A DNA stretch of 31,736 nucleotides from a virus. Both the position numbers and the translations under genes were made by a program. The stretch is taken from positions 1 to 31,736 of IMG/VR virus record IMGVR_UViG_3300030101_004409. The stretch is one strand, 5' to 3'. Of this stretch, positions 1 through 31,736 are shown piece by piece (position 1 is the first letter of the stretch; every line of letters starts with the position of its first letter). Below the pieces are notes generated by a model, which saw only the letters and a program-made list of their open reading frames with translations, was not told where the DNA came from and ran no database searches.

Positions 1-53
1 CTGAATGTGAAGCAGAATTAGATGACTATTTTGCAATAAGAGATGCTGAATAA
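1..53 (+). CDS. 3' end of an open reading frame, probably the tail fibre C-terminus
   Basis: Only the last 16 codons and a TAA stop are present (ECEAELDDYFAIRDAE). The stop overlaps the next ATG as TAATG. If the window is joined end to start, this frame is continuous with the large tail fibre gene that runs off the right edge, and the join rebuilds a fibre repeat. On that reading this is the fibre's C-terminus. It could equally be the end of another gene if the window is a linear fragment. Confidence 0.5.
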   Translation, partial: ECEAELDDYFAIRDAE

Positions 54-370
54 TGGCAGTAAGTAATACAAATGTAGCATTAAGGTCAGAAATTGGTAAT
101 GATGGCTGTAAAGTAGTAGAAACTACTAATATAAGTTTAGGATCGTTAATGACTGGAAGTACTGTCGGTGGTATATTAAATACTTATGCAGGACAAACAA
201 GTGGACCTTGTAATGCTTTTGAAAAATTTGGTGGCAGTAATAATCCATTACAAAGCACACCAAATACAGCTTTAACAAATTCTGATGTAAGTGCTATGAG
301 TTTAACACCACATCACATGAGCCACGCAATCGGTGGATTCCATGAAGCAGGTGGGGGACCTGGAAGATAA
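53..370 (+). CDS. Small Gly/Ser/Asn-rich protein, possibly virion-associated
   Basis: I do not recognise a family in this 105-residue protein. It is rich in Gly, Ser, Asn and Thr, has no membrane segment and ends in a glycine-rich tail (HEAGGGPGR). It starts in a TAATG overlap with the end of a fibre-like frame and lies just upstream of the lysis genes. Composition and position suggest a fibre accessory, a chaperone or a small virion protein, but this is inference from context. There are two cysteines (residues 19 and 53). Confidence 0.55.
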   Translation: MAVSNTNVALRSEIGNDGCKVVETTNISLGSLMTGSTVGGILNTYAGQTSGPCNAFEKFGGSNNPLQSTPNTALTNSDVSAMSLTPHHMSHAIGGFHEAGGGPGR

Positions 371-403
371 AATTTTATTAATAAATAACATGAGGGTTAT
401 GAA

Positions 404-616
404 ATGAGTGAAAAAACAGTAAACATAAATGACAAAGACTATAATTTTGATGAATTATCAAAAGAACAACAAATACTAGTTGAACATGTAGAAACTTGTC
501 GTAGGAATAAAAATCAGTTGTTATTCCAAATAGATCGTGAAAATGTTGCAGAGGGTGCATTTGCAAAAATGCTTACTGAATCATTTGAAGAAAAAAAGGA
601 AGATAAAGATGCCTAA
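404..616 (+). CDS. Small charged conserved phage protein upstream of holin
   Basis: This 70-residue protein has an N-terminal NINDKDYNFDELSKEQQ segment followed by a helical, charged region ending in a Glu/Lys/Asp-rich tail. The pattern (short beta hairpin then a long helix containing FQID) resembles a family of small phage proteins of unknown function that often sits near fibre and lysis genes. No catalytic motif is visible. Its stop lies 8 bases inside the holin gene, so the two are probably translationally coupled. Confidence 0.65.
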   Translation: MSEKTVNINDKDYNFDELSKEQQILVEHVETCRRNKNQLLFQIDRENVAEGAFAKMLTESFEEKKEDKDA

Positions 617-974
617 ATTAAATGTAGTTGCAGGTATTATTGACAAAGTTGCTGACAGAATTGACGACTTTACATTAGATAAAGCAGAAAAAGCAACACT
701 AATACAAGAGATAAATAAAGCTCAACTTGAAGTCAATAAAGTTGAAGCAGGACAATCAGGGCTTTTAAGTAGGTGGAGAGCTTTTTTGGGCTGGACAATA
801 AGTGTAGCATTTGGCTATCATTATATTATTCAACCATTTTTGCTTTTCATATTATCGGCTTTTGGTGTAGTAGTAGTATTACCACAATTCGATATGAGCA
901 CAATGACAACAATTCTTTTGGGTATGTTAGGTCTTGGGGGCATGAAGTCGTTCGACCGCATGAACAAAAAGTAA
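609..974 (+). CDS. Holin, 3-transmembrane superfamily type
   Basis: This 121-residue protein probably permeabilises the inner membrane so that the endolysin next door can reach the cell wall. The N-terminal half is charged and amphipathic (KVADRIDDFTLDKAEKATL), followed by SRWRAFLGW and two to three hydrophobic segments at about residues 60-110, ending in a short basic tail. This matches the layout of 3TM holins. I chose the ATG at 609, preceded by AAGGAAGA; an ORF extension back to 537 would lie over the upstream gene and looks spurious. Its stop overlaps the endolysin start as TAATG. Confidence 0.75.
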   Translation: MPKLNVVAGIIDKVADRIDDFTLDKAEKATLIQEINKAQLEVNKVEAGQSGLLSRWRAFLGWTISVAFGYHYIIQPFLLFILSAFGVVVVLPQFDMSTMTTILLGMLGLGGMKSFDRMNKK

Positions 975-1444
975 TGTTTGAAAAAATTGTCAAAAATGTC
1001 ATCGAACACGAGGGTGGATATGTTGACGATCCTGATGATAGAGGTGGAGAGACCAAATATGGAATTAGTAAAAAATGGTACCCTGAAGTTGATATTAAGC
1101 ATCTCACAATGGACGATGCTATTAATATCTATTACAATGACTATTGGATACCTAGTAAAGCAGAAAGTTTACCAAAAGAAATAAGAAGCACTTATTTTGA
1201 TATGTGTGTAAACATGGGGCAGGGGCAAGCAGTAAAAATCTTGCAAGAAGCCATAAACAGCAAAAAAACAGCCAAAATAGAAGAAGACGGGGTAATTGGT
1301 AGCATAACTATTAAAAATGCCGTCAGAGTATCAAAAAAGCGATTACAAGCATACAGGGTATTGTTTTATGCTAGATTAGTTGGCATAAGACCAAGCCAAG
1401 AGAAATTCTATTACGGCTGGTATAAAAGGGCTATTGAAGTATGA
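974..1444 (+). CDS. Endolysin, glycoside hydrolase family 108 type muramidase
   Basis: This enzyme should cleave peptidoglycan glycan strands at lysis. The N-terminus carries the GH108 hallmark HEGGYVDDPDDRGG followed by TKYGIS (residues 12-32), with Glu13 as the expected catalytic acid. The C-terminal region (EDGVIGSITIKNA, residues about 108-120) fits the peptidoglycan-binding-like part of the family. Length (156 residues) is normal. There is no signal peptide, so export depends on the adjacent holin. The ATG at 974 is used because it overlaps the holin stop (TAATG) and the family motif begins right after it; the frame is open upstream but would overlap the holin. Confidence 0.9.
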   Translation: MFEKIVKNVIEHEGGYVDDPDDRGGETKYGISKKWYPEVDIKHLTMDDAINIYYNDYWIPSKAESLPKEIRSTYFDMCVNMGQGQAVKILQEAINSKKTAKIEEDGVIGSITIKNAVRVSKKRLQAYRVLFYARLVGIRPSQEKFYYGWYKRAIEV

Positions 1445-2217
1445 AAAAAATAAAAAGCAGGGGGGTAATATTCGGTGATATGCACTTCCCATTGCATGAC
1501 GAGGGGGCTTTCAGTTGTGCATTAAAGGTTATTGAAACAGTGAAGCCAAATGTCTTTATTAATTTGGGAGATTTTGCTGAGGGCGAAATGGTATCTCATT
1601 GGAGGTGGAGCAGGAGAAAGCGACCGCCATTAGAGTATCAACTTCCTTTAATTGATAAAGAAGCTGATGAAGTGAATATGCATATGGATCGTATTGACTA
1701 TGTTTTAGATCAAGTAGGCTGTAAGAAAAGATACTTGGCAATGGGTAATCATGACAATTGGTATAATGCCTTTGTAGAGGAAAACCCTTATTTAGAACAA
1801 TACAAACCTGAAAACCTATTCAAGATCAAAGAAAGAGGGTATAAATGGTATCCATACGGAGAAATATTTAAAGTTGAGGGAACTAAGCTTTATGCATATC
1901 ATGGAGGGCATTATAATAGCATAAACCACAGCAGAACGACAGTGCAAAATCTCGGCTGTAATATTATTTACGGACATACGCACGATTGTCAAAGAAGTGT
2001 TGTTCAACATATTTCAGGTGTTCATATAGCACAAAGTATGGGGTGTCTGTGTAAGATCAAGAAAGATTTCTTAAAAGGCAGAAAAGTTAATTGGACTCAC
2101 AATGTTGGTGTAGTTGATTTTTTTGATGACGGGTGGTTTAATTTAATCACTCTTGATATACATGACGGAATGACGACATGGAATAACGAAATAATAAAGG
2201 GGGAACAATGGGCTTAG
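1441..2217 (+). CDS. Calcineurin-like metallophosphoesterase
   Basis: The protein has all the metal-binding motifs of calcineurin-like phosphoesterases in order: GDMHFP (12-17), GDFAEGE (43-49), GNHD (102-105), YHGGH (153-157) and GHTH (178-181). It should be an active two-metal phosphoesterase, but whether the substrate is nucleic acid, nucleotide or protein is not shown. At 258 residues it is one complete catalytic domain. It starts in an ATGA overlap with the endolysin stop and has AAGGG about 10 bases upstream. Phage copies have been proposed to act in DNA metabolism, yet here it sits with lysis and virion genes, so it is probably made late. Confidence 0.88.
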   Translation: MKKIKSRGVIFGDMHFPLHDEGAFSCALKVIETVKPNVFINLGDFAEGEMVSHWRWSRRKRPPLEYQLPLIDKEADEVNMHMDRIDYVLDQVGCKKRYLAMGNHDNWYNAFVEENPYLEQYKPENLFKIKERGYKWYPYGEIFKVEGTKLYAYHGGHYNSINHSRTTVQNLGCNIIYGHTHDCQRSVVQHISGVHIAQSMGCLCKIKKDFLKGRKVNWTHNVGVVDFFDDGWFNLITLDIHDGMTTWNNEIIKGEQWA

Positions 2218-2393
2218 CAGAATCAATAATTAGATTAAAAGAGGTAAGTAAAAAGCTTAGAGATCCTAATTTGACTGATGATGAAATAGTAAAGTATTTT
2301 ACCGAGCTACATAAAATTATAGATGAATTAGAAGTTCCCGAAATGATTAATATAAAAGATTTAATTGGAGAATCAAATGAGTACATATCTTGA
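2208..2393 (+). CDS. Small helical hypothetical protein
   Basis: This 61-residue, mostly helical, acidic protein is not recognised. It has a strong ribosome binding site (AAAGGGGGAACA before the ATG) and overlaps both neighbours: it starts 10 bases before the end of the phosphoesterase and ends 17 bases inside the neck-protein gene. The LRDPNLTDDEIVKYFTELHKIIDEL segment, here split as LRDPNLTDDE and IVKYFTELHK, predicts a helical pair. A small virion-assembly factor is plausible but not demonstrated. Confidence 0.6.
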   Translation: MGLAESIIRLKEVSKKLRDPNLTDDEIVKYFTELHKIIDELEVPEMINIKDLIGESNEYIS

Positions 2394-3363
2394 AAATTAT
2401 TGCACAATAGAAGATATACAATTGGTAGCCCCATTTGTATTTGACTATGACAGGAAAAGAGTAATATCAAACTGGGTAAGCCACAGCGGAAGTGGTGCAT
2501 CTACCATTTACAAAGCAGGTAGTGTTGGCAAACTTTCTATGCTTTATTCAAATGACATTGAATTAACAAGTGTCAGCGACATAGCTAGTGTTGATGCAGA
2601 CGGCAAATTCTTTTTTGATGAAGATGCTGATGTTGTTTATTACAGGCCAACAAGCACAAATGATCCCAACTTTGACGAAAGTGTGGCAGCTGGACGGGAT
2701 AATAAAACTCTCTTTACAGAGTTTATATCAAGAAGTTCCGACTTTGTAAGATCTTATATTAATAAACCTATATATAAGAACAAAGGTGTAGGAACGGGGG
2801 ATAGTTTGGGTAGAGATTTTCCTGAGGTTATAGTAAGATCAACTGCACTTTTGTCAGCTTCACTTGCAATTATGGCATATGATAGAGAAAAAGGCGAAGA
2901 ATTGCAGAATTTGGCATATAACCCAAATGACAATAACGGGCTACTAGATTTAATAAGACGAGGTGTAATTTCGTTAGATCAAGACGAGGACGGCAGAGAT
3001 AAAATTGTTAAAGAAGTTTCTGTTAACAATTCTACTACTGGTGCTATTGTCGATACTTTCGGACACCCGACTGTATCATATGACAGAATAAAAGTAATTA
3101 TAGCAAGCGGTGGCACATTTTCAGCAGGTAGCACTTCTTCTATTACTTTTAATACTTTTGTAGGCAATGATAATGGTTTAAAGATAGATCAAGTAGTTAT
3201 ATCAGAAGTAATAGACGGATCTTTCCAATCTATTGGTCATGGTATTTTTGTAAGATTTTCTGAAGGTGTTTATACAACAGGTGATGAATGGGAAGTCGAA
3301 GTGTCGGGACTAGACCACACAAGCGGTGGTGGAATTAATACTATACAATTAAAGAGGAATTAA
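2377..3363 (+). CDS. Probable head-tail connector (neck) protein
   Basis: This 328-residue protein has two parts. The N-terminal half (about 1-200) contains mostly helical segments including FTEFISRSSDFVRSYINKPI and STALLSASLAIMAYDREKGE, a pattern common in head-completion adaptors. The C-terminal half is beta-rich and Gly/Ser/Thr-rich. It lies just before tail-completion and tail-tube genes, where connectors are expected. I chose the ATG at 2377, with GGAG six bases upstream, rather than a TTG at 2365. The assignment is from context and fold-like pattern only, and the extra C-terminal beta domain is unusual for a simple adaptor. Confidence 0.5.
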   Translation: MSTYLENYCTIEDIQLVAPFVFDYDRKRVISNWVSHSGSGASTIYKAGSVGKLSMLYSNDIELTSVSDIASVDADGKFFFDEDADVVYYRPTSTNDPNFDESVAAGRDNKTLFTEFISRSSDFVRSYINKPIYKNKGVGTGDSLGRDFPEVIVRSTALLSASLAIMAYDREKGEELQNLAYNPNDNNGLLDLIRRGVISLDQDEDGRDKIVKEVSVNNSTTGAIVDTFGHPTVSYDRIKVIIASGGTFSAGSTSSITFNTFVGNDNGLKIDQVVISEVIDGSFQSIGHGIFVRFSEGVYTTGDEWEVEVSGLDHTSGGGINTIQLKRN

Positions 3364-3364
3364 T

Positions 3365-3433
3365 ATGCCGTATCATTATGGAAAAAAGAAAAAAAAGAAA
3401 AAGAAAAAAATGAAAATAAGGAAAAGAAAGTAA
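3365..3433 (+). CDS. Tiny polylysine peptide
   Basis: A 22-residue frame begins MPYHYG and is then almost entirely Lys and Arg (runs of lysines broken by Met and Ile). It starts right after the stop of the neck gene and ends in a TAATG overlap with the next basic gene, so it sits in a chain of coupled frames. Its charge matches the other basic proteins of the cluster. Because lysine codons are AAA/AAG, a purine-rich stretch could mimic such a frame by chance; the exact TAATG linkage on its right side is the main support. Confidence 0.5.
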   Translation: MPYHYGKKKKKKKKKMKIRKRK

Positions 3434-3612
3434 TGGCTAAAAATTTAAAAGGTGTTAGTCTTAAAGGGTTAAACAAAACGCAAAAAAGACAAATGAGCAG
3501 ACACAAAGTTCATCATACCAAAGCACATTTAAGAGGTATGGCAGCAGCTATGCGTAAAGGTAAAACTTTTAAACAAGCACACAACGAAGCAATGAGAAAA
3601 ATTGGAAAATAA
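3433..3612 (+). CDS. Small strongly basic protein
   Basis: This 59-residue frame is Lys/Arg/His-rich (for example RQMSRHKVHHTKAHLRG, then GKTFKQAHNEAMRKIGK) and predicts two helices. It is joined to both neighbours by TAATG overlaps. The C-terminal half (MAAAMRKGKTFKQAHNEAMR) resembles short helical motifs of small phage basic proteins whose function is unknown. Its position among other basic genes in the virion module suggests a nucleic-acid-binding or virion-packaged protein; that is inference. Confidence 0.65.
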   Translation: MAKNLKGVSLKGLNKTQKRQMSRHKVHHTKAHLRGMAAAMRKGKTFKQAHNEAMRKIGK

Positions 3613-3935
3613 TGCATTCAAAAAGACAAAAAGCATTACTTAAAAAATACGGGTTAAAGGGTGTTAATAAACCAAAAATGACGCCCAAACACCCAAAGAA
3701 AAAAGCTTTGGTATTAGCAAAAGTAGGACCGCATAAACTTAAATTGATCCGATTTGGAGCTCAGGGTATGGGGCATAATTATAGTGCGGGTGCAAGAAAA
3801 AGCTTTAAAGCAAGACACGCAAGAAATATTAAAAAAGGTCCAACTTCAGCAGCTTATTGGGCTGACAGGTTTTTATGGAGCGGTCCAAAAGGAAGAAAGA
3901 AAAAACCGCCTAAATCACAAAAAAGGGTTTTGTGA
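3612..3935 (+). CDS. Basic conserved phage protein (KSFKARHARNI family)
   Basis: The protein has 107 residues. A basic N-terminus is followed by a conserved-looking core: KLIRFGAQGMG, then ARKSFKARHARNIKKG and SAAYWADRFLWSG (about 55-95). I know this core from small proteins of unknown function in many marine and large phages. The family is not catalytic as far as is known. It is coupled on both sides (TAATG at 3612; TGATG at 3935) and is the largest member of the basic run. Confidence 0.75.
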   Translation: MHSKRQKALLKKYGLKGVNKPKMTPKHPKKKALVLAKVGPHKLKLIRFGAQGMGHNYSAGARKSFKARHARNIKKGPTSAAYWADRFLWSGPKGRKKKPPKSQKRVL

Positions 3936-4069
3936 TGAAAAAAACTAATGTTCAGTTTGTAAGAAGAAATGGTAAAAAGAAAACAAGACAGGGACAAAGC
4001 CACAGAACGAAGTATGGCACAAAGATTAGTAAAAAGTATTATAAGAAAAAAAATAGGGGACAGGGATAA
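3935..4069 (+). CDS. Small strongly basic protein
   Basis: This 44-residue frame is made mostly of Lys, Arg, Gln, Asn and Tyr (for example RRNGKKKTRQGQSHRTKYG). It starts in a TGATG overlap with the preceding basic gene and ends in a TAATG overlap with the following tail-completion gene. No fold is recognised. It continues the series of basic proteins and would bind nucleic acid or acidic partners non-specifically. Confidence 0.6.
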   Translation: MKKTNVQFVRRNGKKKTRQGQSHRTKYGTKISKKYYKKKNRGQG

Positions 4070-4506
4070 TGGCAATAACATTTGAAAACATTTATAAAGA
4101 TCGTGTTTTAGACAATATACAAAAATTATTAAAACAAAATCTTTCTTCAATACCGATCCTGTATAGTGAACACAGAGGACAAGAAAGTTTTTTAATTATT
4201 CCTGAATCTGATACATTTTTAGATCATTCAAGCAATGTTCATCTCAGGCAATATTCTACGACTATCGAATATAGACTTAGACGAGGTGGGGAATATACAA
4301 AAGATAATCATTTAAACAGACTGACAACAATAGCTGAATCAGTTAAAAGAATTTTATTCGACAATAAAAACTTTGAAAGCGATAGCACTTCACAATGGTA
4401 TAATGGCATAGTGGATAGTGTAGAGTACACAAGAGATGAAGATGACGAAAACATTTCAAATGTTGCTATAACTTTTCAATGCAATGTAAATGAGGTAATA
4501 TCATGA
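4069..4506 (+). CDS. Probable tail terminator / tail completion protein
   Basis: This 145-residue protein has an N-terminal helix (FENIYKDRVLDNIQKLLKQ), then alternating beta strands and a helix around LNRLTTIAESVKRILFDN, ending in strands (VEYTRDEDDENISNVAITFQ). That arrangement, the size and the position immediately before the tail tube fit tail terminator (gpU-like) or tail completion proteins, which cap the tail tube and join it to the head. Sequence identity is too weak to be sure. Confidence 0.5.
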   Translation: MAITFENIYKDRVLDNIQKLLKQNLSSIPILYSEHRGQESFLIIPESDTFLDHSSNVHLRQYSTTIEYRLRRGGEYTKDNHLNRLTTIAESVKRILFDNKNFESDSTSQWYNGIVDSVEYTRDEDDENISNVAITFQCNVNEVIS

Positions 4507-4715
4507 AATATAAATTAATGAAAACAAGAGGATTAAAGCTTCAATATGGTTATACACAAACACCAAATAGAGTTTGTAGAAAACTACTTAAAGGCGAAGC
4601 TGTAAATCTCAAAAAAGAAGAATTGGCTGAATTAGAGTCGCTTGGTGTTCAATTAGAGCCAACAAGTAAACCAAAACCAAGCAAAAAAGAGGGAGAAATA
4701 GAAAATGGCAGTTAG
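4503..4715 (+). CDS. Small basic hypothetical protein between terminator and tail tube
   Basis: This 70-residue protein starts in an ATGA overlap with the preceding gene and ends 11 bases into the tail tube gene. The N-terminal part is basic (MKYKLMKTRGLKLQYGYTQT) and the C-terminus is Lys/Pro/Glu-rich and probably disordered. The central helix LKKEELAELESLGVQLE is acidic. No known family or catalytic site is recognised. Location suggests a role in tail assembly. Confidence 0.55.
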   Translation: MKYKLMKTRGLKLQYGYTQTPNRVCRKLLKGEAVNLKKEELAELESLGVQLEPTSKPKPSKKEGEIENGS

Positions 4716-5832
4716 TGGAAAAGTCTATTCTAAAAGCGGTTTTAGTATGGGCATAGTAGCAAAAAGCGGTTCAGCATTCACAACAGTAGCTTCTGCAAGC
4801 GGGGCATATAAATTGCTTCCAGTAATCAATGTATCATCACCCGTTCTCAATCTTGTTGAAAGTGGTGAGATCCGAAGCAATAATGCAGGAATGATTGAAA
4901 CAGACAAAGATCAATTCAGAACAAGAAAAGGTGGATTCATTACAATGGATTTTGAAGTACCAGCTGAAAGAAATTTCATTACTAGATTATTAGCTAATGT
5001 ATTACAAGATCATTCTGAAAACACAAGCGGAACAAATGTGATTCACACTATTGAAGCTTCTTCAAGTGCTTCTTTATCAAGACCAGACTTTACAACAGCT
5101 TCAAGTGCAGGTGTACCAAGTTTGTTTGATATTGGACTTTATTATCCAACAGCAAATGAAGATAAAGCTATCACAAGTGCAGTTTTACAAACCTTAACAA
5201 TGAGCTTCGATATGGCAGACGGAAGATGTTTAATGAGTGGAACATTTTATTCAGGCTTTACAAGTTCTAATAAATTTGTTATGGAAGAAAATCTATCCAA
5301 TGCGGTAGATGTGATTGCTTCAGCATCAGCACCAGTTGTCCCAGTAGAATCAAATTTTGATCTTAAAAAATTAGATGTGGACGGGCAAACATTAACAGAT
5401 GTAATTATACAAGCAGTATCTTTTACATTTGAAAATAATGTTGCAAGAGTTGGTAGAGATGCTAACGGAGATGCAGAAAGTTATGCATTCGGCATTCCTT
5501 CAGTTAATATAACTGGAGAATTGACAGTGATGTATGACGGGAATGTAAATTTCGCAGACGGGAAAAATGTATTACAAGATTTTCTTGACGGGAAAACAGC
5601 AACTCTAAAATTACAACAGGGAGACGGCACAGTGGACGCAGGCGAAGTTGGAGAAATGAATATTGAATGTGAAATTTTTTCAACAGCAGTTAATCTTGAC
5701 GCAAATGCAGATACAGGTGCAGTAATTACAATACCATTTAAGGTAGTGCAACCAACTGACGATAATGGAGATCCGAGTGGGACAGCATTTAAATTTGAAT
5801 ACAACGACAAATTTGCTTCGTCAACTTGGTAA
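4705..5832 (+). CDS. Major tail protein (tail tube)
   Basis: This 375-residue protein should polymerise into the tail tube. It is rich in Ser, Ala, Thr, Asp and beta-strand patterns, with few charges clustered and only one or two cysteines. It begins with a tube-like segment (SGKVYSKSGFSMGIVAKSG), and lies directly upstream of the frameshifted chaperones and the tape measure, the canonical position of the tube gene. It has a good ribosome binding site (GAGGGAGA). At 375 residues it is longer than the simplest tube proteins, so it may carry an added surface domain. Confidence 0.72.
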   Translation: MAVSGKVYSKSGFSMGIVAKSGSAFTTVASASGAYKLLPVINVSSPVLNLVESGEIRSNNAGMIETDKDQFRTRKGGFITMDFEVPAERNFITRLLANVLQDHSENTSGTNVIHTIEASSSASLSRPDFTTASSAGVPSLFDIGLYYPTANEDKAITSAVLQTLTMSFDMADGRCLMSGTFYSGFTSSNKFVMEENLSNAVDVIASASAPVVPVESNFDLKKLDVDGQTLTDVIIQAVSFTFENNVARVGRDANGDAESYAFGIPSVNITGELTVMYDGNVNFADGKNVLQDFLDGKTATLKLQQGDGTVDAGEVGEMNIECEIFSTAVNLDANADTGAVITIPFKVVQPTDDNGDPSGTAFKFEYNDKFASSTW

Positions 5833-5844
5833 AAGGGGGAATAA

Positions 5845-6105
5845 GTGAAAGTAGAGATGTTTGAGAGAGAATGGGAAGCAAAACCCATTTCATATAAACA
5901 AAAAAGAAAGTTGTGGCAGTTAAGTCTTATTGCTTTTAAAGAAGAGGGACAAGACGAAAAAGACTATTTTAAACTGATGAATAAAGTAGAGGAATTTTCA
6001 GGGCTTACTGAAAAAGACTTTACTGATTTATCTATGGGGCAAATAGACTTAGTATTGCAACAAGTCTTTACTCAATATATGGGGCTTGAAAAAAAAGACT
6101 CATAG
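5845..6105 (+). CDS. Tail assembly chaperone (gpG-like), shorter frame
   Basis: The 86-residue product is a soluble helical protein that would coat the tape measure before tube assembly. It starts at a GTG with AAAAGGGGGAAT just upstream. Its last codons read through a run of eight adenines (6089-6096) and then stop at 6103-6105. At that run the -1 frame opens (its preceding stop is at 6087-6089) and continues for 137 codons, so this gene is the G part of a G/GT frameshift pair as in lambda and many siphoviruses. Confidence 0.75.
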   Translation: MKVEMFEREWEAKPISYKQKRKLWQLSLIAFKEEGQDEKDYFKLMNKVEEFSGLTEKDFTDLSMGQIDLVLQQVFTQYMGLEKKDS

Positions 6106-6154
6106 GACTTTGTAGCTATGTGTGGTTTTCCGCATTAGGTTTTCCACACATGGC
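6089..6154 (+). promoter_or_regulatory. Programmed -1 ribosomal frameshift site with downstream hairpin
   Basis: The slippery run is A8 at 6089-6096, read as GAA AAA AAA G in the zero frame. The -1 frame has a stop at 6087-6089 immediately before it and the zero frame stops at 6103-6105, so slippage must happen in this narrow window. Downstream, GCTATGTGTGG (6115-6125) can pair with CCACACATGGC (6144-6154) to make an 11-bp stem with one G-U pair. A weaker hairpin CATAG/CTATG (6101-6105 with 6116-6120) overlaps it and would compete. Spacing of the long stem (18 bases) is larger than ideal. Confidence 0.65.
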
Positions 6155-6506
6155 ATTAGAGTTTCCATACAAACGACAAAGCCCGATCTCTAAAAAAATG
6201 ACAGTGTATAGAGATCTTGAACAGGTATGGCAAGAAATTTATCAATTAGTAGATAATTGGAAAGATAGTGATTATTCATTAGGTAGAAATTTGTATTTCT
6301 ACTTACCATTATTTATGAATCCAAAATGGATTATCAGCGGAGATGAATCAACATTAATTACAGAATATAATTATGTCAAAGAATTTAATATACCGCTTGG
6401 CAGAGATCTTGACAGTGCAGACGCAGAAAAGCTTGAAGTGTTTGACAGAATAAGATCCGAAATAAACAATATAAAAACTTACATGAGCGAGAAAAATGGC
6501 AGATAA
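6096..6506 (+). CDS. Tail assembly chaperone C-terminal extension (gpT-like), made by -1 frameshift
   Basis: This frame follows the preceding chaperone gene and would be translated as its C-terminal extension after a -1 slip. It adds about 136 residues (RLIGLCSYVWFSALGFPH, and further on). The first in-frame candidate starts are a GTG at 6120 and an ATG at 6150, neither with a convincing ribosome binding site, which supports expression by frameshift. The T part in related phages recruits tail tube subunits to the chaperone-coated tape measure. It ends 11 bases inside the tape measure gene. Confidence 0.68.
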   Translation, partial: RLIGLCSYVWFSALGFPHMALEFPYKRQSPISKKMTVYRDLEQVWQEIYQLVDNWKDSDYSLGRNLYFYLPLFMNPKWIISGDESTLITEYNYVKEFNIPLGRDLDSADAEKLEVFDRIRSEINNIKTYMSEKNGR

Positions 6507-8373
6507 ACATATAAGATTATTAGTTAGTGCAGAAGTAAAAGATGCTATTAACAAATTAAATAAAACCGAAAAAAGCACAAACAAGCTTGTAGGCAGTTTT
6601 AAGGGTCTAGCAATGAGGGCTGGGCTACTTGCAGGGGCAGCAGCTTTGGGTGCAGTAGTAAAAAGTTCAGTATCAACATCAGCACAGTTTGAAGCATTAG
6701 AGACAAGACTTATTGCTTTAAAAGGTAGTGTTGAGGGCGGTAAAGAAGCTTTCCAAGCATTTAATCAAATAGCTAAAACAACACCATTTCAACTTGCAAA
6801 TGTAGTTGAAGCAGGGGCTCAATTAGAAGCTTTTGGTGCAAATTCAGAAGAGTCTTTAAAAGCAGTAGCTGACTTAGCAGCTTTTATGGGAACTGATATT
6901 GTTGACGCAGCTAACGCATTTGGACGAGCTTTTGCTGGTGGTGCAGGTGCAGCCGATGTTTTGAGAGATCGTGGTGTATTAACACAGGTTAAATTAAAAT
7001 CAGGGTTTGACGATTTATCAAAACTTACTTTACCACAATTTAGACAAGCATTAGAGGACACACTAACAGATCCTCAAGGAAATATTGCAGGTGCAACAGA
7101 CTTATTGGCAAAAACTTTTTCAGGATTGGTAAGCAACTTCCAAGACAGTCTTTCACAATTACAAGACAGCATAGGGGATTTATTAGCCCCAGCGATTAAA
7201 AGAGTTATAAGTGTTTTGAAAACAGGTGTTGATGCCCTAACTGAACAATTTAAAAGACTTGGAGAAACTGATCTTGAAACAACAATAAGAATTGTTAAAG
7301 ATCTTGGCGGAGAAGTAGATCAACTAGTTATTGTTGCAAACAAAGCTAGATTAGTAGAACTAGATTTAGAGATTGGATCAACTACCGCTGAGGAAATTAT
7401 TAAAAAAGTATCAGCTTTTGAGCAGGGCATTTTAGATTCAGTAAACGCAAGAGCTAAACAACAAGAATTATTAAACACTCTTTCAGCCGAAGAATTAAAT
7501 AAATTACAGCTAGTTAATGTAGAGGGTAAAACAGCTACAATGACTAGAAAAGCATTCCTTGAAATGCTTATTAAAGGGAATGACGATGTTATTGCACAAA
7601 ACCAACAAAACATAATAGATCAGAAAGACATATCTTTATTAATCAAAGAAAGAGCTGATTTAATAAGACAAAATAAAGAATTAGAAAAAGATGGCGGTGG
7701 TGGGGAAGATCCTGTAGCAGTCGTAATGTCTCAAGAAGAAATTAAAACTGAGATATTAAAACAAGCAGCTGAAAAAAGAAAAGAAATTACTGAATCAGAA
7801 AAACTTTCACAATTAAGCATTGAGGACTTTGAAGCTATTGTAGCTAATTTAAAAATTACAGAAGAACAAAAAACAGCTATAATTAAAGCTGAAACTGATA
7901 AAAGAAAAAAACTAGAACAAGAAGCACATCAAAAAAGAATAGAACAAAATTTAGAAAGTGCGATCTTGCAGGGACAATCAGCCAAAGACGCAGCCATATC
8001 AGTAGTAAAAGCAGAAGTAGCAGAAGCTCAGGCAAGTTTAATTTCAAGCATTATGCAAGCTTTACCATTTCCAATCAATCTTGCAGTCGCAGCTGGTGCA
8101 GGAAGTATGGTAGGTAAAATTACAGATCAGCTTTTATCATTTCAGACAGGCGGATCTTTTATTACAAAAGGCAGAACTACATTACCTATTGGAAGTGGTG
8201 TAGTTGTGGGAGATAATGCCAGTGGCATGGAAAGAGTAGATATCACACCTTTACCTAGCCCAAATGATTCTCCAAGAAATATAACCATTAACATATCAGC
8301 CCCGTTAGTAGATGAAACAGTGGTTGATCATATTATTCCAGCAATACAAAGGGCGGAGAAACTAGGATTATGA
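6496..8373 (+). CDS. Tape measure protein
   Basis: This 625-residue protein sets tail length and is threaded in the tube. The N-terminus has the typical pattern: SVSTSAQFEALETRLIALKG, FNQIAKTTPFQLANVVEAG and AFMGTDIVDAANAFGRAFAG (about 54-140), which is the TP901-type tape measure core. A long helical coiled region rich in Glu/Lys follows (about 240-500), and a hydrophobic segment (about 520-555) near the C-terminus could insert in the host membrane. By the rule of thumb of about 0.15 nm per residue the tail would be near 90 nm. The gene overlaps the chaperone frame by 11 bases. Confidence 0.9.
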   Translation: MADKHIRLLVSAEVKDAINKLNKTEKSTNKLVGSFKGLAMRAGLLAGAAALGAVVKSSVSTSAQFEALETRLIALKGSVEGGKEAFQAFNQIAKTTPFQLANVVEAGAQLEAFGANSEESLKAVADLAAFMGTDIVDAANAFGRAFAGGAGAADVLRDRGVLTQVKLKSGFDDLSKLTLPQFRQALEDTLTDPQGNIAGATDLLAKTFSGLVSNFQDSLSQLQDSIGDLLAPAIKRVISVLKTGVDALTEQFKRLGETDLETTIRIVKDLGGEVDQLVIVANKARLVELDLEIGSTTAEEIIKKVSAFEQGILDSVNARAKQQELLNTLSAEELNKLQLVNVEGKTATMTRKAFLEMLIKGNDDVIAQNQQNIIDQKDISLLIKERADLIRQNKELEKDGGGGEDPVAVVMSQEEIKTEILKQAAEKRKEITESEKLSQLSIEDFEAIVANLKITEEQKTAIIKAETDKRKKLEQEAHQKRIEQNLESAILQGQSAKDAAISVVKAEVAEAQASLISSIMQALPFPINLAVAAGAGSMVGKITDQLLSFQTGGSFITKGRTTLPIGSGVVVGDNASGMERVDITPLPSPNDSPRNITINISAPLVDETVVDHIIPAIQRAEKLGL

Positions 8374-8486
8374 ACATAACAAAACAGACAGCAAGAGTAC
8401 ATTTAGGTAAAAAAATTCATGGTACTAAAAAAACAAGTACGAAAGATAGATTAAAAAAACGAAAAATTAAAATTAGGAGATATTAA
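8370..8486 (+). CDS. Tiny basic protein after the tape measure
   Basis: This 38-residue frame starts in an ATGA overlap with the tape measure stop and is rich in Lys, Arg and Thr (for example KKIHGTKKTSTKDRLKKRK). It is followed by AGGAGA, which serves the next gene. It belongs with the other short basic frames of the module by composition. No fold is recognised, and the frame is short enough that experimental evidence of expression would matter. Confidence 0.5.
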   Translation: MNITKQTARVHLGKKIHGTKKTSTKDRLKKRKIKIRRY

Positions 8487-8489
8487 AAA

Positions 8490-8786
8490 ATGCAAGTTGG
8501 GAAAGATACAAAATTCACATTAAGTATTGAAACAGCAGTCAGTATTGCTGTATCGATATTTATGGTAGTTGGGCTTTGGTTTAATCTACAAGCAGACATT
8601 CAAGAAGCAAAAGAACTTCCTGAACCCCCTGTAAGTAGAACTGAATATGATTTAAAAGATCAGATGATAAGAAATAGTATTATGAATACTGAAGAAAAAG
8701 TAGAAAAGTTAGAAGAAAAAGTAGATGACATTAAAGAAGATACAAGAAGTATTAATGATACTCTACTTAAAATGAATAATAATTAA
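8490..8786 (+). CDS. Small membrane protein with C-terminal coiled coil
   Basis: This 98-residue protein has one hydrophobic segment (about residues 11-32, IETAVSIAVSIFMVVGLWF) followed by a short proline turn (LPEPPV) and a clear heptad coiled coil (EEKVEKLEEKVDDIKEDTR, about 67-86). AGGAGA upstream supports the start. The layout resembles small phage membrane proteins such as accessory holins or spanin-like factors, but it lies in the tail module away from the holin/endolysin pair. The function is unknown. Confidence 0.6.
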   Translation: MQVGKDTKFTLSIETAVSIAVSIFMVVGLWFNLQADIQEAKELPEPPVSRTEYDLKDQMIRNSIMNTEEKVEKLEEKVDDIKEDTRSINDTLLKMNNN

Positions 8787-8795
8787 TGAGGTTTA

Positions 8796-9182
8796 ATGAT
8801 GATGAAATACTTAAAATCACTTTGGCTATTTGTTGGCTTGGGGTTATTACAATCTCAATTATACTCACAATCTGTCAATTTAGATAATTTTCAAGATATT
8901 CAATTGATGAGTCTTGAAGATTGTGCGGTAGTTCAAGTAAATGCTTCTTGGAACTATGCAAATAGGTTAAAAATTGAAAAGCTAAAAGATTGTTATGTTG
9001 CCGAAATAGATCTTGCAAACAAAAATATTGGAGCTGTCATTCAAAAAGAGTGGAACATCAAGACAGTGCCAACAATAATCATTTTTGAAAATGGAAAAGA
9101 AACTATGCGTTTTGAAGCTGGTATATCTATGAAGTTTAATGAAAATGAAATCTTGAGAAAGATACGATTGGAAATTAAATAA
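8796..9182 (+). CDS. Secreted thioredoxin-fold protein lacking the CXXC motif
   Basis: The first 25 residues look like a signal peptide (basic MMMKYLK, hydrophobic core, then QLYSQS). The rest resembles a thioredoxin fold: VVQVNASWNYANR where active thioredoxins have a WCxxC site, then EIDLANKNIGAVIQKEW, and the cis-proline strand TVPTIIIFENGKE. The CXXC is replaced (WNYAN), so it should not be a normal dithiol oxidoreductase, though Cys38 or the DC pair near residue 68 could still act. The start may be the second or third ATG of the three in tandem; GAGG lies just upstream. Confidence 0.65.
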   Translation: MMMKYLKSLWLFVGLGLLQSQLYSQSVNLDNFQDIQLMSLEDCAVVQVNASWNYANRLKIEKLKDCYVAEIDLANKNIGAVIQKEWNIKTVPTIIIFENGKETMRFEAGISMKFNENEILRKIRLEIK

Positions 9183-9388
9183 TGGCAAAAAGATTTAAGA
9201 AAGTAAGAAAGACAAAAGGCGGGACACCAAAAAGATACTTAGCAGGTGTTAAAAATAAAAAGAAAGCTGAAAGAGAAATCAAGAGAACATCTAAGCTTTA
9301 TAAAGCTGGTAAGCTTACACCCGCAATGATGGACGCAATAAGCAAAAGGAGAGCAGCTCGTGGTAAAAAGAAGAAGAAAAAGAGGTAG
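9182..9388 (+). CDS. Small basic conserved phage protein
   Basis: This 68-residue protein, very rich in Lys and Arg, starts in a TAATG overlap. It has a central region GGTPKRYLAGVKNKKKAERE followed by KLYKAGKLTPAMMDAISKRR that resembles a family of small basic phage proteins of unknown role. It ends in a run of lysines and arginines. The following gene starts inside it (GTG at 9360) using AAAGGAG as ribosome binding site. Confidence 0.7.
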   Translation: MAKRFKKVRKTKGGTPKRYLAGVKNKKKAEREIKRTSKLYKAGKLTPAMMDAISKRRAARGKKKKKKR

Positions 9389-9611
9389 CATTACCAAAAA
9401 TTTAAAGAAGTATGCTAACAGGGGTTATTCCATGGCTACTTTAAGAAAAGTTTATAAAAGAGGATTAGGTGCATATTATTCGGCTGGAAGTCGATCTGTT
9501 TCAGCACATGCTTGGGCTATGGGACGAGTAAGATCTTTCGTGACAGGTAAAGGCGGAGCAAGAAAAGCAGATGCTGATTTAATTAGAGGTAAAAGAAAGA
9601 GAAGAAGATGA
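9360..9611 (+). CDS. Basic conserved phage protein, GTG start
   Basis: The protein has 83 residues with Arg/Lys-rich ends and a conserved-looking core: RGYSMATLRKVYKRGLGAYY, then SVSAHAWAMGRVRSFV and KADADL. I know this core from small proteins of marine and T4-like phages with no assigned function. The GTG at 9360 is favoured because AGGAGA lies seven to eight bases upstream and it includes the basic N-terminus; it overlaps the preceding gene by 29 bases in another frame. The stop overlaps the next ATG (ATGA). Confidence 0.72.
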   Translation: MVKRRRKRGSITKNLKKYANRGYSMATLRKVYKRGLGAYYSAGSRSVSAHAWAMGRVRSFVTGKGGARKADADLIRGKRKRRR

Positions 9612-11908
9612 GCTTTACAAATACAAACTATGAAGCAAAACTATCTTCAAGTATGACAGAGAATTGGTTAGTTCAAATATTTAAAAATACAAATACAAAT
9701 ATTTTAACAACTAATACACCTGACTTCACATTTAGTTTTAGCGAAACAGCATATAATTCAATTAATTATTATCCAGCTATATTAAATAAGCCAAGCATAT
9801 CTTACAGCTTGGACTTAAAATCTTTTTCAACAAAGACAGGATCTATCACATTAAATCTAGCTAATATAAATCTAGACGGGACAACTTTGCTTGAATTGCT
9901 TGGCAGTGATACAATTAATGGACATGTAAACATATTGTCGCAAATAGATCACGATAACACAGCGAATAATGCATTACAAATATTTAGTGGTAAAGTAAGC
10001 AGTTTTGCTTATAGAAATAATACTATTATTTTGACTTTAATTAGCACAAGACCATTTCAAAATGTTTCTGTGCCAAGTTCAAGAACAAGTAATGCTACAA
10101 ACCCACAATATAATAACAGAAATATACCATTGGTGTATGGCGAATATACACCAAACATTAGCTTTACTAATGGGCAAGATGTTTACCCGTGTCCATTTCT
10201 TAAAAATGACGGGGCAAATTTTTTATATATAGTTCCTCAGGGAACAACAGGATCTGAAAAGCTAGAGTTTTATGATAAAAGTATGAAAAGATTTATTGAG
10301 CTCACTGGTATGACAAGCTCAAATAATACAATTACAACTATCGACGGGGCTTCTATTTTGTCAGTTCCTAAAAGCATGCAAAGGCAGTTCAATATGCTTC
10401 CTGACGAAATAAATCAAACACTTGTAGGATCGGGAGTAAGTTTAAGCTCAGGAACACTTGCACAAGCTTTTAATGGTAATACTGGTAATGGGGCAACATT
10501 TTCTCAAAGCTCAGGTTTTTCGGGAGATGCAAGAGGTGTTGTATTACAATTAAAAATGCCACAAGCAACAGGTAAAATAACAGCAATAACTTTGGGACTT
10601 TCAGGGACATACAGTCAAACTATAACAGGAAGCCCAGCAGGAACTGACGGAGCATTTTTTAATTTAGCAACTTCGCTTAGCTCAAGCTTCGGATCAACTT
10701 CAGGAGATATAGAACTTGTAGGATCGTCAAGCAGTGGAGATAAAGTTGATAGAACAAATCAAGCTTTGGCTACTTCAACTGATGTATCTTCAATACTTGA
10801 TAATGGTACTTTACCAAATGAATTGTATTTAAGCTTTAAGTTCAATGCTTCAGGGGACGGAGATTATACAAGCTTTAATGTTGTATTGAATAATATTTTC
10901 TTAACTATTACAGCTGAAAATGATACAGCCAATGAACCAATAGCTTCACAGGAATTTAATGCGGGTGTAGAAAAGGTTTATTTAGCTAGAGATATTACTA
11001 CAGAAAGTTTTAGAACACACAGTGGACACGCAACATTATCGGATCTAAATAACCCTGTTTCAATACATAGAAACTTATTACATGATATTTTAGGTGTTGC
11101 TGATTATACAAGTGATGCTGAAATAGAAGCTTCAGGATTTAAAAATGTAGCCGAGCTTAGAGATAGTGATACTACTAATGTTGATAGCACAAGTACCGTG
11201 CATTGGCAAACAAGATTAAATGTTCAAGAGTCTTTAAACTTAGAGAGCATTTTACAAGAACTTCAATATGAGGGCTGTTTCTTTTTTGAATTTAGTCCAC
11301 AGGCACAACAAACAAGCATAACAGGTGTTCACCCTTTAAGATATTTTACAATTAGAGATAACCCGACAGCTAATGTTGCATTATCACAAAATGATATTTC
11401 TGATTATGAATTAAGCATTACACCAGCACAGGATCTTGAAACAAATATTTTAATAAACTATAAAAAACACCCAGCTGAAAATCAATTTTTAAAACAAGCT
11501 TCATATGAGCTTGATGATCACGATGTTATATTTGATGATGTCAAAGAGCAAAAACAAGAAATAAATCTTAATCATTTATTTGATGCTGTTGAAACAAACG
11601 GAACTGAAAGAAATAAAAGTTGGTTAAATTTTAGAACTAAGCTTTTTGGTAATTATAAAACAATAGTGAAGTCAACTCTTGTTAATCCAGAAAAGTATGG
11701 TATGCTTCAAGTTGGAGATTTTATAGACTTTTCTTCTATAACTTTTGCAGATCTTGGTACACCATTTAGCGAAATATCAGATACTTTTGATAGCTTTGTT
11801 GCAATGCCAACAAATTTATTTAAAGAATCTTGGAGTGGTAAAAAATTTATAATAACAAACTTAAAAAGACAGGTAGGTAAAGTGTCTATAATTACGAGGG
11901 AAATATGA
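9608..11908 (+). CDS. Large tail tip / tail hub protein
   Basis: This 766-residue protein follows the tape measure region and precedes another tail protein, so it is probably part of the tail tip. The N-terminal quarter is beta-rich and could form a hub-like domain (SYSLDLKSFSTKTGSITLNL). The middle (about 290-440) is Gly/Ser/Thr-rich, as in inserted adhesin or carbohydrate-binding domains. The C-terminal part (about 480-760) has mixed alpha/beta with INYKKHPAENQFLKQASYEL and NPEKYGMLQVGDFIDFSS, as in tail-associated hub proteins. No lytic enzyme motif is seen. Confidence 0.55.
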   Translation: MSFTNTNYEAKLSSSMTENWLVQIFKNTNTNILTTNTPDFTFSFSETAYNSINYYPAILNKPSISYSLDLKSFSTKTGSITLNLANINLDGTTLLELLGSDTINGHVNILSQIDHDNTANNALQIFSGKVSSFAYRNNTIILTLISTRPFQNVSVPSSRTSNATNPQYNNRNIPLVYGEYTPNISFTNGQDVYPCPFLKNDGANFLYIVPQGTTGSEKLEFYDKSMKRFIELTGMTSSNNTITTIDGASILSVPKSMQRQFNMLPDEINQTLVGSGVSLSSGTLAQAFNGNTGNGATFSQSSGFSGDARGVVLQLKMPQATGKITAITLGLSGTYSQTITGSPAGTDGAFFNLATSLSSSFGSTSGDIELVGSSSSGDKVDRTNQALATSTDVSSILDNGTLPNELYLSFKFNASGDGDYTSFNVVLNNIFLTITAENDTANEPIASQEFNAGVEKVYLARDITTESFRTHSGHATLSDLNNPVSIHRNLLHDILGVADYTSDAEIEASGFKNVAELRDSDTTNVDSTSTVHWQTRLNVQESLNLESILQELQYEGCFFFEFSPQAQQTSITGVHPLRYFTIRDNPTANVALSQNDISDYELSITPAQDLETNILINYKKHPAENQFLKQASYELDDHDVIFDDVKEQKQEINLNHLFDAVETNGTERNKSWLNFRTKLFGNYKTIVKSTLVNPEKYGMLQVGDFIDFSSITFADLGTPFSEISDTFDSFVAMPTNLFKESWSGKKFIITNLKRQVGKVSIITREI

Positions 11909-12666
11909 GCAGTTATTTTATTTATGATTCAATTAATATGTATAGAAGTGATAATACTTCAAGTGAAGGGACTTCTGACGGAAGTACTTTCACACCAGGC
12001 ACAGCAATTACAGATCACGAAAGAGCCAATGATGAAAATATTGGCACAGTCATTAGTTCAGTAGCAAACAATGACGGAATACAATATGCAGTTGGGTCCA
12101 CAGCAACAGCAGATGCAGCAGCTGTATATTTTACTGGAGATGACGGAGTATCAAGTGGAACAATAATTAATTTTCACATTAGTGATACCACAACTATTGG
12201 AGCAAGCAAAGGCACAATTTCAGCAGTAAGTGGTGCAGGTTGGGCAGTTGCAGACCTTACAGAAACCTCAGGAACTAAATTTTATTCTATTTTTGCAGGC
12301 ACTGTATCAAATGTATCAGAAGTTTTAATAGGCAGAAAACTAACTTTTGAAGTTGAGCCTGATGTCAATGTTCAATCGAATATTGATTATCAAAATTCAG
12401 TCCAAAGGTCTTTGGGCGGTGTTGAGTATGTATTGAATGTCAATCAAGGACAAGAGGTTATTACAATCAGCTTCCAAAACATATCCAGCACTTTCAAAAC
12501 AAATTTAACCACAATGCAGGATCATTTGTTAGGGCAAAGAAAGAAATTTCTTTATTTTGACGGAACACTCTTTCATTGGGTTAGACTCGAACAGACACTG
12601 ACATTCACCGAGATAGCTGACGGCAGATTTTCTACTCAGATTAGACTTCGTCAGCAAATTCAATAA
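11905..12666 (+). CDS. Tail tip component, last gene of the tail module
   Basis: This 253-residue protein starts in an ATGA overlap with the tail hub gene. The N-terminal half is Ser/Thr/Gly/Ala-rich with beta patterns like an adhesin module. The C-terminal part (SLGGVEYVLNVNQGQEVITI, then QDHLLGQRKKFLYFDG and TEIADGRFSTQIRLRQQ) is more structured and could be a distal-tail-like domain. It is followed directly by a bidirectional terminator, so it closes the rightward late block. Function inferred from position only. Confidence 0.5.
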   Translation: MSSYFIYDSINMYRSDNTSSEGTSDGSTFTPGTAITDHERANDENIGTVISSVANNDGIQYAVGSTATADAAAVYFTGDDGVSSGTIINFHISDTTTIGASKGTISAVSGAGWAVADLTETSGTKFYSIFAGTVSNVSEVLIGRKLTFEVEPDVNVQSNIDYQNSVQRSLGGVEYVLNVNQGQEVITISFQNISSTFKTNLTTMQDHLLGQRKKFLYFDGTLFHWVRLEQTLTFTEIADGRFSTQIRLRQQIQ

Positions 12667-12680
12667 CCTGAAATACAAAA

Positions 12681-12708
12681 AAGCCCCATTAATTTGGGGC
12701 TTCTTTGT
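12681..12708. terminator. Bidirectional rho-independent terminator between convergent genes
   Basis: AAGCCCCA (12681-12688) pairs with TGGGGCTT (12695-12702) around a short AT loop. It is followed by CTTTGTTT on the plus strand and preceded by a run of A residues (12677-12682), which is a T run on the minus strand. It lies between the last tail gene and the convergent minus-strand genes, as expected for a shared terminator. Confidence 0.85.
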
Positions 12709-12727
12709 TTGAGGTATATTGACTAAA

Positions 12728-13183
12728 CTAACTCTTAACGAAATATCCATAAACACACCTTGTTCCATTTCTTGAACAATCAAAAGTGTCTTGTATTACT
12801 CCGTCAATTACTGCAACAAGATGCTTCGAAACGGAACAAATAATCTTACCGCTTGGCAACTCATTGGCTTTTAAATGCACTGTGCAACCAGAGCCGATGC
12901 TCATCGTTGGCACAAACTTAAAGCCCAGACTTTCAATATAAGGTCTGAAAACTTGTTTGTAAACACCATTTCTAGCAGTGCTTCCTCTTTTTTGTATATA
13001 CTTTGCAACATAGTTTCTTTTACCCTTTGCATATTCTCTATTAGCTTCAGCCAAATCATAATATACTTTATCATAAGGTAAATCAGTTGCAATCGCAATA
13101 GCTCTGACAACACAATCTCCAGCATCACCTTTAAAACCAGCTTTTGATCTACCTCCGTCATTATATTCCCATATTTTATCCAT
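12728..13183 (-). CDS. Papain-like cysteine protease-like phage protein
   Basis: This 151-residue protein has NDGGRSKAGFKGDAGDCVVR (cysteine at about residue 24), followed by ATDLPYDKVYYDL, and a C-terminal SKHLVAVIDGVIQDTFD (His121, Asp132 or 135). The Cys, His and Asp order and their surroundings match a phage family thought to have a papain-like (C39/NlpC-like) fold. The substrate is unknown. I chose the second ATG (13183), which overlaps the stop of the upstream gene; a start at 13201 would add six residues. The gene is the last of a short leftward operon before the terminator at 12681. Confidence 0.65.
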   Translation of the reverse strand: MDKIWEYNDGGRSKAGFKGDAGDCVVRAIAIATDLPYDKVYYDLAEANREYAKGKRNYVAKYIQKRGSTARNGVYKQVFRPYIESLGFKFVPTMSIGSGCTVHLKANELPSGKIICSVSKHLVAVIDGVIQDTFDCSRNGTRCVYGYFVKS

Positions 13184-13484
13184 TTTTATTCTCGTTTTCA
13201 TATTTGATTAAATCATTAACATCAGCGACATCTGTTGGTAAGATGCCCCATCTATTTTTTCTTTTATCATTAACCCAATGTAATGCACCAGGATCATTAC
13301 CTTCATCATCACAACTTATGAAAAATGTTGTATCATCGTCTGTTGTAAATACTAATCCAGTCGCAGAGTCAACATCTTCATCATCCCATTTTTGCCAACC
13401 TATTGCAACAATTTTTTTGTTTAGCAATAAGCTCTCAGCTTCGGAATACCATATTTTATTTTTTTTATATTCATTTTTATTCAT
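13176..13484 (-). CDS. Hypothetical acidic phage protein
   Basis: The 102-residue product is acidic in its centre (DDEDVDSATGLVFTTDDDTT) and contains SCDDEGNDPGALHW, which I recall from uncharacterised small phage proteins. No catalytic site is evident. The downstream ATG of two candidates is favoured because GGAG lies seven bases before it; the longer form would begin at 13496. It sits in a leftward operon between a small basic gene and the papain-like gene and overlaps the latter. Confidence 0.6.
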   Translation of the reverse strand: MNKNEYKKNKIWYSEAESLLLNKKIVAIGWQKWDDEDVDSATGLVFTTDDDTTFFISCDDEGNDPGALHWVNDKRKNRWGILPTDVADVNDLIKYENENKNG

Positions 13485-13501
13485 TTTTTTCTCCATTTTG
13501 T

Positions 13502-13519
13502 GGGGGCTTTTCAGCCCCC
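13502..13519. other. Strong GC hairpin between two minus-strand genes
   Basis: GGGGGCT (13502-13508) and AGCCCCC (13513-13519) form a perfect 7-bp stem with a four-base loop. On the plus strand it is followed by GTTTATTT, a weak T tract; on the minus strand it is followed by ACAAAATGG with no T run. It could attenuate leftward transcription, protect an mRNA end, or stop antisense transcription from the right. Confidence 0.6.
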
Positions 13520-13525
13520 GTTTAT

Positions 13526-13720
13526 TTAATGTAAATTACCTCTATTTAAGAGTGTAATAGCCCTGTCGCAAATTTTGTTATGCAACTCAGCTTTTGCTGT
13601 ATGCCATCTTTTAAGTCTGTTTTGGTAAAACATATCATATTTGTTTTCCTTAACAGGCTTTTTAGCTTTCAGCTCTTTCATCTCTTTATTCATTTTCCTC
13701 ATAAGAGAATCTTTAACCAT
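13526..13720 (-). CDS. Small basic helical protein, first gene of the leftward operon
   Basis: This 64-residue protein is Lys/Arg-rich with a helical pattern (LMRKMNKEMKELKAKKPVKE, then LKRWHTAKAELHNK). I do not recognise it. AAAGAGG lies eight bases before the ATG at 13720; the frame can extend to 13747 but that form has no ribosome binding site. Promoter-proximal position in the leftward operon and the basic character would fit a small regulator or an early host-takeover protein, which is speculation. Confidence 0.55.
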   Translation of the reverse strand: MVKDSLMRKMNKEMKELKAKKPVKENKYDMFYQNRLKRWHTAKAELHNKICDRAITLLNRGNLH

Positions 13721-13747
13721 CGTAATACCTCTTTTATTAATTAACAT

Positions 13748-13982
13748 AAATAAATCTGTGAATAAACTACAGCAATGGCAACAAATTTAGCCCAGCTTTT
13801 ATTATGTGTATTTTTATGCTTATGCATATGTTTATGTTTATGTTTATTGGGATCTAAACAATTTTATTATAGCTTGATTTTTTTTTAATTGATAAAAATA
13901 ATATTTATTGATAAAAATTATTGTTTAATATAGCTTTTATTTGCAACTTTAATTAATGAATATTCAAAAAAATGGAGTTCTA
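13748..13982. promoter_or_regulatory. AT-rich divergent control region with tandem repeats
   Basis: No gene lies between the divergent leftward and rightward operons. The region holds a hexanucleotide run of TTTATG-type units (13812-13848) and two exact copies of TTGATAAAAAT (13889-13899 and 13908-13918) spaced 19 bases apart, about two helical turns on one face of the DNA. TAATATAG (13926-13933) could be a -10 element for rightward transcription, and TTATTATAGC (13864-13873) is similar. It is the best candidate in the window for early promoters and operators, and possibly a replication origin with iteron-like repeats. Confidence 0.55.
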
Positions 13983-14246
13983 ATGCAAAAAAAATATAAT
14001 GGATATACTAATTATGAAACTTGGAATGTGGTACTGTGGATAAATAATGATGAACTATTACATTCAACTATTAAAAATGTTTGGGCTAATAATTTTACCC
14101 AAGCTGTCAATACTTACGAAAAATGGCTTTTAGAGTTTGAAATGCACGAAAGAAAAACACCTGACGGGGTGGCTTGGTCGAGCAAAAAAATAAACTATAA
14201 AGAGATTAATGAACATATTAATGAAATGTTTAGAAATCATGAGTAA
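13983..14246 (+). CDS. Small conserved phage protein (YNGYTNYETWNV family)
   Basis: This 87-residue protein contains KYNGYTNYETWNVVLWINND near its N-terminus, a signature I know from a widespread uncharacterised phage protein family. It is the first gene of the rightward early operon. The ATG at 13983 is used because GGAG lies six bases upstream; an in-frame ATG at 13956 has no such site. Conserved Trp and Tyr residues suggest a compact binding domain, but its role is unknown. Confidence 0.75.
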   Translation: MQKKYNGYTNYETWNVVLWINNDELLHSTIKNVWANNFTQAVNTYEKWLLEFEMHERKTPDGVAWSSKKINYKEINEHINEMFRNHE

Positions 14247-14481
14247 GCCAACAATAAATATTATAGGTATGCCAGTCGCTACATTAGATGATATAATACT
14301 TTACTTAGAAAGCGGACAGGGTGATCTAGAATATATCGAAGCAATAGCAAAAGACTTGAGAAATGTTAGACAACAATATCAAGATAAGATAAATAAAGAA
14401 AAAGAGTTGATGCAAAGTAAGCCGAAAGAAGAAGAAAGAATAACTTCGGCTAATCCTGTGTCAGCTGAACATGTAGAATAG
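14239..14481 (+). CDS. Small hypothetical early protein
   Basis: This 80-residue protein begins MSKPTINIIGMPVATLDDII and has a central helical region with a Glu/Lys-rich C-terminus. It starts 8 bases before the end of the previous gene without an evident ribosome binding site, so it is probably read by translational coupling. An upstream in-frame ATG at 14209 would overlap the previous gene more heavily. No family is recognised. Confidence 0.55.
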   Translation: MSKPTINIIGMPVATLDDIILYLESGQGDLEYIEAIAKDLRNVRQQYQDKINKEKELMQSKPKEEERITSANPVSAEHVE

Positions 14482-14490
14482 GAGCATAAA

Positions 14491-15054
14491 ATGAATGAAG
14501 CATTTGTAGAAAAATATGATTTAGTTAAAGATGTTGATACTTGGGTTAAAGCAGGGCAACATATTATAACAATGACTGGTATTTATAAAATTATAAATTA
14601 TCATGACATAAATTTTGAGTGGACTGATAATTTAGAAACAAGAGACAATGAAGGTGTTGCAATACGCATAACAGCTGAAATGCAAACTGAATTTGGGCTG
14701 AAGCAAGAAACTATGTATGGGGAAGCTAATGCCAAAAATTGTAATTATCCTTATTATTGGGCTGGGGCTTTAAATAGAGGTAAAGCAAGATCAACATTAA
14801 TGCTTATTGGTGCATATGGTAAAAAAGGTTATTATATGGACGAGGAAGCATTAGCATTTGAAAATCAAAAGCCAACATTAAAAGCAATAGGCGAATATAC
14901 AAAAATGCTTAAAGAACTGACTGAAGCCGATGCATTGACTGACGAATATAAAGATTATATCAGAAGTCAAGATACTGAAATCAGAAATAATAAAATGTTG
15001 TATGACAATGTAATGAAAGAATTACGAGAAATGCACGACAACTTGGAGGAATAA
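14491..15054 (+). CDS. Possible DNA single-strand annealing / recombination protein
   Basis: This 187-residue protein has an N-terminal beta-rich region (HIITMTGIYKIINYHDINFE), then ETMYGEANAKNCNYPYYWAG, ALNRGKARSTLMLIGAYGKK and YYMDEEALAF. The GEA...Y..A..R...R..L.L.GAYG order resembles phage proteins related to Redbeta/Sak-type annealing proteins. Neighbours are an SSB-like protein and a NinG-type nuclease, so a recombination cluster makes sense. The C-terminus is helical. AGGAGC upstream marks the start. The call rests on motif spacing and context; other DNA metabolism roles are possible. Confidence 0.4.
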   Translation: MNEAFVEKYDLVKDVDTWVKAGQHIITMTGIYKIINYHDINFEWTDNLETRDNEGVAIRITAEMQTEFGLKQETMYGEANAKNCNYPYYWAGALNRGKARSTLMLIGAYGKKGYYMDEEALAFENQKPTLKAIGEYTKMLKELTEADALTDEYKDYIRSQDTEIRNNKMLYDNVMKELREMHDNLEE

Positions 15055-15309
15055 ATGGCAATAAACATAGACAAAGATAATAGCGGAGTTGCTTTTTTAA
15101 ATAAATATGCAACTACTGAATCACACCCAAAATATAAAGGTGTAGTAAAAGTTAATGGTGTTCAAATGGAAATAGCAGTTTGGGGGCGGAGATCAAAAAA
15201 AGACAATAAGCCGTATTTGTCTTTAAGCTTTCAGTCTGAAGAAGAAGCATCTAAGTATAAAAAAGACGATCAAGATGCTGAAATACACCCTGACGACTTA
15301 CCATTTTAA
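15055..15309 (+). CDS. Small SSB-like protein with acidic DDLPF C-terminal tip
   Basis: This 84-residue protein has a compact beta core (HPKYKGVVKVNGVQMEIAVW, then RRSKKDNKPYLSLSFQ) typical of small phage proteins annotated as DUF736-like or single-strand-binding-like, followed by an acidic tail ending in DDLPF. Bacterial SSB ends in the similar DDIPF, which docks replication and repair proteins. This suggests an OB-like ssDNA-binding protein or a mimic of the SSB tail. GGAGG before the ATG, and TAATG overlap with the next gene, place it firmly in the operon. Confidence 0.65.
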   Translation: MAINIDKDNSGVAFLNKYATTESHPKYKGVVKVNGVQMEIAVWGRRSKKDNKPYLSLSFQSEEEASKYKKDDQDAEIHPDDLPF

Positions 15310-15689
15310 TGGCAATTAAGACTACAACTTCGGACAAACTTTGGTCTCAATATATTCGCACAAGAGATAATTGGACTTGCCAAAGATGTCAAAAGAAATA
15401 TACACCCCCAACAAATGCTTTGCATTGTTCACATTTTTTTAGTCGTGGTAAATGGGGTGTAAGATTTGATGACGAAAATTGTGAAGCTCTTTGTTATGGC
15501 TGTCATAGTCATTTGGGCGGAAACCCAATAGAACATATGATGCATAAAAGATATATGTTGGGATCAAAGCGAATTGAAAAACTTAGGCAAAAAGCTAATA
15601 AGCCATTGAGGTCGGGAGAAAAGAAATATTTTTTATCAAAAGAATTTAGGGCTAAAATTAGAGATAAAATTAAATTGTTGGAGGAATAA
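15309..15689 (+). CDS. NinG/Rap-like HNH-type zinc nuclease
   Basis: The protein has 126 residues. Zinc-binding pairs are CQRCQ (24-28) and CYGCH, with HCSHFFSRGKWGVRFDDENC between them, the layout of lambda NinG (Rap) and related HNH-like recombination nucleases. The following basic helices would bind DNA. NinG/Rap acts on Holliday-type or branched intermediates. It starts in a TAATG overlap with the SSB-like gene, and this pairing supports a recombination role. Confidence 0.8.
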   Translation: MAIKTTTSDKLWSQYIRTRDNWTCQRCQKKYTPPTNALHCSHFFSRGKWGVRFDDENCEALCYGCHSHLGGNPIEHMMHKRYMLGSKRIEKLRQKANKPLRSGEKKYFLSKEFRAKIRDKIKLLEE

Positions 15690-16094
15690 ATGTCAAAAAG
15701 ACAAATTGAAAATACAATATGGGAGGAAGTTTGGTTTATGGATTTATCATTAGAATATAAAATGTTAGTATTATATTTTTTTACAACTTCAAATCATGCA
15801 GGGCTTGGAAATTTAAATTTTAAAATTATTAATACTATTTTGGGGTATGAATATGTAAAAGAGGAAGTATTAGAAAATTTAAAAGAGCATTTAATAGAAT
15901 ATAAAGACGGGAAATATCAATTAGTTAAATTTATGAAATTTCACTACACTGAGGGGAATAACAGCAACCAACATAAAAACGCAATCAAGCTTTTAAAATC
16001 TGAGGGACTTTACAAAACTGATAACGATAAAGAGTTCGAAAAATTTAAAGAAAATGGTCTTGTATCAAAAAGCTTTTTAAAAGGTATAGAATAA
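15690..16094 (+). CDS. Winged-helix-like protein, possible replication initiator
   Basis: This 134-residue protein begins KRQIENTIWEEVWFMDLSLE, then YKMLVLYFFTTSNHAGLGNL and later VLENLKEHLIEYKDGKYQLV. This pattern (short N-terminal helices, a small winged-helix-like region, and a target-binding tail) is seen in phage replisome-organiser/DnaD-like initiator proteins. No DNA polymerase or helicase is visible in the window, so an initiator recruiting host factors would be reasonable. GGAGG precedes the ATG. The call is low confidence. Confidence 0.35.
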   Translation: MSKRQIENTIWEEVWFMDLSLEYKMLVLYFFTTSNHAGLGNLNFKIINTILGYEYVKEEVLENLKEHLIEYKDGKYQLVKFMKFHYTEGNNSNQHKNAIKLLKSEGLYKTDNDKEFEKFKENGLVSKSFLKGIE

Positions 16095-16603
16095 TGATAA
16101 ATAAAGGTCTATTTACTTCCAATAAAGATGATTGGCGAACACCAAAGTGGCTTTTCAATGTTCTAAACGATCATTTTAGATTTCATTTAGATGTTTGCTC
16201 AGATGATGATAATGCTTTATGCAAGTTTAATTATACACTTGAAAAGTCTTGCCTAGAATACGATTGGCTTGAATCTAATTATATGAATTGTCCATACGGA
16301 AAAAAGATTAGTCTTTTTGTTGCAAGAGCACATCAGCAGTGGAGACAGAACGATTGCACAACTGTCGCATTATTACCAGCAAGAACTGATACAAAATGGT
16401 TTCATAATTTTATATATGATGATTGCACCATTGCTTTTATTAAAGGTAGAATTAAATTTGAAGGCGGGGAAAAATTAGCACCTGCACCATTTCCAAGCAT
16501 GGTTGTTGTGTGGTGGGGATCATACAGACTAAATGAAAAAGATTTTGTAAGCGGTAAAAAATTGTCAAATATGATTGAGGAAGCGAGGAAAAATGAAACA
16601 TAA
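16094..16603 (+). CDS. Phage Dam-type DNA N6-adenine methyltransferase with variant NCPY motif
   Basis: The 169-residue protein matches phage Dam-type methyltransferases: KDDWRTPKWLFNVLNDHF, DVCSD (SAM-binding motif), PARTDTKWFH, FIKGRIKF and PFPSMVVVWWG. The catalytic motif normally NPPY or DPPY reads NCPYG, with Cys replacing the first proline. Activity is likely but not assured. It should methylate adenine in DNA, for protection or to mark its own genome. It starts in a TAATG overlap with the preceding gene. Confidence 0.8.
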   Translation: MINKGLFTSNKDDWRTPKWLFNVLNDHFRFHLDVCSDDDNALCKFNYTLEKSCLEYDWLESNYMNCPYGKKISLFVARAHQQWRQNDCTTVALLPARTDTKWFHNFIYDDCTIAFIKGRIKFEGGEKLAPAPFPSMVVVWWGSYRLNEKDFVSGKKLSNMIEEARKNET

Positions 16604-16793
16604 TCAGACAAAAGGTTATACCAAAGATCAGATAGAAGAAAACATTGATCACTTTATAGATAATGAAAAAGAATTATTATCTACTTGTTGTGGCTGGAGT
16701 GCCTTGGGAAATATTCATGAATTTGATAATGAACATTTTGGTAATTGTAGCAAATGCAAAGAGCATACCGATTTTGAAAGGATTGAACAATGA
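16593..16793 (+). CDS. Small zinc-ribbon-like protein
   Basis: This 66-residue protein has STCCGW and later GNCSKCKEHTDFE, four cysteines in CC...CxxC spacing that fit a zinc ribbon. Similar small proteins are common in phages and of unknown function. GAGGAAAA lies just before the ATG at 16593. It overlaps both neighbours by 4 to 11 bases. Confidence 0.65.
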   Translation: MKHNQTKGYTKDQIEENIDHFIDNEKELLSTCCGWSALGNIHEFDNEHFGNCSKCKEHTDFERIEQ

Positions 16794-17089
16794 AACATAA
16801 GCAGCTGAAAGATTTTGTAAAAAATGCACTAAAAATAAATGTGTATTTAAGAGATTCAGATCACAAGCTTGTTGCTTGGGTTTGGGAATCTGAATTGAAA
16901 GATGAATGGGATACAGACATTTTACACTTATTAAATACAAACAGACTTACTAATTGGGAATCTATTGCAAGATGTCGTAGATCACTTCAAGCCGAACACG
17001 AGGAATTAAGAGGTGCGAATTGGGATAAAAGACACGACAAAGCAGTAGAGGTTGGTATGGAAATGACACAATATACACCTGAACTTTGA
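16790..17089 (+). CDS. Conserved phage hypothetical protein (LRG motif)
   Basis: This 99-residue protein starts in an ATGA overlap. It has DHKLVAWVWESEL, then LTNWESIARCRRSLQAEHEE and LRGANWDKRH. The order, ending in ESI.R.RR.LQ..H..LRG, occurs in small uncharacterised phage proteins and predicts a helical, possibly DNA-binding module. No catalytic residues are recognised. Confidence 0.65.
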   Translation: MKHKQLKDFVKNALKINVYLRDSDHKLVAWVWESELKDEWDTDILHLLNTNRLTNWESIARCRRSLQAEHEELRGANWDKRHDKAVEVGMEMTQYTPEL

Positions 17090-17101
17090 AAGGCGAATAA
17101 A

Positions 17102-17260
17102 ATGAAAGACTTTAATGGAAAAATAGATATTGAAAAAGGCAATAAAGCAATAAAAATTCAAAAACTCATAGATAAGTTATTTAGTAAGCTTGATGAACTT
17201 GGCTATGAATATATGAATCATAACAACAGATCAGCTATAAGGAGGAAAAGAAATGGCTAA
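17102..17260 (+). CDS. Small hypothetical protein, 52 residues
   Basis: A frame of 52 codons starts at an ATG with GGCG upstream and ends 8 bases inside the next gene, whose AAGGAGG ribosome binding site lies within it. The product is helical and basic at the C-terminus (RSAIRRKRNG). The 160-base interval between its neighbours is otherwise empty, and the overlap style matches the operon. I do not recognise it. Confidence 0.5.
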   Translation: MKDFNGKIDIEKGNKAIKIQKLIDKLFSKLDELGYEYMNHNNRSAIRRKRNG

Positions 17261-17495
17261 TTCACACCCGACATACAATCAATGGGGTAAAAAAGCAGGG
17301 ACTATTCAAGAAAGAATGAAAAACAATAAAGTTCCTAAACCCTTTACACCCGAAGCAGAAGTTTGGGATAAAGAGTGGCATCAAAAGTATGGGAGATCAT
17401 GGCAAGTTTTTGATTTTTACAAAAGCTCAAAAGTAAGAAAATACTCATGGATAGAACAATATAAAGTAAGAGAGAGGAATAATAATGATAAATGA
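17253..17495 (+). CDS. Small hypothetical early protein with aromatic C-terminus
   Basis: This 80-residue protein has an excellent ribosome binding site (AAGGAGG) and overlaps the next gene by 11 bases. It is basic and rich in Trp and Tyr (SWQVFDFYKSSKVRKYSWIE). No family is recognised. Early operon position suggests host interaction or regulation. Confidence 0.55.
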   Translation: MANSHPTYNQWGKKAGTIQERMKNNKVPKPFTPEAEVWDKEWHQKYGRSWQVFDFYKSSKVRKYSWIEQYKVRERNNNDK

Positions 17496-17745
17496 TACAG
17501 ATTCAAAAGTGTATATAAGCTTATTACACAAATGCATTAATGATTCACTGGGAGCTATTTCAGAAATTAATATTGAAAAGCTAAATGGAAATCAAGAGGA
17601 ATTTTCCAAAATTGTCAGCTGGATATACTTTGAAAACTATGATAAGTTTATGAAAAATGTAGATCAAGTTTTTGGCGAAGATAAAGAAATGCTTGCCGAT
17701 TTAGTGCAAGATTTGACAAATTCAGCTGAAAATGTTAATGCTTAA
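17485..17745 (+). CDS. Small acidic helical hypothetical protein
   Basis: This 86-residue acidic protein is mostly helical (YISLLHKCINDSLGAISEIN, later VDQVFGEDKEMLADLVQDL). AGAGAGGAAT precedes the ATG. It overlaps the previous gene and is followed by a short gap with GGAG for the next. No known domain is recognised. Confidence 0.55.
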   Translation: MINDTDSKVYISLLHKCINDSLGAISEINIEKLNGNQEEFSKIVSWIYFENYDKFMKNVDQVFGEDKEMLADLVQDLTNSAENVNA

Positions 17746-17756
17746 CGGAGAAAAAA

Positions 17757-18032
17757 ATGGATAAAAAATACCCAATACATGAAACATTGGATAACTATAA
17801 ATACAGATTAAAAAGAAATGAAGTCTTAAGAGCTCCTGACAAAATGACTTTTGATCCTGAGTTCGCAGCTATTCAGTATGAGCATAAAATGATTATTGCA
17901 AACACAAGTTTAAGACAATATTTTAAATATAATAATGATGTTAAATTTATTTTATTTTTTAGTATTTATATTCTTATAGTTGCAATTTGTTTATTTTTGC
18001 TTTATCTTGTAGAAGATGCAACAATCATTTGA
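17757..18032 (+). CDS. Small protein with a C-terminal membrane anchor
   Basis: This 91-residue protein has a soluble, charged N-terminal two-thirds and one hydrophobic segment at about residues 63-85 (FILFFSIYILIVAICLFLLY), so it is probably tail-anchored in the inner membrane. GGAG precedes the ATG. It could be a superinfection-exclusion or host-modulating protein, but nothing in the sequence proves this. The next gene starts 17 bases before its end. Confidence 0.6.
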   Translation: MDKKYPIHETLDNYKYRLKRNEVLRAPDKMTFDPEFAAIQYEHKMIIANTSLRQYFKYNNDVKFILFFSIYILIVAICLFLLYLVEDATII

Positions 18033-18312
18033 ATATTATATTGATGATATATACTCAAATTCAGAAAATAGTATTCTTTATGGTAAAGCTATAATGGTTG
18101 CAATGTCTAATAATCACAAGCAATCTTGGACAAAAAAACAAAAAGAAGTATATTTTTACCACGACACAATGACATACGCAAGAATTGGTAAAAAATACGG
18201 AATTACAGCTCAATCTGTTAGCAGGATATATAAAAGAGCTGTTAAAAAATTAAATATAATAACACAGAATCTTCTCGCTGATCGTTGTTGTTATAATACC
18301 AAAGCCATATAG
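18016..18312 (+). CDS. Helix-turn-helix protein resembling sigma factor region 4, candidate late regulator
   Basis: The C-terminal half of this 98-residue protein has QSWTKKQKEVYFYHDTMTYA, RIGKKYGITAQSVSRIYKRA, and VKKL, the pattern of sigma-70 region 4 or of phage ArpU/RinA-like late activators (recognition helix around GITAQSVSRIYKRA). It is the last gene before the terminator at 18321 and immediately upstream of the operon starting at 18465, a usual place for a late-transcription regulator. Candidate binding sites are the repeats at 18358-18373 and 18435-18450. Confidence 0.65.
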   Translation: MQQSFEYYIDDIYSNSENSILYGKAIMVAMSNNHKQSWTKKQKEVYFYHDTMTYARIGKKYGITAQSVSRIYKRAVKKLNIITQNLLADRCCYNTKAI

Positions 18313-18320
18313 GGCTAAGT

Positions 18321-18363
18321 GGGGCGGGTTTTCTCAATATTCATTTTACCGCCCCAAATTTTA
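18321..18363 (+). terminator. Rho-independent-like terminator after the early operon
   Basis: GGGGCGG (18321-18327) pairs with CCGCCCC (18349-18355), followed by AAATTTT (18356-18362). The loop is about 21 bases. It lies just after the HTH gene stop and separates the early operon from the modification/packaging operon. The long loop makes it less ideal, but the GC stem in such AT-rich DNA is striking. Confidence 0.75.
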
Positions 18364-18463
18364 GGGTTATAATCAAAAAAAATTATATCTAGCAATATCA
18401 ACACTTACAGCAATGTAATCTCGAAAATACCATCATTTAGGGTTTAAAATTTACATATATGTA
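18358..18463 (+). promoter_or_regulatory. Promoter/operator region of the modification and late operon
   Basis: The region between the terminator and the next start has no gene. It carries two near-identical segments, ATTTTAGGGTTATAAT (18358-18373) and ATTTAGGGTTTAAAAT (18435-18450), and a perfect 12-bp palindrome TACATATATGTA (18452-18463) directly against the next ATG. The next gene has no Shine-Dalgarno sequence, so a leaderless or regulator-controlled start is possible. Regulator binding is inferred. Confidence 0.55.
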
Positions 18464-18464
18464 G

Positions 18465-18707
18465 ATGACGGACTCAAAAATTGACAAAATACTTAATCAA
18501 ATTGATCAAGAATTAGAAAATAGCCATGTAGGGCATGAAGCATATAATAAAACAAAAAATATGCGAAAGTTCAGTCAAGGTAATATAGAAAACATAGTTT
18601 TAGCAGATCCGAACGGAGACGAGGAATATACACCGCCTGATGATTGGGACGCACACTCTACTTTTGATGAAGAAAATTATAGCATAGGATATGATGAAGA
18701 TAATTGA
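18465..18707 (+). CDS. Small acidic hypothetical protein, first gene of the modification operon
   Basis: This 80-residue protein is acidic, with EYTPPDDWDAHSTFDEENYS near its C-terminus and a helical N-terminus. No family is recognised. It lacks a clear ribosome binding site, the ATG following a palindrome by one base. It overlaps the ParB-like gene by 17 bases, so it is likely coupled to it. It may be an accessory or adaptor for the modification cassette, by location only. Confidence 0.55.
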   Translation: MTDSKIDKILNQIDQELENSHVGHEAYNKTKNMRKFSQGNIENIVLADPNGDEEYTPPDDWDAHSTFDEENYSIGYDEDN

Positions 18708-19284
18708 AAAAAACCCGAACGAATTAATAGAAGCTGATTACAACCCTAGACAATTGTCAGAAAAAGCTTACGAAGAATTAAAAGAATCATTAGAAAATTT
18801 TGGCTTTGTAGATCCTGTTTTGATCAACAAAAACAAAAACAGAAAAAACATTATTATTGGCGGACACCAAAGAGTGAAAGTTGCTAAAATGTTAAACATT
18901 AAAAAAGTACCATGCCTTGAATTAGATCTTTCTGAGGAAGAAGAAAGAGAACTAAATATCAGATTAAATAAAAATACTGGAGATTGGGACTGGGACATGT
19001 TAGCAAATAATTTTGGCACAGAACAGCTCTTAGATTGGGGTTTTGCAGAACAAGAACTAGGTGTTGAGTCGAAACTTACATTTGAAGTTTCTAATAACTA
19101 CAATGAAACCATAGAATATCCAGAGGAAGCTGAATCAAGTCATGTACGCATGATACAATTGTTTTTAAATGATGACACTGAGCCGATCTTTAAAAAAATG
19201 GAATTGAAACTTAGAGAAGAATTTAATACAGACAACTTGACTGACACTGTCTTTAAAGCATTAGAGAAATTAACAAATGGCTAG
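18691..19284 (+). CDS. ParB-like N-terminal domain protein
   Basis: This 197-residue protein has a ParB/sulfiredoxin-like domain: ADYNPRQLSEKAYEELKESL (16-35), GFVDPVLINKN and the nucleotide/DNA-binding IIGGHQRVKVAKML, then LDLSEEEERELNIRLNKN. Phage ParB-like proteins often neighbour DNA modification genes and may recruit or guide the enzymes on DNA, or act as CTPase/nuclease-like factors. The C-terminal part (about 120-197) has no recognised domain and could bind partners. It overlaps the TET/JBP-type gene by 8 bases. Either of the two tandem ATGs (18691 or 18694) may be used. Confidence 0.82.
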   Translation: MMKIIEKNPNELIEADYNPRQLSEKAYEELKESLENFGFVDPVLINKNKNRKNIIIGGHQRVKVAKMLNIKKVPCLELDLSEEEERELNIRLNKNTGDWDWDMLANNFGTEQLLDWGFAEQELGVESKLTFEVSNNYNETIEYPEEAESSHVRMIQLFLNDDTEPIFKKMELKLREEFNTDNLTDTVFKALEKLTNG

Positions 19285-20158
19285 AGAAATATATTTAAAA
19301 CCTGAATTAACAGATAAAGAAGCTAGTGAATTAGCTGGAGCATTGTTGAATGAAACAAGCTATAAAATTCTTATTGATTATGACGCAGATGTATATGACG
19401 AAGTTTCAGGTAATTGTATTGCAAAATTTAGAAAAAATGTTATACCAGCAAACATAGCAAAAACAGCATACCAAAATTTAAAATCAGCAGCTGGTGCAAC
19501 AAATAACAGAAATAAAGCTTCAGGTAAACAAGGAAGAAAAAGAATTAAATCTGATGGCACAATATCAAATACTAATCATGGAGATCAGGTAAACAGCGGT
19601 ATTATTGGCTATTTCGATAGAAATGTGAGATTCCCATATTGCAGACAAACAGCTTTTAATCAAAAAGAGTTTGATAAATTTAAAAAAGCTTATGGCATAA
19701 TAAAATTTGTTGATAATAAATATTCAGAATTAATGCCTGAGCATTATGCACTGCAAAGAGAAGTTGCTGATAATACTTCACAAGACTTTGTAATTAAAGA
19801 TACAGCATTCACGACAATCACTGTGAATAAAAATTGGCAAACAGCCGTTCATACTGATAAAGGCGATTTTGAAAAAGGTTTTGGAAATTTAGTTGTATTA
19901 AGAGAGGGCTTATATGAGGGCGGATATTTTGTTATTCCTCAGTGGGCAGTTGCTTTTGATATGCAAAATTGTGATCTATTATTGTGTGATGTTCATCAAT
20001 GGCACGGAAATACACCGATAACAAAAGTAGATGAAAAAGCTACAAGAATATCATTAGTTATGTATTACAGACATAATATGCAAAAATGTGGCACAGCTAT
20101 TGAAGAACAAGAGTTTGCAAAACAAAGACAAATAAGATCGGGGGAAAGTCTTTATTGA
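19277..20158 (+). CDS. TET/JBP-family 2-oxoglutarate/Fe(II) dioxygenase (base oxidase)
   Basis: This 293-residue protein should oxidise the methyl group of a pyrimidine in DNA using Fe(II), O2 and 2-oxoglutarate. The catalytic pattern is clear: TAVHTDKGD with His192 and Asp194 binding iron, GFGNLVVL, EGGYFVIPQW, DVHQWHGNTP with the distal iron ligand His240 or His243, and TRISLVMYYR with Arg257 for 2-oxoglutarate. The upstream SGIIGYFDRNVRFPYCRQTA segment is also typical of the TET/JBP group. It lies in an operon with kinase, transferase-like and amidotransferase genes, and overlaps them. Whether the substrate is thymine (JBP-like) or 5-methylcytosine (TET-like) is not settled by the sequence. 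Confidence 0.82.
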   Translation: MAREIYLKPELTDKEASELAGALLNETSYKILIDYDADVYDEVSGNCIAKFRKNVIPANIAKTAYQNLKSAAGATNNRNKASGKQGRKRIKSDGTISNTNHGDQVNSGIIGYFDRNVRFPYCRQTAFNQKEFDKFKKAYGIIKFVDNKYSELMPEHYALQREVADNTSQDFVIKDTAFTTITVNKNWQTAVHTDKGDFEKGFGNLVVLREGLYEGGYFVIPQWAVAFDMQNCDLLLCDVHQWHGNTPITKVDEKATRISLVMYYRHNMQKCGTAIEEQEFAKQRQIRSGESLY

Positions 20159-20772
20159 TGTGCGGAATTGTAGGTTATAGCTGTGAAAACCCTAAACAAA
20201 ATCATATACAGATTTTACAGGATATCATAGCAGAAAGCTCAATCAGGGGCATACATAGTTTTGGGTATAGTTTTGTTAAGGATAAAAAATTAATTACAAG
20301 AAAATACCACGATCTCAAAGAAATTAAATTACCTTTAACTAATAAGCTTATTTATCATAACAGGTATTCAACTTCGGGTGATTTTAAAAATCATAAAAAT
20401 AATCAGCCAATACATATAGATAATATGTCTTTGGTTTTCAATGGTGTGATTGATATGCGTACCAAAAAACAAATGGAAAGTGCATACAATATTTTTATGG
20501 AAACTGATAATGACGGGGAAATATTGATTCAAAGGTGTGGAAATGATAAAAAACTAATAGAGAGGTTTGTAAATGATATTAGGGGAAGTTTTGCAGGTAT
20601 TATACTTGATGAAAAAGAAAACTTATTTGTAATAAGAAATAAGAAAAGACCTTGCTGGATATTAGAGTATGATAATGCAAAGTTTGTAGCTTCAACAAGA
20701 GACATTTTTAAAAGAGTTGATAGTGCTTTTTCGCCAAAGCCGTTAGAAGCTAATAAAATATATGAAATATAA
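20158..20772 (+). CDS. Class II glutamine amidotransferase domain protein
   Basis: This is a free-standing class II (Ntn-hydrolase) glutaminase of 204 residues. The ATG at 20158, in a TGATG overlap, puts Cys next to the initiator Met (MCGIVGY), so Met removal exposes the catalytic N-terminal cysteine. Other motifs: SIRGIHSFGY, YHNRYSTSGD, NNQPIHIDNMSLVFNG and ETDNDGE. There is no fused synthetase domain, so ammonia must go to another protein or the amide be transferred directly. Its place between a TET/JBP oxidase and the kinase suggests it supplies nitrogen for a modified base. A TTG at 20155 would add one Met and spoil the N-terminal cysteine. Confidence 0.85.
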   Translation: MCGIVGYSCENPKQNHIQILQDIIAESSIRGIHSFGYSFVKDKKLITRKYHDLKEIKLPLTNKLIYHNRYSTSGDFKNHKNNQPIHIDNMSLVFNGVIDMRTKKQMESAYNIFMETDNDGEILIQRCGNDKKLIERFVNDIRGSFAGIILDEKENLFVIRNKKRPCWILEYDNAKFVASTRDIFKRVDSAFSPKPLEANKIYEI

Positions 20773-21169
20773 ATTAAGACATGCAACACGAACAGACGCA
20801 GATTTTTTAAAAGATCTTTATAAACAAGACAAAGAACACATAGGATCTTTCAATTTATATCAAGTATGGGATAAATATTTAACTTCAAGTACAAATTATA
20901 AATATTTGATTTGTGAAGATAAGGGCTTTGTTAGATATGGTTTTAGTAAAAAATATAGCAGCTGGATTATACATGAAATAGCCGTATTAAATGATTTCAA
21001 AAGACACGGCATAGCTAGATATATTGTAGAAAATTTACCTAGACCGCTTATGTTGAAATGTAATTGTGATAATGAGATTGGCAATAGATTTTATGAAAAG
21101 ATTGGTATGACAAAAGTAGGTAAAACCAAAACCCGTAAAGGAATTGAACAGAATATTTGGCAATGGTAA
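20762..21169 (+). CDS. GNAT-family N-acetyltransferase
   Basis: This 135-residue protein has the GNAT core: IHEIAVLNDFKRHGIARYIV, where RHGIAR is the acetyl-CoA pyrophosphate-binding Q/RxxGxG/A motif, and NEIGNRFYEKIGMTKVG as the C-terminal motif. It would transfer an acyl group from acyl-CoA to an amine. In this cassette a plausible substrate is an aminated base in DNA or a small amine donor. It overlaps the amidotransferase gene by 11 bases and the next gene by 7. Confidence 0.85.
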   Translation: MKYKLRHATRTDADFLKDLYKQDKEHIGSFNLYQVWDKYLTSSTNYKYLICEDKGFVRYGFSKKYSSWIIHEIAVLNDFKRHGIARYIVENLPRPLMLKCNCDNEIGNRFYEKIGMTKVGKTKTRKGIEQNIWQW

Positions 21170-22038
21170 ATGAATATATTGATTACCACATAAGATCCTC
21201 AGAAGCAAAAGACATTGATCCAGCTAATGATTGTCTGAAATATATCAGCAATAGATTTGAGTTAAACATTGAACAAAGATATTGGTTGGCTTTTTTATAT
21301 GCTTGTTGTTATTCAGGAAGCACAGTGTATTACATATACAATGAGTTTCCAGATTTTGAAAATGTTGATGAGGACAGGTTAAGTAGGTGGTGGGATAGCA
21401 ACAAGCACAAAACTATTTTTCAAACAGATCGTCTGAAAGTAAAAAGCTTTAATGAGTTTGTTAATATATTTAAATCATATAAAAGCTTATTAAACGGCTT
21501 AACACAGGAAGAATATTTTAATTCTTTGAAACAGCCAAACAGACAGATGACATATGATAATTGTTATCAGGATCTTATGAAAATACACTACTTCGGCAGA
21601 TTCACAATGTTTATTTACTTGGAAATGGTAAATGTTTTGACAGATTTTGATTTAGAACCAACATACTTAGACCTAAAAAACGCCGAAAGCTGTAGAAATG
21701 GTTTAGTTTACAGCATTGAAAGATTTGATTTAGATACACACGGCAAGAAAAAAAGATTAAATAAAAATGAATTAGGATATTTACAATATCAATTTGAGCT
21801 AGTTAAAGAAGAAATAGAACAGCTTGATATACAACACACAAATATTTGGAACATTGAAACTACACTTTGTGCTTTTAAGAAATTTAAAAAGGGCAAAAGA
21901 TATGTAGGTTATTACATAGATCGTCAGCGAAAAGAAATAGAAAAAATGCAAGATTTAGTTTCAGACGGGGTTAATTGGAATGTTTTATGGGATTTCAGGA
22001 ACGAAACTTATGATAAACAATGGTTAAAAGAGTTGTAG
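21163..22038 (+). CDS. Helical protein resembling amino-acid:DNA transferase / alpha-glutamyl-putrescinyl-thymine pyrophosphorylase
   Basis: This 291-residue all-helical protein carries RFELNIEQRYWLAFLYACCY (31-50), FQTDR (86-90), HYFGRFTMFIYLEM (142-155), ESCRNGLVY (175-183) and YYIDRQRKEI (230-239). These segments fit my memory of the aGPT-PPlase group proposed for phages that make alpha-putrescinyl or glutamyl thymine; members have since been linked to transfer of amines onto activated 5-hydroxymethyluracil in DNA. The kinase right downstream fits this. I chose the ATG at 21163 over a TTG at 21157. Identification is by remembered motifs and context, so moderate. Confidence 0.55.
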   Translation: MVNEYIDYHIRSSEAKDIDPANDCLKYISNRFELNIEQRYWLAFLYACCYSGSTVYYIYNEFPDFENVDEDRLSRWWDSNKHKTIFQTDRLKVKSFNEFVNIFKSYKSLLNGLTQEEYFNSLKQPNRQMTYDNCYQDLMKIHYFGRFTMFIYLEMVNVLTDFDLEPTYLDLKNAESCRNGLVYSIERFDLDTHGKKKRLNKNELGYLQYQFELVKEEIEQLDIQHTNIWNIETTLCAFKKFKKGKRYVGYYIDRQRKEIEKMQDLVSDGVNWNVLWDFRNETYDKQWLKEL

Positions 22039-22553
22039 CAATTGGCGGTGTGCCATGCTCTGGAAAAACAACACTTGTTAGAGAAATATTAAACAAAGTG
22101 CAAGATGAGCCGAAATTTTTTAAATATGGGCTTCTAAGGGGTTATATATCAGGCGACACAGCAATACTTGGCATATACCAGCAAAATGATACTTTTGGTG
22201 GAACTGACAAGCTTTCTATGGCAGTCCAAAAAGATTATGAGAAGTTTTTAGAAATAACAGACTATAATGTTTTATTTGAGGGCGATAGGCTGTTTACAAA
22301 AAAGAATTTATTACACTTACAGGACAAATATGAGCAGAAGTTTATTATTTTAGATCTTGATAAGAAAACATTAGAAAAAAGACATGAGCAAAGAAATGAT
22401 ACTCAGTCAGAAAAGTTTAAAAAGTCTAGGCAGACAAAGATAAATAATATACTCAGTGATGAGTGTTTGAAACCCGATTTGGAAGTAATTCAAATAACGG
22501 ATAAACAGAAAGCAGGGGAAATAGCTGATAAAGTTATAAAGTTCCTGTTTTAA
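22020..22553 (+). CDS. P-loop kinase resembling 5-hydroxymethyluracil DNA kinase
   Basis: This 177-residue protein has Walker A GGVPCSGKTT (9-18), a distinctive FGGTDKLSMAVQKDYEKFL (59-77), the acidic VLFEGDRLF (84-92), an arginine-rich lid region (KRHEQRNDTQ) and SRQTK (136-140). The GTDxLSMxVQ and FEGDR combination is characteristic, as I recall, of phage kinases that phosphorylate the hydroxymethyl group of 5-hydroxymethyluracil in DNA. It starts 19 bases inside the preceding gene, a strong overlap, so the two are coupled. A generic nucleotide or small-molecule kinase is the alternative. Confidence 0.7.
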   Translation: MVKRVVAIGGVPCSGKTTLVREILNKVQDEPKFFKYGLLRGYISGDTAILGIYQQNDTFGGTDKLSMAVQKDYEKFLEITDYNVLFEGDRLFTKKNLLHLQDKYEQKFIILDLDKKTLEKRHEQRNDTQSEKFKKSRQTKINNILSDECLKPDLEVIQITDKQKAGEIADKVIKFLF

Positions 22554-22569
22554 CAGGGAATTAACAGGT

Positions 22570-22860
22570 ATGGCGAAGTTTAAAAAAGGGCAGTCAGGTA
22601 ATCCAAAAGGGCGACCAAAAGGCACAACAACATTAAATAGTTTGTTAAAAAAAATAGGATCTGAAGAAGTCAAAGGAACTGATGCTGATAAATTAGAGTT
22701 TATTATGCGTAAAGTATTTGATTTTGCAGTAAAAGGCGAAAGCTGGGCTGTTCATTTCATAGCAGACAGGCTTGAGGGTAAACCAAAACAGACTGTCGGT
22801 ATTCACGAGGTAAATGAAGATCCAATAAAAGTGTTTGATATTGATGAAGTGGAAGATTGA
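22570..22860 (+). CDS. Small terminase-like DNA-binding protein (DUF5681 type)
   Basis: The N-terminus of this 96-residue protein, KFKKGQSGNPKGRPKGTTT, is the signature of a phage protein family (DUF5681) found just before the large terminase and thought to be the small subunit. It would bind genomic DNA and regulate packaging. The following helical part ends in an acidic tail. It overlaps the large terminase gene by 17 bases, which supports the pairing. Confidence 0.72.
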   Translation: MAKFKKGQSGNPKGRPKGTTTLNSLLKKIGSEEVKGTDADKLEFIMRKVFDFAVKGESWAVHFIADRLEGKPKQTVGIHEVNEDPIKVFDIDEVED

Positions 22861-24037
22861 TGACACGAGAAAGTCTATATTGCATGATAAATCAAGATAC
22901 AAAATTTTGGTTTGTGGTCGCAGGTGGGGCAAAACTTTTTTTTCACTGATATGGCTTTTACATACTGAATTAAAACCAAATGAAAGACGATGGATAATTT
23001 ATCCAAGTTATAGACAGGCTAAAATGGTAGCTTGGGCTTTGGTTAAAAGAATTTTTGCAGGAAAAGATGTTAAGGTAAATGAGTCTGAATTATCAATCAC
23101 TCTTAATAATGGGGCTAAAATAGAATTAAAAGGAGCTGATAAAGAGGACAACATAAGAGGTGTCAGTCTTAATCGAGTAGTATTAGATGAATATGCTTAC
23201 ATGAAACCAAATGTATGGGGAGAGATCGTTCAACCCATGTTAGCAGAAACAAAGGGACAAGCATTGTTTGTCGGTACACCAACAGGAATACAAAATCATT
23301 TTTACGATATGTATGTTAAAGGACAAAGCAATAACGCAGACTATAAGAGTTGGCAATTCACTACTATTGACGGCGGGTTTATTTCCGCAGAAGAAATAGA
23401 CAGTGCCAAAAAAAACTTGGACCCTAAAACTTTTAGGCAGGAATATGAAGCAAGTTTTGAAACAGCAGCGAACAGATGTGCATATAACTTTGACAGAAAT
23501 ATACATGTGAAAGAAATGGATAAAACACCTAGACTTTTTTGGGGTATAGACTTTGGTGTATCAAGCTATATGACAGCAATATTAATGTGCGAAAATACAA
23601 AGGGCGAAGTTTATGTATTTGATGAGATTGGCTTACAAAACTCAAATACTTTTGAATTAGCTTTAATGATGAAAAAAGTTGCACCTAATGTGCCAGTGTA
23701 CCCAGATCCAGCAGGGAAAGCAAGAACAAGCAATAGCACAAAGTCTGATCATAGTATATTGCGTGAGGCAGGATTTACAGTGATTAGTAGAAAAGCAAAC
23801 CCGACACAGAAAGACAGATTAAATGCATTGAACAGGATGCTGGGAGATGCAAGAGGTAAAACAAAGCTTTTTATAGATCCTAAATGTAAAAACACAATTA
23901 GAGATCTTGAATTAACAACATTAGAAAATGGACATATTTTGAAAACAGAAACTTTATCACACTTTCTTGACGGAATTATGTACCCCATTGAATACAGATA
24001 TGGTTTCAAAGGCAAAGCAAACACAATAGAGTGGTAA
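22844..24037 (+). CDS. Terminase large subunit
   Basis: This is the DNA packaging motor and nuclease, 397 residues. Walker A is GRRWGKT (25-31), Walker B is RVVLDEYAYMK (about 107-117), the motif VGTPTG follows as coupling motif, and the RNase H-like nuclease has WGIDFGVSSY, VYPDPAGKAR and SHFLDGIMYP with the metal-binding aspartates. It starts at ATG 22844 in preference to an in-frame TTG at 22835. Size is at the short end for the family. Confidence 0.95.
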   Translation: MKWKIDDTRKSILHDKSRYKILVCGRRWGKTFFSLIWLLHTELKPNERRWIIYPSYRQAKMVAWALVKRIFAGKDVKVNESELSITLNNGAKIELKGADKEDNIRGVSLNRVVLDEYAYMKPNVWGEIVQPMLAETKGQALFVGTPTGIQNHFYDMYVKGQSNNADYKSWQFTTIDGGFISAEEIDSAKKNLDPKTFRQEYEASFETAANRCAYNFDRNIHVKEMDKTPRLFWGIDFGVSSYMTAILMCENTKGEVYVFDEIGLQNSNTFELALMMKKVAPNVPVYPDPAGKARTSNSTKSDHSILREAGFTVISRKANPTQKDRLNALNRMLGDARGKTKLFIDPKCKNTIRDLELTTLENGHILKTETLSHFLDGIMYPIEYRYGFKGKANTIEW

Positions 24038-24048
24038 AAGGACAACAA

Positions 24049-25386
24049 ATGATAATTACAAATTTGACAGAAAAAATGTTATACAATTTGCTTATGGAAA
24101 CCATAAAAGACGGGTACGATAAGCAAATGGAAGAAAGAGAAAGACTTCTAGATTATTATGAGGGCATAAATCTTGAACACGATTTAAAACAATATTTTGA
24201 TAGCGAATCACTTTCACAGATCCCGCCAATGTATATCAATTTGGTAAGAAACATAATTAACAGACGAGCATTGGTATATCAACAAGCACCAATTAGATAT
24301 AATGATAAATATAATGAGGTCATTGGGGACTTCGATTCCTTTATGAAACAATTTGAGCAACTTACATACTTATTAGGTACGGAAGCTTTATACACGCACT
24401 GGGACGATACCCAACAGAAATTAAAATATAGACCTATTCACTTCTTTGTGCCGTTCTTTAAACCAAATGAGGACGAGCCGTTTGCAGTAATGTATCAAGC
24501 CGAATCACAGCTTATGGCAAGAACAGAAGACGCACAATATATGTTTTGGAGTAAAGACACTGAAGATATGGAAGGAAAGTATTTTATGATTTCTTCAAAG
24601 GGTAAAATCACTTCTATTGTAGATGGAGATAAAAACCCGTATGGAGATATTATACCATTTAATATTTCACATAGACACCCGTACACAAGAGACTTTTTTA
24701 GAGAGGGTGCAAGTGATCTTGTTGACGGAATGCGATCTATAAACATTATGCTTACTGAATTAGCATTACACGGAAGATTCCAATTGGGACAGCCTTTATT
24801 TACAGGATTGGACACAGAACAAATAATTAGAATGGGACAAGATAAAGCTATTGTATTACCTGAGGGGGCAAACTTTTCTTATGCTTCGCCAAACGCAGAT
24901 ATAAATGGTATGATAGAATCAACAAAGTATATGGTTGACAGCATTGCACAGGCTAATAATGTAAGAATTAATTGGACTGATAAAGCAGCTGAAAGTGGAC
25001 TTTCTAAAAAAATGAGTGAACTAGATCTTATGGACGCATTGAGAAGTGATGTTGAACAGATTTATAGACCATTTGAAAAAGAACAATTTAGAATAGCACA
25101 AAGAATATGTGAAGTATCAGGTGGCATACAGCTTGGAGATCAATTCAGTATCGACTTTGCTGAAAGAGAAATACCTATGTCCCAAGATGAGGAAATATCA
25201 TATTATACTTGGGCTTTTGCTAACGATCTTGAAACAAGACAAAGCTATTTAAGAAAGAAAAACCCAGATTTACAAGAAGAAGAAATTACAGAAATGGTTG
25301 AACAGCTGGACGCAGAAAGCCCACAGCAACAAGAAGCTAATCAAACACAGTCAATATTAGACAGAATAGGCGAACGAGTTGGCTAA
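24049..25386 (+). CDS. Portal protein
   Basis: This 445-residue protein should form the dodecameric portal at the capsid vertex. It has the classic N-terminal pattern ERERLLDYYEGINLEHD, then IPPMYINLVRNIINRRALVY, a central region LVDGMRSINIMLTELALHGR, and helices down to a Gln/Glu-rich C-terminus. It follows the large terminase, as expected. I used the ATG at 24049 because AAAGGA lies six bases upstream; an earlier in-frame GTG at 24031 is not supported. Confidence 0.88.
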   Translation: MIITNLTEKMLYNLLMETIKDGYDKQMEERERLLDYYEGINLEHDLKQYFDSESLSQIPPMYINLVRNIINRRALVYQQAPIRYNDKYNEVIGDFDSFMKQFEQLTYLLGTEALYTHWDDTQQKLKYRPIHFFVPFFKPNEDEPFAVMYQAESQLMARTEDAQYMFWSKDTEDMEGKYFMISSKGKITSIVDGDKNPYGDIIPFNISHRHPYTRDFFREGASDLVDGMRSINIMLTELALHGRFQLGQPLFTGLDTEQIIRMGQDKAIVLPEGANFSYASPNADINGMIESTKYMVDSIAQANNVRINWTDKAAESGLSKKMSELDLMDALRSDVEQIYRPFEKEQFRIAQRICEVSGGIQLGDQFSIDFAEREIPMSQDEEISYYTWAFANDLETRQSYLRKKNPDLQEEEITEMVEQLDAESPQQQEANQTQSILDRIGERVG

Positions 25387-26092
25387 GTTAGACTTTTACA
25401 ATAAAGAAATTTCTAACATACAAGATCAACTAATTAAAAAGCTTGATAAGATTGTTATTGGTTTGACAACACTCAACGATACTGAGCTAGTGCAATTAGC
25501 AAGACAAATAGACTTTTTTGACGAAATGAATAGACTGGGATATGCTTCGCTTATTGAAAGAACAAGAAGTGTATATGCTGAAGAAATAGCATTGATATTT
25601 AGCCAGTTAAGTCAAAGACAATTATCACAAGTGGCTATTGCAAGCATAGAAGCTGTTAATGATTTAATTGAATTTGAATTAACATACTTAACAAACAATA
25701 CAAGATCTTACGCAGATCAATTGAAGAATGCTATGATAAGAGGTGTTATTACAGGCGAATCAAATGCTCAAATAATACAAAACTTATCAAACGGCTTTGG
25801 TGTAGGAAAGTTTATCAGTAGCAGTGAATCATCATTTTTAATTAATGATGCTTTCGCAACTTTTTCAAATGCTACAAGGGCAAAAGCTTTTGAGGACTTT
25901 CCTGAACAAAAATTTAGATATATAGGTGTGAATGACGATAAAACTAGACCAGCTTGTAAAAAGGTATTGGCATTAGTTAAAGAAAGAGGTCCATTAACAC
26001 GAAAACAAATTGCTAATCTTAAAGTAAAAGATTTTGAAGGATTTAGCAGACGAGGTGGATACAATTGCAGACACGACTGGGTGGCAATATGA
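25379..26092 (+). CDS. Minor head protein (Mu gpF / SPP1 gp7-like)
   Basis: This 237-residue protein has helical N-terminal two-thirds and a C-terminal signature GVNDDKTRPACKKVLALVKE followed by FEGFSRRGGYNCRHDWVAI, the Mu gpF/SPP1 gp7 pattern with Cys and His. It is packed in the capsid and aids head morphogenesis or DNA ejection. The only workable start is a TTG at 25379 with AGG nine bases upstream; it overlaps the portal gene by 8 bases. Confidence 0.8.
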   Translation: MAKLDFYNKEISNIQDQLIKKLDKIVIGLTTLNDTELVQLARQIDFFDEMNRLGYASLIERTRSVYAEEIALIFSQLSQRQLSQVAIASIEAVNDLIEFELTYLTNNTRSYADQLKNAMIRGVITGESNAQIIQNLSNGFGVGKFISSSESSFLINDAFATFSNATRAKAFEDFPEQKFRYIGVNDDKTRPACKKVLALVKERGPLTRKQIANLKVKDFEGFSRRGGYNCRHDWVAI

Positions 26093-26556
26093 GAATATTT
26101 GACATTCCAAAAGTCAGCAACAGGTTTATGAAGTCTGTGGCACAAAGGGGCATAGATCTTATTATTAAAGACGCAAGCAAAGGGATCTTTCAAAAAGATA
26201 GCACACAATACAAAAAATTTCCATATAGTTCGGGCTATAAAAAATATAAATCGAACAGTATGAACAGATTTTCAGACGGGGCTAAGCTTAAAGGGTTTGC
26301 TAATCAGTCAACTGATACAACCACAAGCTATAAAAATATGCGACTGACTGGAAGAACATTAAGAGGTATGAGAGCAGGATCAAGAAAAAATACTGGAATT
26401 ATTACTTATGATAGAGGGGAAATAGTTTTAGGCAATCGAGAAACTGACATATACAACTTAAGAACTATCAACAGAAACAAAATTATGAATAAGGTTGAAA
26501 GATTGTATGCTCAAAAGATTAGAAAGTATGCAAGAAAAACCATAACTATAAAATAA
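26089..26556 (+). CDS. Small basic head-region protein
   Basis: This 155-residue protein is very basic (KKFPYSSGYKKYKSNSMNRF, and RLYAQKIRKYARKTITIK at the C-terminus). It starts in an ATGA overlap with the minor head gene and precedes the scaffold, so it is likely a head-morphogenesis or portal-associated protein. The SYKNMRLTGRTLRGMRAGSR segment resembles head-tail virion-morphogenesis proteins (LTG.T...M). Family not certain. Confidence 0.5.
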   Translation: MRIFDIPKVSNRFMKSVAQRGIDLIIKDASKGIFQKDSTQYKKFPYSSGYKKYKSNSMNRFSDGAKLKGFANQSTDTTTSYKNMRLTGRTLRGMRAGSRKNTGIITYDRGEIVLGNRETDIYNLRTINRNKIMNKVERLYAQKIRKYARKTITIK

Positions 26557-26565
26557 GGGGACAGT

Positions 26566-27108
26566 ATGTCAGAAGATGTAAAAGCGGTTGAACAAGAAGC
26601 AGTAGTAGAAAGTCAGCCAAAGGAAGAAACTAACAATGAAGTCGGTGGCTTAATTGCAGAAAGTAAAAAGTACCGAACAAGAGCTCAAACAGCAGAAGCT
26701 GAGTTAAAGGAACTCAAAGAGAATCTAAAACTTCAAGAACAAAAACAACTTGAAGAAAAAGAGGAATTCAAATCTTTGTATGAAAATGTAAAAGCAGAAA
26801 ATGAACAATTGAAACCAGTTGTTGAAAAGTTTGAAATACAAGAAAAACAAAGACGAGAACATTTGCTGTCTCAACTTTCAGATGAAGAACAGGAAATTTA
26901 TGTAGATCTCCCAACGATGAAGTTGGAAAAGCACATTGAAAGATTGAGTAAAAAGAAAGTGCAAGTATCAGATGCCAAAGAAGTTGTATCTAGTGGCAAG
27001 TTTGCAACCAATGCAAAGTTTGCTGATATAACTGAAGACGATCGTAAAAAAATGAAAAGAGATCCGAAGCTTTGGAATCAGATATTAGAGGGCTATAGTA
27101 AAAACTAA
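26566..27108 (+). CDS. Capsid scaffold protein
   Basis: This 180-residue protein is highly charged, with a long coiled-coil core (about 35-110, RAQTAEAELKELKENLKLQE) and a C-terminal basic helix ending ILEGYSKN. Scaffolds with this character lie just upstream of the major capsid gene, as here. No serine protease motif is visible, so maturation by a cleaving protease is not suggested by this gene. AAGGGGACAGT precedes the ATG. Confidence 0.78.
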   Translation: MSEDVKAVEQEAVVESQPKEETNNEVGGLIAESKKYRTRAQTAEAELKELKENLKLQEQKQLEEKEEFKSLYENVKAENEQLKPVVEKFEIQEKQRREHLLSQLSDEEQEIYVDLPTMKLEKHIERLSKKKVQVSDAKEVVSSGKFATNAKFADITEDDRKKMKRDPKLWNQILEGYSKN

Positions 27109-27132
27109 TATAACATATAAAGGGGCTTAAAA

Positions 27133-27990
27133 ATGGCTAATGTGACGACTACAAAAGTCGATGTTTTTCTTGGCGAAATGTGGTCTGATGCAGTTTTAGA
27201 ATTTGCTCAGAAAAGAATGCAATTGAGAAATCAAATTACAGACTTTTCAGCACTTGCTACTGGTGTAGATAGGATCAACATTCCACAAGTCAAAGAAGAC
27301 TCAAAAAGAGATAAGAGTGCAGACTCAGCTGTCACGTATGACGCAAATACTGACACTTCAAGAACAATTCCACTAGATCAACATATCTACGAAGCTAAAA
27401 GAATTGAAGATATTGCAAATGTGCAATCAAATCAGTCTTTATTCGAAGTTTATGCTAGTTCTATGGGTTATTCTTTAGCAAAAGGTGTAGAAGCATATAT
27501 TGCTGGTAAACTACAAGGACATACACAAAACTTAATTACACTTGCAACAGATGATATCATCTTACCAGCTGAATTAAGAAGTGGACTTGAACTATTACTA
27601 GATCAAAACTATGACTACACAGACGGAGATACTTTCTTCTATGCAAATCCAAAAGCTTACATGGGCTTAATGGGACAGGGCGATTTTACTGAATCTCAAA
27701 AAAGAGGTGATGCTGTAAATCCAATCGTCTCAGGTAATGTAATGGAAATATATGGTATGCCTGTATATCCATCAACAGACTGGTCTGAGGGCGGAACTAA
27801 TATATCAGGTACTGTATTCAAGAGAGAATCTGTTTACTATGCTGAGCAATTTGGCGTAAGAAGTCAAAGTGCATATGACATTGATCATCTAGCAACTTCC
27901 GTTGTTGTTGATATGTTGTTTGGTGCAACATTATCACACCCAGAGGAAAATGCATTAGGTGGTATTGTCAACTTCAAGAATGCTTCATAA
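27133..27990 (+). CDS. Major capsid protein
   Basis: This 285-residue protein lies after the scaffold and before a strong hairpin terminator, and has a good ribosome binding site (AAAGGGGCTT). It has segments typical of HK97-fold coat proteins: INIPQVKEDSKRDKSADSAV, GYSLAKGVEAYIAGKLQGHT, LRSGLELLLDQNYDYTDGDT and MEIYGMPVYPSTDW. Length is normal for small siphovirus coats. Specific decoration or crosslinking features are not evident. Confidence 0.88.
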   Translation: MANVTTTKVDVFLGEMWSDAVLEFAQKRMQLRNQITDFSALATGVDRINIPQVKEDSKRDKSADSAVTYDANTDTSRTIPLDQHIYEAKRIEDIANVQSNQSLFEVYASSMGYSLAKGVEAYIAGKLQGHTQNLITLATDDIILPAELRSGLELLLDQNYDYTDGDTFFYANPKAYMGLMGQGDFTESQKRGDAVNPIVSGNVMEIYGMPVYPSTDWSEGGTNISGTVFKRESVYYAEQFGVRSQSAYDIDHLATSVVVDMLFGATLSHPEENALGGIVNFKNAS

Positions 27991-28011
27991 GCATAATTGA
28001 AAATCGACTAA

Positions 28012-28041
28012 ATATGGGGCTATTTTCGGATAGCCCTATAT
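28012..28041 (+). terminator. Long hairpin after the major capsid gene
   Basis: ATATGGGGCTAT (28012-28023) and ATAGCCCTATAT (28030-28041) form a 12-bp stem with one G-U pair and a six-base TTTCGG loop. There is no strong T run after it (TATCATT), so it may be a partial terminator or an mRNA 3'-end stabiliser that raises capsid transcript levels over the fibre gene. Confidence 0.6.
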
Positions 28042-28073
28042 TATCATTAAAAAAGAATTTGAAAGGGATCTAA

Positions 28074-28289
28074 ATGCCAATATACGAATATATATGCAGT
28101 TGTGGTGCAAGATTTGAAACATTGCAGGGTTTTAATGAACCGAAACTAGAAAAATGCAATAAAAAAATAAACGATTGCTGTGAGGGCGGTAAATTAACAA
28201 GATTAATAAGCCGACCAACTTTATTGAAATTAGGTCATTTATCAGACAATAAACTAAGAGAAGAACTTGGAGATAATATTGATTCATGA
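28074..28289 (+). CDS. FmdB-type small zinc ribbon protein
   Basis: The N-terminus MPIYEYICSCGARFETLQGF is the FmdB/regulatory-protein-like zinc ribbon start, and later CNKKINDCCEGG provides the second cysteine pair. The rest (KLTRLISRP...) is helical and basic. These small proteins bind zinc and have no clear phage role. AAAGGGATCTAA lies upstream. Its stop overlaps the fibre start (ATGA), so the two are coupled. Confidence 0.75.
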   Translation: MPIYEYICSCGARFETLQGFNEPKLEKCNKKINDCCEGGKLTRLISRPTLLKLGHLSDNKLREELGDNIDS

Positions 28290-31200
28290 GTAGTAATACT
28301 AACATAGGAAATACAGCCGTAAATCAGGGCTTTGTTCAGCTTATACATACTGGAGAAACAGGTGGTATTGATACTACTTTGAGAACTTTATTTGACGGGG
28401 ACGGAACAGCTTCTGACTTGCAAATCGCAAGTAATAAAGTAAAAATATCTACTGAATTATTTATAGGTGCTAAAACTCTGACTGAGTTTATTCAAGATAC
28501 AGTAGGAACTATGTTCACAACAGGAAACTCATTGACAAATATTTCTGTGTCTTATGATGATGCTAACAACAATATAGATTTATCAGCTACTGGAGAGATC
28601 ACTTTAACAGGATCTCAAACATTAACAAACAAAACACTTACAAGCCCTGTAATAAATACAAGTGTAAGTGGAACAGCTATTCTTGACGAGGATAATATGG
28701 CTTCTGATAGTGATAGTAAATTAGCTACACAACAAAGTATTAAAGCTTATGTAGATTCAGAAGTATCAGGCTTAGTTGATAGTGCACCAGGTGCATTAAA
28801 TACTTTAAATGAATTAGCAGCAGCTTTGGGTGATGACGCAAGTTTTTCTACCACAGTATCAACAAGCTTAGGAGAAAAGCTAGTAAAAGCTTCTAATTTG
28901 TCGGATCTTACAAACACAACAACAGCAAGATCAAATTTAGGTTTAGGAAGTTTAGCACAATTGAATAGCATAGCTGTAAGTAATTTAACAGCTAGTGCAA
29001 TACAAACAAGTGGAGAAACATTTTCGGACAATGATACTTCATTGATGACTTCAGCAGCGATACAAGATAAAATACAAAGCTTTGGTTTTACTACAAATAC
29101 AGGCGACATAACTTCTGTAGAAATAACAGCTGGGACAGGTTTATCAGGTGGCGGAACAGGATCAAGTGGAGCAGTCAGTTTAAATTTAGATATTGATTTA
29201 TCTGAATTGACTGATATGACGCAATCAGTGAATAGTGCACAAGACGAGTTAATAATTTTAGATAATGGTGCAGATCGTAGAAAATTAATATCAGAAATAC
29301 CATTATCAGCTTTTAATAATGATTCAGGCTTTTTATCCAGTGTATCATTTAGCGATATATCAGGAAGTGCTATACAAACTTCCGCAGAGATAGGATCATC
29401 TTTCTCAGATAATGATACTTCTTTTTTAACAGCAGCAGCTGTAAATGATAGAATACAATCTTTTGGCTTTACAACTAACACTGGAGATATTACAGGTGTA
29501 AGTATCACAGCAAGTAATCCATTAGACATATCACAAAGCAATACTTTAAGTGGAGATTATTCTGCAACAATAAGTTTAGATGCAAGTGAGTTTCAAGGAT
29601 ATTTAACTGATATGACTGACAATAATCTTGGGGCTGATGAATTATTGATTATTGATAGTGTCGATACAACTTTAAAACGAAAAGCAATAAGTGAAATAAG
29701 ACTTACAACTTTTAATGCAACAGGATTTAGTAGTGGTATATCATTTGATGGATCAACTGCTAATGGTGTTCTTACTTTCAAAGATTCAGATGAAGCAACA
29801 GTAGAATCCAGTCTTACTTTTAATGGCTCTACATTATCGTTTAATACTTCAACTGCAAATAGAAACATAGAAGTAGGTGCAGGTGCAACAGCAAATATAA
29901 ATTCTTTTATAGATTTAATTGGAGATACTACTTATACAGATTATGGTGCAAGATTTATTAGAACAAGTGGTGGTGCAAATGGAACTACACAAATATTACA
30001 TAGAGGAACAGGGCAAATAGAAATTAATGCACAAGATGCAGGAAATGTAAAACTAAAAACATCTGGCACAGATAGAGTAATAGTTTCATCAGCTGGAGAT
30101 GTTACTATTCAAGGTGGTAGTTTATATTTACCAGTTGCTGAAAAACTTTACTTTGGTGGTGGTAGTCATACTTACATTTCAGAAGATATTGATGATAGAT
30201 TAAGATTCTTTGTTGGTGGAGCTGAGTTTATGAGATTTACTGATGGTGGTTCTGCAAGTAATTTAGGATTATTTACTGACAACACTCAAAGATTACATAT
30301 AACTAATACTGGTAATGTTGGTATAGGAACTACATCACCTGGTGCTTTGTTACACATAGATGAAGATGATAATGTAGGTGCTTTTTTAGTTAAAGGTGGT
30401 GGTGGTGGTACTTATCTTGGAAGATTCCAGAGAGATGTTGGTGGTACTGCTTATGTAGATATTCATTGTAATAGTGATGACCCACAGATAACCTTTACTG
30501 ATTCAGGTGCTTCAAGGCAATATAGTATTGGTGCAGATTCAAGTTTTAATGGATTTAAAATTGCTGAAAATTCTTCTATAGGAACTAATGATAGATTTGG
30601 TATTAATGATGCAGGACAAGTATTAGTAGGAACAAGTATATCTAACAGAAGTAGTGTTGCAGGTTATTCGCCTATATTTCAAACTGAAGCTGCAGGGGCA
30701 GCAGGATATGTACAAATTGTAGATAGTGAAAATGGTCAATTTCATGGTGGTAGTTTAGCATTACACAAATATAGAAGTGGTGGAATAGTAGCCAATACAG
30801 AATTAGGGAGTATATGGTTTGGTGGTACTGATAGTGCTAATAGTACTTTTGCTCAAGGTGCTTTAATAAGAGCCTATGCAGAAGGTGCAGACTCAGGAAG
30901 TAATGTTGCTACAAATGTTAGATTTTTTACAAATACTGGCTCTGCTGTTACAGAAGCTATGAGAATTGATAGTTCTCAAAGAGTCGGTATAGGAACTACA
31001 TCACCAAGCTTCGCATTAGATGTCAATGGAAGTTTTAGATACTTTGCTAATGGAAGTGCTGTTTTACGAACAGAATCAACAGCAAGTGGATTTGGTGCTT
31101 ACAATAGATTAATTACTACTACCAATACTTATGATCTATATGCTTTAAATGGAGATTTTTATATTGATGAAAATGGTGTAGCAACAAGATTTATTATTAA

Positions 31201-31736
31201 AGATAGCACAGGTAATGTCGGCATAGGAACTAACTCACCAAGTGCTAAACTTCATGTAGCAGATACAAGCACGCATTGTTTTATTAGAGTAAAAGGTGGA
31301 ACTGGTAGTTTTGCAGGTATAGATTTTGGAGATAATGATGATGATGATATTTCAAGAATTAGACATAGCAATTCTGACAATAGTTTAAGATTTTCTACTA
31401 ATAACACCGAACAAATGAGAATAGACTCATCAGGTAATGTCGGTATAGGAACTCAATCACCAAATCATTTATTAGAAATAGAATCTCAAACAAATGATGT
31501 AGAGGTAGTGCAAATATCTAATGATGCAGGTGGTAGTGGTAGTGTTACAGGTATTACACATTTAGGTATTTCACACTTTCCAAATAATACACATTCATCT
31601 ACAAGAATAACTGCAATAGAAAATGGAACTGCAAGTTATACTGGACATTTAGCATTTAGTACAAGAAGTACAAATAGTGATTCTGCTCCAGCAGAAAGAA
31701 TGAGAATTACAAGTGCTGGTAATGTCGGTATAGGAA
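28286..31736 (+). CDS. Tail fibre / host-recognition protein, open at the right edge
   Basis: The frame runs 1150 codons with no stop to the window end. It starts MSSNTNIGNTAVNQGFVQLI. The first third has SQTLTNKTLTSPVIN-type and internal repeat modules (two copies of FSDNDTS...IQSFGFTTNTGDIT about 372 bases apart). The rest is a series of beta-rich repeats separated by GNVGIGTTSP-like linkers (at about 30310, 30980, 31210, 31435 and 31718). This is typical of marine phage tail fibres and appendages. It is probably trimeric and recognises the host surface. The C-terminus may be the short frame at the left edge of the window. Confidence 0.85.
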   Translation, partial: MSSNTNIGNTAVNQGFVQLIHTGETGGIDTTLRTLFDGDGTASDLQIASNKVKISTELFIGAKTLTEFIQDTVGTMFTTGNSLTNISVSYDDANNNIDLSATGEITLTGSQTLTNKTLTSPVINTSVSGTAILDEDNMASDSDSKLATQQSIKAYVDSEVSGLVDSAPGALNTLNELAAALGDDASFSTTVSTSLGEKLVKASNLSDLTNTTTARSNLGLGSLAQLNSIAVSNLTASAIQTSGETFSDNDTSLMTSAAIQDKIQSFGFTTNTGDITSVEITAGTGLSGGGTGSSGAVSLNLDIDLSELTDMTQSVNSAQDELIILDNGADRRKLISEIPLSAFNNDSGFLSSVSFSDISGSAIQTSAEIGSSFSDNDTSFLTAAAVNDRIQSFGFTTNTGDITGVSITASNPLDISQSNTLSGDYSATISLDASEFQGYLTDMTDNNLGADELLIIDSVDTTLKRKAISEIRLTTFNATGFSSGISFDGSTANGVLTFKDSDEATVESSLTFNGSTLSFNTSTANRNIEVGAGATANINSFIDLIGDTTYTDYGARFIRTSGGANGTTQILHRGTGQIEINAQDAGNVKLKTSGTDRVIVSSAGDVTIQGGSLYLPVAEKLYFGGGSHTYISEDIDDRLRFFVGGAEFMRFTDGGSASNLGLFTDNTQRLHITNTGNVGIGTTSPGALLHIDEDDNVGAFLVKGGGGGTYLGRFQRDVGGTAYVDIHCNSDDPQITFTDSGASRQYSIGADSSFNGFKIAENSSIGTNDRFGINDAGQVLVGTSISNRSSVAGYSPIFQTEAAGAAGYVQIVDSENGQFHGGSLALHKYRSGGIVANTELGSIWFGGTDSANSTFAQGALIRAYAEGADSGSNVATNVRFFTNTGSAVTEAMRIDSSQRVGIGTTSPSFALDVNGSFRYFANGSAVLRTESTASGFGAYNRLITTTNTYDLYALNGDFYIDENGVATRFIIKDSTGNVGIGTNSPSAKLHVADTSTHCFIRVKGGTGSFAGIDFGDNDDDDISRIRHSNSDNSLRFSTNNTEQMRIDSSGNVGIGTQSPNHLLEIESQTNDVEVVQISNDAGGSGSVTGITHLGISHFPNNTHSSTRITAIENGTASYTGHLAFSTRSTNSDSAPAERMRITSAGNVGIG
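28994..29730 (+). repeat. Two tandem modules inside the fibre gene
   Basis: The segment beginning SAIQTSGETFSDNDTS (from 28994) is repeated as SAIQTSAEIGSSFSDNDTS (from 29366), followed in both by IQSFGFTTNTGDIT and by LTDM...ADELLII / AQDELIIL. The two copies are about 372 bases apart and diverged at the DNA level, which points to an old duplication that was kept in frame. Confidence 0.75.
30310..31736 (+). repeat. Repeated VGIGT linkers in the fibre
   Basis: Short DNA repeats of the type GGTAATGTCGGTATAGGAAC occur at about 30310, 30980 (partial), 31210, 31433 and 31718, encoding GNVGIGT linkers between beta domains. The copies at 31433 and 31718 are identical over 19 bases. Such repeats cause recombination and assembly breaks, and the window ends inside one. 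Confidence 0.8.

Follow-up and report, generated by a model that had tools for sequence, protein, structure and literature searches.

A putative activator-dependent late promoter with paired repeats around a conserved box upstream of a parB-led operon in uncultured phages

The DNA analyzed here, referred to as the window, comprises the 31,736 bases of virus record IMGVR_UViG_3300030101_004409 and has a G+C content of 33%. Positions 18313-18464 form a gap of 152 bases directly 3' of a small regulatory gene, and by the gene list it is the longest non-coding gap from position 13956 to the end of the contig. The genes that follow it encode, in order, p80, ParB_N, Tet_JBP, GATase_7, GNAT, ADDT, a P-loop kinase, DUF5681 and TerL. 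The features of the region are as follows.

18016-18312, + strand: sigma-70 region-4-like HTH protein of 98 aa, proposed late activator (Pfam, structural model, relatives)
18320-18356, + strand: GC stem-loop, weakly terminator-like, 8-bp stem and 21-nt loop (fold z −2.6 against shuffles)
18358-18373, + strand: upstream repeat copy ATTTTAGGGTTATAAT, proposed operator U (sequence, comparison)
18376-18412, + strand: conserved box B1, core CAATATCAACACTTACA at 18393-18409 (alignment; also before parB in other phage groups)
18435-18450, + strand: downstream repeat copy ATTTAGGGTTTAAAAT, proposed operator D, overlapping the −35 region (sequence, comparison)
18456-18461, + strand: −10-like hexamer TATATG, then TAG, inside the palindrome 18452-18463 (aligned with TATAAG/TATATA-TAG of relatives)
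18464-18465, + strand: putative transcription start near TA(G)ATG, with no SD
18465-18707, + strand: p80, acidic 80-aa protein, first late-operon gene (homologs in relatives)
18691-19284, + strand: ParB_N-domain protein (Pfam 5.3e-9)
19277-20158, + strand: Tet/JBP oxygenase (Pfam Tet_JBP 9.3e-25)
20155-20772, + strand: glutamine amidotransferase-type protein (Pfam GATase_7 1.2e-9)
20762-21169, + strand: GNAT acetyltransferase-like protein (Pfam Acetyltransf_10 1.9e-6)
21157-22038, + strand: amino acid:DNA transferase, ADDT (Pfam ADDT 3.9e-19)
22020-22553, + strand: P-loop kinase-like protein (PHROG 800 6.4e-13, labelled terminase small subunit)
22570-22860, + strand: DUF5681 protein (Pfam 6.3e-16)
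22835-24037, + strand: terminase large subunit, TerL (PHROG 2 1.1e-43)

No Pfam or PHROGs match to p80 was found at E ≤ 0.1. The kinase-like protein additionally has AAA_18 and Ploopntkinase3 matches below cutoff, and the DUF5681 protein is, by its position, a possible small terminase. The ParB_N, Tet/JBP dioxygenase, GATase, GNAT, ADDT and P-loop kinase genes lie consecutively at 18691-22553, and this row is predicted to be a DNA base hypermodification set, by which a base (perhaps thymine) might be oxidized by Tet/JBP and then phosphorylated, with an amino acid added. As for structured RNA, Rfam gave no match in the window at gathering scores and nothing convincing at E ≤ 5 in 18230-18520.

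A first-pass annotation had described the gene upstream of the gap as encoding an HTH protein similar to sigma region 4, and this identification is borne out: Pfam Sigma70_r4 matches residues 48-79 of the 98-aa protein (3.1e-7, 30.2 bits against a cutoff of 24.1) and is its sole Pfam match above cutoff. The AlphaFold model, built with 17 sequences, has a mean pLDDT of 81.8, and each ten-residue block within residues 21-90 averages at least 84. By Foldseek the model takes the region-4 fold, matching sigma −35-binding domains in the PDB (3hug, 1ku7, 1rio_H) at probabilities of 0.98-1.00 with E-values of 0.1 or worse, and superposing on 1rio_H with an rmsd of 0.6 over 49 columns. Pfam detects region 4 only and no region 2, and the protein comprises the region-4 part and one N-terminal helix. 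It is a free-standing sigma region-4-like HTH protein, not a complete sigma factor.

The 16 relative proteins aligned with it, from phage contigs given L numbers below, are 16-95% identical, with 16-27% in the distant rows. Pfam detects no region 4 at E ≤ 0.01 in the regulators of L220 and L089, which seeded the family HMM on grounds of position and likeness, so the unity of the family rests on this alignment and on gene position. The regulator gene adjoins the intergenic element in the window group, L066, L062, L081, L078, L090, L191 and L203, whereas in L178, L180 and L187 other genes intervene and the distance reaches as much as ~1.5 kb. A region-4-like HTH gene is found upstream of the conserved box wherever the contig extends far enough, except in L175, where box, repeats and promoter are present and no regulator was recognized in the 2.7 kb upstream. 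In L151 the regulator is 47% identical, the downstream gene order is different, and the scan found no box.

Regulator size varies among these phages. In L191, a 53-aa protein (3454-3615) containing little beyond the sigma region-4 HTH (Sigma70_r4_2 1.3e-6) precedes the promoter and is possibly the smallest version of the regulator. Other Tet-carrying phages have an HTH/sigma-like gene of 162-181 aa upstream of parB (L014 4166-4693, L016 4350-4895, L018 1121-1666, L019 3870-4358); among the L014, L016 and L019 genes searched with Pfam, only that of L019 reached the region 4 model, while L016 matched other HTH models and L014 nothing. Three queries against the phage collection, the L089 regulator, the L066 regulator and the L078 promoter region, returned no match.

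The two repeat copies share the 9-mer TTTAGGGTT, whose occurrences are 76 bases apart in register. The first-pass annotation had noticed these near-copies at 18358 and 18435 and had placed them 77 bases apart. The pair in the window alone is weak (p = 0.082 against dinucleotide shuffles of the flanks), and AGGGTT occurs in the window at chance level (13 found vs 10.9 expected). A search for AGGGTT in relatives had been proposed earlier as a check, but the word is specific to this phage group; the hexamer was rejected as a general late-promoter motif on both counts. Within the group, the AGGGTTA of the upstream copy is kept in L006, L008, L010 and L011 and is missing from L007, which lacks the upstream copy; in L011 the upstream copy is retained and the downstream copy has decayed (CGTTTAAAAT).

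In other groups the repeat is a different word, namely TTTTGTAG in most, AAAACCTCCA in the L191 type, CCTAAT (6 bases only) in L175, and also AAAACCTCC, yet both copies within a phage mostly match. To measure this, each 9-mer before TAG was matched to the upstream flank of its own phage, with single-base shuffles of the flank as the control. Among 18 representatives, 9-mers starting 23-30 bp before TAG match the upstream flank with combined Z of 4.4-7.8, peaking at offset 25, against ≤3.0 at all other offsets, although relatedness inflates these values. The representatives exclude the near copies L006, L010, L066, L185, L203, L220, L231 and L232; L007, L067, L184, L186, L189, L192, L221 and L230 were not entered. 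Single sequences reach p < 0.05 in only 7 of 26 cases, four of them one close group (L225, L226, L231, L232), and L182, L185 and L235 have their best pair out of register. Where a terminator lies immediately upstream, as in L185, some of the upstream copy (TTTTTT) also serves as the U-run of that terminator, which inflates the repeat matches. The paired repeat is weak in the window alone but real by comparison with relatives.

A comparison of sister phages bears on what reads the repeats. Both copies are AAAACCTCCA in L191, L192 and L203 and both are AAAACCTTTAA in the sister L189, so that from L191 to L189 the two copies change together (AAAACCTCCA to AAAACCTTTA) while the 64-bp spacing is unchanged. 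The recognition helix reads VSPQALYDRL in L189 and ISESAVYKRL in L191, with 5 of 10 residues changed, a change that is not isolated, as 17 of 51 residues differ between the two regulators in total. The L203 regulator differs from that of L191 at 8 of 51 residues, none of them in the recognition helix, and the L203 repeats are those of L191. The joint change of both copies and helix, seen in this one sister comparison, is the strongest sign that a single protein reads both copies.

The most conserved part of the element is not the repeats. Between them lies a near-invariant box with the consensus CAATATCwACACTTACA, which the first-pass annotation had overlooked. In an alignment of seven rows (the window and its close relatives L006, L011, L008, L010, L009 and L007), block 1 consists of an A-rich stretch and CAATATCwACACTTACAGC, block 2 reads GTTwAAAATTTmCATATATrTAG, and the alignment is gapless from the box to TAG. 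Conservation in L007 starts at the box, and the DNA upstream is unrelated: positions 1-234 of this contig belong to an unrelated ORF with no Pfam or PHROGs family match, the switch at the box being either a mosaic exchange or an assembly join. A coding remnant was considered and rejected as the origin of the box, which in L007 lies within an open frame entering from upstream; the other rows were judged by reading the alignment. The IHF consensus is WATCAANNNNTTR. An IHF site was likewise rejected by inspection, since the box reads TATCAA-N3-TTA, one base short, and the AA differs in other groups.

The box also occurs before parB in phages with no Tet gene by tblastn, first in L066, L062, L067, L089, L081, L090 and L078, and further carriers came from a scan with the ParB alignment (best 80 of 397). 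Of the 79 ParB loci examined that extend 150 bases or more upstream, 26 have box plus TAG ahead of parB, where the density in the remainder of these loci predicts 0.74; the other 53 lack it. The loci should not be counted as 26 independent cases: the pattern was widened after some of them had been viewed, seven belong to the window's immediate group, and several more are near-duplicates. The pattern missed L189, as well as L191 and L245, both of which carry the box with a slightly different start signal. The first-pass annotation had read the region as a switch for the modification/late operon; regulator gene, repeats and promoter indeed recur together before a parB-led operon in many, not all, related phages, although the core of the element is the box rather than the repeats. 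Separately, an unrelated phage group (L140 4500-4523; also L134, L136 and L142) has a 24-base copy of the box (TCTAACAATATCTACACTTACAGC) that matches the L133 box exactly; there it occupies the gap between two diverging gene sets and is half a turn out of register (distance 64).

The spacing of these parts falls into discrete classes. From the C of CAATAT to the A of TAG, the distance over 26 measured sequences is 70 bp in 12 (the window group, L066, L062 and the L178-L187 set), 59-60 in 6, 57 in 3, where the anchor is less sure, and 63 in 5. The last is the L220 type, in which the box is 4 bases longer before ACTTA and the ACTTA-to-TAG distance is 49, the same as in the 59-60 group. The two main classes are therefore 10-11 bp, or one helical turn, apart. 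Repeat spacings, measured in register, likewise fall at 55-59, 64-66 and 74-78 bp: 76-77 in the window, L006, L008 and L010, and 78 in L011 (with another word); 74-77 in L066, L062, L180, L187 and L178; 55-57 in L078, L090, L081, L089 and the L220 type, and 59 in L245; 64 in the L191 type and 66 in L175. A Rayleigh test at 10.5 bp gave p ~0.001 for 11 chosen values, a set that omitted L011 (78), L089 and L081 (56), L245 (59) and the out-of-register L182, L185 and L235, and ~0.02 for six merged values; with the misfits restored and one row per group (17 values), R was 0.64 at 10.5 bp (nominal p 0.001). Because the sequences are related, whole-turn phasing is considered likely, not proven. Distances that vary by about whole helical turns would keep the bound proteins on the same face of the DNA.

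This geometry also suits an alternative in which the central box is the regulator's binding site and the regulator works from upstream in the manner of a class I activator, the flanking repeats being −35-like or sites of other factors. Class I activator sites such as those of CRP lie at −61.5 and −71.5, and the box-to-TAG distances of 59-60 and 70 differ by one turn in a similar manner. By inspection, the L090 box is moreover a perfect inverted repeat (CTAAGTCT-N10-AGACTTAG), and that of L089 nearly so. However, the box changes little even where regulators drop to 16-27% identity to that of the window, and it is the flanking repeats, not the box, that differ by group and change together. We therefore regard binding of the regulator to the box as unlikely, though the best placed of the alternatives. 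With regulators and repeats differing by group around a box that changes little, the box is probably the site of another, conserved partner.

A replication origin, packaging or attachment site, with the repeats as iterons, terminase sites or integrase sites, appears improbable. Repeats and an AT-rich box upstream of terminase genes, the box copy in the unrelated phage group and the L007 flank that switches to other DNA at the box could all be accommodated by it, but the set distances to a −10-like TATATR-TAG speak against it, and TerL lies ~4.4 kb away in the window. An attachment site in particular was rejected, as 84,980 bacterial and archaeal species, represented by one genome apiece, yielded only 4 matches when scanned, about the number estimated by chance from equal base frequencies, the part of the window genes scanned includes no integrase, and the ORF upstream of the junction-like point in L007 matches nothing in Pfam or PHROGs.

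The hexamer before TAG agrees with TATAAT at 4-5 of 6 positions in 13 of 20 sequences and at 1-3 of 6 in the other 7. For the −35 element, the best match to TTGACA at spacers of 15-19 is 4 of 6 in one of these 20 sequences, 3 in three and 1-2 in the other 16, with a random mean of ~3.0; the downstream repeat overlaps the place where a −35 would be expected. Within the window the 23-base promoter segment is unique. Further upstream, at 18345-18373, lies a sigma-70-type match of 10/12, and it could be argued that the operon has an ordinary or constitutive host sigma-70 promoter, with the HTH protein acting elsewhere and the repeats reflecting drift in AT-rich DNA. The insignificant repeat pair of the window (p = 0.08) and the loss of one good copy in L011 and in L007 would agree with such an explanation. 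Nevertheless, positional conservation over groups, the concerted L191/L189 change and a conserved promoter with no −35 make it a poor candidate, about as improbable as an origin or packaging site, and the two repeats are better read as sites of the regulator.

Several features fit a transcription start near TAG. In the window, L006, L008, L010, L007 and L175, TAG is followed by ATG with no SD, which agrees with the first-pass annotation that the start at 18465 has no ribosome binding site; among 35 ATG-start genes picked for the check, 21 have an SD core of at least 4. The first gene of L175 is also a p80 homolog, and given this arrangement the p80 mRNA is probably leaderless or nearly so. TAG-ATG is not found in L011, where the start codon is farther from the second block, so this block is not merely start-codon context. 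Several other groups have a short hairpin immediately after TAG (GAAGGgcaaCCTTC in L066; also L078, L089 and L220), which fits transcription starting there. Phages of the short-spacing group were also observed to have a conserved 5' leader of ~110-120 nt after the promoter (L078 6977-7100, L089 2017-2120, L081, L090, L235). It carries a GGCTGGAAAANCAGCC hairpin, with GCCTG/CAGGC in L090 as a compensatory change; no convincing Rfam match was found in L089, L081 and L090, and single folds of the L078 and L089 leaders have modest shuffle z-scores.

Two further elements of the gap carry less weight. The palindrome TACATATATGTA at 18452-18463 is present as previously noted, except that G18464 separates it from the ATG at 18465, which it had been said to touch. 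Its proposed part in the switch is not sustained: twelve-base palindromes occur in the window at chance level (11, against a mean of 12.85 in 20 shuffles), and L008, L010 and L011 carry the broken form CCATATATATAG, so it was rejected as an operator. The stem behind the presumed terminator after the HTH gene folds better than shuffles (z −2.6), whereas the tail is AAATTTT and a terminator scan called none at 18320-18356.

Taken together, the comparisons lead us to consider it probable that the 98-aa protein is a late activator acting on 18358-18464 through the two repeat copies, at a promoter with a −10-like but no −35 element. The protein would bind two copies of one short sequence, ~75 bp upstream and over the −35 place, and at the latter it would either take the place of the host polymerase's sigma region 4 or help to recruit it. 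The conserved partner on the box, either a DNA-bending protein of the host or a core component of the complex, would probably bring the two sites together. One late mRNA, starting at or next to the p80 AUG, would then encode the base-modification, packaging and structural genes. A more speculative extension, which we put forward tentatively as the less likely case, is a class of three-point late promoters in which two sigma-region-4 mimics sit on like operators 5, 6 or 7 turns apart, one of them taking over from sigma region 4 at the −35 place, with a host bending protein on the box. The recognition helix and both operators would be exchanged as modules during phage divergence, with box, −10 and phasing fixed, and in the window the product would be a leaderless hypermodification mRNA.

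If true, this would identify a specific late switch in a set of uncultured phages (26 of the 79 ParB loci analyzed carry box plus TAG). The matched regulators and operators would form a natural series in which to study the sigma region-4 fold at work as a separate activator. The switch would also place the Tet/ADDT base-modification set under late control, which would fit modification after replication and before packaging. At the level of titles and abstract openings, no description of this promoter architecture was found in the literature.

Compared with known systems, the element has features of several. Like class I and class II activators such as CRP, it has sites at whole-turn spacings upstream of the −10, but here two like sites flank a third conserved box and the DNA-binding domain is sigma region-4-like. 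The region-4 part weakly matches the PBSX-type positive control sigma-like factor (NCBIfam NF005385), which is tied to PBSX late genes, at 0.0015 for the window and 5e-6 for L185, with scores of 18.2 and 26.3 bits that fall far short of the 136-bit cutoff; the window protein differs in having only the region-4 part and one N-terminal helix. Searches of Pfam, NCBIfam and PHROGs gave no match to a named late-regulator profile (Ltr, RinA, ArpU), and PHROG 36 matched at 9.4e-4 as a "transcriptional regulator" with no further name. The phi13 Ltr and TP901-1 Alt proteins are small late regulators of Gram-positive phages that are situated ahead of their target late promoter and work via direct repeats, four in each phage (regions −107 to −42 and −76 to −32), and a single late transcript is reported for RinA/Ltr types (PMC13123087). 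The likeness lies in the place of the regulator, ahead of the late promoter, and in direct repeats that precede the start site, and the difference in the repeats themselves: theirs are four, whereas here two copies 55-78 bp apart, at about whole turns, flank an invariant box, with one over the −35 place. The element is thus best read as an activator-dependent late promoter, Ltr/Alt-like in function and of unusual architecture.
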